From assembly GCA_902791035.1 (NCBI GenBank), contig CADAUA010000001.1:1-64000 (forward strand): 64,000 nt of DNA. Direction: 5' to 3'. Position 1 is the first letter of the stretch; each line of letters begins with the position of its first letter. The notes under the pieces are model-generated. The model ran no database searches. It saw only the letters and a program-made list of their open reading frames with translations, and had not been told where the DNA came from. The position numbers and the translations under genes were made by a program. The stretch comes from an uncultured Coriobacteriaceae bacterium. Lineage in GTDB: Bacteria > Actinomycetota > Coriobacteriia > Coriobacteriales > Atopobiaceae. Positions 1-64,000 of this stretch are shown one piece after another.

Positions 1-163
1 CGCGGAGGCCGCCTGATGGTGTAGGGTTCTATGTGCGGTTGAGGCTTGGGATTCGGATTGCAGGCAGAATCGTGTCTCACCATCTCAGCCACTTCAGCCG
101 CCTGAAAGAGGCAGGGACGATGCACACCGAAGAACGGTCCTTGGCCCCCGCAGCAGTTTCGGC

Positions 164-409
164 CGCAGACGTTAGGTGCCCATGGCCCCTCTGACCGGAG
201 CGGGACCCAAACGTCTGCGGGGGCCCAAGGCCGCTAGCTGGGAAAACGTCAGGAAGTGTCGCAGACATTAGATGCTCGCACGGCTCCTGACCGGAGAAGG
301 CGCTTATCGTCTGCGAAGGCTCGGTGGCCGTACCTGCGGAAACGCCGATTAGAGCCGCAGACATTTGACATCCGCGGCGCCTGACCGGAGCGGGACCCAA
401 ACGTCTGCG
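164..409. repeat. Tandem array of three palindromic elements, 96-bp period
   Basis: Three elements at 164-219, 260-315 and 356-409 each begin CGCAGAC and end GTCTGCG. Their starts are exactly 96 bp apart. In the first element the pairing extends to about 18 bp with few mismatches around a 20-nt loop. The loop segment CTGACCGGAG is conserved in all three. The 40-bp spacers are themselves loosely similar (GGCCG..A.CTG.G.AAACG). The array lies just past the terminator of the opp operon. Apart from it, I see nothing coding in bases 1-425. Confidence 0.85.
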
Positions 410-425
410 AGAAGCCCAATAAGAA

Positions 426-462
426 GACGGCCCCCGGCTCATATCGAAGCCAGGGGGCCGTC
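426..462 (-). terminator. Rho-independent terminator of the opp operon
   Basis: A perfect 10-bp stem (GACGGCCCCC / GGGGGCCGTC) with a 17-nt loop is followed on the minus strand by TTCTTATT. It sits 30 bp past the stop codon of the ATPase gene. Confidence 0.8.
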
Positions 463-491
463 CCCGCAGATTGTCGCAAGAGCCCACAGGC

Positions 492-2510
492 CTAGTGCTT
501 GAGGAGGCTGCTCGCCGGCACCAGCTTGCCATCGCGATAGACCATGCGCTCGCGCGTACGCTCGATCTTGGGGTCGGGGATGGGCACGGCGGAGAGAAGG
601 GCCTGCGTGTAGGGGTCCTTGGGGTGCGAGAAGATCTCCTCCGTGTCACCCTGCTCCACGATCTTACCCAGGTGCATGACGCAGACGGTGTCGGAGATGT
701 GGCGGATGACGGAGAGGTCGTGCGCCACGAAGAGGTACGAGAGCTTGAGCTCGGCCTGGAGGTCCTCCAGCAGGTTGATGATGCCCGCCTGGATGGACAC
801 GTCGAGCGAGGCGATGGGTTCGTCGAGCAGGAGGATCTTGGGCGCGGTGGCGAGTGCTCGGGCGATGGCTATGCGCTGGCGCTGGCCGCCGGAGAACTGC
901 GAGGGGAAGCGGTCCACGTAGTCGGGGTTTATGCCCACCAGGTACATGAGCTCGCCGATGCGCTTGTTGATCTTGTCCGCGGACCAGTGCTGGGCCTGCA
1001 GGGGCTCGGCCAGCACGTCGTAGATGGGCATGCGGGGATCGAGCGAGCTCATGGGGTCCTGGAAGATGACCTGCAGGTCGCGGCGGATCTCGCGACGCCC
1101 CTTGTTGCTCTTGATGTCGGCAACGTCCTTGCCCATGATCTTGATCGTGCCCTGCTCGGGCTTGACCAGCTCCATGATCTGGGTGAGCGTGGTGGACTTG
1201 CCAGAGCCGGACTCGCCCACGAGCGCCAGGGTCTCGCCCTCGTGGATCACGAAGGAGGCATGGTCGACCGCCGTCATGGTGCCCTTGTTGCGCCGGATCA
1301 GGCCCTTGCCCTGCACGGGGAAGGTCTTGACCACGTCCTTGAGCTCCAGCACCACGGGACGCTGGTCGCGCGGGACGTCTGCCCACTTGGGCAGCTTGGG
1401 GTCGAGGTCGGGGTAGATGTCGGAGAAGGTCAGGTGCTTCTCCTTGATCTCGGGCCAGCGATGGCAGGCCACCAGGTGGCCCTCCTCCGGCTCCACGGCC
1501 TCCAGGTCGGGCTCCACCTCGTGGCAGCGGGGCTGCGCCATGGGGCAGCGCGGGCTGAAGGGGCAGCCGGACGGGATGGCCGCCAGCGAGGGCGGGTTGC
1601 CCTTGATGGGCACGAGCCTGTGGTCGGCCGCCATGTGGGGCTTGGGCACGGCACCCAGCAGGCCCATGGTGTAGGGCTGGGAGGGACGCTCGTAGAGGGT
1701 GTCGATGCTGGCGCGCTCGATGGGGCGGCCGGCGTACATCACGAGCACGTCGTCCGCGGAGCCGGCGACCACGCCCAGGTCGTGCGTGATGAGCACCACC
1801 GCGGCACCGGTCTCCTTCTGGGCCACCTTGAGGACGTCCAGGATCTGGGCCTGGATTGTCACGTCGAGGGCCGTGGTGGGTTCGTCGGCGATGATGATGT
1901 CCGGGTTGTTCGCGATGGCGATGGCGATGACCACGCGCTGGCGCATGCCGCCCGAGAACTCGTGGGGATAGGCGTCCAGGCGGTCCTCCGGGTTGGTGAT
2001 GCCGACCGTCTCGAGCAGCTCGACGCAGCGGTCGTGCACGGCCTTCTTGTCCATCTTGGGGTTGTGGATGAGAAGGGCCTCGGCCAGTTGGTCGCCGATG
2101 GAGAACATGGGGGTGAGGGCGCTGAGCGGGTCCTGGAAGATCATGGAGATCTTCGTCCCGCGGTACTTGGACATCTCCTCGTCGGTCTTGCCCAGGAGCT
2201 CCTCGCCGCGGAGCTTGACGGAGCCCGTCACGTAGGCGTTGTCGTCGAGCAGGCCGATGAGCGAGAGGGCCGTCACGGACTTGCCGGAGCCGGACTCGCC
2301 CACGATGGCGAGGGTGCGGCCACCCCAAAGGTCGAAGGAGGCGCCGCGGACGGCGTCCACGCGGCCGGCCTCGGTGTTGAAGGAGACGCGAAGGTCACGC
2401 ACGGACATGACGGGCTCGCCCTTGGGCGCCCCCTTGGGGCCGTTGCCCTCCAGGAGCTCGTAGCGCAGGACGTCGTCCATGCCAGTGGTGCTGTTCTGAT
2501 TCTCTGTCAT
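492..2510 (-). CDS. Fused OppD-OppF oligopeptide ABC transporter ATPase
   Basis: A 672-residue protein with two complete ABC ATPase domains, which would energise peptide import at the inner face of the membrane. Domain 1 has Walker A GESGSGKS at 71-78, signature FSGGMRQR at 185-192 and Walker B ending DE at 209-210. Domain 2 has Walker A at 432-439, signature FSGGQRQR at 539-546 and Walker B LLDEP near 561. The region between them (about 300-350) carries the Cys-rich segment SGCPFSPRCP typical of the oligopeptide/dipeptide ATPase C-terminal extension. Most Opp/Dpp systems use separate D and F proteins of about 330 residues; here they are one chain. The gene follows oppC by 15 bp and ends the operon. 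No binding protein lies beside it. Substrate specificity cannot be read from the sequence. Confidence 0.95.
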   Translation of the reverse strand: MTENQNSTTGMDDVLRYELLEGNGPKGAPKGEPVMSVRDLRVSFNTEAGRVDAVRGASFDLWGGRTLAIVGESGSGKSVTALSLIGLLDDNAYVTGSVKLRGEELLGKTDEEMSKYRGTKISMIFQDPLSALTPMFSIGDQLAEALLIHNPKMDKKAVHDRCVELLETVGITNPEDRLDAYPHEFSGGMRQRVVIAIAIANNPDIIIADEPTTALDVTIQAQILDVLKVAQKETGAAVVLITHDLGVVAGSADDVLVMYAGRPIERASIDTLYERPSQPYTMGLLGAVPKPHMAADHRLVPIKGNPPSLAAIPSGCPFSPRCPMAQPRCHEVEPDLEAVEPEEGHLVACHRWPEIKEKHLTFSDIYPDLDPKLPKWADVPRDQRPVVLELKDVVKTFPVQGKGLIRRNKGTMTAVDHASFVIHEGETLALVGESGSGKSTTLTQIMELVKPEQGTIKIMGKDVADIKSNKGRREIRRDLQVIFQDPMSSLDPRMPIYDVLAEPLQAQHWSADKINKRIGELMYLVGINPDYVDRFPSQFSGGQRQRIAIARALATAPKILLLDEPIASLDVSIQAGIINLLEDLQAELKLSYLFVAHDLSVIRHISDTVCVMHLGKIVEQGDTEEIFSHPKDPYTQALLSAVPIPDPKIERTRERMVYRDGKLVPASSLLKH

Positions 2511-2525
2511 GAATTGACTCCCGCC

Positions 2526-3587
2526 CTAGTTCGCCGAGGACGCGGCGGCCGCCTTGGCCTTGCCGCCCTTGGACTGCTTCTTGTCGCCCTTGGACTGCTC
2601 ATCGTTGACCTTGCCCGCAGCGCGCGAGAAGGGGTCGAAGGCGTCGCGGAGGCCGTCGCCGATGAGCTGCATGGAAACGCAGAGGACGATGAGCACCGCG
2701 GACGGGATCAGGATGACCCAAGGCGAGGAGAGCATGGCCGAGGAGCCCTGCGAGAGCAGGTAGCCGAGCGAGGTGTCGGGCGCCTTGATGCCCAGGCCAA
2801 GGAAGGAGTACGCGGTCTCGGAGTTGATGCCGGCGATCACGCCGAGGACCGTGTCGATGATGAGGATGGAGCCCAGGTTGGGGATCAGGTGCTTGACGAT
2901 GATCTTGAGCGAGGGGACGCCCATGTACTTGGCGGCCTTGACGTAGTCGCGCTCGCGCAGCGAGAGCGCCATGGTGCGCAGGGTTCGCGCGTAGCCGATC
3001 CAGCCGAAGGCCGTGAGGCCCAGGATGAGCATCCACCAGCCCTGGGTTCCCGAGGCGGCACGTACGATCATGGCCACCAGCAGGAAGGACGGGATGACCA
3101 TGAGCATGTCCAGGATCCACATGCCGATCTTCTCGGGGACGCCGCGGAAGTAGGCGATGGCCGTGCCCACCACGGCGGCGATCACGGTGGTGAGAAGGGC
3201 GTAGGTGATGCCGATCACCAGCGAGCGACCCAGGCCGTGGACCACGCAGGCGAAGAGGTCGAAGCCGCCGCCGTCGGTTCCGAACCAGTGGCGGGCGTTG
3301 GGCGGGACGTTCAGGGCCGTGAAGTCGGGTTCGGTGTAGTCGAACTCGCAGATGTAGGGGCCAAATACCGCGATGAGGATCATGACCAGCAGGATGACCA
3401 TGCCCACGACGGCACTGGGCTGGCGCATGAAGCGGCGCCATATGAGGCCGGCGTAGGAGATGCGCTTGACGGTGCCGGCGCCGGCGGCATCCGCCTCGAG
3501 CTCGCGCTGGGCGTTGGTGAGGCCGGACTGCTCGGTCGTGACCTTGTCGTCCTCGGGGACCGTGGTCTTGGGGTCGTTGTTTGCCAT
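2526..3587 (-). CDS. Oligopeptide ABC transporter permease (OppC/DppC type)
   Basis: A 353-residue inner-membrane permease. The N-terminus up to about residue 55 is hydrophilic, followed by a first membrane segment (VVGMVILLVMILIAVFGPY) and several more. The EAA-type loop before the C-terminal helices reads RDYVKAAKYMGVPSLKIIVKH, cut here at its ends in the protein, and fits the binding-protein-dependent permease consensus. The last 25 residues are an unusual Lys/Gly/Ala-rich cytosolic tail. It is 10 bp from oppB and 15 bp from the ATPase gene, so the three are one transcription unit. Confidence 0.94.
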   Translation of the reverse strand: MANNDPKTTVPEDDKVTTEQSGLTNAQRELEADAAGAGTVKRISYAGLIWRRFMRQPSAVVGMVILLVMILIAVFGPYICEFDYTEPDFTALNVPPNARHWFGTDGGGFDLFACVVHGLGRSLVIGITYALLTTVIAAVVGTAIAYFRGVPEKIGMWILDMLMVIPSFLLVAMIVRAASGTQGWWMLILGLTAFGWIGYARTLRTMALSLRERDYVKAAKYMGVPSLKIIVKHLIPNLGSILIIDTVLGVIAGINSETAYSFLGLGIKAPDTSLGYLLSQGSSAMLSSPWVILIPSAVLIVLCVSMQLIGDGLRDAFDPFSRAAGKVNDEQSKGDKKQSKGGKAKAAAASSAN

Positions 3588-3597
3588 GACGGTCTCC

Positions 3598-4590
3598 TTA
3601 GCTCATCTTGATGCGCGGGTCGAGTGCCGCGGCAAAGAGGTCGGCCAGGAGCGCGCCCACGAGGGTGCACACGCCCGAGAATGCGGCGACGGCCACGGCC
3701 CCGTGGATGTTGTTGTTGTTGATGCAGTTGATGAAGTACTCGCCCAGGCCGTGGATGGCGAAGATTTTCTCGGTCATGACGGCACCCGTGAAGATGCCGG
3801 CGATCGAGAAGGCCACGGAGACCGCCGTGGGGATGAGCGAGGCGCGCAGGGCGTGCTTGCGGATGGCCTGCTTGCGGGTGAGGCCCTTGGCGCGCGCCGT
3901 GCGCACGTAGTCGGCATGCATCTCGTCGAGCAGGTAGGTGCGCTGCGACAGGTGGTAGCCCACCGCTGAGATGATCGTGAGGACCACCGTGGGCAGGAAG
4001 ATGTGCTGCAGGAAGTCGACGAAGACGAGCCAGAGGTTGTCGCCCTCATAGGAGGAGAGGCCCGTGACGTAGAAGATGCGGGTTCCGGCCGACTGGTTTA
4101 TCTCGATGGCGAAGAAGACTATGAGAATCGCAAGAACGACCGTGGGGATGACCATGAAGACCGACGCCACGCCCGAGAAGACGCGATCCTGCCATTGGTA
4201 CTGTCTCTGTGCAGTGTAGACGCCCAAGCTCACGCCGATGACGATCGAGAGGACCGTGCCCAGGGTCATGAGCTCCACAGAGGCGCCGATGCGGGAGGAG
4301 ATCTCGCGGTTGACGGAGTCGCCGTTGGGGGTCATGCCCCAGTCGAACTCGGTCAGGACGCCATGGAGCCAGGTGGTGTAGCGCTCCCAGACGGGGGTCT
4401 TGTCGTTGAGGTTGGTGCGGTAGAGCGAGGCCTCGATGGACTCCTGGGTGGGGCGCGGCGTACGCGACTCGAAGTTGGAGCGGGGGCTCATGAAGGCGGA
4501 CGCCAGGAAGAAGGTGAACGACGTGGCCACGAAGACCATGACCAGGTAGTTCAGCAACCGCTTGGCGATGTACCACAGGAAACGTCCCAT
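3598..4590 (-). CDS. Oligopeptide ABC transporter permease (OppB/DppB type)
   Basis: A 330-residue membrane protein starting MGRFLWYIAKRLLNYLVMVF, the usual OppB opening of a short cytosolic stretch then a membrane helix. A long extracytoplasmic stretch (about 35-95) follows, then a cluster of membrane segments. The EAA loop includes DYVRTARAKGLTRKQAIRKH. It is the first gene of the oppB-oppC-oppDF unit. The 151-bp gap to secG holds no recognised promoter I would trust. Confidence 0.94.
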   Translation of the reverse strand: MGRFLWYIAKRLLNYLVMVFVATSFTFFLASAFMSPRSNFESRTPRPTQESIEASLYRTNLNDKTPVWERYTTWLHGVLTEFDWGMTPNGDSVNREISSRIGASVELMTLGTVLSIVIGVSLGVYTAQRQYQWQDRVFSGVASVFMVIPTVVLAILIVFFAIEINQSAGTRIFYVTGLSSYEGDNLWLVFVDFLQHIFLPTVVLTIISAVGYHLSQRTYLLDEMHADYVRTARAKGLTRKQAIRKHALRASLIPTAVSVAFSIAGIFTGAVMTEKIFAIHGLGEYFINCINNNNIHGAVAVAAFSGVCTLVGALLADLFAAALDPRIKMS

Positions 4591-4741
4591 GTGAACTCCT
4601 AACCGGATTCACGCCCTAGGCCCTTGGCCGTCCTGTGCACGACCGAGCCTGGGCAAACAAGGCCCCCGATAGATTGTTCCTGCCCCCGGGGGACGTTCGG
4701 GAGCAACGCGGGATGTGGTCCCCGCGAATGATTCACCTGGC

Positions 4742-4996
4742 TTAGAGGCCGATGGTCCCCAGCGGGAAGGTAAGGGCCATGACGCAGATGCACACGATGA
4801 AGACCGTGGTGCAGATGACGGTGAGGCGGTCCAGGTTCTTCTCCCAGATGCCCGAGCCCGACGCCGCGCTGTACATCGAGCTGGCGATCATGTCGGAGAC
4901 GCCGGTGCCCTTGCCGGAGTGCATGAGGACGAGCAGCACGGAGAAGAGGCCGGACAGGAAGAGCAGGACGAGCAGGATGACATTGAGGACGTTCAC
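4742..4996 (-). CDS. secG: Preprotein translocase subunit SecG
   Basis: An 84-residue protein from a GTG start that is preceded by AGAAGGAGATACGCGC, a better start than any upstream codon. Two hydrophobic segments (about 3-22 and 58-78) flank the conserved SecG loop with LMHSGKGTGVSDM. SecG is an auxiliary subunit of the SecYEG channel. It lies downstream of gap-pgk-tpiA as in many Gram-positives. Here a terminator-like hairpin and a 62-bp palindrome separate it from tpiA, so it may be transcribed at a different level. Confidence 0.93.
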   Translation of the reverse strand: MNVLNVILLVLLFLSGLFSVLLVLMHSGKGTGVSDMIASSMYSAASGSGIWEKNLDRLTVICTTVFIVCICVMALTFPLGTIGL

Positions 4997-5113
4997 GCGC
5001 GTATCTCCTTCTGAGAGCTTTGCCCAACCGGGCCGTATAAGCATTTAGACACCATACCACAACAGAGGCAGGAGGCCGTCTCCGTATGGAAACGGCCACG
5101 GGACAGCAGGACG

Positions 5114-5175
5114 AAACACCGGGGGTACTCCCCTGTGTTTGGCTTGCCAAACACAGGGGAGTACCCCCGGTGTTT
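5114..5175. repeat. Perfect 62-bp palindrome with GTAC core motif
   Basis: Arms of 30 bp (5114-5143 and 5146-5175) are perfectly complementary around a TT centre. Each arm contains GGGGGTACTCCCC flanked by AAACACC and TGTTTGGC. It is the most perfect member of a family seen also at 8463, 34725, 40374 and 63002. Confidence 0.95.
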
Positions 5176-5181
5176 CCAAAA

Positions 5182-5212
5182 GGGACGCCCGAGCCTGAAG
5201 CCCGGGCGTCCC
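5182..5212 (-). terminator. Terminator after tpiA
   Basis: A 10-bp stem GGGACGCCCG / CGGGCGTCCC lies 23 bp past the tpiA stop. On the minus strand it is followed by TTTTGG. It would limit read-through from tpiA into secG. Confidence 0.75.
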
Positions 5213-5235
5213 GTCACGTCATGTGCGACGTAGTG

Positions 5236-6000
5236 CTACATGGCGGCCTTGACCATGGCGGCAAAGCTATCGGCCTTGAGGGAGGCGCCACCGACGAGCG
5301 CGCCGTCGACGTCCTCCTTCTCCAGGAAGCCAGCCACGTTGTTGGGCTTGGCGGAGCCACCGTAGAGGATCCGGATACCGTCAGCGGTCTCCTTGCCGAA
5401 GATCTCGACGAGGGTAGCGCGGATGGCACCGATGACCTCCTGGGCGTCGTCGGCAGTGGCAGTCTTGCCGGTGCCGATGGCCCAGATGGGCTCGTAGGCG
5501 ATCACGTACTTGGAGGGATCGGTGATCTCCAGGCCCTCGGTGTCCTTCTTGATCTGGTCGACTACGAACTCGACGTGCTTGCCGGCCTCGCGGACCTCGA
5601 GGGACTCGCCGCAGCAGCTGATGGGCACGATGCCATGGGCCATCAGAACCTTGGCCTTCTTGTTCACGTCCTCGTCGGTCTCGCCGAAGTAGCCGCGACG
5701 CTCGGAGTGGCCGATGATGCAGTAGTCGGCACCCACGGCCTCCAGCATGTTCGGAGCGGTCTCGCCGGTGTAGGCGCCGGACTCCTCGTAGTAGACGTTC
5801 TGGGCGCCCAGGCCAAAGGGGGCCTGGGTCTGCTCGATGACCTCGGCGACGCCCTTGAGGTCAACGGCGGGCGGGCACACGACGACGTCGACGTCGCCAG
5901 TGCCGTCCTTGAGTTCGTCGGCCAGACCCTGTGCGAGCTCGACGCCCTCGCCATAGGTCTTGTTCATCTTCCAGTTGCCAGCAATCATCCGCTTACGCAT
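5236..6000 (-). CDS. tpiA: Triosephosphate isomerase
   Basis: A 254-residue enzyme interconverting dihydroxyacetone phosphate and glyceraldehyde 3-phosphate. The N-terminus [14 protein letters not shown] supplies the substrate-binding Asn and Lys. The catalytic His lies in IGHSERRGYFGE, and the catalytic Glu in AYEPIWAIGTGKT. The C-terminal phosphate-binding loop is LYGGSAKPNN. The start overlaps the end of pgk by 8 bp, indicating translational coupling in a gap-pgk-tpiA operon. Confidence 0.97.
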   Translation of the reverse strand: MRKRMIAGNWKMNKTYGEGVELAQGLADELKDGTGDVDVVVCPPAVDLKGVAEVIEQTQAPFGLGAQNVYYEESGAYTGETAPNMLEAVGADYCIIGHSERRGYFGETDEDVNKKAKVLMAHGIVPISCCGESLEVREAGKHVEFVVDQIKKDTEGLEITDPSKYVIAYEPIWAIGTGKTATADDAQEVIGAIRATLVEIFGKETADGIRILYGGSAKPNNVAGFLEKEDVDGALVGGASLKADSFAAMVKAAM

Positions 6001-7189
6001 CGAGAAGCGCCTCCACTCCAGGAAGGGCCTTGCCCTCGACGAGCTCCATGGAAGCGCCACCGCCGGTGGAGATCCAGCTCATCTTGTCGGCCAGGCCGAA
6101 CTTGTTGATGGCGGCAACGGAGTCGCCGCCGCCGATGATGGACGTGCCGCCGTTGGCCTTGACCTCAGCCACGGCCTCGGCAACGGCCTTGGTGCCGTGC
6201 TGGTAGTTCTCGAACTCGAAGACGCCGCAGGGACCGTTCCAGAAGACGGTCTTTGCACCGGCGATGGCCTCGGCGTAGAGCTTCTCGGTCTCGGGGCCGA
6301 TGTCCATGCCCATGCAGTCGTCGGGGATGGCGTCGGAGGCGACCACGGTGCCCGGCTCGTCCTTGAACTCCTTGGCAACCACGTTGTCCACGGGGAGCAG
6401 GATCTTGACGCCCTTGGCCTCGGCCTTCTTGAGCATCTCGCCGGCGCGCTCGACCCAGTCCTCCTCCTTGAGGGAGGTGCCCACGGTGTAGCCCTTGGCC
6501 AGGAAGAAGGTATAGGCCATGCCGCCGCCGATGATCAGGGTGTCGGCAGAGTCGATCAGGTGGTCAAGCACGCCGATCTTGGAGGACACCTTGGAGCCGC
6601 CCACGATGGCGACGAAGGGACGCTCGGGCTCGGCGAAGATCGAGGTCAGGGTGTCGACCTCCTTCTCCAGCAGGAAGCCGGCCACGGCCGGGATGTAGGC
6701 GGCGGGGCCCACGACGGAGCCCTGGGCACGGTGAGCCGTGCCAAAGGCATCGAGGACGAAGATGTCGCCGTAGGAGGCGAGCTTCTTGGCGACCTCGGGG
6801 TCGTTCTTCTTCTCGGCCTTGAGGAAGCGGACGTTCTCGAGGACGAGGATGTCGCCGGGCTTGACCTCGGCGACGGCAGCGGCGGCCTTGTCGCCGTAGG
6901 TGTCGTCGACGAACTTCACGTCGTAGCCGGTGAGCTCGGCCAGCTTGTCGGCGGCCGGCTTGAGGGAGAGCTCGGGCTCGGGGCCGTCGCCCTTGGGGCG
7001 GCCGAGGTGCGACATCAGGACGATGCCGGCGTTGTGCTCCTTGAGGTACTTGATGGTGGGGATGGCGGCGCGCACGCGCGTGTCGTCGGTCACGACGCCG
7101 TCCTTCAGGGGGACGTTAAAGTCAACGCGCATGAGGACGCGCTTGCCGTCGACATCGATGTCGCGGACGGTCTTCTTGGTGAAGGCCAT
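5993..7189 (-). CDS. pgk: Phosphoglycerate kinase
   Basis: A 398-residue glycolytic kinase that transfers phosphate from 1,3-bisphosphoglycerate to ADP. Seen: the N-terminal signature [11 protein letters not shown], the substrate motif [10 protein letters not shown], the [12 protein letters not shown] segment, and the C-terminal nucleotide loop [13 protein letters not shown]. Length is normal. An AGGAGGA Shine-Dalgarno precedes the start. It lies between gap and tpiA on the same strand. Confidence 0.97.
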
Positions 7190-7288
7190 GTATTCCTCCT
7201 CTGTCGTTCATCCAACAATTACCAAAAAGGGCGCGGCGGCGGCACGTGTCCGCAGCCGCGCCCCTTCTAGACGCTCTGGAGCCTAAGA

Positions 7289-8288
7289 CTAGGCAACGAA
7301 CTTCTCGAAGTACTTGATGGTGCGGACCATCTGGGAGGTGTAGGAGTTCTCGTTGTCGTACCAAGAGGTGACCTGAACGAGGCTCTGGCCGTTGGGCGTC
7401 GAAGATGGAGCCGTGGGTCTCGCCGACGATGTCGCGAGAGACGATCTGATCCTCGTTGTAGGCGAAGGTCTCGGGGATGGACTCGGCGTAGGCCTTCATA
7501 GCGGCGTTGACACCGTCAACGGTGACGGCCTTGTCGACGACGGCGTAGAGGTTGGTGAGGGAGCCGGTGGGCGTAGGAACGCGCTGGGCGGCACCGATCA
7601 GCTTGCCGTTGAGCTCAGGAAGGACGAGGCCGATGGCCTTGGCGGCACCGGTGGAGTTGGGGACGATGTTCTCGGAGCAGGCGCGGCTACGACGGAAGTT
7701 GCCCTTGCGCTGCGGGCCGTCGAGCGGCATCTGGTCGCCGGTGAAGGCGTGGATGGTGGTCATGATGCCGGAGACGATGGGGGCGTAGTCGTTGAGGCCC
7801 TTGGCCATAGGAGCCAGGCAGTTGGTGGTGCAGGAGGCGGCGGAGATGATGTTGTCCTCAGCGGTCAGCGTCTCGTGGTTGACGTTGTAGACGATGGTGG
7901 GCAGGTCGTTGCCGGCAGGAGCGGAGATGACGACCTTCTTGGCGCCAGCGTTGATGTGGGCCTGGGCCTTGGCCTTGGAGGTGTAGAAGCCGGTGCACTC
8001 GAGGACGACGTCAACGCCGAGCTCGCCCCAGGGAAGGTCGTTGGCGTCCTTCTCCTTGTAGATGGTGATCTTCTTGCCGTCAACGGTGATGGAGTCCTCG
8101 TCGGAGGTCACCACGTGGTTGCGGGAGTAGTTGCCCTGGGTGGAATCGTACTTGAGCAGGTAGGCCAGCATCTCAGGGGAGGTGAGGTCGTTGATGGCAA
8201 CAATCTCGGTGCCCTCATGAGAGAACATCTGGCGGAAAGCCAGACGACCGATGCGGCCAAAGCCGTTAATTGCAACCTTAACTGCCAT
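7289..8288 (-). CDS. gap: Glyceraldehyde-3-phosphate dehydrogenase, apparent +1 frameshift near the 3' end
   Basis: NAD-dependent GAPDH starting [15 protein letters not shown] after a clear GAAAGGAG site. The catalytic Cys is in [12 protein letters not shown], and the substrate-binding Thr/Arg region includes [12 protein letters not shown]. The frame is normal to [10 protein letters not shown]. At 7394-7396 the coding strand has an extra C in a CCC run. Removing one base restores [16 protein letters not shown] and [17 protein letters not shown] with a TAG stop at 7289, giving about 332 residues, the family length. As written, translation would run on in the wrong frame into pgk to about 7122. 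An assembly error is the most likely explanation for an essential gene; a real mutation or recoding cannot be excluded from sequence alone. Confidence 0.9.
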
Positions 8289-8462
8289 GCTTTCTCCTTT
8301 CGTGGGCCCGGGGACCACCCCCGGACACGTCCACCACATCTTCACGATGCGTACCCATCTTAGCGCACGTTCAATCGCTTGTGGGAAGACATTGCCAACC
8401 GATTAAAAAAGAAGGTCAAGCGGTATGAGAACGATTACGCAACAATCACATCGGCTGTTATT

Positions 8463-8491
8463 GGGCAGAAAGGGGTACTCCCCTAGTGCCC
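8463..8491. repeat. GTAC-core palindrome downstream of whiA
   Basis: GGGCA and TGCCC arms flank AAAGGGGTACTCCCCTAG. The right half is partly repeated at once (CCCCCTGGTGCCC). It lies within 45 bp of the whiA stop. The rest of the whiA-gap gap (8289-8506) is AT-richer near 8400-8450 and is the likely gap promoter region. Confidence 0.75.
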
Positions 8492-8506
8492 ACCCCCTGG
8501 TGCCCG

Positions 8507-9448
8507 CTAGCTCTGCCCAGCCTGAGCCTCGGCCACTATCTGCTGGAGGCGGAGCAGGCGGTGGTACATGGCGGACTTGGAAACGGGCGGGTCCATCTCC
8601 TGGCCCAGGGCCGTCAGCGAGAGCTCGGGGTTGTCGCGACGCGCCGCGCAGAAGGCGCGGACGGCGGGTGGCAGGTGGTGGAGGCCCACCAGCTCCTCGG
8701 CCTTGTCGATGAGGGCCAGCTGGTCGGCCGCGGCGGTCGTGGAGCGGGCAGTGTTCGCCATCTCGGCGTTCACGCGGCGGTTTACGTCGTTCTTCACGGA
8801 CTTCTGGGCCCGGGCAGCGGCCACCACGCGGGCCATGCGCTCGGACCCCATGGCCTCCAGCAGACAGACCACGTCGTCGTAGCTCTTCGTGTAGATGGCC
8901 AGGGCGCCACGCCTGTGGTTGAGCCGGGCCGAGACGCCGAGGGAGTCGATGAGGGCGGCCAGGTCGTTCGCGAAGTCCTCCCCCGTGACCGCCACCTCCA
9001 GGTGGAAGTCCCCCCGGGGGTCCGCGATGAAGCCGCCTGCCATGAAGGCCCCCCGCACGAAGGCGCGCTTGCAGAGGTCGTCGGCGGCCACCCAGGGCGG
9101 CACGCCCGTGGCCAGGCCGTGCCCTGGCACCAGGATCCCCATGCGCACGAGGTCGTCCGCCAGCTCGTCCTGCTCGGGCATCTCTATGAGATAGTTGCGG
9201 GTCTTATGGAGTACCGACCGACGGACCGTGAGGGACGTCTCGAGGTCGAAGAGCTTGTGCGCGAGCTTGATGACCGTGCGGGCCACAGCGCCGGTCTCGG
9301 TGGAGATGCGGATGGTGTAGCGGCCCGACCCGCGGAAGGAGAGGGTGCCGCACACGCGGACAAGGGCCGAGAGCTGGGCCATGTCGGCCTGCTCGGAGCC
9401 CGTCTCCACGCGGGAGAGCTCGTCTTTGACCTGCGCCGTGAATGACAT
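8507..9448 (-). CDS. whiA: DNA-binding protein WhiA
   Basis: A 313-residue member of the WhiA family, which pairs a degenerate LAGLIDADG homing-endonuclease fold with a C-terminal helix-turn-helix. Seen: the N-terminus MSFTAQVKDELSRVE, the RGAFMAGGFIADP segment of the LAGLIDADG-like core, and the C-terminal ALGQEMDPPVSKSAMYHRLLRL helix-turn-helix (shown as consecutive parts of one motif near 280-300). Family members act in sporulation or division control in Actinobacteria and Firmicutes. It lies 9 bp downstream of rapZ. Confidence 0.96.
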   Translation of the reverse strand: MSFTAQVKDELSRVETGSEQADMAQLSALVRVCGTLSFRGSGRYTIRISTETGAVARTVIKLAHKLFDLETSLTVRRSVLHKTRNYLIEMPEQDELADDLVRMGILVPGHGLATGVPPWVAADDLCKRAFVRGAFMAGGFIADPRGDFHLEVAVTGEDFANDLAALIDSLGVSARLNHRRGALAIYTKSYDDVVCLLEAMGSERMARVVAAARAQKSVKNDVNRRVNAEMANTARSTTAAADQLALIDKAEELVGLHHLPPAVRAFCAARRDNPELSLTALGQEMDPPVSKSAMYHRLLRLQQIVAEAQAGQS

Positions 9449-9457
9449 GGCTCCCCG

Positions 9458-10381
9458 CTAGCGTCGCACGTTGGCAAGCGGCAGGTCGCGGTGGGAGGTG
9501 GTCACGCGGTAGCCCCCGGCGGCCAGGTGCTGGGCGGTCGCGTTGGCGATGGCCACGGAGCGGTGCTGGCCGCCCGTGCAGCCGATGGCGATGGACAGGT
9601 GGGACTTGCCCTCCTTGATGTAGCCCGGCATCACGACGTCGAGCATGTGGAACCAGGCCTTGAGGAAGTCCCGCGTGATGGGATGGTCGAGCACGTAGTC
9701 GCGCACCTTGGGGTCCTCGCCCGTGAGGTGGCGCATCTCGGGGTCGTAGAAGGGGTTGGGCAGGAAGCGCACGTCGATGAGGAGGTCCGCCTCGGTGGGC
9801 AGGCCGTGCTTGAAGCCGAAGGAGAAGACGTGCACGTCCATGAGCTGCTGGTCCGAGAGCTCCGAGAAGTCCCGGCGGATCCGGCGGCGGAGCTCGTCGG
9901 TCCGCATGCGGGTCGTGTCGACCACGAGGTCGGAGACGGCCTTTATGCCCTCGAGCTGCCGGCGCTCGCGGGCAACGGCGTCCGCCACGCTCTCCCCCTC
10001 GCGCATGAGCGGGTGGCGGCGGCGGTTCTCGTTGTAGCGACGCACGAGCTCCTCGTCGGAGCAGTCCAGGAAGAGGACCTTGTAGGTATAGTCGTGGTCG
10101 GCCAGGGACGCGAGGGCGTCGCGCATCTCGTCGAAGAGGCCCTGGGAGCGGACGTCGCAGGTAACGGCCAGGTGGCGGCCCACGTTCTCGTTTATCCCCA
10201 CCACCTGGGCTATCTGGACGACCAGGCGAGGCGGGAGGTTGTCTATGCAGTAGTAGCCCATGTCCTCGAAGACGTGCATGGCCTGGGTGCGGCCGCTGCC
10301 GCTCATGCCGGTGATGACCACGACGTCCGGCACGCGGTCGCGCTGGGCGGCATCTCGCATCTGCAGGTCTGCGTCTGGCAT
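9458..10381 (-). CDS. rapZ: RNase adapter/nucleotide-binding protein RapZ (YvcJ family)
   Basis: A 307-residue P-loop protein. Walker A is GMSGSGRT near the N-terminus (VVVITGMSGSGRTQAMHVFE), followed by the family hallmark GYYCIDNLPP. The C-terminal domain ends in the typical SIAIGCTGGQHRSV segment. The start at 10381 is chosen because the upstream in-frame extension is low complexity and overlaps repeats; MPDADLQM follows an AGGGG site. Family members bind nucleotides or small RNAs. The usual partner gene yvcK is absent between rapZ and whiA. Confidence 0.94.
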   Translation of the reverse strand: MPDADLQMRDAAQRDRVPDVVVITGMSGSGRTQAMHVFEDMGYYCIDNLPPRLVVQIAQVVGINENVGRHLAVTCDVRSQGLFDEMRDALASLADHDYTYKVLFLDCSDEELVRRYNENRRRHPLMREGESVADAVARERRQLEGIKAVSDLVVDTTRMRTDELRRRIRRDFSELSDQQLMDVHVFSFGFKHGLPTEADLLIDVRFLPNPFYDPEMRHLTGEDPKVRDYVLDHPITRDFLKAWFHMLDVVMPGYIKEGKSHLSIAIGCTGGQHRSVAIANATAQHLAAGGYRVTTSHRDLPLANVRR

Positions 10382-10498
10382 GGCAACACCCCTGGGTTCC
10401 TCGCGGGTCTTGGGCTTGCGCTCCTTGGACAAGCATACGCGATTCTCGTTGTCGGAGTGCGTCGGGAGGCCCAAGCGTGACACGGGACCCGACCCCGC

Positions 10499-10525
10499 GT
10501 GACACGAACTCCGACCCCCTGGCAC
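10499..10525. repeat. 27-bp dispersed repeat (R27) after the first GH3 terminator
   Basis: Reads GTGACACGAACTCCGACCCC followed by CTGGCAC. The same 27-mer occurs at 13327-13353, and at 62970-62996 in the other orientation with one mismatch. A partial copy (GTGACACGGGACCCGACCCC) lies immediately to the left at 10477. It abuts the T-tract side of the terminator at 10533. Confidence 0.9.
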
Positions 10526-10532
10526 AAGAAAA

Positions 10533-10555
10533 GGGGCCGTCGCTGGGACGGCCCC
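10533..10555 (-). terminator. Terminator of the first GH3 gene
   Basis: A perfect 9-bp stem GGGGCCGTC / GACGGCCCC with a 5-nt loop, followed on the minus strand by TTTTCTT. It lies 70 bp past the GH3 stop. Confidence 0.9.
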
Positions 10556-10624
10556 TCCGATCACGGGCGCCTTGCTTGGGAAGGGAGGGAACGAAGGCGC
10601 CCCTTGACCCCCTCCGGTGTGGTG

Positions 10625-13054
10625 CTAGGCCTCGAGCTTGGTCAGCGGCTCCACGCAGTACTTCTTGGTGCGCTCGTCGTCGATCTTGCCCGCGTAGTTG
10701 AGGCCGAAGCCGAAGTCGTACTCGTTGCCGTCGGCGTCGACGTACACGTCCATGTCGCGAGAGACATCCTCGAGCTGCTTCTCCACGGCATCCATGTCCT
10801 TGGGCATCTGCATGGGCAGCAGGGCCGAGGGCTCGTCCAGGCCGGCAACGATGCGGCAGGCGGCCTCGGTGGAGCCAGACATGGACACGAGGATTGCGTC
10901 GACCTCGGGCTCGAACTCGTAGACGCACATGGGCTGCTTGATGTCGAGGATCACGACGCAGGGCTTGCCGATCTCCTTGGCGAGCGCCGCGGCCTCGAGG
11001 ATCTGGTCCAGCTGACCCTCGTTGGTCATGATGGAGGTGCGGCCGTAGTACGAGCGGTTCTCCTTCTCAACGCCCTGGGCGGTCTCGTGCTCGGCCCACT
11101 TGGTGCCGTCGGCGGGGTCGCCGGCGAGTGAGGTCTGACGCACGTTGGGGCCGTCGGCGGTGTAGGGACGGTACTGGAGCGAGAGCGGGATGAAGTTGCC
11201 GTCGGCGTCCTGGGAGGCGCGAGAGCTGATGTTGGCCGGGGCGGCGGCGCACACGAGCACGTAGTCCACGTCGGCGACGTCGGCCGCGGTGAGCCTGGTG
11301 AGGTCCTCCTTGGCGGGCGTGGCGCTTCCGGTCTTCTCGTCGGCGGGGCCGGTCAGGGTCTCGGCAAGGGTGTCCGTGGTGACCTCGAAGTACTTCTCGA
11401 GCGTGCCCTTGGGCAGAGGCAGGTCGCAGGTAGCCGAAACCGTGGCCCCCTTGTCGTTGGTGTAGGAGTCGGAGAAGCGCATGGGCACGTAGACCTTGGG
11501 CTTGGTGCCCTCGGAGCCCTTCTTGATGACGCCGTCGTGGTTCTTGAGCATGACGATGCCCTTGACCTGGGCGGCGGGAGCCTTGTCGACGCCTTCGCGG
11601 GCCTCGGACACGGAGACGTAGGGATCCTCGAAGATGCCGGTGTTGAAGTAGGAGAGCAGCAGGCGCTCGGCGGTGGCGCGGAAGTTCTTGTCGGCCTGCT
11701 CCTCGCCCAGCTCGTCGACCATGGCCTGGTAGCCCTCGGCAACGGCGGACGGATCGTTCCAGCCGCCCATCTGGTCGGTGCCCACCTGCACTGCCTTGGA
11801 GATGCGCTTGGCAGGCGTCCAGTAGTTGGTGTCCTCGAGGCCCCAGCACTTGCCGTCGTCAATGAGGACGCCCCAGTCGGTGCAGGCAGCCCCCTTGAAG
11901 CCGAAGCGCTCGCGCAGGAGCTCGGTGACCTTGTACTTGGAGAAGCCGGAGCCCACGAGCTCGCCGTACTCCATGTCATCGCTGAAGGCGATGGTGTAGG
12001 AGGTCATGACGGCGCTGGCGGTCTTGGTCTTGCCCTCGAGCTTGAAGCCGCCGTCCACGAATGGAATCATGCCAGCCTCGAAGTTGTTGCCGGGGTAGAC
12101 GGCGTACTTGCCGCCGTCGGTGTGGCCCTCGCGGCCACCCTCGCCTGCGCCCTCAACGGGCCAGTGCTTGATCATGGCAGCCAGGGACTCCTTGCCCCAG
12201 CCCGTGTCGTTGCCGCTCTCGTCCACCGTGGACTGCATGCCGTCGACGAAGGCGCGGACGGTGTCGCGCGAGAGGGCGGGGTCCTCGCCGAAGGTGCCGG
12301 AGAAGCGCGACCAGCGGGGATCGGAGGCTACGTCGCACTGGGGGCCGAGGAACATGTAGACGCCCATCTTGCGCAGGTCGCGGGCCTGGCCGCGACCCGC
12401 CTCACGGGCGACCTCGGGATCAAAGGCGGCAGCGAGTGCCAGGTTGCCGGGCCAGTTGGCGGCGTTCCTGCCGGGCCGCGGGTCGGACGAGAAGTTGATG
12501 GGGATCTTGTTCTTGGAGGCCTCGGCGTAGGCCTGCATGTTGTTTGCCCACTGGGCCTGCTTGAAGGCGGCGTAGCCCGAGGAGGCATTGAGCACGGCAC
12601 GGACGCCGCCGTCCAGGAACTCCTTCTGCTCGTCGGTGACGGAGCAGTCGTCCTCGATCTTGGTCTGGTGCTTGGAGAAGCACATGAGGCCATAGATCTG
12701 CTCCAGCGAGATGCGCTGCGCCAGGTCAGCGGCGCGCTCCTCGGAGCTCAGGCGCCAGTCCTCGTACGGCACGAGCTCGCCCGTGCCCTCGAAGTCCTTG
12801 AAGGCGTAGCCGTCCTGCTCGATGAGCTTGAGGCCGGACTCCGGCCAGTAGGAGAGCTGCTTGCCGTCGCCGTTGTCGACGACCATGTAGCCATCCTCGG
12901 CCTTGGTCTCGGTGTAGCCCGAGCCCTTGGTCTCGGTGCTCTCCGCGGGGGCCTCGGTCTCGGTCGCGGTGTTGCCGCAGCCAGCCAGGCCGGCGAGGCC
13001 TGCCGCAACGGCAGACGCCGCCACGAAGCCCCTACGCGTGATCTTGCGTGCCAT
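10625..13054 (-). CDS. Exported GH3 beta-glucosidase-type lipoprotein, copy 1
   Basis: An 809-residue glycoside hydrolase family 3 protein. The N-terminus has a twin-arginine motif TRRGFVAAS (Arg 7-8) and a lipobox LAGC with the modified Cys at 26, so it is probably a Tat-exported, lipid-anchored surface enzyme. The catalytic barrel includes KHWPVEGAGEG (from 296) and the nucleophile motif CTDWG with Asp 393. The C-terminal domain (about 510-800) is a second GH3 domain. A GGGAGG site precedes the start. The paralogue immediately upstream (13476-15888) is highly similar over its whole length, including the leader, so this is a tandem duplication. The sugar linkage specificity cannot be told from the sequence. 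Confidence 0.93.
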   Translation of the reverse strand: MARKITRRGFVAASAVAAGLAGLAGCGNTATETEAPAESTETKGSGYTETKAEDGYMVVDNGDGKQLSYWPESGLKLIEQDGYAFKDFEGTGELVPYEDWRLSSEERAADLAQRISLEQIYGLMCFSKHQTKIEDDCSVTDEQKEFLDGGVRAVLNASSGYAAFKQAQWANNMQAYAEASKNKIPINFSSDPRPGRNAANWPGNLALAAAFDPEVAREAGRGQARDLRKMGVYMFLGPQCDVASDPRWSRFSGTFGEDPALSRDTVRAFVDGMQSTVDESGNDTGWGKESLAAMIKHWPVEGAGEGGREGHTDGGKYAVYPGNNFEAGMIPFVDGGFKLEGKTKTASAVMTSYTIAFSDDMEYGELVGSGFSKYKVTELLRERFGFKGAACTDWGVLIDDGKCWGLEDTNYWTPAKRISKAVQVGTDQMGGWNDPSAVAEGYQAMVDELGEEQADKNFRATAERLLLSYFNTGIFEDPYVSVSEAREGVDKAPAAQVKGIVMLKNHDGVIKKGSEGTKPKVYVPMRFSDSYTNDKGATVSATCDLPLPKGTLEKYFEVTTDTLAETLTGPADEKTGSATPAKEDLTRLTAADVADVDYVLVCAAAPANISSRASQDADGNFIPLSLQYRPYTADGPNVRQTSLAGDPADGTKWAEHETAQGVEKENRSYYGRTSIMTNEGQLDQILEAAALAKEIGKPCVVILDIKQPMCVYEFEPEVDAILVSMSGSTEAACRIVAGLDEPSALLPMQMPKDMDAVEKQLEDVSRDMDVYVDADGNEYDFGFGLNYAGKIDDERTKKYCVEPLTKLEA

Positions 13055-13278
13055 GTGTTCCTCCCATTCCTCCCAGCAGGCCTCGTGGCCTGCCCTTCCT
13101 AAAAATGAGAGTAATGGCGCACAGAAACCAGGCAGAAACACGGGCGCAGGCTGTATTCTGCTGGACGCGAATTGCGAGAAGGGGCACACATATAGACCGT
13201 TCACCGGTCAGAGTCATCGGCAGACGGCAGAGGGCGCTGGAGGGAGAACGGGATGGGTCGGGGGTGTACCCGCAAAAT

Positions 13279-13353
13279 GTGACAAGGGGTCAGACCCCAT
13301 GGCACGGCACGTGACACGAACTCCACGTGACACGAACTCCGACCCCCTGGCAC
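13279..13353. repeat. Cluster of R27 repeats
   Basis: One palindromic variant of 27 bp at 13279-13305 (GTGACAAGGGGTCAGACCCC plus ATGGCAC), a half copy GTGACACGAACTCC at 13311-13324, and a full copy at 13327-13353. They lie between the terminator of GH3 copy 2 and the promoter region of GH3 copy 1. The remainder of 13055-13278 contains only a weak inverted repeat GACCG/CGGTC at 13195-13209. Confidence 0.9.
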
Positions 13354-13376
13354 GCGCGACCCCCCTGGCACGCGAA

Positions 13377-13403
13377 AGGGGGCCGCCACATGGGCGACCC
13401 CCT
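13377..13403 (-). terminator. Terminator of the second GH3 gene
   Basis: The stem pairs AGGGGGcCGCC with GGGCGaCCCCCT. On the minus strand it is followed by TTCGCG. The T-tract is short, so its strength is uncertain. Confidence 0.6.
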
Positions 13404-13475
13404 CGTCTTGACGCCGTCCGGGACCGGGAAGGTGGGGAGGGACGGCGGCTCAGACCCTCTCCAGGCGCTCTCTTA

Positions 13476-15888
13476 CTACGCGAGCTTGGTGAGCGGCTCC
13501 ACGCAGTACTTCTTGGTGCGCTCGTCGTCGATCTTGCCCGAGTAGTTGAGGCCGAAGCCGAAGTCGTACTCGTTGCCGTCGGCGTCGGTGTAGACCTCGA
13601 GGTCGCGCGGCACGTCCTCGAGCTGCTTCTCCACGGCCAGCATGTCCTTGGGCATCTGCATGGGCAGCAGGGCCGAGGGCTCGTCCAGGCCGGCAACGAT
13701 GCGGCAGGCGGCCTCGGTGGAGCCGGACATGGACACGAGGATTGCGTCGACCTCGGGCTCGAACTCGTGCACGCACATGGGCTTGGTGATGTCCAGGATC
13801 ACGATGCAGGGCTTGCCGGCCTCGTGGGCGAGCTTGGCGGCATCCAGGATCTGGTCGAGCTGGTCCTCGTTCGTGATAAGGGACTGGTGGCCGTAGTAGG
13901 AGCGGTTCTCGACCTCGACACCCTCATAGGAGTCGTGGTCGCCCCAGCTGGAGCCGTCGGCGGGGTCGCCGGCGATGGAGGTCTGGCGCACATCGGGGCC
14001 GTCGGCCACGTAGGGACGATACTGCAGGGACAGCGGGATGAAGTTGCCCTCCTCGTCGCGGGAGTCCATGACGGAGGCGTTGGCGGGAGCCGCTGCGCAC
14101 ACGAGCACGTAGTCCACGTCGGCGATGTCGGCGGCGGTCAGGCGGGTGAGGTCCTCGAGGGCGGGCGTGGCCTTGCCGGACTTCTCGTCCACGGGGCCCG
14201 TCAGGGTCTCGGCCAGGGTGTCGGTCACGAGGTCGAAGTACTCGCCCAGGGTGGTCTGGGGCAGCGGCAGGGAGCAGGTGGCGGGGTTGGGGGTGTAGGA
14301 GGCACCCATGAAGCCCTTGGCCCTGTAGGCGGCACGGTAGCGCATGGGCACGTAGACCTTGGGCTTGGTGCCCTCGGAGCCCTTCTTGATGACGCCGTCG
14401 TGGTTCTTGAGCATGACGATGCCCTTGACCTGGGCGGTCGACGGAGACGTAGGGGTTCTCGAAGATGCCGGTGTTGAAGTAGGAGAGCAGCAGGCGCTCG
14501 GCGACCTGACGGAAGCTCTTCTCGGCCTCCTCCTCACCCACGTTGGCCTTCATGTCCTCGAAGGCGGCGGCGCACTGGGAGGGATCGTTCCAGCCACCCA
14601 TCTGGTCAACGCCAGCGGAGACGGCCTTGGAGATGCGCTTGCCGGGGTTCCAGTTGGCGCTCTCGAGGCCCCAGGCGGTAGACATGCCGGAGTCGGGGTC
14701 GTTGATGACGGCCCAGTCGGTGCAGGCAGAGCCCTTGAAGCCGAAGCGCTCGCGCAGGAGCTCGGTGACCTTGTACTTGGAGAAGCCGGAGCCCAGGTAC
14801 TCGCCGTACTCCTGGTCCTCGTCGTAGGCGATGGTGTAGGAGGTCATGACGGAAGAGGCGCAGCCGGTCTTGCCGTCGAGCTTGAAGGCACCATCCACGA
14901 ACGGGATCATGAGGCCCTCGAAGTTCTTGCCGGGATAGACGGCGTACTTGCCGCCGTCGGTGTGGCCCTCGCGGCCGCCCTCGCCGGCGCCCTCGGCAGG
15001 CCAGTGCTTGACCATGGCGGCCATGGAGTCCTTGCCCCAGCCGAGGTCGTTGCCGCTGTCGTCAACCGTGGACTGCATGCCGTCGATGAAGGCCTTCACC
15101 GTGTCGCGCGAGAGGGCGGGATCCTCGCCGAAGGTGCCGGAGAAGCGCGTCCAGCGGGGGTCGGAGGCAACGTCGGTCTGCGGGCCGAGGAACATGTAGA
15201 CGCCCATCTTGCGCAGGTCCTTGGCCTGGCCGCGGGCGGCCTCGCGGGCGACCTCGGGGTCAAACGTCGCGGCAAGCGCCAGGTTGCCGGGCCAGTTGGC
15301 GGCGTTCTTGCCGGGGCGCGGGTCGGACGAGAAGTTGATCGGGAGCTTGTTCTCGGAGCCCTCGGCGTAGGCCTGCATGTTGTTGGCCCAGGTCGCCTGC
15401 TTGTAGGCGGGATAACCGGAGGCCGCGTTCAGGACGGCGCGGACGCCGCCGTCGAGGAAGGTCTTCTGCTCGTCGGTCACGGAGCAGTCGTCCTCGACCT
15501 TGGACTGGTGGGCAGAGAAGCACATGAGGCCGTAGATCTGCTCGAGGGAGACACGCTGGGCCAGGTCGGCGGCGCGCTCCTCGGAGCTCAGTCGCCAGTC
15601 CTCGTACGGCACGAGCTCGCCCGTGCCCTCGAAGTCCTTGAAGGCGTAGCCGTCCTGCTCGATGAGCTTGAGGCCGGATTCGGGCGAGTAGCCCAGCTGC
15701 TTGCCGTCGCCGTTGTCGACCAGCATCCAGCCGTCGTCGGTCTTGGTCTCAGTGTAGCCCGAGCCCTTGGTCTCGGTGCTCTCCGCGGGGGTCTCGGTTG
15801 CGGTGTTGCCGCAGCCCGCGAGCCCTGCAAGTCCGGCCGCCACGGCGGACGCCGCGACGAAGCCCCTACGCGTGATCTTGCGTGCCAT
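13476..15888 (-). pseudogene. Exported GH3 beta-glucosidase-type lipoprotein, copy 2, frameshifted
   Basis: A paralogue of the neighbouring GH3 gene with the same Tat/lipobox leader (MARKITRRGF..., AGC lipobox) and the same catalytic motifs (KHWPAEGAGEG, CTDWA). The first frame runs from 15888 to about 14440 (ending NPYVSV). The remainder continues in another frame from AQVKGIVMLKNHDGV to a stop at 13476. Compared with copy 1, about 32 bp are missing at 14436-14442. The lost stretch corresponds to the linker between the catalytic barrel and the second domain. Unless the assembly is wrong, the product is truncated after the barrel. Copy 2 retains the nucleophile Asp upstream of the break. Confidence 0.9.
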
Positions 15889-16130
15889 GTGGTGCTCCCA
15901 TCTTCCCAGCAGGCCACCTTGGCCTGCCCTTCCTTGGGATGCGGTTACGGGAGGGCGAAAACATTCCGGAAACAGCAGCGTAGGCTGTAGCGTGCATCAC
16001 GCAAGATGCGCAATGCGGCGCTTTCCTACCACTTGCGGGAGCTACGCATCGGTAAGCGGCAGAGGGACGGACGCTTGAGGGAGCGGTGGGGGGCCAAGCC
16101 GGCCGCACCCGGGTCTCTGGACCGATCGGC

Positions 16131-16271
16131 TGCACCCTAGCGAGGGCCCGGAGCGGCCGCCAGGCCTCGAAGGGCCGTTAGGGTGCAAAGAACTAGGGGT
16201 TTGGGCCGGTTGGCTGCACCCTACCGGCGGGTCATGACCGCCAGGACAGCCCGGGAGGGCAGTAGGGTGCG
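16131..16271. repeat. Tandem pair of 57-bp palindromic elements, 84-bp period
   Basis: Elements at 16131-16187 and 16215-16271 both start TGCACCCTA and end TAGGGTGC plus one base. Both are 57 bp, with starts 84 bp apart. Interiors are GC-rich and differ. A second pair with the same termini and the same 84-bp period is at 50407. The rest of 15889-16130 is the upstream region of GH3 copy 2. Confidence 0.9.
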
Positions 16272-16296
16272 CCGACCGCCTGCCCACGTCGCGCGG

Positions 16297-16518
16297 CTAG
16301 CCCGCGAGCGTGACAAGCGCGTAGGCGAGGCAGGCCAGGGCGAAGAGCCAACACACGGTGACAAGGACCTTCCGCGCCAGCGGCAGCGAGTGCTGAGCTG
16401 CGGTCCTCCCCTGCCGGGGCCGCTCGCCCCTGGAGCGCCTCTCCGCGCGCCCCTCCTCCGTGGCCATCCAGGCAAAGGCGGGGCCCTGCGGGTCGCGTGG
16501 GTCGAAGCCGTGTCCCAT
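16297..16518 (-). CDS. Small single-pass membrane protein downstream of uvrC
   Basis: A 73-residue protein starting MGHGFDPRDPQGPAFAWMAT, with a charged Arg-rich middle and one C-terminal membrane helix (about 52-70, KVLVTVCWLFALACLAYALV). A GAGAGGGGAC Shine-Dalgarno lies at the right distance from the ATG. It is 31 bp past the uvrC stop and probably co-transcribed. I do not recognise the family. Confidence 0.6.
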   Translation of the reverse strand: MGHGFDPRDPQGPAFAWMATEEGRAERRSRGERPRQGRTAAQHSLPLARKVLVTVCWLFALACLAYALVTLAG

Positions 16519-16549
16519 GTGTCCCCTCTCGCGAAGCCGCGCCGTGGGC

Positions 16550-18589
16550 CTAGACCCCGCTCGTATCCCTGGCGGCCTCGGTGTCCTCGGTCGTCGCGGC
16601 CTTCTCGCCGGCCCTCTGGGCCACCTCGCGGCCCTCCTGGTCCCAGGCGCGCAGGGCCTGCCACACGGCCTCGGCCACGGCACGGGGCACCCCCGGCACC
16701 GCGGCTATCTGGTCCACGCTGGCGGCGCGCAGCCGCTTCATGGAGCCGAACTGCCTCATTATGGCCTTGCGGCGCTTGGGGCCCACGCCCTCCACCTCGT
16801 CGAGCACGGAGACTGTCATGGCCTTGTCGCGAAGCTCGCGGTGGAAGGTGATGGCAAAGCGGTGGGACTCGTCGCGCACCTGCTTGATGAGGTAGAGCGA
16901 GGCCGAGCCGGAGGGCAGGACCACCGGGGTCTCGTCCCAGGGGACGAAGACCTCCTCGTCGGACTTGGCCAGGCCGCATACCGGGATGTCCAGCCCCAGG
17001 GCCGCAAGCTGCTCCATGGCGGCCGTGAGCTGGGGCTTGCCTCCGTCCACCACCAGGAGGTCCGGCCGCGAGCCAAAGCGCCCGTCCGCCATGCGCTCGG
17101 GAGAGTAGCGGCGCCCCAGAACCTCGCTCATGCTCACGAAGTCATTGGCCTCGTCGAGCTGGGCCCGCACCTTGAAGCGCCGGTACTGGCCCTTGTCGGG
17201 CCGGCCGTTGGTGAAGACCACCATGGAGGCCACCGTGAAGTGCCCATGCAGGGTGGACACGTCGAAGCACTCTATGCGCATGGGCGGCGCGTCCAGCGCC
17301 AGGGCGCTCTCCAGCTGCAGGAGGGCCTGGTTGGTGCGGTCGTCGGCATAGCCCGTGCGCACCATGTAGCGCATGAGGGCGTGACGGGCGTTCTGTGAGG
17401 CCATGTCGAGCAGGTGCTTGCGCTCGCCGCGCTGGGGCCGGTGGATCCGGCAGACGCGCCCGCGCTTCTCGGCCAGCCACTCCCCCACCACGTCGGCATC
17501 GGCCAGGTCCACCGGGAGCTCCACCTCGGCCGGGATGTCGGCCGTCTCGTCGTAGTAGCGCTTGACGAAGCCGGACACGAGCTCCTCCTCGCCCACGTCC
17601 AGGCCCTTGTCGAGGATGAACTCCACCGAACGCACCGTGCGGCCCTCGCGCACCACGAAGACGCAGGCCGCGCTTATGGTCTCCTCGCGGTAGAAGCCGA
17701 TAAGGTCCGCGTTCACCGAGCTCGGGAACATGACCTCCTGGCGCTCGCCTATGGCGTCGATGGCAGCCAGGCGCTGCTTGATGCGGGCGGCCTTCTCGAA
17801 CTCCAAGTCCGCCGCGGCCTCGCGCATCTGGTCCTCGAGCTCGCCCACGATCTCGGACCGCTTGCCCTCCAGGAACCGCTCCACCTGGCGGACGTTCCTG
17901 GCGTACTCCACCGTGTCACAGGCGCCCACGCACACGCCGGGCCCACGGCCCACGTGGTAGTCGAAGCAGGGCCGGCCGTGCTCGGCCTGCAGGAGGTTGG
18001 CCACGGCAGCCTCGTCTGGGTGGCGGTCCATCTCGCGCCGGACGCGCTTCCACTCCGCGCAGGTGCCGATGCACATGGGCACGACCTTGCGCAGGGTGTC
18101 TATGGTCTCCCGGGCGGCGCGGGCGTCGGTGTAGGGGCCGAAGTAGCGGGTGCCCTTCTTGTGCTTCTCACGCGTGTACTTGATGGCGGGGAAGACGTCG
18201 GACTCCGTGACGGCTATGTAGGGATAGGACTTGTCGTCCTTGAAGTCCACGTTGAAGTAGGGGTGGTACTGGGCTATGAGGTTGCGCTCGAGGACAAGGG
18301 CCTCGTGCTCGGAGCCCACCACGATGTAGTCGAAGCTCTGGGCCACCTGCATCATGAGGGGGATCTTTGCCCGGTCGTCCTGGAGGGTCACGTACTGGCG
18401 CAGGCGCGCGCGCAGGTTCTTGGCCTTGCCCACGTAGACGACCTCGCCCTTGCCGTCCTTCCAGAGGTAGCAGCCGGGGTCGAGCGGGACCTTGTCTACC
18501 TGGGAGCGCAGGTAGGCGAGGTGGGCCTCGTCGGGGATGCCGCCAAGGCCCTGCATGTCGGGTACGTATCCGGCGTCGCGGGTGGTCAC
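16550..18589 (-). CDS. uvrC: UvrABC system protein C
   Basis: A 679-residue nucleotide excision repair endonuclease that makes the incisions on both sides of a lesion bound by UvrB. N-terminal GIY-YIG domain (PGCYLWKDGKGEVVYVGKAK region), UVR motif near 215-250, a central RNase H-like UvrC domain with IECFDVSTLHG and LLVVDGGKPQL, and a C-terminal helix-hairpin-helix pair (VEGVGPKRRKAIMRQFGS, AAVPGVPRAVAE). The start overlaps the stop of the ATP-grasp gene (ATGA). Confidence 0.97.
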   Translation of the reverse strand: MTTRDAGYVPDMQGLGGIPDEAHLAYLRSQVDKVPLDPGCYLWKDGKGEVVYVGKAKNLRARLRQYVTLQDDRAKIPLMMQVAQSFDYIVVGSEHEALVLERNLIAQYHPYFNVDFKDDKSYPYIAVTESDVFPAIKYTREKHKKGTRYFGPYTDARAARETIDTLRKVVPMCIGTCAEWKRVRREMDRHPDEAAVANLLQAEHGRPCFDYHVGRGPGVCVGACDTVEYARNVRQVERFLEGKRSEIVGELEDQMREAAADLEFEKAARIKQRLAAIDAIGERQEVMFPSSVNADLIGFYREETISAACVFVVREGRTVRSVEFILDKGLDVGEEELVSGFVKRYYDETADIPAEVELPVDLADADVVGEWLAEKRGRVCRIHRPQRGERKHLLDMASQNARHALMRYMVRTGYADDRTNQALLQLESALALDAPPMRIECFDVSTLHGHFTVASMVVFTNGRPDKGQYRRFKVRAQLDEANDFVSMSEVLGRRYSPERMADGRFGSRPDLLVVDGGKPQLTAAMEQLAALGLDIPVCGLAKSDEEVFVPWDETPVVLPSGSASLYLIKQVRDESHRFAITFHRELRDKAMTVSVLDEVEGVGPKRRKAIMRQFGSMKRLRAASVDQIAAVPGVPRAVAEAVWQALRAWDQEGREVAQRAGEKAATTEDTEAARDTSGV

Positions 18590-19893
18590 TTGGCGCCGTC
18601 TGCCGCGGAGGCCTCCGGGGACGGGTCGTTCTTGTCCTCGGGCACGTGGAAGTACCTGCGGAACTTCTGCACCTGGTGCTGGTAGTTGACGTCCGCCCAG
18701 AAGCGCTGGGCGAGCGAGTCCTCGCGCCAGCCCATGGGGAAGGAGGCCTGGCCGTTGCCGTAGGCCGCCATCAGGCGGTCCTTGAGGGGGCTCTCGGGCA
18801 CGTAGCGGCGGATCACGGCCTGGGGCACCGCCAGGTAGGCCCAGTCGTCACGCGGGGTCACGAGCTCGGGGTCCACGCCCAGGACGACGTCCTCCACCAT
18901 GAGCTTGGCGTAGTTGATGCCGGAAAGGAGGACGAGCCAGGACGAGCGGCCGGGGCGGGTGTTCATCTCCAGGAAGCGATAGGTGCCGTCGCGCTGGTCG
19001 TACTTGGCGTCGAAGCAGCCCATGCCCGTGTAGCCCACGTGCTTCATGAAGCGGGCCGCCGGCTCCAGGACGCCCTCGTTGTGCTCGGGCACGATGGCCA
19101 CGGCGTTGCCGATGGCCTCGGGGTAGTGGTCCTCCAGCGCCACGTGGCCGTCGATGAGGAAGACGGGGTCCGAATGGCGGTTGGCGTAGGCGTAGACGGC
19201 GTGGAGCTGGTCGTCGCCCCCGGGGATGAACTCCTGGAGGATGAGGTCGTGGTCGTAGTTGGACTTCTGGAAGTTGTCGAAGATGCGCAGGAGCTCGTCG
19301 CGCGACTCCACGTAGAAGACCTTGCGCTTGTCAGGCATCTCCGCGTAGTGGTAGGCGGCGGAGTTGGAGGGCTTGGCCACGAGCGGGTAGCGGAAGCCCG
19401 TGTCGTCCATCTGCACGCTGGGGTCCGCGCAGTCGAAGAGCCGCGTCATGGGATAGGCGATGCCGCACTCGTCGCAGACCTTGTAGAAGTTCTCCTTCTG
19501 GGTGATGTAGTCGAGGAGCTCGAAGGCGATGTAGGGTGTGTAGAACCACTGCTCCAGGGTGTCCTTCTCGCGCGAGATGATGCGGGCGTAGAAGTCGCCG
19601 CAACCCACGAGGAAGGCCAGGCGGCCGGCCTCGCAGAGCTCGGTGCCCAGCTGCCCCAGCACCTCCATGAGGTGGTCCTCGTGGTCGATGCCCGGCATCA
19701 CCCGATAGTCGCAGAAGCGGCTCTTGGACACTGCCTTGATGTCGTCTCGCCCAACGACGATGGGCCTTACGCGGTAGGCCTCCCAGAAGGCGCGCACGTA
19801 GGCGTAGGCCGAGTAGTCGGCCCCCAGGATGACGGGCTGGATGATGCGGGGAAGCTCCTCCGCGGACACGTTCTCGGGTCTGGTGGCTGCCAT
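18586..19893 (-). CDS. ATP-grasp carboxylate-amine ligase (possibly D-aspartate ligase-like)
   Basis: A 435-residue ATP-grasp protein. Seen: an N-terminal Rossmann-like preATP-grasp segment (IQPVILGADYSAYAYVRAFW), the central YPLVAKPSNS lysine region, LILQEFIPGG, and the metal-binding FLEMNTRPGRSS near residue 310. ATP-grasp ligases join a carboxylate to an amine through an acyl phosphate. Length and layout resemble D-Asp ligases that build peptidoglycan cross-bridges, but I cannot fix the substrate. It lies between hisE (19 bp) and uvrC (4-bp overlap). Confidence 0.75.
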   Translation of the reverse strand: MAATRPENVSAEELPRIIQPVILGADYSAYAYVRAFWEAYRVRPIVVGRDDIKAVSKSRFCDYRVMPGIDHEDHLMEVLGQLGTELCEAGRLAFLVGCGDFYARIISREKDTLEQWFYTPYIAFELLDYITQKENFYKVCDECGIAYPMTRLFDCADPSVQMDDTGFRYPLVAKPSNSAAYHYAEMPDKRKVFYVESRDELLRIFDNFQKSNYDHDLILQEFIPGGDDQLHAVYAYANRHSDPVFLIDGHVALEDHYPEAIGNAVAIVPEHNEGVLEPAARFMKHVGYTGMGCFDAKYDQRDGTYRFLEMNTRPGRSSWLVLLSGINYAKLMVEDVVLGVDPELVTPRDDWAYLAVPQAVIRRYVPESPLKDRLMAAYGNGQASFPMGWREDSLAQRFWADVNYQHQVQKFRRYFHVPEDKNDPSPEASAADGAK

Positions 19894-19912
19894 GTGCTTT
19901 GCCCCCTAGCGA

Positions 19913-20230
19913 CTAGTGACGACGGGCGTCGAGCTCGCCCGCGAGCTCGGGCAGGGTGACACCATAGCGCTCGGCGGTGACGAGCAGGTGGTAGAGAAGG
20001 TCGCCCATCTCGTAGCGGATGTGGTCGTGGTCGGCGTCCTTGCAGGCCATGATGACCTCGGAGCCCTCCTCGGCGATCTTCTTGAGGAGCTCGTCCTCCT
20101 CGCCGTTGAGCAGGCGCGCGGTGTAGGAGGTCTCGGGCGAGGCGTCCCAGCGGCCGTGGATGACCTCCGCGAGGCCGGTCAGGGTCTCACCGATGTTGCC
20201 GTCCTGCACGTTGGCGGTTCTCACGCCCAT
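19913..20230 (-). CDS. hisE: Phosphoribosyl-ATP pyrophosphatase
   Basis: A 105-residue MazG-like enzyme for the second step of histidine synthesis, hydrolysing PR-ATP to PR-AMP. The core ETSYTARLLNGEEDELLKKI, EEGSEVIMACK and YEMGDLLYHLLV carries the Mg-binding acidic residues. The start is set by GAGAGGGGACACTC before ATG. Separated from hisI by an array of hairpins. Confidence 0.95.
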   Translation of the reverse strand: MGVRTANVQDGNIGETLTGLAEVIHGRWDASPETSYTARLLNGEEDELLKKIAEEGSEVIMACKDADHDHIRYEMGDLLYHLLVTAERYGVTLPELAGELDARRH

Positions 20231-20354
20231 GAGTGTCCCCTCTCGACTGGTGGTTTGCCGGTACAGTCTACAACGTCGACGCCGGTAGGGCGGACGGGTC
20301 GCAGGACGCACACAGGGCCACGGGGGCGGGAGCGGCCCTCCTCGCCTCTAGGGC

Positions 20355-20518
20355 GCGGGTCGCCCACGTGTCCGGACGTAGGGAACTCGGGACAGGAGGG
20401 CCTTCTCGCCCCCGAGGCGCGAGTTGCCCACGGCTCCAGGCGTAGGCAACTTGCGACCGGACTGTCACAGGCCAAGGTGAGGCCAAGTTGCCCACGGGCG
20501 AAGCCGTGGGTAACTTGG
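20355..20518. repeat. Tandem array of three hairpins, 64-bp period, between hisI and hisE
   Basis: Units at 20355-20390, 20419-20455 and 20483-20518 each have a left arm ending GCCCACG, an 8-nt loop, and a right arm starting CGTRGG. The third is the best (CCAAGTTGCCCACGG / CCGTGGGTAACTTGG). The CGCCCACG/TGCCCACG anchors start at 20361, 20425 and 20489, exactly 64 bp apart. Together with short flanks this fills the 329-bp gap between hisE and hisI; I see no gene there. Confidence 0.9.
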
Positions 20519-20559
20519 GAAACTAGAGCAGCCAGGATAGCCAGAGCGGGAACAAGGCC

Positions 20560-20961
20560 CTACTCCGCGCAAAGCTCCCGGAAGAAGCAGCTGCGGTGCC
20601 CCGTGTGGCAGGCCGGGCCCGGCGAGTCCACCTCGACCAACAGGGTGTCGGCATCGCAGTCCACGAGCACGCGACGGACCTGCTGCACGTTTCCGCTGGT
20701 GGCGCCCTTGTTCCACAGCTCCTGGCGCGAACGGGACCAGAACCAGGTAGTCCCCGTCTCGAACGTGAGCCTCAGCGACTCCTCGCTCATCCAGGCCACC
20801 ATGAGGACCTCGCCCGAACCCGTCTGCTGGACCACCGCCGGAATGAGCCCGCGATCGTCGAACTTGAGTGGGGTCTGGCCCAGCGTCACGGGCGTCACGC
20901 CCTCCCCGGCGTAGAGCTCGCAAGCGACCGCACTCGTATACTCTTCATCATTCTGGGACAT
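20560..20961 (-). CDS. hisI: Phosphoribosyl-AMP cyclohydrolase
   Basis: A 133-residue enzyme opening the purine ring of PR-AMP, the third histidine step. Conserved motifs: [32 protein letters not shown], the metal-binding DCDAD and the Cys-rich CHTGHRSCF. The start at 20961 follows an AAGGAGAC site. It is monofunctional, separate from hisE, and isolated from both neighbours by gaps of 330-390 bp. Confidence 0.96.
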
Positions 20962-21354
20962 GGTTGTCTCCTTAGGTCGACCGCCCAACTCTAGCATGGA
21001 CGCGCGCGATGGGACGACGCATGACTGCCAGGAAGCCTTCGAGCATTGGGGGCAGCCAACGCAGTCGACGTGCCCCGGTTCGACCATAAGCACCGGGGCT
21101 GAAACGGTTCTACAGCGTGGCCCATCTCACTGAGGACCCGGCCGATGTGCGACCACTCGTGCTGACGACGAGCGGCATGCACGCAGTTCGCACGCTCGCG
21201 ACGCAATAGCGCGCCGATAGCATAACCACTCACGGGATTCCGCGTTCGTTGCACCGGAAACGGCCCTTGGGAGGCCGATTCCTGATGCAGACGGCGCGAC
21301 ATTCCGCACGGGTCGATGCAGATGGCGCGACATCCACACAGCGCGGTAGATGGC
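20962..21354. other. Gap between hisF and hisI with hairpin and direct repeats
   Basis: No coding gene is seen. A hairpin GCCCCGGT / ACCGGGGC lies near 21071-21098. A 19-bp direct repeat GATGCAGAYGGCGCGACAT occurs at 21284-21302 and 21315-21333, 31 bp apart. Neither end resembles a transposon. Confidence 0.6.
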
Positions 21355-22122
21355 CTAGAAGTCCAAACGCACCGGGATGCCCTGGCTGGCCATGTACTCC
21401 TTGACCTGTCGCACCGTGTAGGTACCGAAGTGGAAGACGCTGGCCGCCAAGACCGCGTCGGCCTCGCCCTCGATGATGCCCTCGGCAAAGTGCTCCAGCG
21501 TGCCCACGCCACCCGAGGCGATCACGGGGATGGGCACGGCGCGCGCCACCGCCCTGGTGAGCGCCAGGTCGTAGCCGTCCTTGGTGCCGTCCCGGTCCAT
21601 GCTGGTGAGCAGGATCTCGCCCGCGCCGCGCCGCGCCGCCTCCTGGGCCCACTCCACGGCATCCAGGCCCGTGGCCACGCGGCCGCCCGCCAGGTAGACC
21701 TCCCAGCGGTCGCCCGTGCCCACGCGCTTGGCGTCGATGGCGCAGATCACGGCCTGGGAGCCGAAGGCGCTGGCAGCCTGGGTGATCAGGGTGGGGTCCT
21801 TGATGGCTGCGGAGTTGACCGAGACCTTGTCGGCCCCGGCGGCGATCATGGTGCGGCAGGACGCGATGTTGCGGAAGCCGCCGCCCACGGTATAGGGAAT
21901 GCGCAGCTCGGCCGCCGCGCGCGAGGCCAGGTCGATGGTCGTGGCGCGGTCGTCGCTCGTGGCTGTGATGTCCAGGAAGATGACCTCGTCGGCACCCTCG
22001 CGGTCGTACTTGCTGGCCAGCTCCACGGGGTCGCCGGCGTCACGCAGGTCCACGAAGTTGACGCCCTTGACCACGCGGCCGTCCTTGACGTCCATGCAGG
22101 GAATCACTCGCTTGGTGAGCAT
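21355..22122 (-). CDS. hisF: Imidazole glycerol phosphate synthase cyclase subunit
   Basis: A 255-residue (beta/alpha)8 barrel that, with HisH, forms imidazole glycerol phosphate and AICAR. The N-terminal catalytic Asp is in [16 protein letters not shown]; the second catalytic Asp is in [15 protein letters not shown]. Phosphate loops TVGGGFRN and [11 protein letters not shown] are present. The start overlaps the end of hisA by 19 bp. Confidence 0.97.
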
Positions 22123-22892
22123 GTGTCCTCCTTAGCCCTGGGCCTGACCCTCTCGGTGCCCCGCGCGGCGAGAAGGGCGTCCTCCAGCGAGAAGCTGCCC
22201 TCGTAGAGGGCCCTGCCGGTGATGGCACCCTCGATCACGTCCGGCCCAGCCGCAGCGAGGGCGCGGATGTCCTCCAGGCTGGCGATGCCGCCCGAGGCCA
22301 CAACCGGGAAGCCCGCCGCAGCAGCCACGCGACGGTAGGCTTCCACGTCGATGCCGCTCTGCATGCCGTCGCGGGAGACGTCAGTGAAGACCAGGTGGCG
22401 GAAGCCCAGACCTGCCAGGTGGGCAACAAGCTCGAGCGCCTGCAGGCCCTCGCCCTCGCGCCAGCCGTTCACGCGGACCTCGCCGCCCTTGGCCGCCACG
22501 TCTGCCACGACCACGTCGGGCCACTCGCGCGCCGCCTGGGCCGCGAAGTCGGGGGCGCGGACAAGGGCCGTGCCGATGGCGATGCGCCGCACGCCCAAGC
22601 CGGCGAGCCTCTCCACCGCCCCCATGGACCGCACGCCGCCGCCAGCGTCGACCTTGATGCCGGGGGTCTGGCAGATGGCGCGGATGGCCGCCGCGTTCGC
22701 GGCGCGCGCCCCATCGTCCTCCTCGAAGGTGGCCGAGAGGTCCACCACGTGGATCCACTCGGCACCGCGCGCGGCGAAGCCCGCCGCCACGGCCGCCGGG
22801 TCGTCGGAGTACACGTCCACCTGGGAGCGCTCGCCGCGACGCAGGCGCACCACCTTGCCGCCTATGAGGTCGATGGCCGGGAAGAGGATCAT
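22104..22892 (-). CDS. hisA: ProFAR isomerase (HisA)
   Basis: A 262-residue barrel enzyme catalysing the fourth step, isomerisation of ProFAR to PRFAR. It starts [17 protein letters not shown] with the catalytic Asp. The second Asp is in [25 protein letters not shown] and [12 protein letters not shown] bind phosphate. Its start overlaps the hisH stop. The C-terminus is a little long and Arg-rich ([18 protein letters not shown]). Confidence 0.96.
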
Positions 22893-23653
22893 GCGGCCCC
22901 CTCCCCCGCCGCCCCGCCCACACCGCCGGCGCGGACCATGGCCACGTAGTTCTCCAGGATGCGCCGACCCATGGCGGAGCTCTTCTCGGGGTGGAACTGC
23001 ACGCCAAAGACGTTGCCCTTCCACACGGCGGAGGCGAAGCTCCTCACGTAGTGGGTGCGGCCCGCCACATACTCCGCCGGCACGTCCCCGTCCACGGCGT
23101 AGCTGTGCGTGAAGTAGAAGTTGGCACCCTGGGCCACGCCGGCAAAGAGGGGGCAGGCAAGGCCGTGGGACGTGAGCATGAGCTGGTCCCAGCCCACGTG
23201 CGGCACCTTGAGGGAGGTGGGACGGCCAGGCTTGGCACCGCAGCCCGTGGGCACCAGACGGGTGCAGGAGCCCGGGATCACACCCAGGCCGGCAACCCAG
23301 CGACCGTCCTCGGCACGGCCTGCCGCGACCCCCGACACTCCGCCCGCGGGAGCGCCGCAGGCCGCCGCGCTGCGCTCGTCACCGCGCTCGAAGAGCAGGT
23401 GGAGCCCCAGGCAGATGCCCAGGAAGGGCACGCCGCGGCCTATGGCGTCGAGCACGGCGACATCCTCGCCGCTCTCGCGCATGTAGTCCATGGCATCCTC
23501 GAAGCTGCCCACGCCGGGAAGGACCACGCCCGAGGCGTCGCGGATGGTTGCCGGGTCGTCCGAAGCCACGGCCTCGGCGCCCGCGTCCGCCAGGCCCCGC
23601 ACCACACTCAGGAGGTTCCCCTTGTGGTAGTCCACGACCACGATCCCGCTCAT
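22889..23653 (-). CDS. hisH: Imidazole glycerol phosphate synthase glutaminase subunit
   Basis: A 254-residue class I glutamine amidotransferase supplying ammonia to HisF. The catalytic Cys is in FLGICLGLHLLF, and the His and Glu are in GVQFHPEKSS. Family members are usually about 200 residues. The extra length is two Ala/Gly-rich insertions, one after LLFERGDE (about 25 residues, AAACGAPAGGVSGVAAG...) and one after GLGVIPGSCTRLVPTG. Start and stop overlap the flanking his genes by 4 bp. Confidence 0.95.
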   Translation of the reverse strand: MSGIVVVDYHKGNLLSVVRGLADAGAEAVASDDPATIRDASGVVLPGVGSFEDAMDYMRESGEDVAVLDAIGRGVPFLGICLGLHLLFERGDERSAAACGAPAGGVSGVAAGRAEDGRWVAGLGVIPGSCTRLVPTGCGAKPGRPTSLKVPHVGWDQLMLTSHGLACPLFAGVAQGANFYFTHSYAVDGDVPAEYVAGRTHYVRSFASAVWKGNVFGVQFHPEKSSAMGRRILENYVAMVRAGGVGGAAGEGAA

Positions 23654-24240
23654 GCCAGCACCCCCTTGGTGGAGGGCACGCCCGTCACGCGCGGGTCCGG
23701 CTCCACCGCGGCGCGCAGGGCACGCGCGCAGGCCTTGAAGGTGGCCTCCAGGATGTGGTGGGCGTTCTCGCCGCAGAGCTCTCGCAGGTGGAGCGTCATG
23801 CCGGCGTCGCGCGCCAGGCCGGCAAAGAACTCGTGGCCCAGCTCGGTGTCGAAGGTCCCCACCTTGGCGGGGCCTATGGGCACGTCCCAGAAGAGCTCGC
23901 CGCGCCCGGAGATGTCCACCGCCGCCTGCACCAGGGCCTCGTCCAGCGGCACGCAGGCGTCGCCGAAGCGGCGGATGCCGCTCTTGTCGCCCAGCGCCTG
24001 GCGCAGGGCCTGGCCCAGCGCGATGCCCGTGTCCTCCACCGTGTGGTGGTCGTCCACCCAGGTGTCGCCCTCCACGTGGATGGTCATGTCTATGAGGGAA
24101 TGGCGCGAGAGGGCGCAGAGCATGTGGTCGAAGAAGCCCACGCCCGTGGAGACGTCGGCTCGGCCTGTGCCGTCGAGGTCGATGGTGATGCTGATGTCCG
24201 TCTCGCCCGTGGTGCGGGTCACGGTTGCGGTGCGTCCCAT
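23650..24240 (-). CDS. hisB: Imidazoleglycerol-phosphate dehydratase
   Basis: A 196-residue monofunctional dehydratase (sixth step). The two Mn-binding motifs DDHHTVED and the later ENAHHILEATFKA are intact, as is GVGFFDHMLCALSRH. No phosphatase domain is attached. It overlaps hisH by 4 bp and lies 35 bp from hisC. Confidence 0.97.
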   Translation of the reverse strand: MGRTATVTRTTGETDISITIDLDGTGRADVSTGVGFFDHMLCALSRHSLIDMTIHVEGDTWVDDHHTVEDTGIALGQALRQALGDKSGIRRFGDACVPLDEALVQAAVDISGRGELFWDVPIGPAKVGTFDTELGHEFFAGLARDAGMTLHLRELCGENAHHILEATFKACARALRAAVEPDPRVTGVPSTKGVLA

Positions 24241-24275
24241 GGTATGCCTCCTCAGGATCGGGATGGGTGGGGTGG

Positions 24276-25361
24276 CTATGCCTGCAGGATCCGGGCAAGC
24301 GCCTCTACCACGCGGTCGTTCTCCTCGGGCCTGCCCACCGTGATGCGCAGGCAGCCCTCCAGCCCGGGCGTGGACGAGAAGTCCCTCACCAGGATGGAAT
24401 GCTCGTCGCGCAGGCGCTCCCAGGCGCGGTGCGCGTCCGGCACCCGCACGCAGAGGAAGTTGGCCTGGGAGGGCCAGGCGGTCACGCCGGGGAGGGCCGC
24501 CAGGCGCTGGCGCAGCGGCTCGCGGTCGCGGCGGATGGCCTCGATGGTGGGCACGAAGGCCTCGCGGTTCTTTGCGGCAACGAGCGCCGCCGCCTGGCTG
24601 AAGGAGTTGACAGAGTAGGGCTGGCGCACGGCGGAGAGGGCACCCACCACGGACGGGTCCGCCAGCACGTAGCCCACGCGGCCCGCTGCCAGCGAGAAGG
24701 CCTTGGAGAAGGTGTGCAGCACGGCCAGGTTGGGGCAGGTGGCCAGGAGCGGCTCCGCCGAGGTCCCGGGGTCGGCGAACTCCGCATAGGCCTCGTCCAC
24801 CAGCACGACGCCCGGGCAGGCCTCGCAGAGGGCCCGCACGCCGTCCAGCGGGAAGAGGTCCCCCGTGGGGTTGTTGGGCGAGGTCACGACCACCAGGGTG
24901 GCCATGCGGGCGGCCTCCACCAGTGCCTCCACGTTGGGCGAGAAGGTCACAGGGTCGCGCGGCACGCTCACGACGGGCGTCTCCACCAGCTCCGCGTAGA
25001 GGCGGTATACCGAGAAGTCCGGCGTTGCCTCCACCAGCCGTCCCATGCTCCCGCCAAAGGCCAGGAAGAGGTTGAAGAGAAGCTCGTCGCCACCGTTACC
25101 CACGATCACCTGGCTGGGGTCGACCCCATGCCAGTCCGCGATGGCCCGGCGCAGGTCGTCGGACATTGCGCGCGGGTAGCGGTTCGTGGCCACGGCAGCC
25201 AGGGCCTCCACGACCTTGTCGTGAACGGCCTGGGGCATGCCGTAGGTGTTCTCGTTTGCGGAGAGGTTGACCTCCACGGGGGTGAAGTGGGGGTCGTAGG
25301 GTTCCAAGGCCGCCGCCGAGGGACGCATGGCGGCCCGGAGGCGCGCGTCAATCTGCGCCAT
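24276..25361 (-). CDS. hisC: Histidinol-phosphate aminotransferase
   Basis: A 361-residue PLP-dependent class I/II aminotransferase. The N-terminal NLSANENTYGMP, the ITSPNNPTGD-like segment VVTSPNNPTGDLF, VVLVDEAYAEF, and the Schiff-base lysine in TFSKAFSLAAGRVGY are seen. The ATG at 25361 is preferred over one 12 bp upstream because GGGAGG is optimally spaced and it begins 1 nt after the hisD stop. Confidence 0.96.
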   Translation of the reverse strand: MAQIDARLRAAMRPSAAALEPYDPHFTPVEVNLSANENTYGMPQAVHDKVVEALAAVATNRYPRAMSDDLRRAIADWHGVDPSQVIVGNGGDELLFNLFLAFGGSMGRLVEATPDFSVYRLYAELVETPVVSVPRDPVTFSPNVEALVEAARMATLVVVTSPNNPTGDLFPLDGVRALCEACPGVVLVDEAYAEFADPGTSAEPLLATCPNLAVLHTFSKAFSLAAGRVGYVLADPSVVGALSAVRQPYSVNSFSQAAALVAAKNREAFVPTIEAIRRDREPLRQRLAALPGVTAWPSQANFLCVRVPDAHRAWERLRDEHSILVRDFSSTPGLEGCLRITVGRPEENDRVVEALARILQA

Positions 25362-25362
25362 G

Positions 25363-26763
25363 CTACCTCCCACCGTTCAGGTCGGGCACGCCGGGGGTCT
25401 TGAGGTCGCGCGGCCAGGCCGTGCGCCCGGCGCCCTCGCAGGCGGCCGCGGGGTCCGCGAACTTGTCTGTTCCCTCGGCCAGGAGCTTGCGCCGCATGCC
25501 CACGGAGAGGGCGTGCGCCCAGAGGCCCTCGGCCTGGGCCATGTCCTGCACGGCCGGGGCGTCCTTGGCCATGCCCTCGGGCGTGTAGGAGATGACGGAC
25601 GAGCGCTTGATGAAGTCGTAGACGCCGAGCGGGTTGGAGAAGCGCGCCGTGCCGCCGGTGGGCAGGGTGTGGTCGGGGCCGGCCACGTAGTCGCCCAGGG
25701 GCTCGGAGGACCAGGCGCCCACGAAGATGGCGCCGGCGTTCCTCACCTTGCCGAGAAGCCCCATGGCGTCCGCGCAGTGGAGCTCCAGGTGCTCCGGGGC
25801 CACCACGTTGACGGCGTCCACGGCCGCGTCGGCCGAGGGGGCGACCACGATCACGCCGTGGTCATCGAGGGAGGCACGGGTGATCTCCTCGCGCGGGGAC
25901 TGGGCCACCAGCCGCTCGACGGCGGCGAGCACCTGGGCCGGCAGCTCCGGGTCCCAGGTGACCAGATAGCAGGAGGCCATGGGGTCGTGCTCGGCCTGGG
26001 CCATGAGGTCCGCGGCCACGACCACGGGGTCCGCCGTGGCATCGGCCAGCACGCAGACCTCGGAGGGGCCGGCCACCATGTCGATCCCCACGTCGCCCGA
26101 GACGAGCCGCTTGGCCGCCGCCACATAGGCGTTGCCGGGACCCACGACCTTGTCTACCGCGGGGATGGTCTCGGTCCCGTAGGCCACGGCGGCGATCGCC
26201 TGGGCTCCGCCCACGGCGTAGACCTCGTCCACGCCGGCCAGGGCCGCGGCAGCCAGGGTGTATGCCGAGAGGGACCCGTCGCGCTGGGGCGGCGTGACCA
26301 TGACCACGCGGGGCACGCCGGCCACCTTGGCGGGGATGGTGTCCATGAGCACGGTGGAGGGGTACTGGGCGCGGCCGCCGGGCACGTAGACGGCCGCGGA
26401 GGCCACGGGCGTGACCTTGACACCCAGGATGGTGCCGTCCTCGCGGGTGGTGAACCAAGACTCGGGCCTCTCCCTGCGGTGGAAGTCGTAGATCTGGTCG
26501 CGGGCCTTGGTAAGAGATGCCAGGAAGCCCGCGTCCACCATGTCCGGCGCCGCCTGTACCAGCTCGTCGGGCACGCGGAAGGCCTTGGGGCAGAAGCCGT
26601 CGAAGCGCTCGCAGTACTCCCGCACAGCCACGTCCCCGCGCTCGCGCACGTCGCTCACGATGGCGAGGGCCGCCTCGGTCACGCTTGCGGGCAGGGCGGC
26701 ACCCGTGCGGTTGAGGTCGGCCGGGGTCAGGCGTTGGTCGCCCTCGAGCTTGATGGTCCTCAT
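25363..26763 (-). CDS. hisD: Histidinol dehydrogenase
   Basis: A 466-residue NAD-dependent, zinc-binding enzyme for the last two steps of histidine synthesis. Motifs: [47 protein letters not shown] and AEHDPMAS. The length slightly exceeds the usual 430 because of a C-terminal tail. The gene begins 1 bp after the hisZ-hisG stop. Confidence 0.97.
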
Positions 26764-28431
26764 CTACTGCTCCCCTCCCACGACCTCGGCGAGGCGTGCC
26801 GCCAGGTCGCGAATGCGCTTGTCGCAACGATAGGCCGCCGGGCCGGCGAAGAAGCGCGCGGTGCACTCCATAACGTCGTCCACGATGCGCAGGTCGTTCT
26901 CGCGCAGGGTGGTCCCGGTGGCCGTGATGTCCACTATGCGGTCGGTCATGCCCACGATGGGGCCAAGCTCGATGTTGCCGTGCAGGGTCACTATGTCCAC
27001 CTGCTGGCCTATGCGGTCGTAGTAGGCCCGCGTTACGCGCGGGTACTTGGTGGCCACGCGCACGGTGCCGCGCCAGGAGTAGGCCCGCTCGGCCTCGCCC
27101 TCCTTGGCCGCGGGCTCCGCCACCACGAAGCGGCACCGCCCATAGCCCAGGTCCACCAGCTGCAGGAGGTCGAGCCCGGCCTCCACGAGCGAGTCCCGCC
27201 CGCAGATGCCGCAGTCGCAGCCGCCGTGCCCCACGAAGATGGGGGCGTCCTGGGCGCGCACAATCACGTACTCGTAGTCGCCCTCGCGCACCACGAGCTT
27301 GCGGCCGGGGTCGCGCAGGCCCTCCACGGGAAGGCCAGCCGCCTCGAGCACGCGGATCGTGTCGTCCTTGAGGGAACCCTTGGGCACGGCGATGCGCAGG
27401 GGCCGCTCGGCCAGGCGCACGCCCGGCGTGACCACACCGGACTCGCCCGGCTCGCCCAGGACCTCCTGGAGCCGCTCCAGCGAGAGTGCGAAGCCGCAGG
27501 CCGCCAGTCCCTCGCGGCGCAGGTTCCTGAGGACGGCGTCGTAGCGGCCACCCGAGGCCAGGCTGGCGGCGATGCCCTCGGCGTAGGCCTTGAAGATGAT
27601 GCCCGTGTAGTAGTCGAAGGAGTTGATGATGGAGAAGTCGAAGGTCACGCGACCGGCAGCGGTGAGGTCTCCCACGCTCGAGGCCAGGCGGTGCAGCTCC
27701 TGGGTGCCCCTGCGCTCGGGCGGGACGCCCGCCGCGGTCAGGAGGTCGTCGATCCTGTCTATGACCTCAACGCCGCCACTCATGCGGGTGACCTCGCGGA
27801 TGGCCCGGGCCGCCTCGGGCGAGAGGTTCGCGGTCCCCGCCACGAGCTCGTCGAGCGTCACCAGGTCGGACTCATGAACAAGCTCGAGCGCCTCCTCGCG
27901 GAATGCCGTGGTAGGGGCGCAGACGTCCAGCAGGCCCTTGAGCGGGGTCACGGAGCCCAGGACTATGCGCCAGTCCGGCACCTCCAGGGTGGCCAGCACC
28001 GTGGCCAGCAGGCGCACTACCTCGGTCTCGGCCTTGTCGCCATCCTGCGCGGCGCTCACGAGCTCCACGCCCAGCTGGGTGAACTCGCGCGGCTGGCCCT
28101 TGAGGGAGGACTCCTCGCGCACGACGCTCTGGGCGTAGCGCAGGCGGGCGGGCAGCTGGTCGGAGGCGACGCGCGTGGACACTAGGCGCGCCACGGGCAG
28201 CGTGTTGTCGGGGCGCATGGTCAGGAGGGCGCCGTCCGCGTCGAAGAGCTGGAAGGGCGACTCCACCCTCCCCGCGCGGGAGAGGGCCTCGCGGCTCTCC
28301 AGGATCGGGGTCTCCACGGGCAGGTAGCCCGCCGACGAGAAGCAGTGGCGCACGGTGTCGGAGATCCGCTCCCGCGCGAGTGCCTCGGTGGGCAGGATGT
28401 CCCTGAATCCGCTGGGCGTACCGGTGATCAC
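26764..28431 (-). CDS. hisG: HisZ-HisG fusion: ATP phosphoribosyltransferase with regulatory domain
   Basis: A 555-residue protein joining two normally separate polypeptides. Residues 1 to about 340 are a HisRS-like HisZ domain (TPSGFRDILPTEALARERIS, LLTMRPDNTLPVARL, FDFSIINSFDYYTGIIF, LASGGRYDAVL). From about 344 a short-form HisG follows (LRIAVPKGSLKDDTIRVLE, YVIVRAQDAPIFVGHGGCD, VDITATGTTLRENDL). HisG condenses ATP and PRPP, the first committed step. Short HisG needs HisZ for activity and feedback control, so fusion fixes 1:1 stoichiometry. The GTG start is chosen for AGAAGGAG seven bases upstream; an upstream TTG in frame lies inside the operator. First gene of the his operon. Confidence 0.93.
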   Translation of the reverse strand: MITGTPSGFRDILPTEALARERISDTVRHCFSSAGYLPVETPILESREALSRAGRVESPFQLFDADGALLTMRPDNTLPVARLVSTRVASDQLPARLRYAQSVVREESSLKGQPREFTQLGVELVSAAQDGDKAETEVVRLLATVLATLEVPDWRIVLGSVTPLKGLLDVCAPTTAFREEALELVHESDLVTLDELVAGTANLSPEAARAIREVTRMSGGVEVIDRIDDLLTAAGVPPERRGTQELHRLASSVGDLTAAGRVTFDFSIINSFDYYTGIIFKAYAEGIAASLASGGRYDAVLRNLRREGLAACGFALSLERLQEVLGEPGESGVVTPGVRLAERPLRIAVPKGSLKDDTIRVLEAAGLPVEGLRDPGRKLVVREGDYEYVIVRAQDAPIFVGHGGCDCGICGRDSLVEAGLDLLQLVDLGYGRCRFVVAEPAAKEGEAERAYSWRGTVRVATKYPRVTRAYYDRIGQQVDIVTLHGNIELGPIVGMTDRIVDITATGTTLRENDLRIVDDVMECTARFFAGPAAYRCDKRIRDLAARLAEVVGGEQ

Positions 28432-28472
28432 GTGATGGCTCCTTCTCCGCGCCGCGTCTGGGGGCCTCGGCG

Positions 28473-28519
28473 CTTTAGTCAACTAAAGCGATTGCGCGGG
28501 CTACTTTAGCACACTAAAG
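28473..28519 (-). promoter_or_regulatory. Two operator-like palindromes upstream of the his operon
   Basis: Two copies of CTTTAG-N4-CTAAAG occur at 28473-28488 and 28504-28519, with centres 31 bp apart, about three helical turns. Extended site 1 reads CGCTTTAGTCAACTAAAGCG. They sit 42-88 bp before the start of hisZ-hisG and would suit a dimeric repressor. A TrpR-family histidine regulator is a guess based on resemblance to trp-type operators. Confidence 0.7.
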
Positions 28520-28586
28520 CGCCATGACAACCGCCATTGCCAGATTGCCACTACTCCTGCAGGCGTGGGCGCACGAGAGGCCGGCC

Positions 28587-30425
28587 TTATCGCCGGCGTA
28601 ACAGTCGGCCGAAGACCGACCGCACCATGCCCGACTCTGGGAGCTTGAGGGCCACGGCCAGGCCATAGGTCACCAGCACCGAGGGGATGCCGCCCACGAC
28701 GCAGAAGAGGATGGACTTGAGGGTGGTGCCGTCGCAGGGACCGAGCAGGCGGGTGAGGAGACCCAGGATGAGCCAGCCCACAAGGGCGCCCGGCACGCCC
28801 AGGACGACGGAGCGCGCAAGCGAGCCCAGCATCTGCCGCATGCCGATGTGGCCCAGGTGGCGGTGGAGGTTCCAGAAGGTGATCACGTCAACGATGGCAA
28901 AGAAGACGAGTGACGTCAGTGCCACGAACATGAGGTCGAAGTAGGGCGTGAGCACGAGGAGCATGACCACCTGGACCGCAGACGCGACCACGTTGGAGAG
29001 GGCGTAGATGCCCATGCGGCGCATGGCCGAGCAGACCTTCTGCAGGTACATGCAGATGCCGTAGAAGGGCAGTCCCGCCGCGAGTCCCCAGAGGTAGGAG
29101 ACCGTGAGCTCAAGCTGGTCGTGGGTGAAGTTGCCGGCTGAGATGATGGAGACGAGCGGCATGGCAAAGACGCACAGGTAGAGCATGAAGGGCACCATGA
29201 AGAAGAGGATCTGTCCCGAGCCCATGGAGATGCCGTCGAGGAAGCCCCGGCGGTCGTCCTTGGCCCAGGAGTCGGAGAGCTCGGTGAACATGGCCGTGGT
29301 GATGGGCACCGTGAGCACGGCATAGGGCAGGGTGAACCATAGGCGGGCGTAGCTGGAGATGGCGGCCCCGGAGGCGTTGACGGCCAGCTGGGAGCTCACC
29401 TGCACGGAGCTGGTCACGAAGGTGGAGACCATGACCACGAGGGAGGGCACGCCGATCTTTACCGTGTCCTTGAGGGCGGGGTCATGCCAGTCGATGTGAA
29501 AGCGGAAGCGCACGCCATGCTTGCGCATGGAGGGAATCTGCACGACCACCTGCACGAAGACGCCGAGCGGGTTGCCCAGCGCCAGGATGACCAGGGCCAG
29601 CTGGGGCGCCATGGGGGCGAGCGCCGCATAGGCCAGGAACGACGCGGTGGTCACGAAGTTGTTGAAGATCGGGGCCGCCGCGCCCCAGAAGTAGTCGCGC
29701 TCGGCGTTGAGCACGCCCGAGAAGATGGTGGAGAGAGCGTAGAGCACGACCTCGATCACGAAGAAGCGGAAGAAGTAGACCGCCAGGTCAAAGTCGAAGT
29801 CCGCGTTTGCCGAGAAGGACTGGGTCCACACCAGGGGCGCTGCGAATATGAAGCCCAGGACGGAGACGCCACCCATGAGGACCAGGAGGATCGAGACCAG
29901 GTTGGAGGTGTACTCCGAGGCGCCCCTGATGCCAGCGCGACGCTTGACCGACATGTAGACCGGCAGGAAGGCCGTGGTGAGCATGCCCGCCACCACGAGC
30001 TCGTAGAGCAGGTTGGGCAGGTTGTTTGCTATGGAGTAGCAGCTGGCCATGACGGTGGCGCCGATGGCGTAGGCCTGGCCCCAGGTGCGGAAGAAGCCCG
30101 TGAGGCGGCTGACCAGCACGAGCGCGCTCATCAGGGAGGCCGAGCGGCCCACGGATGCCTGGGTGGACTCGGGGACTTCGCCCTGGCCGTCGCCGGTGGG
30201 CTCAGCTGCCAGCGACTCGGCTGCCGGGGGCTCGGCTGCCGGGGGCTCCGCCTCGGGGTCGGCGTCGGGCAGCGGGACAAGAGCCGACGGGTCCGTGGAA
30301 CCCACCGAGCCCAGCGCCACCCACTGGGTCGTGGTCTCGGGCAGGGGACCAAAGTCCCGCTTGGGCTGCGTGGCCGCGCCCCTGCCAGCCGGCCGCATGT
30401 GCTTTGGGGTATGTGAGGAGGCCAA
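28587..30425 (-). CDS. murJ: MurJ/MviN-type lipid II flippase
   Basis: A polytopic membrane protein of about 612 residues (TTG start) in the MOP superfamily, expected to flip lipid-linked peptidoglycan precursor. A roughly 85-residue N-terminal extension rich in Pro/Ala/Glu precedes the transporter core, which opens SALVLVSRLTGFFRTWGQAY. The core shows about 14 hydrophobic segments, including NNLPNLLYELVVAGMLTTAF and GVLNAERDYFWGAAAPIF. A TTG at 30425 after GGGAGAGAAG has the better ribosome site; ATG at 30398 is the alternative. Arg/Lys-rich C-terminal end. Confidence 0.88.
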   Translation of the reverse strand: MASSHTPKHMRPAGRGAATQPKRDFGPLPETTTQWVALGSVGSTDPSALVPLPDADPEAEPPAAEPPAAESLAAEPTGDGQGEVPESTQASVGRSASLMSALVLVSRLTGFFRTWGQAYAIGATVMASCYSIANNLPNLLYELVVAGMLTTAFLPVYMSVKRRAGIRGASEYTSNLVSILLVLMGGVSVLGFIFAAPLVWTQSFSANADFDFDLAVYFFRFFVIEVVLYALSTIFSGVLNAERDYFWGAAAPIFNNFVTTASFLAYAALAPMAPQLALVILALGNPLGVFVQVVVQIPSMRKHGVRFRFHIDWHDPALKDTVKIGVPSLVVMVSTFVTSSVQVSSQLAVNASGAAISSYARLWFTLPYAVLTVPITTAMFTELSDSWAKDDRRGFLDGISMGSGQILFFMVPFMLYLCVFAMPLVSIISAGNFTHDQLELTVSYLWGLAAGLPFYGICMYLQKVCSAMRRMGIYALSNVVASAVQVVMLLVLTPYFDLMFVALTSLVFFAIVDVITFWNLHRHLGHIGMRQMLGSLARSVVLGVPGALVGWLILGLLTRLLGPCDGTTLKSILFCVVGGIPSVLVTYGLAVALKLPESGMVRSVFGRLLRRR

Positions 30426-30540
30426 GGCTTCTCTCCCATCCTGACCTAGGACGATTCCGTGCGGATGCGAACTCTCTGCGAACTGGTAAATTCTGCCACC
30501 GGGGACTCCCGACCGCGACGAGAAGGCCCTCGCGCCATAG

Positions 30541-31032
30541 CTAACGCACGATGTCGGCGAAGGTGGCCCCACAGAAGTCGGCCAGGGCGTTGGGCTCCAG
30601 CCGCAGCGACAACCCGCGCCTGCCACCCGAGACGCCCACCTCGTCGAAGAGCTGCGCCGTCTCGTCTATGAGGGTGGGGAAGCTCTTCTTCATGCCCAGG
30701 GGCGAGCAGCCCCCGCGCACGTAGCCCGTGGTGGCCTCCAGGTCCTTGGTGGGCAGCATGGAGAGGGACTTCTCGCCCGCGGCGGCGGCGGCCTTCTTGA
30801 AGTCCAGCTCCTCCCCCACCGGGATGCAGCAGACCACGTGGTCGCCGTTGGGGGCCACGGTCACGAGGGTCTTGAAGGAGGAGTCGGGGTCCACCCCGCC
30901 CTCGAGCGCCATCCGCAGGCCCAGGCCGCGCGAGAGGTCCTCCTCCTCGAACTCGCGGCAGGTGTAGGGGATGCCCGCGCGGTCCAGCTCGCGCATGGCG
31001 TTGGTCTTGTCGATCTTCTCGCGCTTGGCCAT
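30541..31032 (-). CDS. Cys-tRNA(Pro)/Cys-tRNA(Cys) deacylase, YbaK/EbsC family
   Basis: A 163-residue trans-editing enzyme of the YbaK family, which hydrolyses Cys mischarged onto tRNA(Pro). Seen: KTNAMRELDRAGIPY at the N-terminus, VCCIPVGEELDFKKAAAAAG with the essential Lys region, and TGYVRGGCSPLGMKKSFPT, the family hallmark. The start is supported by GAGAGGGGAGCCCC. It is 116 bp upstream of murJ on the same strand and divergent from the symporter gene. Confidence 0.92.
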   Translation of the reverse strand: MAKREKIDKTNAMRELDRAGIPYTCREFEEEDLSRGLGLRMALEGGVDPDSSFKTLVTVAPNGDHVVCCIPVGEELDFKKAAAAAGEKSLSMLPTKDLEATTGYVRGGCSPLGMKKSFPTLIDETAQLFDEVGVSGGRRGLSLRLEPNALADFCGATFADIVR

Positions 31033-31226
31033 GGGGCTCCCCTCTCCCGTCGTCGTACCCTGCCACTCTACCCCACCCGTATGGAGACGCCGCGACCGTC
31101 GGGCACGGCACAGGGACGGCAGTTCCTGGCCCTTTCGGTTATCGGTCGTGGCGAACGCCAACCGTCGCAACTCTGTGTAACCAGACGTCTTGCGGCTCCC
31201 ATCGCAAAGGTCCACCATACCTTTCA

Positions 31227-31243
31227 CCTAGTAATTCACTAGG
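31227..31243. promoter_or_regulatory. Operator-like palindrome CCTAGT-N5-ACTAGG before the symporter gene
   Basis: A perfect 6-bp inverted repeat with an AATTC spacer, 48 bp before the symporter ATG, in the 258-bp divergent gap. The rest of this gap holds no feature I can name. Confidence 0.45.
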
Positions 31244-31290
31244 AATTTCCACTCGCGGCACAGGGGCCGCGCAAAGGGAAGGGAGCAATC

Positions 31291-32640
31291 ATGGAAGTGA
31301 ACCCGCAGGCAGTCGCCGCGCTGGTCGTGGCAGTGGCCTTCTTCGCCTTGCTTGCCGTGCTCAAGCGAAGGTTCCATGTGGGCTTTGGCGCCCGCACGAT
31401 AATCGCAACGGGCCTCGGCGTCGTCTTGGGCCTGGCCTTTGGGCAGGGCTTCGACTACTACGCGGTCTTCGGCACGATATATGCCAACGCGATAAGTGCC
31501 ATCGTGGTACCCCTCCTCTTCTTCTCGATCGTCTCCAGCGTGACCAACCTTGCGGACACCGTGCGCCTGCGCAGCATAGGCCTGCGCTCGGTGGTCTACC
31601 TCCTGCTCAACACCCTCACCGCCACCCTGCTCACGCTGGCTGTCGCCCTGCCGCTGGAGATCGGGCGGGGCTTCTCGCTGGATGGCGTGGAGTACGAGGC
31701 ACACGAGGTGCCCACCGTCACCGACACCATCGTCGGGCTCTTCCCCAAGAACCTGGCTGCCTCCTGGACCAGCAACGCCGTAGTCCCCATCATCGTCTTT
31801 GCCCTCATCGTGGCCCTGGCCTACAATCGCCTGACCCGCGACGGCGCCAAGGACTCCGGCGTGGGGATCTTCAAGCAGTTCGTGGACGCCGCAAACAAGG
31901 TCCTGGGCGAGGCCGTGAGCTGGATCGTCTCCTTCACCCCCTATGCCGTGGTGGCCTTCATCGGACGCGCCGTGGGTCGCGCCAGCGTGGACCAGCTCCT
32001 GCCCCTCCTGGGCGTGCTCGCCGTGGCCTACGTGGTCCTGGCCATCCAGTTCTTTGGCGTGGAGAGCGCCCTCGTGGCCGCGATCGGGCACCTGAGCCCC
32101 GCGCGCTTCCTGCGCGGCATGGCACCCGCCGCCATCACCGCCTTTACCACGCAGAGCAGCGTGGGCACCATCCCCGTGACGGTGCGCTCCCTCACCCAGA
32201 ACCTCGGGGTCGACGAGGACGTGGCCTCCTTCACGGCAGGCCTTGGCGCCAACCTCGGCATGCCCGGTTGCGCCGGCATGTGGCCTACGCTGGTGGCGGT
32301 CTTTGCCATCAACGCCCTGGGCATTCCCTTCTCCGCCGGCCAGTACGCCTTGCTCGTGGTCCTCACCCTCGTGGTCTCCGTCGGAACCGTGGGCGTGCCC
32401 GGCACCGCGACCATCACCGCCACCGCCCTCCTGGCCGCACTCGGCCTCCCCGTGGAGACCATAGCCCTGGTGGCCCCCATCTCCTCGATCGTGGACATGG
32501 GCCGCACCGCCACGAACGTGCTGGGCGCCTCCGAGGCGGCGCTGCTCGTGGCCAGGTCCCAAGGCCTCGTGGACGAGAAGGTCTACGACGCCGACGAGTC
32601 CTACGCCCTCCCCAAGAACGGCGTGGCGCACGCGGCGTAG
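31291..32640 (+). CDS. Cation:dicarboxylate/amino acid symporter (TcyP/DAACS family)
   Basis: A 449-residue secondary transporter with about eight membrane segments and two re-entrant hairpin regions. Signature features: AISAIVVPLLFFSIVSSVTNL, AFTTQSSVGTIPVTV (the serine-rich HP1 region), and AGLGANLGMPGCAGMWPTLVAVF (TM7/HP2). Closest in feel to the L-cystine symporter TcyP, but the substrate could be another dicarboxylic amino acid. An AAGGGAG site precedes the ATG. Monocistronic, convergent with the RNA ligase gene. Confidence 0.88.
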   Translation: MEVNPQAVAALVVAVAFFALLAVLKRRFHVGFGARTIIATGLGVVLGLAFGQGFDYYAVFGTIYANAISAIVVPLLFFSIVSSVTNLADTVRLRSIGLRSVVYLLLNTLTATLLTLAVALPLEIGRGFSLDGVEYEAHEVPTVTDTIVGLFPKNLAASWTSNAVVPIIVFALIVALAYNRLTRDGAKDSGVGIFKQFVDAANKVLGEAVSWIVSFTPYAVVAFIGRAVGRASVDQLLPLLGVLAVAYVVLAIQFFGVESALVAAIGHLSPARFLRGMAPAAITAFTTQSSVGTIPVTVRSLTQNLGVDEDVASFTAGLGANLGMPGCAGMWPTLVAVFAINALGIPFSAGQYALLVVLTLVVSVGTVGVPGTATITATALLAALGLPVETIALVAPISSIVDMGRTATNVLGASEAALLVARSQGLVDEKVYDADESYALPKNGVAHAA

Positions 32641-32684
32641 CCAAAAGTCAGTCCAGCCCACCCCGAAACGCCGACTCCTCTCCC

Positions 32685-32721
32685 GGGCGGCGCGAAGGTC
32701 CCTGACGCCTTCGCGCCGCCC
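32685..32721. terminator. Strong hairpin between convergent genes
   Basis: A perfect 14-bp stem GGGCGGCGCGAAGG / CCTTCGCGCCGCCC with a 9-nt loop, 45 bp past the symporter stop and 29 bp past the ligase stop. It lacks a long T-tract, so it may serve both directions only partly. Confidence 0.65.
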
Positions 32722-32749
32722 TGCGTTAGGCACGTCGTCTGGCACGGGT

Positions 32750-33847
32750 CTAGCCCTTCTCCTTGGAGAGATACTTGTTTGAGATAACCTTGACCTCCAT
32801 GTTGGGTCCCAGGGCGCGCTCCAGCTCGTCGGACTCCTCGGGCGTCAGCTCGCGGGTGTCCGTGATGTGAAAGACGACGCCCTCGTCGTAGCGGCCTGCC
32901 GTCACGTTGCCCTTGATGCCGTCGACCGCCGCCAGGAGCTCGTCCGGGGTCGCGTAGTCGCCCAACTGCATGGGCAACTGGGGCACCATCGACGCCGCTA
33001 TCGAAGGCTGCGCCTTGGCCTGCACCCGCAGGCTCAGCTTCTGGCGCGGGGCCCGGCCAAGGTGGTTGTTCCACACCGAGAAGACCAAAAGCTGGTAGCC
33101 CGCAAGGCCCAGCCGGTTGCCGTTGACCTTGGGTCCCACTAGCTCGGCCTGCAGCGTGAGTTCCGGATGCTCCAACAGGAGGTCCGCCAGACCCTGGCGC
33201 ACGGCGCAGTCGCGCATGACGGCACCCAAGCCCATGGCAGGGTTGAGCTCGTTGTTGTGTCCAAGGACCCGCAGGCCGTAGGCGGCGTCCTCGTCCTTGG
33301 GAAGGGCCGAGAGCGTGACCGACGTGCCGTCCACCTTGACCGACGCCTCGGACGTCACGCGAACCAGCAGCGGCCAGAGCTCCGTCAGGTTCTGGATGCG
33401 GACTGCGTCCGTCTTGGGCGCGAGCCTGCCGTCGTAGTCGCCCAGGAGGTCCTCGCCCGAAACGATGGGCTCGTAGAGGCAGACCCCCAGGCGGGAGGAC
33501 ACGTCCGTCCCAACCGGGGCGTCCTCGGCTATGCCGAAAGTCGCAAGCTTGAGGAGAAGCCCCTGGCTGTAGACACCGCGGAGCTGGGCCGTCCGGAGCA
33601 CCGTGCCATGTGTGGGGACGCCTGCGGCCAGCATCTCCCTGTGGGACCCGCGGATGTCCTCCAGGTGGGGCGTGCCGTCGGGGATGAAGGTGTCTATCTC
33701 CAGATAGACGACCTTCTCGCCGGGCGAGAACTCGCCCTTGCCCACCACGCAGTCCCAGCCCTCCACGCGAGCCACCTCTATGCGATCCGCGCCTTCGATG
33801 GGCCTTGTCTCCGCCACCCGCTGAACCGTCGCGACCTTGCGTGCCAT
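32750..33847 (-). CDS. ATP-dependent RNA ligase, Deinococcus DraRnl (Rnl5) type
   Basis: A 365-residue nucleotidyltransferase. The N-terminal 140 residues form the OB-like domain typical of this ligase type (GADRIEVARVEGWDCVVGKG, VVYLEIDTFIPDG). Motif I is KVDGTS with the adenylated Lys at 171. Motif IIIa-like ELVGPKVNGNRLGL, motif IV DEGVVFHI and motif V VKVISNKYL follow. The family seals 3'-OH/5'-phosphate RNA ends and tolerates DNA splints or gaps. No end-healing enzyme or RNA-targeting toxin is adjacent, so its natural substrate is unknown. Convergent with the symporter, followed upstream by palindromic elements. Confidence 0.9.
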   Translation of the reverse strand: MARKVATVQRVAETRPIEGADRIEVARVEGWDCVVGKGEFSPGEKVVYLEIDTFIPDGTPHLEDIRGSHREMLAAGVPTHGTVLRTAQLRGVYSQGLLLKLATFGIAEDAPVGTDVSSRLGVCLYEPIVSGEDLLGDYDGRLAPKTDAVRIQNLTELWPLLVRVTSEASVKVDGTSVTLSALPKDEDAAYGLRVLGHNNELNPAMGLGAVMRDCAVRQGLADLLLEHPELTLQAELVGPKVNGNRLGLAGYQLLVFSVWNNHLGRAPRQKLSLRVQAKAQPSIAASMVPQLPMQLGDYATPDELLAAVDGIKGNVTAGRYDEGVVFHITDTRELTPEESDELERALGPNMEVKVISNKYLSKEKG

Positions 33848-33961
33848 GGTTGCCTCCCGTCTACGCTCCACCAACCCCTGATGTGTGGAGGAGCGTAGAC
33901 GACCGAGTGGACATAAATTCCGCCGCAGGTCAGAGGGGGTGTGGCTCCTACCGGGCACTAG

Positions 33962-33983
33962 TACCGGGCACTAGTGCCCGGTA
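33962..33983. repeat. Perfect 22-bp palindrome
   Basis: TACCGGGCAC TAGTGCCCGG TA is perfectly self-complementary. Its left part ACCGGGCACTAGT is repeated just upstream at about 33950. The arms resemble those of the GTAC-core family (GGGCACTAG/CTAGTGCCC). Confidence 0.9.
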
Positions 33984-33985
33984 GG

Positions 33986-34097
33986 GGAAGTGTCAGTTGC
34001 AGGTGTGCGGTCGTTTGTTGCAGATTATATAACCGCAGGTAGACGAGCCGCTCCTCAGGCGCCCCCCGAAGTCGAGGCACCTGCAAGTGACACTTCC
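33986..34097. repeat. 112-bp inverted-repeat element
   Basis: 20-bp arms at 33986-34005 and 34078-34097 match at 19 of 20 positions (GGAAGTGTCA.TTGCAGGTG). The interior has an AT-rich patch (TTATATAA). No open frame. MITE-like, but no target duplication is evident. Confidence 0.85.
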
Positions 34098-34166
34098 CGC
34101 TCGTCGCACGCAAAGGCGACACGCAATCCCCGCGCACGGGTATGATTCATCTCAAAGGAGGTTCCC

Positions 34167-34448
34167 ATGATGCATCCGTATCTCACGCTGGCCGACGGCA
34201 CACAGGTGGTCTTCTCGGACCTCATCCCGGATGAGGACGAGAGGGCACTGCCAAAGGTCTACGTCCAGTTCGAGCGCCCGTGCGACAATGGCTTCGACTC
34301 CGTGAGGTTCGAGCTCCCCTCGTACGGCTATGAGATATGGGAGGGCTCCTTCACGGAGGACGAGATGGCCTTCTTCAAGACCTTCCTCTCAAACAACGCC
34401 CACCTCCTATATGCCTACGCGGCAGAAGGAGGACTCAGGATTGCCTAG
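34167..34448 (+). CDS. Small protein paired with a DUF4160 gene
   Basis: A 93-residue acidic protein (MMHPYLTLADGTQVVFSDLI...) with no membrane segment. An AAAGGAGG site precedes the ATG. It overlaps the start of the DUF4160 reading frame by 8 bp, so the two are translationally coupled. DUF4160 proteins are typically encoded next to a small partner and such pairs have been suggested to be toxin-antitoxin-like. I do not recognise this partner's family. Confidence 0.7.
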   Translation: MMHPYLTLADGTQVVFSDLIPDEDERALPKVYVQFERPCDNGFDSVRFELPSYGYEIWEGSFTEDEMAFFKTFLSNNAHLLYAYAAEGGLRIA

Positions 34449-34719
34449 CGTCCTCACCATAGGGAGCTACCGGGTCTATTCTTAGTCGAACGAGGAGGGC
34501 GAGCCCATTCACGTGCACGTGTGCGTTGGCACGCCAACGCCTGGCGCGACCAAGATCTGGCTCACGCGTGCCGGTGGGTGCGTGCTTGCCCACAACAGGG
34601 GGCAGATTCCCCTCCACGACCTGTCCGAAATCATGCGCATCCTCGAGGCACAGCACGCCTACATCTGCAGCCAGTGGAAGCGCTACTTCCTCACCGACTC
34701 CATCTCGTTCATCTGTTAG
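34441..34719 (+). pseudogene. DUF4160 protein gene with in-frame nonsense codon
   Basis: Translating from TTG at 34441 gives PSVLTIGSYRVYS, then TAG at 34483-34485, then SNEEGEPIHVHVCVG and the rest of an intact DUF4160 domain (ATKIWLTRAGGCVLAHN, ILEAQHAYICSQWKRYF) to a TAG at 34717. Family members read YFWSNE here, so TAG replaces the Trp codon TGG. Two explanations fit: a disabled gene, or translation from an internal GTG near 34513 giving a 68-residue fragment. The remaining 90 residues show no other damage, so the mutation is recent. Confidence 0.85.
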
Positions 34720-34724
34720 GTGAG

Positions 34725-34789
34725 CGGGCACCAGGGGGTACTCCCCTGCTGCCCGAAAGTGGGCACTAGGCGAATACCCCCTGGTGCCC
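34725..34789. repeat. Two adjacent GTAC-core palindromes
   Basis: First element 34725-34755 (CGGGCACCAGGGGGTACTCC...TGCCCG), second 34761-34789 (GGGCACTAGG...CCTGGTGCCC). They start 5 bp past the DUF4160 stop codon. Confidence 0.8.
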
Positions 34790-34852
34790 GGTAGGCTGCA
34801 GGTAAGAGGATGCGACGTCAAGAGGATGTCCCGCTTCTGCTGATGGTCGACG

Positions 34853-34927
34853 CTAGCATACACTCTGTGCAATGACAACCACAAAACCGCAGTTGATAGC
34901 CCATCAGTCATACAGAGTGCATGCTAG
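34853..34927. repeat. 75-bp inverted-repeat element
   Basis: Arms CTAGCATACACTCTGT and ACAGAGTGCATGCTAG match at 15 of 16 positions when paired. The interior is less GC-rich than the surroundings. Located downstream of the permuted GH3 gene; nothing else is seen in 34790-35011. Confidence 0.8.
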
Positions 34928-35011
34928 TTTCCAGATTCTGGCACGACAAGCGGCCCCACCACATCTGTGACGGAGCCGCCTGACGAGGCTATGGTTGCTC
35001 GCTACGTGACG

Positions 35012-38000
35012 CTACTTGGCGTCGGCCTCGTGCTTGCGCTTGTAGTGACGGTACTCGCTGAAGGCCACGAGCGCGATGCCGCCCACGCCGATCACGTCCA
35101 CCACGATGCGGAGAAGGTCTGCCGTCTGCATGGGCTCCTTGTAGACGCTGCCCGGGGCCGCCCCCTCCATGGCGCGGGAGTTGGCGATGGCGTAGAGCAG
35201 GTGATGCATGGACTCACGGGCCTGGCTCATGTCGCCCTGGGCCACGTCGCCCGTGCGGAAGTCCAGGTCGACGTTGGCATCCGGGGTATAGCAGAGCTTG
35301 ACGTCGGCTCCGGCCTCGATCATCTGCTTGGCCTGCATGTGGGGCTGGTGGGCAGCCGCGGAGTCGGTGATCACCCAGCCGTCGAAGCCCCACTCGTCGC
35401 GCAGGACGTTGGTGATAAGGGCATAGTCGCCACCGGCCCAGGTGGCGCCGATGCGGTTGAAGGAGCTCATGACGCCCAGGGTGGTCGGAACCTCTGCCGT
35501 CCCCATGGTCAGGCTGCCGTCCGCGGCCTTCTCCACCACGGGCTCCTCGATGTCCTCCTGCTCCACGCACATCTGGAAGGGCTTGAGGTAGAGCTCGCGG
35601 ATGGACTGCTCGTTGGCCCAGGTAACGAGGCCGCCGCCATATTCGTGGGCGTCGGCGTCGCCACGATGGTTCTCCTGGTCGTTGAGGGCGAAGTGCTTGA
35701 TGGTGGAGTACATGCCCTTCTCGGCGGCGCCGCGCACCTCGAGGGAGGCAACCTTGCCGGAGAGGAAGGGGTCCTCGGAGTAGTATTCGTTGGCACGGCC
35801 CACGTACGGGGTGCGGTGCAGGTTCATGGAGGGGGCATACCAACCGTTGGCGCCACCCAGGTTGGCGTCGTTGCCGATCATGTTGCCAAACTCATGCGCC
35901 AGCTCGGGGTTCCAGGTGCGGGCCAGGGTGCCGGAGCCGCAGTAGAGGGTGGAGGTGCCGCCCCAGACCAGGCCGGCCGCGGTGTCGGCGTCGTAGCCCC
36001 AGGGCTTGCCCACGCTCTCCAGATAGGGGGTGCCGTAGCCGCCCATGTTGATGGTCTGGTAGTAGTCGTCGAGCGTCAGCTGGTCGAGCAGCTGGTCCCA
36101 GGCGGGATCATCGTAGGACTTGCCGCGCAGGTCGATGAGGGTCAGGCCGTTCTGGGCGCCGGTGGTAACGGTGCTGGCCTCGGAGGAAAGGTTGGGGTTG
36201 CCGGAGTCGTAGGAGTCCAGGTTGGCAATAAGGTCATCAGAGGCCTGCTTGCCGTACACGTAGGCCACGCCGTCAGAGGAGTTGATCTCGTTGCCCCAGG
36301 TGGAAACGTCGCCGACCAGGGCCTCGCCGTCGTGCTCGGGCCAGGTGCCCGTCCAGTCCGCGCGGCTGAGGTAGGTGGTGCCCTCCTGCGAGGCGTCGTC
36401 GAACTGGTTGGTCACCTGGGCGCCGGTGACGGCGTCGGTGGCGTAGGCCGTGGTATCGAGCTCGGCCTGATCGAAGGAGGCCACCAGCGAGGCGTCGCCG
36501 GGCACGTCCGCACCCTTGGCCGCCAGGATGTTCTGCACGGCGGCGTGGGCGTCGGTGCCGGAGGTCACGTAGTAGGTGCCCGCGTCCATGACGTAGGTCT
36601 TGGCGCCCTTGGCGTCGTAGGAGGCCAACTGGGACTTGTCGAAGCTCACCGTGATGGTCTGGCTCTCGCCCGGCTCCAGGAGCTTGGTCTTGTCGTAGCC
36701 CACCAGCACCACGGAGCTCTTCTCCACGCCGTTGGCGCGGTCGTAGTCAGTGTAGGGGGCCTGGGCGTAGATCTCCACGGGAGTCTTGCCGGCCACGTCG
36801 CCGGTGTTCTTCACGGTCACCGTGGCCTCGAGCGTGGTGCCCTTGTCGGCCAGCGAGAAGCCCGACTGCTCGAAGCTGGTGTAGGAGAGGCCGTAGCCAA
36901 AGGGATAGACGACCTCCTTGTCGTAGTCGAAGTCCCCGGCGTTGCCCTGGCCCAGGACCGCGTCCTCGTAGCGGGTCTCGTAGTAGCGGTAGCCCACGTA
37001 GATGCCCTCGGCGTAGGTCACGTAGTGGTAGCCGGTCTCGGTACCGTCGGCCTTGGTGTAGGCGTAGTCACCCACGTTCTGCGCGGCCGGCGAGTTGAGG
37101 GCGTCGGCGGCGTAGGTGTCCACCGTGTGGCCGGAGGGGTTGATGGCGCCGGAGAAGATCTTGGCCAGGGCGGTCGTGCCACTGGTGCCAGCGGAGGGCA
37201 TCTCCACGATGGCCTTGATGTTGGGGTAGTCGGCCACCCAGTCGAACTGCAGCGGCGAGGCGGTGTTCACCAGCAGGACCACCTGGTCGTAGTTGTCGTT
37301 CAGGTACTGCAGGATCTCGCGCTCGGTGGTGTCGGGCTCGAGGTAGCTGCGGGCCTGGTCGGCGGGATTGTCCGCGTGGGCGTACATGCCGCGCGGCATG
37401 TCGCGGCCCTCGCCGGCCACGCGCTTGAGCACGAAGACGGGCACGGTGCCCTGGGCGGAGTCCAGCACGCCGGCGTCCTGCATCACGCCGAGCGGGCACT
37501 CGTTGATCGAGAAGTCCTCATCGGCACCAAAGCTGATGGAGCCCACGCCCAGCTTGTAGTCCTTGCCGGCGCCGTTGAGATAGAAGTCCTCCAGGTCCTT
37601 GTTCACGGAGAAGCCCTGGGCCTCGAAGGCGTCGTTGAGGGCGTCGTAGGAGCCGGGGCCACCACCCGTGAAGGCCGTCATGAGGCTCTGCGAGGACGTG
37701 GCGTTCTTGCTGGCCTCGCCAAAGAAGCTGAACGCGGTGCCCTGCGCGAAGGGCATGGTCTTGTCGTCGTTCTTGAGCAGGATGTAACCCTCGCCGGCCA
37801 GGCGCTCGTCGAAGTCCTGCTGGGCAACCTTGGCCTCGTCGCCGGCCGCGTAGTCGCCCTTGTAGTAGTCCAGGTCGAGCCCGGTGGTGTCCACGCCAGA
37901 GTTGTCCCAGCCGGTCTTGAGGCCGGTAAGGGCGTTGAGCATGCGCCCGTACTGTCCCAGGGCGCCGTTGCCCACCACCATGATGGCCGCAAAGGCCACC

Positions 38001-38089
38001 ACGAGCACCACCTTGAGCACGAGCTTGACCACCCGTGCCGGCTTGCTCTCGTGGAAGGGCTTGCGCGGCTTCCGTTCCTTACGTGCCAT
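35012..38089 (-). CDS. Membrane-anchored GH3 glycosidase with permuted domain order
   Basis: A 1025-residue protein. An N-terminal signal-anchor helix (about 20-42) is followed by the GH3 C-terminal sandwich domain (ILLKNDDKTMPF, SFFGEASKN), then a fibronectin III-like segment (SYTSFEQSGFSLADKG, VTVKNTGDVAGKTPVEIYAQ). The catalytic barrel comes last, with KHFALNDQENHRGDADAHEY and the nucleophile in GWVITDSAAAH (Asp 909). A second membrane helix (about 995-1015) and a basic tail close it. In most GH3 enzymes the barrel comes first. Both membrane helices suggest that the catalytic part is held outside between two anchors. Start supported by AAAGGGGAGAGGG. Confidence 0.9.
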   Translation of the reverse strand: MARKERKPRKPFHESKPARVVKLVLKVVLVVAFAAIMVVGNGALGQYGRMLNALTGLKTGWDNSGVDTTGLDLDYYKGDYAAGDEAKVAQQDFDERLAGEGYILLKNDDKTMPFAQGTAFSFFGEASKNATSSQSLMTAFTGGGPGSYDALNDAFEAQGFSVNKDLEDFYLNGAGKDYKLGVGSISFGADEDFSINECPLGVMQDAGVLDSAQGTVPVFVLKRVAGEGRDMPRGMYAHADNPADQARSYLEPDTTEREILQYLNDNYDQVVLLVNTASPLQFDWVADYPNIKAIVEMPSAGTSGTTALAKIFSGAINPSGHTVDTYAADALNSPAAQNVGDYAYTKADGTETGYHYVTYAEGIYVGYRYYETRYEDAVLGQGNAGDFDYDKEVVYPFGYGLSYTSFEQSGFSLADKGTTLEATVTVKNTGDVAGKTPVEIYAQAPYTDYDRANGVEKSSVVLVGYDKTKLLEPGESQTITVSFDKSQLASYDAKGAKTYVMDAGTYYVTSGTDAHAAVQNILAAKGADVPGDASLVASFDQAELDTTAYATDAVTGAQVTNQFDDASQEGTTYLSRADWTGTWPEHDGEALVGDVSTWGNEINSSDGVAYVYGKQASDDLIANLDSYDSGNPNLSSEASTVTTGAQNGLTLIDLRGKSYDDPAWDQLLDQLTLDDYYQTINMGGYGTPYLESVGKPWGYDADTAAGLVWGGTSTLYCGSGTLARTWNPELAHEFGNMIGNDANLGGANGWYAPSMNLHRTPYVGRANEYYSEDPFLSGKVASLEVRGAAEKGMYSTIKHFALNDQENHRGDADAHEYGGGLVTWANEQSIRELYLKPFQMCVEQEDIEEPVVEKAADGSLTMGTAEVPTTLGVMSSFNRIGATWAGGDYALITNVLRDEWGFDGWVITDSAAAHQPHMQAKQMIEAGADVKLCYTPDANVDLDFRTGDVAQGDMSQARESMHHLLYAIANSRAMEGAAPGSVYKEPMQTADLLRIVVDVIGVGGIALVAFSEYRHYKRKHEADAK

Positions 38090-38103
38090 CCCTCTCCCCT
38101 TTC

Positions 38104-38134
38104 TGTCACAGAAGTGTCTGACACTTCTGTGACA
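38104..38134. repeat. Perfect 31-bp palindrome next to the GH3 start
   Basis: Arms TGTCACAGAAGTGTC and GACACTTCTGTGACA are perfectly complementary around a single T. It is 14 bp upstream of the GH3 start codon, overlapping where the ribosome site and 5' leader lie. The core GTGTCWGACAC recurs at 61054. The remaining divergent gap to 38300 holds promoter-like sequence only. Confidence 0.9.
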
Positions 38135-38300
38135 CGTTGCGCGCCCGCGGCGCGGGCGCTCCCCTTTCAGCGTGCTTTCATCCCCATTCATAGGGTACGG
38201 ACCGGCCGCACGGTACGCCCGCGGCACAAACCCGCGATTCGGTGGCACAATCGGTTGCGTTGGCTGACGGTCTGGCAACAGGTTGGGGACTGGGAGACAG

Positions 38301-39014
38301 ATGCGCGCGCTGGTGCTGGAGGACGACGACGGGCAGGCCGCCCTGCTCGCGGGCTACATAGAGCGCTACGGGCGCGAGACGGGCGACCCCCTGCAGGTCA
38401 CGCGCCTGGCGTCCGCCTTTGCCCTCGCCGACAAGACCTGCCCGGACTTCGACATGGCCTTCCTGGACATAGGCCTTCCGGGCATCAACGGCATGGAGGC
38501 GGCCCACCTCATCCGCGAGCGCGACGAGCGCGTGCCCATCGTCTTCGTGACCGACCTGGCCCAGTACGCCGTGCGCGGCTACGAGGTGGAGGCCCTGGAC
38601 TTCGTGGTCAAGCCCGTGACCTACGCCCAGATCGCACCGCGCCTGGCCAAGATGGCCCGCGCCGCACGCGAGAACGCCCGCCGGACCCTGGCCGTGACCA
38701 CCGCCACGGGCATTCGGGTGCTGGACGTGGCGCAACTGGAGGCCGTGGAGGTCTCCAAGCACGACCTCTTCTACCATGTGGCAGGCGAGAAGGACCCCCT
38801 CCGCACCCGGGGCACCATGGCCGCCACGGCCGACGAGCTGGCGGACGCCCCCTTCATGCGCGTGTCGGCAAGCTGCCTGGTGGGCATGCCCCACATCGAG
38901 CGCATAGATGGCGACCGTATCGTCATGCGTGACGGCAAGGAGTTCTGGTTCAGTCGCGCCAAACGCAAGGGCGCCATGGAGCAGATCGCGCGCTACCTCG
39001 GGGGACGGCGATGA
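38301..39014 (+). CDS. LytTR-family response regulator
   Basis: A 237-residue regulator. The receiver domain starts MRALVLEDDDGQ, with the phosphoacceptor Asp 56 in AFLDIGLPG and conserved FVVKPV. The C-terminal LytTR DNA-binding domain (about 130-237) includes VEVSKHDLFYHVAG and FMRVSASCLVGMPHIERIDG. Family members are AgrA/ComE-like regulators. Start after GGGAGACAG. The kinase gene overlaps its end by 4 bp. Confidence 0.94.
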   Translation: MRALVLEDDDGQAALLAGYIERYGRETGDPLQVTRLASAFALADKTCPDFDMAFLDIGLPGINGMEAAHLIRERDERVPIVFVTDLAQYAVRGYEVEALDFVVKPVTYAQIAPRLAKMARAARENARRTLAVTTATGIRVLDVAQLEAVEVSKHDLFYHVAGEKDPLRTRGTMAATADELADAPFMRVSASCLVGMPHIERIDGDRIVMRDGKEFWFSRAKRKGAMEQIARYLGGRR

Positions 39015-40372
39015 GCGTGCCGGAATGGCTCGGGCCTCTGGCCTTCTCGGCTGCATTCACCCTGACCAGCATGTGGGTGCCCGTCTGGCTGGGCGTACGC
39101 AGCGCAACACGCCGCTCGCACTTCTGGGGGCGCGTGGGGCTCATCGCCCTTGTCGCTTGCGCCGAGTTTGCGACTGCGCTCGTAGCGCCCGACGTCGATT
39201 CCACAACCATCACCGCCATGCTCACGGTGGACAAGGCCTATGCCGCGGCACCGCTCCTCATATTCGCCCTTCTCCCCCTCGTGGTCCTCTTTCTCTACGA
39301 CGTGACGCCGGGGGATGCCATGTACGTCTCGGCCCAGGGATATGCCCTGCAGAACCTGGCCAGTGGCTTCGGAGAGACGCTGCGTCTGCTCGCGGGGGCG
39401 CCCATGGGCGGGGTGATGACCATGAGCCTTACATGGGCCCTCATCTCGCTTGCCCTGTACGCCGCCACGTACATGATCTTCTTTGCGCTAATCCTGCCGC
39501 GACGCAGCGGGTTTGCCGCCTGGCGCGCCACGGGCAGGGGCATGGTCGTGGCCATGGCGCTCGTGATGTTCCTCGTGATCTTCTTTGACGAGATCATCAA
39601 GGGGGCAACCGTGGCCGGCCTCGGCGTGCCCTACCTCCTGTCCCTGCGAGCCGTGCACGTGGGCACCTGCCTCTTCGTGCTCTGGGCCATGTTCCAGATG
39701 GCCTATGCCCAGGAGATGCGCCTGCAGATGGAGGCAGAGCGCTCCATACGGTCCGAGGAGGAGCGTCGCTGGGAGATGTCACGGCAGAACGTGGAGGCCA
39801 TCAACATCAAGTGCCACGACATCCGCCACCAGATCCGGAGCCTGCGGGAGGGCGGGGCGGCTGTGGACGCCTCCGCCCTTGCGGACATCGAGCACGAGGT
39901 GGAGGTATACGACTCCCTGGTGCGCACGGGCAACGCCGCGCTCGACACCGTGCTCTCCGAGAAGCGCCTGATCTGCGACCAGGCAGGCATCGAGCTCTCC
40001 GTGATGGCGGACGGGGCGGCACTTGCCTTCATGCCGCCGGCGGACCTCTACGCCCTCTTTGGCAATGCGCTCGACAATGCCATCCGTGCCGCGCGCGAGG
40101 TGGACCCGGCCTCGGGCATGGGCCGCTACATCAGCGTGGTGGTGCGCCGGGCCATGGGTATGGTGACCATACACGTGGAAAACAGCTTTGCCGGTCCCGC
40201 GCCCCAGGTCGTGGACGGCCTGCCGCAGACCACCAAGGCAGACAAGGCCAACCACGGCTTTGGCATGCTCAGCATGAGGAGGATCGCCGAGCGCTACCAC
40301 GGCAGCCTGACCGCCAGCTGCCAAGGCCAGGTCTTCAGCCTGGACGTCCTTCTCGCCCCAGCCGTGGCATGA
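39011..40372 (+). CDS. AgrC-like sensor histidine kinase (GHKL ATPase)
   Basis: A 453-residue kinase with about six N-terminal membrane segments (to about 230), a coiled-coil linker rich in Glu/Arg, the phosphoacceptor region KCHDIRHQIRSL (His 269 or 273), the N box NALDNAIRAARE and the glycine box GFGMLSMRRIAERY. This is the architecture of peptide-sensing AgrC/ComD kinases. No peptide precursor or processing protease gene is nearby, so the signal is unknown. Confidence 0.93.
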   Translation: MSVPEWLGPLAFSAAFTLTSMWVPVWLGVRSATRRSHFWGRVGLIALVACAEFATALVAPDVDSTTITAMLTVDKAYAAAPLLIFALLPLVVLFLYDVTPGDAMYVSAQGYALQNLASGFGETLRLLAGAPMGGVMTMSLTWALISLALYAATYMIFFALILPRRSGFAAWRATGRGMVVAMALVMFLVIFFDEIIKGATVAGLGVPYLLSLRAVHVGTCLFVLWAMFQMAYAQEMRLQMEAERSIRSEEERRWEMSRQNVEAINIKCHDIRHQIRSLREGGAAVDASALADIEHEVEVYDSLVRTGNAALDTVLSEKRLICDQAGIELSVMADGAALAFMPPADLYALFGNALDNAIRAAREVDPASGMGRYISVVVRRAMGMVTIHVENSFAGPAPQVVDGLPQTTKADKANHGFGMLSMRRIAERYHGSLTASCQGQVFSLDVLLAPAVA

Positions 40373-40373
40373 G

Positions 40374-40432
40374 GCGGGCACCAGGGGAGTACCCCTTAGT
40401 GCCCGCTAGGGAAGTACCCCCTAGTGCCCGCT
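40374..40432. repeat. GTAC-core palindrome with duplicated right half
   Basis: Palindrome at 40374-40406 (GCGGGCACCAGGGGAGTACC...GTGCCCGC). Its right half AGTACCCCYTAGTGCCCGCT is repeated at 40413-40432, 25 bp on. It fills the whole gap between the convergent kinase and uvrA genes. Confidence 0.9.
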
Positions 40433-43321
<2,889 letters not shown>

Positions 43322-43530
43322 GCGGCCTAGTGCCCCCTCATGCGTGAGGCGCCGGTGGGTGCCGACGCCCGGAATGTGCCGCGCACTAGTCTAACCGAGC
43401 CACGCGACTCCGCGGAGGCAGCTCCCAGCACGACACATCACGGCGAAATCTTGTTCGAGCACATGGAGCGGACGGCCGCGCCCAGGCCGAGTACGGCATT
43501 GTTGCCCAGATCCCCATCCGACGGCCGGCC

Positions 43531-43717
43531 GAAGTAGAAAGATTGGCGATCATGACGTCAAATCCGAACTTGTCGGTGTCGTCCGACCCATCGACGGCAC
43601 GAGCTTGCAGTCATACCCGAGTTGTGGGGCGCCCCAGCGGCTCCTAGGACTGAGAGGTAGTCCACGTGACACAGAAAAGCTCCGATTTGACGTCAAATCC
43701 GCCCAACCTTCTACTTC
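43531..43717. repeat. 187-bp imperfect inverted-repeat element
   Basis: Arms of about 40 bp run inward from GAAGTAG (43531) and CTACTTC (ending 43717) and contain GACGTCAAATC on the left and GATTTGACGTC on the right. The right arm includes the palindrome GATTTGACGTCAAATC. It occupies the gap upstream of uvrA and downstream of the DUF4173 gene. I see no gene in 43322-43755. Confidence 0.8.
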
Positions 43718-43755
43718 ATCGAAGTCGCAAGTGCGTTCCGAGGCGCTTGCAGGGC

Positions 43756-45183
43756 CTAGGGGCGCTCCGCGGTCAGCCACACAAGCGCAGGGCGCGTCTC
43801 GACGGGCGAGAGGTCCACCAGGTAGTCCACGTCTATTCGCTCGATCGTCCCGCTCAGGTAGCCGTCCACGTTGTATTGGGCGATCCAGACCGCCGGGCGC
43901 GAGAGGGCAAAGGTCAGCCACACCACCAGGACCACGCCCGTGCCCCATGCCACGGCCGGGAAGTCCTCGCGCAGGATGCGCGCGGCAACCACGACCAAGA
44001 GCCCAGCTATGGCCACCATACCGCCATAGGTCATGGCCCGTAGGAGCGTGAGCCCATACTCCCCCACGTAGAGGGTCATACGCCAGGCGGCCGATGCCAC
44101 GAGCACCGCCGTAAGTCCCACCAGCGTCAGCTCGAGCACAGACAGCACGAGTGAGCGGTTGGCATTCCGGCGCGTGTGCAGCGCGATGGCAAGCAGCACG
44201 AGGTTGATCACAGCCACCGCCACCAGCTGGAAGAAGCCCGTGCGCGCGTACTCCGCATAGCCACCGTTGGCCGAGGCGTCGCCAAAGAGGTAGCCAACCT
44301 GTAGCAGGGCAAAGGCCGCGTAGAGGGCGTCCATGCTCCCCAGGACTATGCCAAGCGCCACCACGGGAGCCGGCTTGGCAACGGCACCCGAGGCCGCAGG
44401 CTCCACCTCGCCATGAAGTGCCGAGTACATCAGCGAGAAGGCCAAGAGGATCAGAAGCGCGCAACGTGCCACACGAATGATGGTGCTAGGCAGCTGGTCG
44501 AGCGCGGGAAGCACCCGGGAGACCAGGTTGGCAAACGCCACGTCGGCACTTGCCAACAGGGGAACAACCGCCAAGGAGACGCCCGCGGCCGCGAGGATCC
44601 CCACCAAGGCGCTCCCCAAGGTTGACCCAGGCAGACCACGCACGGCCCGGAAGGGCAGGCCCACATGCGCGAGCTGGGCACGGGCAAAGTTGCCTGCCGA
44701 GCGCAGCCACCCCGTCACCCCCAGGGCACGCCGTACCCCAGCGCCACAGAGCGCATAGAAGGTCACCAGGCAGCACGCTCCCAGCACAAAGGCGTTGAAC
44801 GCGCGCAGCTCCTCGCACCTGTTCAGGGCAGGAACGAGCGCGCAGGCCGCGGTGGCAGCAAGCAGGGCAACCTGTCCGCGCGAGAGCTCGCGCACCCTCC
44901 CGCGCAAGGCCAGAAGCGCCGCGAAGAAGCCCATCACCAGAAGGGTCAGGTCCGCTCCGCCCATCAGCCACATGGCGGCCGACACCTCCGAGTAGTCCTG
45001 CCACAGTCTCACGCACCAGGCCACGGCCAGGCCAGCTGCCAGGCCAAGCGCCGCCCAGTCGCGCCGGCCCATCCTTGGGGGCACGACCGTGCCCTTGTCA
45101 TCCGCAGATGTCGTCTTGGTCTCGCTCGAGGCGCAGTCGTACCCCCGGGGCGCCACGGGGCGTCCCTCGTCTTGCATGCTCAT
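43756..45183 (-). CDS. DUF4173-type polytopic membrane protein
   Basis: A 475-residue membrane protein with about 12 hydrophobic segments after a polar N-terminus of about 40 residues. The stretch EYARTGFFQLVAVAVINLVL matches the hallmark of the DUF4173/DUF4153 families. Function is unknown. It is downstream of an XRE regulator and a DUF2975 gene on the same strand, a grouping seen in other Gram-positives and probably a co-regulated membrane module. Confidence 0.8.
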   Translation of the reverse strand: MSMQDEGRPVAPRGYDCASSETKTTSADDKGTVVPPRMGRRDWAALGLAAGLAVAWCVRLWQDYSEVSAAMWLMGGADLTLLVMGFFAALLALRGRVRELSRGQVALLAATAACALVPALNRCEELRAFNAFVLGACCLVTFYALCGAGVRRALGVTGWLRSAGNFARAQLAHVGLPFRAVRGLPGSTLGSALVGILAAAGVSLAVVPLLASADVAFANLVSRVLPALDQLPSTIIRVARCALLILLAFSLMYSALHGEVEPAASGAVAKPAPVVALGIVLGSMDALYAAFALLQVGYLFGDASANGGYAEYARTGFFQLVAVAVINLVLLAIALHTRRNANRSLVLSVLELTLVGLTAVLVASAAWRMTLYVGEYGLTLLRAMTYGGMVAIAGLLVVVAARILREDFPAVAWGTGVVLVVWLTFALSRPAVWIAQYNVDGYLSGTIERIDVDYLVDLSPVETRPALVWLTAERP

Positions 45184-45240
45184 GGATTGTCTCCCTTGTC
45201 ACAGGACCTCAAAGCTGGCCCGGCCGGGCACTAACAGACC

Positions 45241-45480
45241 CTAGTCCCAGCCCCTGTTGCCCCCGTCGTCCTTGCCAGGCACATATTCCAGCAGGTCACC
45301 GGGCTGGCAGTCCAGCTCCCTGCAGATCGCCTCGAGCGTTGAGAAGCGCACGGCCTTGGCCTTCCCGTTCTTGAGGATGGAGAGGTTTGGCACCGTCACG
45401 CCCACACGCTCGGAGAGCTCGGTGAGGGTCATCTTGCGCCTGGCCAGCGCCACGTCCAGATTCACCGCTATGCGTCCCAC
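45241..45480 (-). CDS. Short XRE-family (YozG-like) transcriptional regulator
   Basis: A 79-residue Cro/CI-type helix-turn-helix protein: VALARRKMTLTELSERVGVT, PNLSILKNGKAKAVRFSTLE, ICRELDCQPGDLLEY. It is almost only the HTH domain. The start is 1-2 bp from the DUF2975 stop. It probably represses its own operon through the TTATCG sites at 45993-46030. Confidence 0.9.
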   Translation of the reverse strand: MGRIAVNLDVALARRKMTLTELSERVGVTVPNLSILKNGKAKAVRFSTLEAICRELDCQPGDLLEYVPGKDDGGNRGWD

Positions 45481-45481
45481 G

Positions 45482-45940
45482 TCACACCACCAGGTCGTTC
45501 TCGGACTTGATGTCCGCGGCGTTGGCGGTGAGGAGCGAGAGCGCGGCAGAGACCACGGCTAGGCTCACGGCAAAGATGAGGGCCACGCTGAGCGACGCCA
45601 CCACCGAGAACCGCACCGGTTGGGCTGCTACCAGATAGGCAACGAGGGCCACCGCCCAGATGGCGGCATCTGCCGCCGAAGCGTATCCCATTGCGCGCAG
45701 CAGCCGGGCGTTCGACGCCACAAAGACCTGACCGAGGCCGATGGCCGAGAAGAGCCGCCATGCCACCACGGCCACCACCAGCAGCGGGACAATGCCGAGC
45801 GCAAAGGTAACAGTTGCGCCCGTGGGCAGGTCGCCGCGCGCCTCGCAGCCAGGAATCACCAGGGCGGCCACCGCCAGGCAGGCCACCACGGCTGCCACGT
45901 CCACCACCCGCAGTACCACCGACACCTCTTTGTGCGACAT
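45482..45940 (-). CDS. DUF2975 membrane protein
   Basis: A 152-residue protein with four membrane segments and the C-terminal sequence LLTANAADIKSENDLVV. This ending (...KxENDLTV) is characteristic of DUF2975 proteins, which are nearly always encoded beside a short XRE regulator as here. GAGGAGG precedes the start. Function unknown. Confidence 0.88.
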   Translation of the reverse strand: MSHKEVSVVLRVVDVAAVVACLAVAALVIPGCEARGDLPTGATVTFALGIVPLLVVAVVAWRLFSAIGLGQVFVASNARLLRAMGYASAADAAIWAVALVAYLVAAQPVRFSVVASLSVALIFAVSLAVVSAALSLLTANAADIKSENDLVV

Positions 45941-45992
45941 ACGGGCCTCCTCGCTGCAGTCCTTCTCAACGGCTCATAGCATACTGGCGTAT

Positions 45993-46030
45993 TTATCGAA
46001 TTTCAATATGTACTTATCGTTTTTCGATAA
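45993..46030. promoter_or_regulatory. TTATCG half-sites upstream of the DUF2975-XRE operon
   Basis: TTATCG occurs at 45993-45998 and 46014-46019, 21 bp apart, and inverted (CGATAA) at 46025-46030, giving an inverted repeat TTATCG-TTTTT-CGATAA. The region is strikingly AT-rich in a GC-rich genome and is the likely promoter/operator. Beyond it (46031-46189) lie degenerate GTCTGACCCC motifs and the mrp leader. Confidence 0.65.
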
Positions 46031-46189
46031 ATCTCATGACAGAGGGTCTGACCCCGGCGACAGCGGCCCCAGACGTAGGTAACAAAAGGCCAGACCCCAC
46101 GTCAGGTACGCGGCTGGTGCACATTGGTAGAATCAGACCCGTTGCATACATGCGCCGCGCCAGGCGCGGCACCAACGAAGGGAAATCAC

Positions 46190-47056
46190 ATGGCAGACAT
46201 CGACGAGGACGAGATCCGCCGCGAGGCCGATGCCCTCCTGGGCCACGGCGAGCCCCAGGGCCCGCAGGTCTTCCAGCCGGAGTCCGGCTCCTCCATCAAG
46301 CATGTGCTCGGCGTGGTCTCGGGCAAGGGCGGCGTGGGCAAGTCGCTGGTCACGGGCGCCATCGCCGTGAGTCTGGCCCGCGCCGGCCACAAGGTGGGCA
46401 TCCTCGACGCCGACATCACCGGTCCCTCCATCCCCAAGATGTTCGGCATGTCCGGCATGCACGCCACCGCCCGCAACCAGCTCCTCGTCCCCGTGACCAC
46501 CCCTGGCGGCATCGAGGTCATGTCCACCAACCTCGTGCTGGAGAACGAGACCGACCCCGTGCTCTGGCGCGGCCCCATGCTCATGGGCGCCCTGCAGCAG
46601 TTCTTCGAGCAGACGGCCTGGGGCGAGCTGGACTACCTGCTGGTTGACATGCCTCCCGGAACGGGCGACGTGGCGCTCACCGTCTTCCAGTCCCTCCCCA
46701 TCGAGGGCATAGTGATCGTGAGCTCCCCGCAGGACCTGGTGGAGATGATCGTGGGCAAGGCCGTGAACATGGCCGCCATGATGTACGTGCCGGTGGTGGG
46801 CCTCGTGGAGAACATGAGCTACATGAGGTGCCCGCACTGCGGCGAGCGCATCGAACCCTTTGGGCCCAGCAAGCTGCAGGAGACAGCGGACTTCTTTGGC
46901 GTGCAGGCACTCGACCGTCTGCCCATCGACCCGACGTTGGCCAAGGCCTGCGACGAGGGCACCTTCGAGAAGGACATGCCCCAGGGGCTCGTGACCAAGT
47001 GCCTCGAGATGATCGAGGCCCACGAGGAGCTGGCGGACGAGGATCCCGAGGACTAG
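46190..47056 (+). CDS. Mrp/NBP35-family iron-sulfur cluster carrier ATPase
   Basis: A 288-residue P-loop ATPase with the deviant Walker A SGKGGVGKS (44-52), the switch segment DADITGPSIPKMFG, DMPPGTGDVALT, and the cluster-binding CxxC in MRCPHCGERIEPF. Family members assemble and transfer Fe-S clusters in the cytosol. AACGAAGGGAAATC precedes the ATG. The next gene starts at the base after its stop. Confidence 0.95.
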   Translation: MADIDEDEIRREADALLGHGEPQGPQVFQPESGSSIKHVLGVVSGKGGVGKSLVTGAIAVSLARAGHKVGILDADITGPSIPKMFGMSGMHATARNQLLVPVTTPGGIEVMSTNLVLENETDPVLWRGPMLMGALQQFFEQTAWGELDYLLVDMPPGTGDVALTVFQSLPIEGIVIVSSPQDLVEMIVGKAVNMAAMMYVPVVGLVENMSYMRCPHCGERIEPFGPSKLQETADFFGVQALDRLPIDPTLAKACDEGTFEKDMPQGLVTKCLEMIEAHEELADEDPED

Positions 47057-48532
47057 GTGTCGCGCAAAGACTCACCCAAGGCGTCAAAGAAGGCGTCCGA
47101 AAAGGGCAAGACAAAAGACAAGCACGCGGGCAAGGGTGCCAAGAAGGACGCCAACAAAGACGTCACGAAGGCCGCGCGCAAGTCCGACGCGAAGGTGCCG
47201 GCAAAGCCGGTGCATGCCCCGCGCGGTCAGCGCGGGGACGCACCGCGCGAGGCCCCGGCAAGGCCCACAGCCATCGACGTCGCGCCGGAGCCGCGCCGCA
47301 ACCCCGCCAAGTCAGCCGCGAAGCGCGTCTCGCGAGCGCAGCAGCGCGACCTTCTCGTTGCCGCGGCCGGCCGCATCCAGCTGCCCGCCACCGCGGACGT
47401 GGTCGTGTGTGGCGGCGGGGCAGCGGGACTCGTGGCCGCCATCGCTGCGGCGGAGTCGGGCGCGCGCACGGTCGTGGTCGAGCGTGACCTCGAGTGCGGC
47501 CGCAAGATCCTGGCCACGGGGAACGGCCGCTGCAACCTCACCAACCTCTGGCTGAACGCCGATGTGTACAGGCACCCCGCGTTCGTCCGCAGGGTCTGCG
47601 GCGAGGCCTGGCGCGACGACGTGCTGCGCTTCTTCGAGGAGAGTGGCCTGGCAACATGCATGGAGGACGAGGGGCGGGTCTACCCCCTCTCGCGCCAGGC
47701 CGCCTCCGTTCGCGACGTGCTGCTGGCCCGAGCCCTGCGCGCGGGCGTCATGCTCGCGGCGGGGCGCACCGTGGCCGCGGTCGATACGGCGGTCGGAACC
47801 GCGGACGGCCTTGCCGTGCACCTGGACGAGACCGCCATCGGCGGGACGACGGCCATGCTTGCGGCCAGGTCCGTGGTCGTGGCCACGGGCGGTGCCTCCG
47901 AGCTCGCGAAGGGCCTGGGGCTTGCCTGGGTGCCCACACGACCCGTCCTCTGCCCCCTGGCCTGCACGGGCGCCCCCCTCGCCGAGCTCGACGGTCGCCA
48001 TGCACATGCGCGCCTGTCGCTCGCACGCAATGGCCAGGAGCTCGCCGTCGAGACGGGGGACCTCCTCTTCCGCACGTACGGCATATCGGGCATAGCGGTG
48101 TTCAACCTCTCGCGCCTGGCCCAGCCTGGAGACCAGGTGGAGGCGGACCTCCTGCCAGAGCTTGGCCTCGACGCGGCGCTCCTGCTGGCGAGAAATGCGG
48201 GCACGGCCGCGGGGGTCATGGATCCCCAGGTGGCGCGGGCGCTTGGCGGGGGCGAGAGGGCCGTGCGGGCCGCCAAGTGCCTGAGGCTGGCCGTGACCGG
48301 CCTGGCCGAACCAAACCGGGCCCAGGTGACCGCAGGCGGCCTCGACGTGGTGGGCTTCTCGCCAGCCACCCTCGAGGCGACCTTGGCACCGGGGATCTTT
48401 GCCTGCGGCGAGGCCCTCGACGTGGACGGTCCCTGTGGTGGGTTCAACCTCGCCTGGGCCTGGAAGAGCGGTATGGTGGCAGGACGGGCAGCGGCCGCGC
48501 ACGCCGCAGGGAATATAGGGAGGCACGCATGA
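47057..48532 (+). CDS. HI0933/BaiN-family FAD-dependent oxidoreductase
   Basis: A 491-residue flavoprotein. Residues 1-110 are a Lys/Ala/Pro-rich disordered extension. The FAD-binding fold then starts ADVVVCGGGAAGLVAAIAAAE. The family hallmark CGRKILATGNGRCNLTN follows, and the C-terminal dinucleotide segment is GIFACGEALDVDGPCGGFN. The GTG start abuts the mrp stop; a start nearer the Rossmann fold is possible, but the extension has normal codon use. Substrate unknown. Confidence 0.88.
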   Translation: MSRKDSPKASKKASEKGKTKDKHAGKGAKKDANKDVTKAARKSDAKVPAKPVHAPRGQRGDAPREAPARPTAIDVAPEPRRNPAKSAAKRVSRAQQRDLLVAAAGRIQLPATADVVVCGGGAAGLVAAIAAAESGARTVVVERDLECGRKILATGNGRCNLTNLWLNADVYRHPAFVRRVCGEAWRDDVLRFFEESGLATCMEDEGRVYPLSRQAASVRDVLLARALRAGVMLAAGRTVAAVDTAVGTADGLAVHLDETAIGGTTAMLAARSVVVATGGASELAKGLGLAWVPTRPVLCPLACTGAPLAELDGRHAHARLSLARNGQELAVETGDLLFRTYGISGIAVFNLSRLAQPGDQVEADLLPELGLDAALLLARNAGTAAGVMDPQVARALGGGERAVRAAKCLRLAVTGLAEPNRAQVTAGGLDVVGFSPATLEATLAPGIFACGEALDVDGPCGGFNLAWAWKSGMVAGRAAAAHAAGNIGRHA

Positions 48533-50184
48533 TCGAGATATCGGGCATCCACGTACCCCTCTCCGCCCTCGATGGCACGGACGCACAGGAGCTCAAGGTG
48601 CTCCGGCGGGCGGTCGTCCGCAGGCTCCACCTGCGGCCGGAGGACGTGGAGCGCGTCGAGCGCCGCAAGCGCTCCATAGACGCCCGCAAGAAGGGCGACG
48701 TGCAGCTGGTCTTTACCGTGCGGGCGGAGCTCACGGGAAGGGACGACGCCGAGCAGCGCGTCCTGGACGACCTGGGCCGCCGTCACGACGCCAGGAACGT
48801 GCGGACCGTCTGCGAGGTGCCCTTCTCGCTGGCAAGGGCGCCGCATGCGCTGGAGCGCCCTCCCGTGGTGGTGGGGGCGGGGTGCGCCGGGCTCTTCTGT
48901 GCTCTGGCGCTCGCGGAGGCGGGTCTGCAGCCGCTCCTCGTGGAGCGCGGCGACGATGCCACGCGGAGGAGCGCCGTGGTCATGCGCCACGTGGAGACGG
49001 GCGAGCTCGACCCGGAGTGCAACATACAGTTTGGCATTGGAGGGGCTGGGACCTTCAGCGACGGCAAGCTCCAGACGGGCACGCGCGCGCCCTCCCACCG
49101 CCTGATCCTCCAGACCTTCGTGGACGCGGGCGCCCAGCAGGAGATCCTCTGGGACGCAAAACCCCACATCGGCTCCGACGTGCTGCCGGCCGTGGTCACG
49201 AACATCGTGGCTCGCATCGAGCTGGCAGGTGGCGAGGTCCGCTGCCGTACGCGCATGACCGGGCTCGACGTTGCCGAGGGACGCGTTTCGGGCGTGACGC
49301 TCGTATCCACCGATCCCACCGGCCTGGCACGCGAGGAACGCGTGGCCACGGACTGCGTGGTGCTCGCCTGCGGCCACTCCGCCCGCGACGTCTACCAGCT
49401 CCTGCGCGACCTTGGCGTGGCCCTCGAGCGCAAGACCTTTGCCATGGGCGTGCGCATCGAGCACCCCCAGCGCCTGATCGACGAGGCCCTTTACGGTCGC
49501 GCCGCCGGCAACCCCGCACTGGGAGCCGCACCCTACAGCCTGTCGGTCAACGTGCCCGGGGGCCGGAGCGCCTTCTCGTTCTGCATGTGCCCCGGCGGCT
49601 ACGTGGTGAGCGCCGCGAGCGAGCCAGGTGGCGTGTGCACGAACGGCATGAGCCTCTCCGACCGCGCCGGCGCCAACGCCAACGCCGGGCTGCTGGCGAA
49701 CGTCTTTCCCGAGGACCTGCCGGGCGAGGACCCGCTCGCGGGCGTCGAGCTCCAGCGAGCCTGCGAGCGCGCCGCCTTCGCGGCGGGCGGCGGGGCATAC
49801 GTGGCACCGGCACAGCTCGTGGCGGACTTCCTGCAGGGCGTCCCCTCGAGCATGGGCGGACGCGTGGAGCCCACCTACCCGCGAGGCGTGACCTGGGGGG
49901 ACGTGTCCGACTGCCTGCCGAGCTACGTGACCCAGACGCTCAGGGACGCGATCCCCCTCCTGGATCGCAGGCTCCGTAGCTTCGCGCTGGCAGACGCGGT
50001 CCTCACCGGCGTGGAAACAAGGTCGAGCTCGCCCGTGCGCGTCACGCGCGGACAGGACCTGCAGTCCCTGAGCTGCTCTGGGCTCTGGCCCTGCGGCGAG
50101 GGCGCTGGCTACGCGGGCGGCATCATGAGCGCCGCGGCCGACGGCATCCGCGTGGCGGAGGCCATCGTGAGGGGCGTGGCGTAG
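48529..50184 (+). CDS. COG2509-type FAD-dependent dehydrogenase
   Basis: A 551-residue protein. A short N-terminal domain of about 100 residues (alpha/beta, RRLHLRPEDVERVERRKRSI) precedes the FAD fold VVVGAGCAGLFCALALAEAG. Further motifs are FGIGGAGTFSDGKL, CVVLACGHSARDVY, SFCMCPGGYVV and LWPCGEGAGYAGGIMSAA. Such proteins are annotated NAD(FAD)-utilising dehydrogenases, with no established reaction. ATG overlaps the previous stop (ATGA), so mrp and the two flavoproteins form one operon. Confidence 0.9.
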   Translation: MIEISGIHVPLSALDGTDAQELKVLRRAVVRRLHLRPEDVERVERRKRSIDARKKGDVQLVFTVRAELTGRDDAEQRVLDDLGRRHDARNVRTVCEVPFSLARAPHALERPPVVVGAGCAGLFCALALAEAGLQPLLVERGDDATRRSAVVMRHVETGELDPECNIQFGIGGAGTFSDGKLQTGTRAPSHRLILQTFVDAGAQQEILWDAKPHIGSDVLPAVVTNIVARIELAGGEVRCRTRMTGLDVAEGRVSGVTLVSTDPTGLAREERVATDCVVLACGHSARDVYQLLRDLGVALERKTFAMGVRIEHPQRLIDEALYGRAAGNPALGAAPYSLSVNVPGGRSAFSFCMCPGGYVVSAASEPGGVCTNGMSLSDRAGANANAGLLANVFPEDLPGEDPLAGVELQRACERAAFAAGGGAYVAPAQLVADFLQGVPSSMGGRVEPTYPRGVTWGDVSDCLPSYVTQTLRDAIPLLDRRLRSFALADAVLTGVETRSSSPVRVTRGQDLQSLSCSGLWPCGEGAGYAGGIMSAAADGIRVAEAIVRGVA

Positions 50185-50284
50185 AAACGCTCGCGGGCGC
50201 CGCTCGCCCTGCTCGCCGTACGCCCGACGCGTGCCCACCGCGCCCGCTCGCGCCCGCTCGCGCCGCTCGCGCCGCTCGCCGCGT

Positions 50285-50379
50285 CGAAATAACGGACACA
50301 AGTTGACAGGGGGCCTTGCCAATCCTGCGGTTTTGTCGCGAGGAAGGGCCCCTTGGCACGACATCTGTCCGTTATTTCG
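50285..50379. repeat. 95-bp inverted-repeat element
   Basis: Perfect 14-bp arms CGAAATAACGGACA / TGTCCGTTATTTCG. The interior includes GGGGGCCTTGCC and AAGGGCCCCTTGG, which also pair in part. It lies 100 bp past the flavoprotein stop, preceded by a simple CGCTCGCGCC-rich run (50190-50280). Confidence 0.9.
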
Positions 50380-50406
50380 CGCTCAGTCACCGCATCCCCC
50401 CGTCGC

Positions 50407-50547
50407 TGCACCCTATCGGCAGCGCGAGCCGCCCCGACCTCGAAAGCACACCGGTAGGGGTGCGCTCACGGTGGGTTTTGCCGGGTTTCTTGCACCCCAA
50501 CACAGATTTCCGCCACCGGCAGTCTGCTCGAGACACAGAAAGGTGCA
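50407..50547. repeat. Second tandem pair of TGCACC palindromic elements, 84-bp period
   Basis: Elements at 50407-50464 (TGCACCCTA ... TAGGGGTGCG) and 50491-50547 (TGCACC ... GGTGCA). Starts are 84 bp apart, the same period and termini as the pair at 16131. They lie in the 500-bp gap before the degraded oxidoreductase; 50548-50687 shows nothing further. Confidence 0.85.
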
Positions 50548-50687
50548 ACCCCTTGGCCACGCGGCACAGCCCATGCGGCAGGTAAGCTCCAGCCAGTCGG
50601 GGACCCACGAACCTGGCTTCCCCGTCTCGGGCGGTCAACAGGACCTGCCAGAGAATGGCTCTAGGCAAACGAGTATAAGGAGCCCCG

Positions 50688-51011
50688 ATGAACACGCTAG
50701 TGGTCCACTACCATCCCTACAACCAGAGCTTCTGACACGCGGTCCTGGAATCGGTAGTGGCCCGAGCCGAGAAGGCCGGCGACGACGTGGTGGTGCAGGA
50801 CCTCTACGCGGACGGCTTCAGCCCCACGGAGTTCCTGGAGACCGTGACCGGCAAAGGCATCCGTCGCACCCTCCTGGACGGCACCTTCATGCAGCTAGGC
50901 ATTGAGCGCCGCACATGGCACAACCTTGGCTGCTGCAGCACATCCACGGAAGGCCAGCGCCAGGCATGGCTGGCGGCAATAGAGAACGGGTGCTGGGAGA
51001 ACGGGCACTAA
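50688..51011 (+). pseudogene. Degraded flavodoxin-fold NAD(P)H oxidoreductase
   Basis: It starts well (AAGGAG, then MNTLVVHYHPYNQSF) but codon 16 at 50733-50735 is TGA where relatives have Cys (SFCHA). It continues HAVLESVVARAEKAGDDVVV QDLYADGFSP in frame, then jumps to a C-terminal part (GTFMQLGIERRTWHNLG). At 107 codons it is about half the usual 180-200, with the middle missing. A disabled member of the YwrO/MdaB-like quinone reductase family. Confidence 0.85.
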
Positions 51012-51045
51012 GGGACAGGCACTAAGGGATGCTCCCCTGCTGCCC
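51003..51045. repeat. Degenerate member of the GGGCACTA/TGCCC palindrome family
   Basis: GGGCACTAAGGGACAGGCACTAAGGGATGC is split here into two left halves (GGCACTAAGGGA, repeated at 51004 and 51019), followed by CTCCCCTGCTGCCC. It overlaps the stop of the pseudogene. Confidence 0.7.
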
Positions 51046-51104
51046 ACTAGGTCAGGCTGTCCGTTGTTTCCCACCGGCCCTACCAAGCAGCGGAGTCGCC
51101 CCAC

Positions 51105-51461
51105 CTATGCCCTGAACGTAAGGACCCGGTTGAGCACGAACTGCGCGAGGCCTGCAGTCATGACCGCTACGAGCTTGGCCAGCAGATAGCCCAAGTCCAT
51201 CTGATGGTAGACCAGCCAGATGACAAGCTCCTGGATGAGGAACCCGCAGCCCCCGACCGCAAAGAAGAGCAGGCATCTGCGCCACACGTCGTCCATCACC
51301 TTGAAGGTGTAGCGACGGTTGAGCGCAAACGACAAGCTCAGTCCTGCCAGCGTGCTGAGCACGTTGGCAGCCAGAGGATCCCACCCGACATATGTGGCGA
51401 GCAGCCAGTATATGAGCGTATCGGTCCCCGCGCAGACGCAGCCAAAGAGCGCGTAGCGCAC
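51105..51461 (-). CDS. GtrA-family membrane protein
   Basis: A 118-residue protein with four membrane segments in the GtrA pattern: RYALFGCVCAGTDTLIYWLL, NVLSTLAGLSLSFALNRRYTF (cut at the helix end), FFAVGGCGFLIQELVIWLV and a last helix ending QFVLNRVLTF. GtrA proteins act in moving lipid-linked sugars across the membrane with a glycosyltransferase. None is adjacent. The GTG start is uncertain; the frame stays open upstream. Confidence 0.85.
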   Translation of the reverse strand: MRYALFGCVCAGTDTLIYWLLATYVGWDPLAANVLSTLAGLSLSFALNRRYTFKVMDDVWRRCLLFFAVGGCGFLIQELVIWLVYHQMDLGYLLAKLVAVMTAGLAQFVLNRVLTFRA

Positions 51462-51522
51462 AAGCTGACGTAAGGCTTCCAGCGCGCGTCTACCGCGGGA
51501 ACCGTCCGCACCGCCAGACGTG

Positions 51523-51804
51523 CTAGGCCTTCAGTTCCGCCACGAGCTTCTCGAGCGTTTCGTCCAGCCCCTCGCCCGTGAGGAACGCAGCACCATCGAA
51601 GGTAGGCACGTCGTACGGCTCCTCCACAGCGACCACAGGTACGAAGGCCGCGGCGTCCTTGAGGGCCTCGCCTAGCTCGCCCGCAGGAACGGCAACGACC
51701 TGAGCGTCCACGCCCTCGCCCGCCAGAAGCTTCCTCAGCTTTGTTGCCACCATCTCGGAGGTCGCAACGCCAACGCCACATGCCACGACAACCTTTGCAG
51801 ACAT
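51523..51804 (-). CDS. PTS sugar transporter EIIB, galactitol type, orphan
   Basis: A 93-residue EIIB: VVVACGVGVATSEMVATKL with the phosphorylated Cys 9. GGGAGG precedes the ATG. EIIB passes phosphate from EIIA to sugar bound by EIIC, but neither partner gene is nearby, so it must work with components elsewhere or be a remnant. Convergent or adjacent genes (gtrA, uvrB) are unrelated. Confidence 0.88.
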   Translation of the reverse strand: MSAKVVVACGVGVATSEMVATKLRKLLAGEGVDAQVVAVPAGELGEALKDAAAFVPVVAVEEPYDVPTFDGAAFLTGEGLDETLEKLVAELKA

Positions 51805-51899
51805 CTTCTGCCTCCCGTCTGCCCTAGGCGGATCCCCATGTCCGCCGTTCCACTAGCTTCACCATACCCCTGCGACATCGTGCCCATCCGAAAGCTCGG

Positions 51900-54131
51900 T
51901 CAGTGCTTAGGATGGTAACGCCTACGGGTGGCATGGGCACTCCCCTTGCGGGCGCCCTGCTTGAGCCGCTCGATGACTTCCTGCTCGCTCGTACCTTCCA
52001 CGGCACTCTTGAGCTCCACCAGCTGGTCGCGGAGACGGGCCGCCTGCTCGAAGTCCATGTCTTCTGACGCCTTGGCCATCTCCTCCTCCAGGGAGGCCAT
52101 TATGCGCGCGACCTCGTCCTTGGGAAGCTTGGAGAGCTCGGCCGCGATGGACTCCGCCGTGGATACGTCGTCTGGCCCGCCCTGCTCCGCGGCATTAGGT
52201 CCGGAAGCGGTATAGAAGACACCGTCCTTGCGCTGGCGCTTGTCCACGTTCGCCGAGGCCTCGCTGATAAAGGCCGAGATGTCGCTTATGGTCTTGCGCA
52301 CCGTCCGGGGCTCGATGTGATGCTCCGTGTTATAGGCCTCCTGGATGGCACGGCGACGACGAGTCTCGTCGATGGCCTCGCGCATGGAGTCCGTCACGTC
52401 ATCGGCGTACATGATGACCTCGCCAGACACGTTGCGCGCCGCACGGCCCATGGTCTGGATGAGGGACCTGCGGTTGCGCAGGAAGCCCTCCTTGTCGGCA
52501 TCGAGGATGGCCACGAGCGAGACCTCAGGGATGTCCAGGCCCTCGCGCAGGAGGTTGATGCCCACGAGCACGTCGATCTTTCCCGTACGCAGGTCGCGGA
52601 TGATGTCCACGCGGTCTAGGGTGGCGGTGTCGGAGTGCATGTAGTTCACCCGGATGCCCTCGTCGAGCAGATGGTCGGTAAGGTCCTCGGCCATGCGCTT
52701 GGTGAGCGTCGTCACCAGCACACGCTCCTTCTTCTTGACGCGCTCCTTTATCTCCGCGATGAGGTCGTCTATCTGGCCACGCACCGGACGCACCTCCACC
52801 TTGGGGTCGAGAAGACCCGTGGGGCGGATGATCTGCTCGACCGTCTGCTGCGAGACCTGCTCCTCGTAGTCTCCCGGGGTGGCCGAGACGTAGATGAACT
52901 GGGGGATGCGCGCCTCGAACTCGTCGAACCGCAGGGGACGGTTGTCCAGCGCGGACGGCAGGCGGAAGCCATGGTCCACGAGCGTGACCTTGCGCGACCG
53001 GTCGCCCTCGTGCATACCACGGATCTGGGGGACCGTGACATGGGACTCGTCGATGAAGCAGATCATGTCCTTGGGGAAGTAGTCGATGAGCGTGTATGGT
53101 GGCTCACCGGGCTTGCGACCGTCCAGATGACGCGAGTAGTTCTCGATGCCGGAGCAGTAGCCCATGGTCTCGAGCATCTCCAGGTCGTAGCCCGTGCGCT
53201 GGGCCAGACGCTGGGCCTCGAGGACCATGTCGTTTGCCTTGAGCTCGGCCACGCGGGCCTCCAGCTCCTCGCTTATGGTCTTGAGAGCATGCGTGACCTT
53301 GGGACGCTCGGTCACGTAGTGCGACGCCGGCCATATGGGGATGGCATCGAACTCACGAACCACCTCGCCCGTCACCTGGTCCACCTCCGCGATCTCCTCA
53401 ACCTCGTCGCCAAAGAACTCGATGCGCAGGGGGTTCTCGGCATACGGCGGAAAGACGTCCACGGTGTCGCCCCGCACGCGGAACATGCCTCGTTGGAGAT
53501 CGTAGTCGTTGCGGTCGTACTGGATGTCGATGAGGTCGTGGATAAGGTCGTCGCGCTCCAAGGGGACGGTCTTGTCCACGTTTGGTGCCAGGCCCGCATA
53601 GTCCTGCGGGCTGCCGATGCCGTAGATGCACGAGACCGAGGCCACCACGATGACGTCGCGCCGGGAGAGCAGGCTCGACGTGGCCTGGTGGCGGAGCTTC
53701 TCCACCTCCTCGTTGATCGAGGCGTCCTTCTCTATATAGGTATCAGTCTGGGGAACGTAGGCCTCTGGCTGGTAGTAGTCGTAGTAGGACACGAAGTAGA
53801 CGACCGCGTTGTTTGGGAAGAGCTCCCGCATCTCGCTTGCCACCTGGGCCGCAAGCGTCTTGTTTGGCTCCATGATGAGGGTCGGGCGGTTGAGAGCCTC
53901 GATGGTCTTGGCCATGGTGAAGGTCTTGCCCGAACCGGTGACGCCCAGAAGCGTCTGGTAGCGCAGGCCATCGCGTATGCCCTGGGCGAGCTTCTGGATG
54001 GCCTGCGGCTGATCGCCCGTGGGGTCGTACGGCGACACGACCGTGAGCTTCTCCTCGCGCTCGCCCTCCACGCCAAAGCGTCGCAGCTCTCCCCCGAAGC
54101 GCTCCGTTGCCTCCGCGATCGTCTTTGCCAT
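51900..54131 (-). CDS. uvrB: UvrABC system protein B
   Basis: A 743-residue excision-repair helicase-like protein that verifies damage. Walker [15 protein letters not shown] near 65, the beta-hairpin region [31 protein letters not shown], the helicase motif [20 protein letters not shown], and the C-terminal UVR motif [18 protein letters not shown] chosen because GAGAGGGGAGG lies just upstream. A LexA-box-like sequence lies about 55 bp upstream. Confidence 0.98.
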
Positions 54132-54183
54132 CAGGTCCTCCCCTCTCGGTGTAGGCAGAGTATACCCCACTCTTGACAAGTCG

Positions 54184-54197
54184 CAAACAGTTGTTCT
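54184..54197 (-). promoter_or_regulatory. LexA (SOS) box-like site upstream of uvrB
   Basis: On the minus strand AGAACAACTGTTTG fits the Gram-positive SOS consensus CGAACN4GTTCG with two mismatches. It lies between the divergent uvrB and TPR-protein genes, 53 bp before uvrB. DNA-damage induction of uvrB is expected. Confidence 0.6.
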
Positions 54198-54262
54198 AAA
54201 TTTCTCGTACAAGATTCGTCGGGACTTGGGTAAGACCTACTAACGGGAAGAACGGAGGAAGC

Positions 54263-56671
54263 ATGCCGCACGGCACATCAGACAGGCGCTGGAAACAGCT
54301 GCTCAAGGCCATAACCTATCTGGCAGTCGCGGTCTGCGGGCTCTTCCTCGCACCCGTGGTGGCGTCCGGTGCCTCGCTCGGCGCGATTCTGGCCGGCATG
54401 TCTCTCCTCATCGGCTGGGAGGGGACCAGGAGCCTACGGGCGTACGTGACCCCAGCAGAGCAACCGGAGGCAGCACCTGCAACCGAGGCAGCGTCTTCGG
54501 ATGCCCTTGCGAGCTCCCAAACGCCCGTCGAGGAGGAGCCTGCGCCGGCACAGGAGAGCGCGCCCGACGAGAAGCCCGCACGGCAGGACGCCCCCCTCTC
54601 GCTCGCCATGGCCCTTGCACGGTCGGACGACGCCCTTGCAACCCTGCGCGACCTCGCCCTGCAGGACGATGCAGAGGACGGCCTCAAGCGCTATGGGACC
54701 CTCCCCAAGATGCTGCGCGACTTCGGCATAGAGACCTGGCACCCCGAGGCCAAGATTCATTGCACCATGCTTCCCCGCAACCACCGGTTCTGGCTCGCAG
54801 CAGAGGGGAACCCGCAGCACGAGGAGCTCCTCCGCATGGCCTCGCTCGAGATGACCCTCAACGTCTGGCAGGACGTGTTTCTTGCGGAGCAGGACGCGTC
54901 TACCCCGGGCGATGGGTCAGGTTCCGCCGCACAGGACGAGGCAGACGCAAGAACCGAGCCCGGTACCCAGGAGGTCCTCTCCCGCATCGCCGCAGCCAAG
55001 CCAGTGACCAAGGGAGAGGGGCTCGTACGCCGCGCGGACGACGTGGGCGTGTCGTGCGGCGAGTGGCGCTTCCGCCTGGACGCCTGCGATTTCCTGGAGA
55101 GTATACCCACGCCCTACCGCACGGAGTTCGAGCTGCATGCCAACCTCTCCAAGAGCCTCGCCGTAGTCGACATGGCCATTCCCGTACCGGAGCAGTTCGC
55201 ACCCGTGACGGAGGGCGACGCACGCTCTCGCTGCATCACGGCACGCACCTATGCCTTCCGGACCGCGCTCCTTGCAGGCAGAGCCGCGCTGCAGGCGGCG
55301 CGCGGCGTATCCAGGGCGGTCGTGAACTGCCGCACGGCCGGATCCGAAGACACGCTCCTTTCCCTCAACTTGGACTCCCAGTCGCTCCAGCGCCTCCTCA
55401 AGGCCGCGGAACCGGATGCGGAAGGAGACCCCCTGCTCGACCCGGCGGTACGTTCCCTGCCACGAGGCGATGGCTGGCTCATGCCCGTGACCCCCTTCGA
55501 GAAGATGGACTCCAAGTCCCTGCGTCCCAGCAGGCGCTACACCTGGCCCGAGCTCGACGACTCCCCCACGCCAGACGCAGTGCGCAAGGTCACGGCGGCC
55601 ACGCTCACGAGCGAGCTCGGGACGCACCAGGACGCCAAGCTCGTGGTCGCATGGAACCAGGGCGTGGGCGGCCTGGGCGGTTCCACCAAGGAGACGGTGG
55701 CCGCCTTCGTACGACTCAAGGAGGCCGCGGGCGACCGCGCGGTGGCAGATGCCTGCGACCGCGCGTGTGCTGCCCTCGTGGACGGAAGGGTGGAGGCCTC
55801 GGACTATGCCGGGCTAGCGGAGACGTTCGTACACGGCACTCCGCTCCATGCCGCCTGCATGTCCATGGACAAGGCCCTGGAGAAGCCCGAAGGCACCGCC
55901 ACGGTGGAGCACGAGCTCGCGGTGCTCCTGGAAGCCCTCGCCCCCTACACGACCATGGCCACCTACATGGACGATACCGAGAACGTCTACCGACACTTCG
56001 ACTCCACGGCCGAGCGCGTACGCTACAACCTCACGCATGGCAGGGACAAGCGCCACGTCGTCCTTGTTCCCGATGCCTACTATGTGGCCCAGTTCCTCGC
56101 CTCTCGGGCACTGGGCATGCTAGGACGCCATGAGGAGGCCCTTGAGTACGCGCGTGAGCTCGTGCGGCTCGCGCCGTGTTCCGCGGATGCCCTCTTGGTG
56201 GAGGTACGCGAGCTGGAGGAGCTCTCCCGTACCTTCGAGTCGGAGGCCCTTCTCGTCAAGTCCCTCGACGTCGCGACCTCGGACAGAGAGCTCGCGGTCT
56301 GCTACTACCGCCTCGCCTACATGGAATGGAAGCTGGGACGCAACGAGCTCTCACTCGCCTGCTACCAGTACGCCATCGTCACGCACCCCGCGATCGCCCC
56401 CCAGGCCATCCCGGAGCTCCAGACCCTCATGGCATCGGACTCCAGCCTCCACCAGCTCGCACCGGAGGAGGTGGAGGCGACCCTCAAGGAGGGGTCCATA
56501 CCCTTTGGCATGTCGGACGAGAAGTTCGACCTCATCCGCAACGCCGCGGCCGCCTGCACCGATGCCGGCCTCTTTGCCCCCGCGCGCTCGCTGGTAGGAG
56601 AGCTTCTGGACTTCCGCCACGACGACGTGGTAGCCGACGTCTACCGCTCGCTCGCCAGCCCCGAGGGATAG
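54263..56671 (+). CDS. Membrane-anchored TPR-containing protein of unknown function
   Basis: An 802-residue protein with two N-terminal hydrophobic segments (about 13-50), a Pro/Ala/Glu-rich linker (60-110) and a large soluble part. The C-terminal third has helical repeats of TPR type, e.g. ALGMLGRHEEALEYARELVR and YYRLAYMEWKLGRNELSLAC YQYA. No catalytic motif is seen. Divergent from uvrB, convergent with the transglycosylase gene, whose 3' end it overlaps by 31 bp. I do not recognise the family; it may be lineage-specific. Confidence 0.85.
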   Translation: MPHGTSDRRWKQLLKAITYLAVAVCGLFLAPVVASGASLGAILAGMSLLIGWEGTRSLRAYVTPAEQPEAAPATEAASSDALASSQTPVEEEPAPAQESAPDEKPARQDAPLSLAMALARSDDALATLRDLALQDDAEDGLKRYGTLPKMLRDFGIETWHPEAKIHCTMLPRNHRFWLAAEGNPQHEELLRMASLEMTLNVWQDVFLAEQDASTPGDGSGSAAQDEADARTEPGTQEVLSRIAAAKPVTKGEGLVRRADDVGVSCGEWRFRLDACDFLESIPTPYRTEFELHANLSKSLAVVDMAIPVPEQFAPVTEGDARSRCITARTYAFRTALLAGRAALQAARGVSRAVVNCRTAGSEDTLLSLNLDSQSLQRLLKAAEPDAEGDPLLDPAVRSLPRGDGWLMPVTPFEKMDSKSLRPSRRYTWPELDDSPTPDAVRKVTAATLTSELGTHQDAKLVVAWNQGVGGLGGSTKETVAAFVRLKEAAGDRAVADACDRACAALVDGRVEASDYAGLAETFVHGTPLHAACMSMDKALEKPEGTATVEHELAVLLEALAPYTTMATYMDDTENVYRHFDSTAERVRYNLTHGRDKRHVVLVPDAYYVAQFLASRALGMLGRHEEALEYARELVRLAPCSADALLVEVRELEELSRTFESEALLVKSLDVATSDRELAVCYYRLAYMEWKLGRNELSLACYQYAIVTHPAIAPQAIPELQTLMASDSSLHQLAPEEVEATLKEGSIPFGMSDEKFDLIRNAAAACTDAGLFAPARSLVGELLDFRHDDVVADVYRSLASPEG

Positions 56672-57246
56672 CACAGCTTGTAGCCCTCGTATGCCGCGGA
56701 CACCCGGTCGAGGTAGGCCCTCGTCTCCGGGTAGCTGATGCTGTCTGGCACCTCGCCGGTCTCCAGCCACTCCTGCACCACGGTGGGTCCGGCGTTGTAT
56801 GCCACGACCACCTGCTCCGTCGTAGCAAGGTGGTTCTGGAGCATCCCCAGGTAGGCCGTGCCATACTCGATGTTGGTCGCGGGATCCGTCAGGTCTGCGG
56901 GATCGTAGGTACCCGCATCCACGACTCCCGAATCGGCCACCGCCTCCGCCGTCGACGGCATGACCTGCATGAGGCCCACGGCCCCCGCACTGGAAACAGC
57001 CTGGGAATCCCAGCCGGACTCGCATTTGATGACCGCACACACGAGCAAGGGGTCCACCGAGTGGCGCTCGGCAGCCGACTCGATCTCCGCCGCATACGAG
57101 ACGGGATACAACACACGTCCCAGCTCGCTCGGACCAGCGGAGAGGAGCCTGCAGGCAACGAATGCCACCACAAGAAGCATCATGGGAATCAGGCGGTACC
57201 ACCTGAGGAAGCGCTCCCTGCCTCTCCTCGCATGCCGGCCCCTCAT
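56641..57246 (-). CDS. Lytic transglycosylase (SLT domain)
   Basis: A 201-residue protein with a basic N-terminus and one signal-anchor helix (about 17-36), then a lysozyme-like SLT domain: catalytic Glu 76 in VIKCESGWDSQAVSSAGAVG, LMQVMPSTAEAVAD, NIEYGTAYLGMLQNH and VVAYNAGPTVVQEWL. It would cleave peptidoglycan glycan strands outside the membrane. Its start overlaps the coaE stop (ATGA). Confidence 0.93.
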   Translation of the reverse strand: MRGRHARRGRERFLRWYRLIPMMLLVVAFVACRLLSAGPSELGRVLYPVSYAAEIESAAERHSVDPLLVCAVIKCESGWDSQAVSSAGAVGLMQVMPSTAEAVADSGVVDAGTYDPADLTDPATNIEYGTAYLGMLQNHLATTEQVVVAYNAGPTVVQEWLETGEVPDSISYPETRAYLDRVSAAYEGYKLCYPSGLASER

Positions 57247-57920
57247 CGGGCTACCCCGGGGATGCCGCCACCATGGTGCTTGCCGACCCACCCGCCAGAG
57301 GCTCCCAGCTCCCAACCGGCCGCCTCGCGACTGGCCCACCAGTCGCGCACCTGGCACACGAGCTCCTCTCGCGTCCCGCCATTCTCAAAGAGCGTGTCCG
57401 CGTGGGCTCGCAGGTAGGACTCGGAGGTCTGGCGAGCCACGCGCCGGTCGAAGTCCTCCCCCGTCATGCCGCGCCCGATGGCCCGCCTGCGCCGCAGCTC
57501 GAGGGGGCACACCACGCACAGCACCTCGTCGGCTAGGTCGAGCATGGACTCCATCCGGTCGAGCAAGGGTACCTCAACCACCACGCACACAGGGTTAGTG
57601 GTGGCACAGCACTCACCGCGCAGGGCGCGCACGAGCACCTCGCGGATGTAGGGAAGCTCCACGGCCTCGAGCCTGGCCGTCATCTCCGGGGTGGCAAAGG
57701 CCCGCTCCGCGATGAGGGCACGCCTTGCCTCGCCGGTCTGCGGGTCTATGACGTCTTCGCCCAGGAGCTGGGCCACCTCGTCGAGGCACGGTTGACCGGC
57801 CCCCAGGACCACCCGCGACACTTGGTCGAGGTCTATCCTCCAGGCGCCGAGCGTCTCCAGCTCGCTTGCTACGGTCGACTTGCCGGAGGCTATGCCCCCG
57901 GCGAGATAGGTCACGTACAC
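57243..57920 (-). CDS. coaE: Dephospho-CoA kinase
   Basis: A 225-residue P-loop kinase for the last step of coenzyme A synthesis. Walker A GGIASGKST, the DLDQVSRVVL lid entry (usually DAD), VVVEVPLLDRM and RRRRAIGRGMTGEDFDRRV. The GTG start (VYVTYLAGG) follows GGAGGCACACCA and is preferred over a longer frame. Likely co-transcribed with the transglycosylase. Confidence 0.94.
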   Translation of the reverse strand: MYVTYLAGGIASGKSTVASELETLGAWRIDLDQVSRVVLGAGQPCLDEVAQLLGEDVIDPQTGEARRALIAERAFATPEMTARLEAVELPYIREVLVRALRGECCATTNPVCVVVEVPLLDRMESMLDLADEVLCVVCPLELRRRRAIGRGMTGEDFDRRVARQTSESYLRAHADTLFENGGTREELVCQVRDWWASREAAGWELGASGGWVGKHHGGGIPGVAR

Positions 57921-58022
57921 TGGTGTGCCTCCGGTTGCGGTTGAGGTGTGGTCAAGGCACATGCGGCCTGAAGACGCACGACCGCAGGACACCATTCTAT
58001 GCCCGAAGCCGCCAGCCGGCGG

Positions 58023-58433
58023 TTACGACTTGATCTCGAACTTCTCGCGGCACTTGGGGCAGGTCACCCGGATTCTGCCCTTGCCCCGGGGCACGCGGAC
58101 CTTCTGGCCGCACTTGGGACACTTGACCACCTTGTGGGTCTTGGCCTCCTGCGCGGCCGCCTTGGGGTTGCGCAAGAACTTCCGCACCGGCACCGTCGCG
58201 CGGAGGAACCCCGCGTTCTCGGCCGAGCGCGCCGTCACGTCCTTGGAGAGCATGCGCCAGAGCGCGTAGGCCACGCATGCAAGCGCCACCCACGTGGGCC
58301 AGGCCACCCTGGCCACCGCGCCCACGACCTCGAGCACGAGCCCGACCACCACTATCGTCCACGAGAGCTCGTCCGCACCGCGCCGGCCTCGCATCCAATC
58401 CCGCACCTTGCTGTCAAAGTCATTTCCCGCCAT
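58023..58433 (-). CDS. Small membrane protein with C-terminal zinc ribbon
   Basis: A 136-residue protein: a hydrophilic N-terminus, two membrane segments (about 24-62), and a C-terminal zinc ribbon with CPKCGQKVRVPRGKGR and CPKCREKFEIKS (four Cys). GAGGAGG precedes the ATG. Zinc ribbons on membrane proteins often mediate protein or nucleic acid contacts, but no specific role can be assigned. Confidence 0.85.
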   Translation of the reverse strand: MAGNDFDSKVRDWMRGRRGADELSWTIVVVGLVLEVVGAVARVAWPTWVALACVAYALWRMLSKDVTARSAENAGFLRATVPVRKFLRNPKAAAQEAKTHKVVKCPKCGQKVRVPRGKGRIRVTCPKCREKFEIKS

Positions 58434-58490
58434 AAGGTCCTCCTCGTTGCCATATGTCTTGAGAGGTACCCCAAGGTGCCAGCAAGAAAC

Positions 58491-58522
58491 GCGGGGTGGA
58501 CGGAAATCCCCGTCCACCCCGC
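58491..58522 (-). terminator. Terminator of the peptidase operon
   Basis: A 13-bp stem GCGGGGTGGACGG / CCGTCCACCCCGC with a 6-nt loop, followed on the minus strand by GTTTCTT. It ends transcription from pepT and the M42 gene before the zinc-ribbon gene. Confidence 0.85.
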
Positions 58523-58534
58523 AAATTGGCGTAT

Positions 58535-58660
58535 CCGAGCCTCCGGTCACGCTTACCCGCGGCTAAGCGTGACTCTCTGCACACGCCCGAGCCTCCGGTC
58601 ACGCTTACGGGCAGTTATGCGTAGCCACCGGCACACGCCCGAGCCTCCGGCACGCTTGCC
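58535..58660. repeat. Tandem 52-bp repeats, three copies
   Basis: CCGAGCCTCCGGTCACGCTT recurs at 58535, 58587 and, with a one-base loss, 58639. The first unit forms the hairpin TCACGCTTA / TAAGCGTGA (58547-58572); in the second unit it is degenerate. It lies immediately after the M42 stop codon. Confidence 0.9.
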
Positions 58661-58670
58661 ATAGCCCGGC

Positions 58671-59741
58671 CTAGGCCTCGCGGCCCTCGCCCATGAGGTA
58701 GGCACGGCAGAGCTTCTCGGTCTCCACCAGCGCGTCCACGTGGCAGCGCTCGCGGCCATGGCTGGAGAGCACGGCCATGCCAAAGGCGCCGCTGCGCAGG
58801 TTGCTGCCCAGGGTGTAGGCGGCGTTTGCGTCCGTGGAGTAGCGGAAGCACACCTGGGTGTTCCACTTGCCCTCATCGCAGGCCTCACGCGCGCACGCAA
58901 GCAGCGTGTTCGTGAGCTCCCAGTCGTAGGGGCCCTTGTGGTCGGAGCAGATCACGCCCACGCTGTGCTCGTCGCTCGCGTAGTCCGGCCCGATCAGCGT
59001 GATGTCGAGCGCCACGTACTCGCTCACCTCGCTCGGCACGAAGGCTCCGCCGTGACCAATCTCCTCGTAGATGGGGAAGGCGAAGACCGTGTCGCACGCA
59101 GGCTTCCTGCCCGTATCGTGCAGCCAGCGCAGGACATCCAGGAGCACCGTCACGGCACCCTTGTCGTCGATGTGGCGGCTCATGATGTAGCCGTTGTCGA
59201 GCGCCTGGAAATGCGGGTCGATGCTCACGATGGCACCCTCGGTGACCCCCAGGGCACGCGCGTCCTCCGGCGAGCTCACGTCGTCGCAGAGTGAGACCTC
59301 CATGTGGTTCTCGTCGCGCTCCATCTTGCGGCAGTCCTCGAAGACGTGCACGGAGTGGTGCTCGCAGATGATCTGCCCCACCACCGTGCGACCGTCGCGG
59401 CAGTGCACGTAGCAGGTCTCGCCCTCGAGGTCATGGTAGTTCACGCCGCCCAGCTGGCGCACCCTCAGCGTGCCGTCGGCGTTGAACCCGCGGACGATAA
59501 GACCGATCGTGTCCAGGTGCGCACCCACGCACACGGTCTTCTCGTGATCCTCGCCCGGAACGCGCACGTAGGCCGTGGCCTTGTTGTCGTAGGTCACCTC
59601 GTAGCCCATGGGCGCGAGGAACTCCTCGAGCCAGGCGTGGATCTCCGGGTAGTAGCCCACGGTGCTGTCCACCTCCACGAGCTCGTGGAGCGTGTCGGTA
59701 AGCCAGGCGGGGTCGATTCCCGCAAGAAGGTCCTTGTCCAT
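58671..59741 (-). CDS. M42-family metallo-aminopeptidase
   Basis: A 356-residue cytosolic enzyme expected to remove N-terminal residues from peptides with a two-metal centre. Metal ligands are in VGAHLDTIGLIV, HIDDKGAVTVLL, FPIYEEIGHGGAF and the C-terminal SSHGRERCH. Length matches the TET/PepA group. GGAGGAGAGGAC precedes the ATG; it starts 11 bp after pepT, so the two peptidases form an operon. Confidence 0.93.
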   Translation of the reverse strand: MDKDLLAGIDPAWLTDTLHELVEVDSTVGYYPEIHAWLEEFLAPMGYEVTYDNKATAYVRVPGEDHEKTVCVGAHLDTIGLIVRGFNADGTLRVRQLGGVNYHDLEGETCYVHCRDGRTVVGQIICEHHSVHVFEDCRKMERDENHMEVSLCDDVSSPEDARALGVTEGAIVSIDPHFQALDNGYIMSRHIDDKGAVTVLLDVLRWLHDTGRKPACDTVFAFPIYEEIGHGGAFVPSEVSEYVALDITLIGPDYASDEHSVGVICSDHKGPYDWELTNTLLACAREACDEGKWNTQVCFRYSTDANAAYTLGSNLRSGAFGMAVLSSHGRERCHVDALVETEKLCRAYLMGEGREA

Positions 59742-59752
59742 GTCCTCTCCTC

Positions 59753-61021
59753 CTACTTCGCGTCCGCGGCGACGTCCTGGGGCACCGCATAGAGCGCCAC
59801 AAGGTCCTGCAGCATGTCCACCATTGCCTCCAGCTCCGGCACCGGCACGAACTCGCGCACACCGTGGGCATTGTAATAGCAGGCCGAGAGGTTGGCGCAG
59901 GGGAAGCCGCGGAAGGAGAGCTGCGAGCCGTCGGTACCGCCGCGCATGGGGATGCAGGTCATCTCCTGGCCGATGCTGGCATAGGCCTTGCGGGCGTTCT
60001 CGATCAGGTGGGCGTTCTCCGGGCGGCACACCACGTCGGCCAGGTTGTGGTACTGGTCGTGGATGTCGATCGTAAGGACCTCACGCCCGTACTGCGAGTT
60101 CACGAAAGCCACCGCGTCGCGCATGAGCTGCTTGCGGGCCTCCACCTTGGCCTGGTCGTGGTCGCGGATGATGTAATCGGCAAGGGCGGTCTCGCAATCG
60201 CCCTGCATGCGCTCCAGGTAGTAGAAGCCGTCATAGCCCTCGGTGTACTCTGGCCGCTCCTGGGCCGGAATCAGGGCATGGAACTTGAAGATGGCCTCGG
60301 AGGCGTTGATCATGATGCCCTTGGCCGTGCCCGTGTGGACCGAGAGGCCCTTGGCGCGCACGTTGGCCTCGGCCGCGTTGAAGGTCTCGTAGCAGAACTC
60401 GCCCAGGGGGCCGCCGTCGATGGTGTAGCCATAGGCCGCGCCGAACTCGTCGAGGTTCAGGAGTGCGGCACCGTGGCCGATCTCCTCGTCGGGCACGAAG
60501 GAGACCGCCAGGCGCGGGTGCGGGAGCTCGGGGTAGTCCTTGAGGCGTGCCAGGAGCGAGACGACCATGGCATCGCCGGCCTTGTCGTCACCGCCCAGGA
60601 GCGAGGTGCCGTCGGTGGTGATGATGTCGTAGCCCACCATCTGGGCCAGTCGCGGATTGGTCTCCGGCGAGACCGCCACCTCGTGGCCGTCGCGGTCGGT
60701 CCCGATCACGAGCTTGCCGCCCTCGTAGTGCTTGATCTGGGGATGGACAGGACTGCCGTAGCTCTGCCAGGCGGTGTCGATGTGGCAGCAGAAGCCCAGC
60801 GTGGGCAGGTCCTCGGCCCCGGCGCTCGCGGGCCAGTGGGCCGTAACGTAGGCGTGCTCGTCGAGCTTGACGTCCTGGGCACCCAGCTCGGTCAGGTCGC
60901 CCGCGATCACCTTGGCAATGTCGAACTGCTCCTTGGTGGACGGGACCTTGCTGGCCGTCAAGGGGTCGGACTGCGACGGTACCGCGCAGTACCTGACGAA
61001 CCTATCTACCACATCACTCAT
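59753..61021 (-). CDS. pepT: Peptidase T (tripeptidase)
   Basis: A 422-residue M20 metallopeptidase releasing the N-terminal residue of tripeptides. Metal and catalytic motifs: GFCCHIDTAWQS, LLGGDDKAGDAMVV, SFVPDEEIGHGA, and the C-terminal PMRGGTDGSQLSFRGFPCAN. MSDVVDRFVRYC is the usual start. It leads the peptidase operon and is divergent from an oligopeptide-binding protein gene, which supplies its likely substrates. Confidence 0.96.
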   Translation of the reverse strand: MSDVVDRFVRYCAVPSQSDPLTASKVPSTKEQFDIAKVIAGDLTELGAQDVKLDEHAYVTAHWPASAGAEDLPTLGFCCHIDTAWQSYGSPVHPQIKHYEGGKLVIGTDRDGHEVAVSPETNPRLAQMVGYDIITTDGTSLLGGDDKAGDAMVVSLLARLKDYPELPHPRLAVSFVPDEEIGHGAALLNLDEFGAAYGYTIDGGPLGEFCYETFNAAEANVRAKGLSVHTGTAKGIMINASEAIFKFHALIPAQERPEYTEGYDGFYYLERMQGDCETALADYIIRDHDQAKVEARKQLMRDAVAFVNSQYGREVLTIDIHDQYHNLADVVCRPENAHLIENARKAYASIGQEMTCIPMRGGTDGSQLSFRGFPCANLSACYYNAHGVREFVPVPELEAMVDMLQDLVALYAVPQDVAADAK

Positions 61022-61042
61022 CAAAGCGCCTCTTTCCTGCAC

Positions 61043-61075
61043 GCGTGCCAGGAGTGTCAGACACCTTTGGCACGC
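61043..61075. repeat. 33-bp palindrome upstream of pepT
   Basis: GCGTGCCA and TGGCACGC arms surround the core GTGTCAGACAC (61054-61064). It is 22 bp before the pepT start. The core is the same as that of the palindrome next to the GH3 gene at 38104, and the arms resemble R27. A further short hairpin GGATAGC/GCTATCC lies at 61098-61127. Confidence 0.85.
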
Positions 61076-61247
61076 TTTGCCCTGTTAGACAAGGGAAGGA
61101 TAGCCGCCCAGTCGGTACCTGCTATCCAGTTATCGCTTTTATAAAAGAGCACGTAACATATACGTCATAGTTTCTGGGTAGCATACTTTGCATGTACGGA
61201 AGGGGCGCGCGACGCGAGTCGGGCGCAGACACGAGAGGGAGACCGGC

Positions 61248-62903
61248 ATGACCAAAGAATCCAAGAAGGGCGTGGTCGTAAACCGCCCGCTGCCCCAGGC
61301 ATTCGCCACCCGTAGGACCTTCCTGCGCGGCTCGCTTGGCACCATGGTGGCTGCCGCAGCCACTGCCTCGCTTGCGGCATGCGGCGGCACCAGCGACGAC
61401 TCCGGCTCCGATGCCGGCGCCTCCGGCGAGGGTACTGAGGAGAAGGTCCTCCGCGTGGGCCTGAACAACCCCAAGACCACCTTCGACACCCAGCAGACCT
61501 CCACCACCTGGGGCGCCTCCGAGAACGTCTGCGACACCCTGATCACGCTCAACCCGGAGACCCTGGAGCTGGAGCCCAATCTGGTTACCGGCCTGCCCGA
61601 GGTCTCCGACGACGGCCTCACCTACAGCTTTGAGCTCAAGGACGGCGTCAAGTTCCACGACGGCACCACCCTCAAGGCCTCCGACGTCAAGTACACGCTC
61701 ACGCGCCTGATCAAGCTCAACGAGCAGGCCGACAGCTACATCTACATCGCGGGCTCCGAGGAGCTCCAGGCTGGCAGCACCGACGAGCTGGCGGGTGTGG
61801 AGGTCCAGGACGACACGCACTTTACCATCACGCTGTCCAGCGTCTACTCGTCCTTCCCCTACATGCTGGCCGAGTTCTACGCCTCCATCTACCCCGAGGC
61901 CGCCTGCGAGGCTGCTGGCGAGGCATGGGGCAGCGGCACCAACCTCATCGGCACCGGCCCCTTCAAGCTGGCCAGCAACGACGACCAGACCGAGGTCGTG
62001 CTGGAGGCCAACCCCGACTACCACCAGGGCAAGCCCGCCCTCGACAAGGTCGTGGTCACCTACATCGACGACGCCAACACCCGTATGATGAACTACAAGA
62101 ACGACGACATCGACCTCTGCAACATCGACATCTCGCTCCTCGAGCAGTACACCAACGACGCCGACGTCAAGGACCAGATCGTCTACTACACCCCGGCCTC
62201 CACGCAGTTCGTGAACATCAACCTCAACGACGAGCGTCTGGCAAACAAGGACCTCCGCCAGGCAATGTCGCTCGCCATCAACCGCCAGGAGCTCTGCGAC
62301 ACGGTGCTCGCGGGCGCGGCGGAGCCCTGCTCGGGCTTCATCACCCCCACCGAGACTGCCTCCGACAAGGATGCCGAGCCTTTCGAGTACGACCCCGACA
62401 AGGCCAAGGAGCTCGTGGCCAACTGCGGCATCACCGACCTCAACTTCACCGCTGAGGTCCGCTCCCAGGATCAGGCCGTAATGATTGCCCTGCAGAACTA
62501 CTGGAGCCAGATTGGCATCAACATCGAGGTGCAGGTCATCGATGCCGGCCTCTGGAGGCAGGAGCGCGCCGACGGTACGCTGCTCCTCTCGCTGGTCACC
62601 TGGTCCACCCTGTCCTTCGTGGGCGTGGAGCACATGGGCTCCTACTTCCGCTCCGACAAGGCCGCCCAGAAGAGCTCCTTCTACAACAGCGCCACCTTCG
62701 ATGAGCTCGTGGACAAGGCCCGTGCCACCAACGACGTGGCCGAGTCCGAGCAGTACACCATCCAGGCGGACCGCCAGCTCTGCCGCGAGGACTATGGCAC
62801 CATCCCCGTGGACTGGCCTCAGCAGCCCTACGTGCTGCGCCAGGGCTTTGACGGCCTTGAGGTCCTCGTGAACTTCCACTACAAGAACATGACCAAGGCA
62901 TAG
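61248..62903 (+). CDS. Oligopeptide ABC transporter substrate-binding lipoprotein
   Basis: A 551-residue extracytoplasmic solute-binding protein, family 5. The leader has Arg-Arg at 22-23 (ATRRTFLRGS) and a lipobox ending LAAC with Cys 45, so it may be Tat-exported and lipid-anchored. Family signature DGLTYSFELKDGVKFHDGTT near 140 (first half of the motif), TGPFKLASN and QAMSLAINRQELCD. AGAGGGAG precedes the ATG. It could serve the Opp ATPase starting beyond the right edge, or the binding-protein-less oppBC-DF system at the left of the window. Confidence 0.95.
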   Translation: MTKESKKGVVVNRPLPQAFATRRTFLRGSLGTMVAAAATASLAACGGTSDDSGSDAGASGEGTEEKVLRVGLNNPKTTFDTQQTSTTWGASENVCDTLITLNPETLELEPNLVTGLPEVSDDGLTYSFELKDGVKFHDGTTLKASDVKYTLTRLIKLNEQADSYIYIAGSEELQAGSTDELAGVEVQDDTHFTITLSSVYSSFPYMLAEFYASIYPEAACEAAGEAWGSGTNLIGTGPFKLASNDDQTEVVLEANPDYHQGKPALDKVVVTYIDDANTRMMNYKNDDIDLCNIDISLLEQYTNDADVKDQIVYYTPASTQFVNINLNDERLANKDLRQAMSLAINRQELCDTVLAGAAEPCSGFITPTETASDKDAEPFEYDPDKAKELVANCGITDLNFTAEVRSQDQAVMIALQNYWSQIGINIEVQVIDAGLWRQERADGTLLLSLVTWSTLSFVGVEHMGSYFRSDKAAQKSSFYNSATFDELVDKARATNDVAESEQYTIQADRQLCREDYGTIPVDWPQQPYVLRQGFDGLEVLVNFHYKNMTKA

Positions 62904-62935
62904 GGCCATACAGCAACAAGCACCAGCCGCACCAC

Positions 62936-62969
62936 GGCGCCCGGGCCCCTTCCCTCGGGCGCCTTTCTT
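62936..62969 (+). terminator. Terminator of the oligopeptide-binding protein gene
   Basis: An 8-bp GC stem GGCGCCCG / CGGGCGCC followed by TTTCTTG, 32 bp past the stop. The R27 repeat begins at its last base. Confidence 0.88.
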
Positions 62970-62996
62970 GTGCCATGGGGTCGGAGTTCGTGTCAC
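62970..62996. repeat. R27 repeat after the binding-protein terminator
   Basis: GTGCCATGGGGTCGGAGTTC followed by GTGTCAC: 27 bp, matching the copies at 10499 and 13327 with one difference. Here, too, it directly follows the T-tract of a terminator, in the same orientation relative to the gene. Confidence 0.92.
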
Positions 62997-63001
62997 GCGA
63001 C

Positions 63002-63059
63002 AAACAAAGGGGGTACTCCCCCGTGTTTTACCAAACACAGGGGAGTACCCCTCTTGTTT
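63002..63059. repeat. GTAC-core palindrome with AAACAC arms
   Basis: AAACAAAGGGGGTACTCCCC ... AAACACAGGGGAGTACCCCT, ending TTGTTT. Closely related to the 62-bp palindrome at 5114 but imperfect. It fills the gap between two convergent genes. Confidence 0.88.
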
Positions 63060-63096
63060 CTCTTGTTTGTCTGCATCCGCAGTACGGCAGGGTGTC

Positions 63097-64000
<904 letters not shown>

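What the first reader, a model, noticed from the sequence alone, without database searches (positions are those of the whole stretch)
16131..16271. Two loci 34 kb apart carry the same paired 57-bp hairpin element with an 84-bp period
Elements at 16131/16215 and at 50407/50491 share termini TGCACC(CTA)...(TAG)GGTGCA, sizes of 57-58 bp, and exactly 84 bp between starts, yet their interiors differ. A conserved pair-with-spacing architecture is what bacterial BIMEs (REP doublets) look like. A mobile or RNA-level function is plausible.
Basis: partly seen in the sequence, partly recalled or inferred. Interest (0 to 1): 0.65.

Follow-up and report, generated by a model that had tools for sequence, protein, structure and literature searches.

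The report
Phased intergenic inverted-repeat arrays, not hairpins
The paired 57-bp elements are real and belong to a family of about 74 intergenic copies in this one bacterial genome; their two ends behave like separate protein-binding sites held a fixed number of DNA turns apart rather than like the two sides of a hairpin, so they look like docking or wrapping sites for an unidentified DNA-binding protein.

Summary
Both window loci carry two elements with TGCACC…GGTGCA ends, 84 bp apart. Genome-wide I catalogued 74 elements in 33 intergenic arrays of 1-4 units (modal period 83-84 bp), plus 4 in one relative from another genus. Lengths are quantised: elements 57/58 or 67/68 bp (one of 80), linkers 26/27 or 37/38 bp, with nothing between, so allowed changes are about one helical turn. 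Interiors in the main class are nearly unrelated in sequence. The two arms vary independently (145 pairings, 143 expected) and interiors fold no better than shuffles, which argues against an RNA or single-strand hairpin. A+T content oscillates with a ~10.5-bp period in step with the element centres. Five IS200-like (RAYT-like) transposases exist, but none is flanked by this repeat, and GTAG/CGTC tags are absent: BIME-like in layout, not a REP/REPIN by those criteria. Best reading: helically phased duplex-DNA sites for a wrapping or bridging protein, still unknown. Gyrase is one candidate, but a scan for the phage Mu strong gyrase site was negative. Two further fixed-length families with a shared core occur in the same genome.

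The parts
16131..16187 (.). Element 1a, 57 bp, TGCACCCTA...TAGGGTGCA
16188..16214 (.). 27-bp linker with A/T-rich centre (GGGGTTTGGG)
16215..16271 (.). Element 1b, 57 bp, TGCACCCTA...TAGGGTGCG
50407..50464 (.). Element 2a, 58 bp, TGCACCCTA...TAGGGGTGCG
50465..50490 (.). 26-bp linker CTCACGGTGGGTTTTGCCGGGTTTCT with A/T-rich centre
50491..50547 (.). Element 2b, 57 bp, degenerate copy TGCACCCCA...AAAGGTGCA
50288..50376 (.). Neighbouring copy of a second fixed-length inverted-repeat family (AATAACGGACA...TGTCCGTTATT, 89 bp, core ATCCTGCGGTTTTG at 50322-50335); possibly the same kind of element with different arms

Best explanation
These are dispersed, BIME-like intergenic arrays that act as double-stranded DNA. 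Each element is a pair of facing half-sites (TGCACCCTANYGG or TGCACCCGSGATG) set a fixed number of helical turns apart, with a 26-27 bp linker (or one turn more) to the next pair, and with A/T-rich DNA at about every 10.5 bp in between. The likely mechanism is that a sequence-specific protein binds the half-sites and bends, wraps or bridges the DNA between them, forming a nucleoprotein particle of about 140 bp per pair; arrays grow by tandem duplication of whole units. Shown: the copies, the quantised spacing, the arm independence, the A/T phasing, the intergenic location. Inferred: the protein, the wrapping, and a role in chromosome topology or organisation. DNA gyrase is one candidate wrapper (my estimate about 0.2).
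For: A chain scan allowing elements of 40-95 bp and linkers of 15-60 bp gave only 57 (31), 58 (14), 67 (5), 68 (15), 80 (1), and linkers 26 (22), 27 (16), 37 (1), 38 (4), plus three odd end-of-chain matches (17, 30, 53). Interiors of the CTA class are nearly unrelated between arrays (36.5% identity, shuffled 31.7%), so length is kept while sequence is not. Arms pair no better than if independent: CTA positions 8-13, 145 against 143.2; degenerate position 9 in the 58-bp class 2 of 11 against 5.5. Interior folding z averages 0.09 over 156 folds. A/T content is phase-coherent at 10-11 bp in CTA interiors (amplitude 66 against 14 shuffled, P<0.001) and linkers (162 against 14), with A/T peaks near 0, 10, 22, 31, 41, 53 and 62 bp from the linker centre. 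Nearly all half-sites lie in arrays. Arrays overlap no predicted gene and show no orientation preference: 19 tandem, 6 convergent, 6 divergent, 2 at edges.
Against: Positions 8, 12 and 13 of the CTA arms show a weak pairing excess (80 against 72.7, P=0.02), so some hairpin constraint is not excluded. Copies share ancestry: base identity within A/T-or-G/C matches is 0.559 against 0.500, so part of the phasing may be inherited. The one-turn steps rest on few independent events (three element classes and one linker step). No cognate protein was found. A scan of phage Mu with the phasing profile did not pick out its annotated strong gyrase site (41% of windows score as high).
Confidence: 0.5

Rival explanations
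1. Non-autonomous mobile elements (REPIN or MITE-like): the arms are transposase ends and copies spread through the genome.
For: Many dispersed intergenic copies in one species and almost none in relatives; six dispersed 58-bp-class doublets are clearly related to each other (between-array interior identity mean 0.54); RAYT-like genes present; REPINs also keep spacer length while spacer sequence varies (PMC3116915).
Against: No RAYT-like gene is flanked by TGCACCC; no widely spaced half-site pair that would mark an autonomous copy; no near-identical dispersed copies; REPINs show common compensatory changes (PMC3116915) and these do not.
Confidence: 0.25
2. Strong DNA gyrase (topoisomerase) sites, the counterpart of E. 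coli BIME-2. This is a special case of the best explanation.
For: A pair spans about 140 bp, symmetric, with a central linker and two flanks of ~10.5-bp A/T phasing; the E. coli gyrase motif is 130 bp, symmetric, with a central part and two flanks of 10.75-bp GC periodicity, and BIME-2 are preferred gyrase targets (PMC6379681); gyrases of three species, M. tuberculosis included, show 10-11 bp GC periodicity (PMC12324340).
Against: Gyrase alone would not explain the strictly conserved TGCACCC arms; classes with 68-bp elements or 38-bp linkers exceed its footprint; the Mu strong-site test was negative.
Confidence: 0.2
3. RNA or single-strand hairpins acting in transcripts (terminators, stabilisers, processing sites).
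For: Near-perfect 9-bp terminal arms, strongly folding as whole elements; weak pairing excess at three positions.
Against: Whole-arm covariation absent, interiors unstructured, 6 of 31 classifiable arrays lie between divergent genes where no gene ends, no Rfam match.
Confidence: 0.12
4. Operator arrays for local gene regulation.
For: Paired, phased half-sites resemble DNA-looping operators.
Against: 6 arrays lie between convergent genes; placement is indifferent to promoters; solitary half-sites are practically absent.
Confidence: 0.1

Closest known systems
BIME / BIME-2 (REP mosaics of enterobacteria)
   Same: Intergenic arrays of short inverted units in alternating orientation and regular spacing, grown by unit repetition.
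   Different: The repeated unit is not itself a hairpin; no GTAG-type tag; arms vary independently; spacing is quantised by about one helical turn.
REPIN (Pseudomonas fluorescens SBW25; PMC3116915)
   Same: Two inverted conserved ends around a variable spacer of constant length; doublets and ordered clusters; dispersed in extragenic DNA.
   Different: REPIN spacers form hairpins with compensatory changes and belong to a RAYT; neither was found here.
TIR repeats of TIRYT transposases (PMC3733652)
   Same: Genome-specific inverted-repeat families in dimers or clusters; the GGGGTC repeats flanking the L074 transposase gene here look like that type.
   Different: TGCACCC arrays flank no transposase gene.
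DNA gyrase binding motif and phage Mu strong gyrase site (PMC6379681)
   Same: About 130-140 bp, symmetric, ~10.5-bp A/T phasing.
   Different: Strictly conserved sequence-specific arms; Mu site not recovered by the profile.

Membership tests
REP/REPIN (RAYT-linked) | RAYT gene flanked by two copies in inverted orientation | tested here: not met
   Five Y1_Tnp genes (RAYT model NF047646 hit below its cut-off); their flanks hold other repeats, no TGCACCC pair
REP/REPIN (RAYT-linked) | GTAG/GTGG or CGTC tag at one end of the palindrome | tested here: not met
   The position that would make GTAG is variable: 36 of 78 CTA-class arms; absent in the other classes
REP/REPIN (RAYT-linked) | Hairpin with compensatory changes | tested here: not met
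   Arm positions 8-13: 145 pairings against 143 expected; weak excess at three positions, P=0.02
REP/REPIN (RAYT-linked) | Many copies, extragenic, dispersed | tested here: met
   74 elements in 33 arrays, none overlapping a predicted gene; copy number is modest
BIME | Regularly spaced units in alternating orientation | tested here: met
   Half-sites alternate with fixed spacings
BIME | Repeated unit is itself a REP | tested here: not met
   The half-site is a 9-13 bp word, not a palindrome; see REP rows
Strong gyrase site | About 130-bp symmetric ~10.75-bp GC periodicity | tested here: met
   shared ancestry of copies is a caveat
Strong gyrase site | Profile recovers a known strong site | tested here: not met
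   Mu cut site at 17879/17880: z 1.89; 41% of windows score as high
Strong gyrase site | Gyrase binding or cleavage in vivo | not testable with these tools
   Needs Topo-Seq or EMSA
CRISPR array | Identical repeats with unique spacers and cas genes | not tested
   The repeated part is a short half-site in alternating orientation with variable linkers, unlike a CRISPR repeat; cas genes were not searched for

The most novel reading that the evidence does not exclude
This lineage has several families of intergenic sites (TGCACCC, AATAACGGACA and TACTCGGGGTGG arms) with related A/T cores, each built to hold an unidentified protein complex at fixed helical phase: a BIME-like chromosome-organising system that works on duplex DNA and was not derived from RAYT hairpins.
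Probability: 0.25. Interest if true: 0.8.

Novelty: new variant of a known kind. Interest (0 to 1): 0.55.

Why it matters
Most dispersed bacterial palindromes are read as hairpins. Here length is conserved in steps of about one DNA turn while sequence drifts and arms do not covary, which is what protein bound to duplex DNA would leave. If confirmed, it would give a natural set of some 33 sites with which to identify a chromosome-organising protein, and a simple test (arm covariation plus spacing quantisation) for sorting other intergenic repeat families.

Tried and rejected
Rfam gave no match. Viral, plasmid and phage collections hold nothing similar. A scan of 84,980 species for the CTA element found one true hit, a contig filed as Lachnospiraceae hRUG884 (L053) that aligns at 99.5% over 3.1 kb with contig C5 of this genome, so probably the same species misbinned; four single hits (L052, L054-L056) look like chance. 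Family- and class-wide scans found one real relative, G066, and three look-alikes with other structure. RAYT linkage was rejected by reading the flanks of all five genes. Integron attC was considered and dropped: no RYYYAAC/GTTRRRY boxes or cassettes (by eye). An autonomous transposon with these ends is not in the assembly. The Mu strong gyrase site test was negative. The taxon was not determined.

Full report
OBSERVATION. The full 9-base arms on both sides occur only in the first; the fourth is degenerate. Both pairs have an 84-bp period, made of 57+27 bp and of 58+26 bp. The strict pattern is absent from 100 shuffles.

GENOME-WIDE. The genome (2.69 Mb, 37 contigs) holds many more. I catalogued 74 elements in 33 arrays: 20 pairs, 9 triplets, one quadruplet and 3 single elements. 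Three classes share the TGCACCC end: CTA (57/58 bp, TGCACCCTANYGG), G58 (58 bp, TGCACCCGSGA) and G68 (67/68 bp, once 80 bp, TGCACCCGSGATG). A chain scan that allowed any element of 40-95 bp and any linker of 15-60 bp returned (own genome plus G066) elements of 57 (31), 58 (14), 67 (5), 68 (15) and 80 (1) bp and linkers of 26 (22), 27 (16), 37 (1) and 38 (4) bp, with three odd end-of-chain matches. Nothing lies between the classes, and they differ by 10-11 bp, about one turn of B-DNA. All 37/38-bp linkers occur in G68 arrays and the steps may be few events, so the data are strong for conservation of length and suggestive for a one-turn rule.

DISTRIBUTION. In 140 genomes of the family and 398 of the class, the only other true case is G066, a genome of another genus, with two pairs (67-27-67 bp and about 67-27-68 bp) next to what looks from the translations like a pilin/sortase gene cluster. 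Public species genomes, viral contigs, plasmids and phages gave nothing else of substance.

PLACEMENT. No array overlaps a predicted gene, and flanking genes are tandem in 19, convergent in 6, divergent in 6 and undetermined in 2 (one assignment was corrected by hand because the home-made gene caller chose the wrong strand beside 16131). This speaks against both terminators and promoters. Neighbours of the window loci are a glycosyl hydrolase family 3 lipoprotein and UvrC at the first, and an FAD-dependent protein at the second ('lipoprotein' is my reading of its N terminus).

HAIRPIN TEST. If arms were stem halves, variable positions should covary. They do not: CTA positions 8-13 pair 145 times against 143.2 expected when arms are re-dealt between elements; G58, 41 against 45.9; G68, 121 against 117.3. 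Positions 8, 12 and 13 alone show a weak excess (P=0.02). Interiors fold like shuffled sequence (mean z 0.09). The element therefore behaves as two facing half-sites.

PHASING. CTA interiors share little sequence between arrays (36.5% against 31.7%), yet A/T content is coherent at 10-11 bp in both interiors and linkers. Around the linker centre of CTA pairs, A/T peaks lie near 0, 10, 22, 31, 41, 53 and 62 bp; G58 and G68 pairs show most of the same peaks. Centres of the 26/27-bp linkers are A/T rich, 99 of 152 bases against 45 expected. Caveat: base identity beyond the A/T-G/C pattern is also above chance (0.559 against 0.500), so common ancestry contributes.

REP AND RAYT. Five IS200-like Y1 transposases exist (above the Pfam cut-off, below the NCBIfam RAYT cut-off). 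L074 lies between GGGGTCGGAGCTCGTGTCACGC repeats in inverted orientation, L075 between TGTCACAGAAGTGTCAGTCACTTCTGTGACA-like palindromes, L076 between CACCTCGGTCCTGGCTGTCACG repeats, L073 between GTGTCAGGGGGAC repeats, and L077 near GGGGTACTCCCTT repeats. None carries TGCACCC pairs. RAYTs are reported to be always flanked by their REPs (PMC2817692), and REPINs to show compensatory changes (PMC3116915). So the elements are arranged like BIMEs or REPINs but fail their defining tests. They may still work like them at the level of chromosome organisation.

SECOND AND THIRD FAMILIES. A copy of another family, AATAACGGACA...TGTCCGTTATT, occupies 50288-50376 and ends 30 bp before locus 2. Eighteen copies were examined: lengths 87-89 bp (16) and 109 bp (2), arms not covarying, core ATCCTGCGGTTTTG. 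The same core lies at the centre of a third family with TACTCGGGGTGG arms and in the 38-bp linker of the TGCACCC array at C1:374320. Fixed length, inverted arms and an A/T core thus recur with different arms.

MECHANISM. I favour a protein complex on duplex DNA that recognises half-sites and bends or wraps the phased DNA between them. The match in length and periodicity to the E. coli gyrase motif (PMC6379681) makes gyrase a candidate, but the profile did not recover the annotated Mu strong gyrase site, and gyrase alone would not explain the strict arms. Shown: anatomy, copy number, spacing, arm independence, phasing. Inferred: protein, wrapping, role.

Noticed in passing
window 50288-50376; L109-L124: Second fixed-length family AATAACGGACA...TGTCCGTTATT (87-89 bp, two copies of 109 bp) with core ATCCTGCGGTTTTG; arms do not covary. 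The window copy ends 30 bp upstream of the TGCACCC array.
   Followed up: partly
L125 181-308, L126 181-305, L127 185-311, L129 191-319: Third family with arms like TACTCGGGGTGGCCGGAAATAATCATACACTTGG around the same core ATCCTGCGGTTTTG.
   Followed up: partly
L074 1119-1190 and 2267-2345; flanks of many arrays: Transposase-linked repeat GGGGTCGGAGCTCGTGTCACGC in inverted orientation on both sides of a RAYT-like gene; the same or related motifs lie within 150 bp of 14 of 33 TGCACCC arrays.
   Followed up: partly
C3:153495-153714 (L081): Two identical 68-bp elements separated by a stretch that reads partly as N (withheld or masked).
   Followed up: no
L053 (OMUP01000089.1): Contig filed as uncultured Lachnospiraceae hRUG884 aligns at 99.5% over 3.1 kb with contig C5 of this genome; probably misbinned.
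   Followed up: partly
L102 149-8138 (G066 C18): Apparent pilin and sortase genes directly upstream of the two G066 arrays (read from the translations, not tested).
   Followed up: no
L025, G039:C1:1396092-1396340: Unrelated tandem repeat with TGCACC and a 52-53 bp period (about five turns) in a relative.
   Followed up: no
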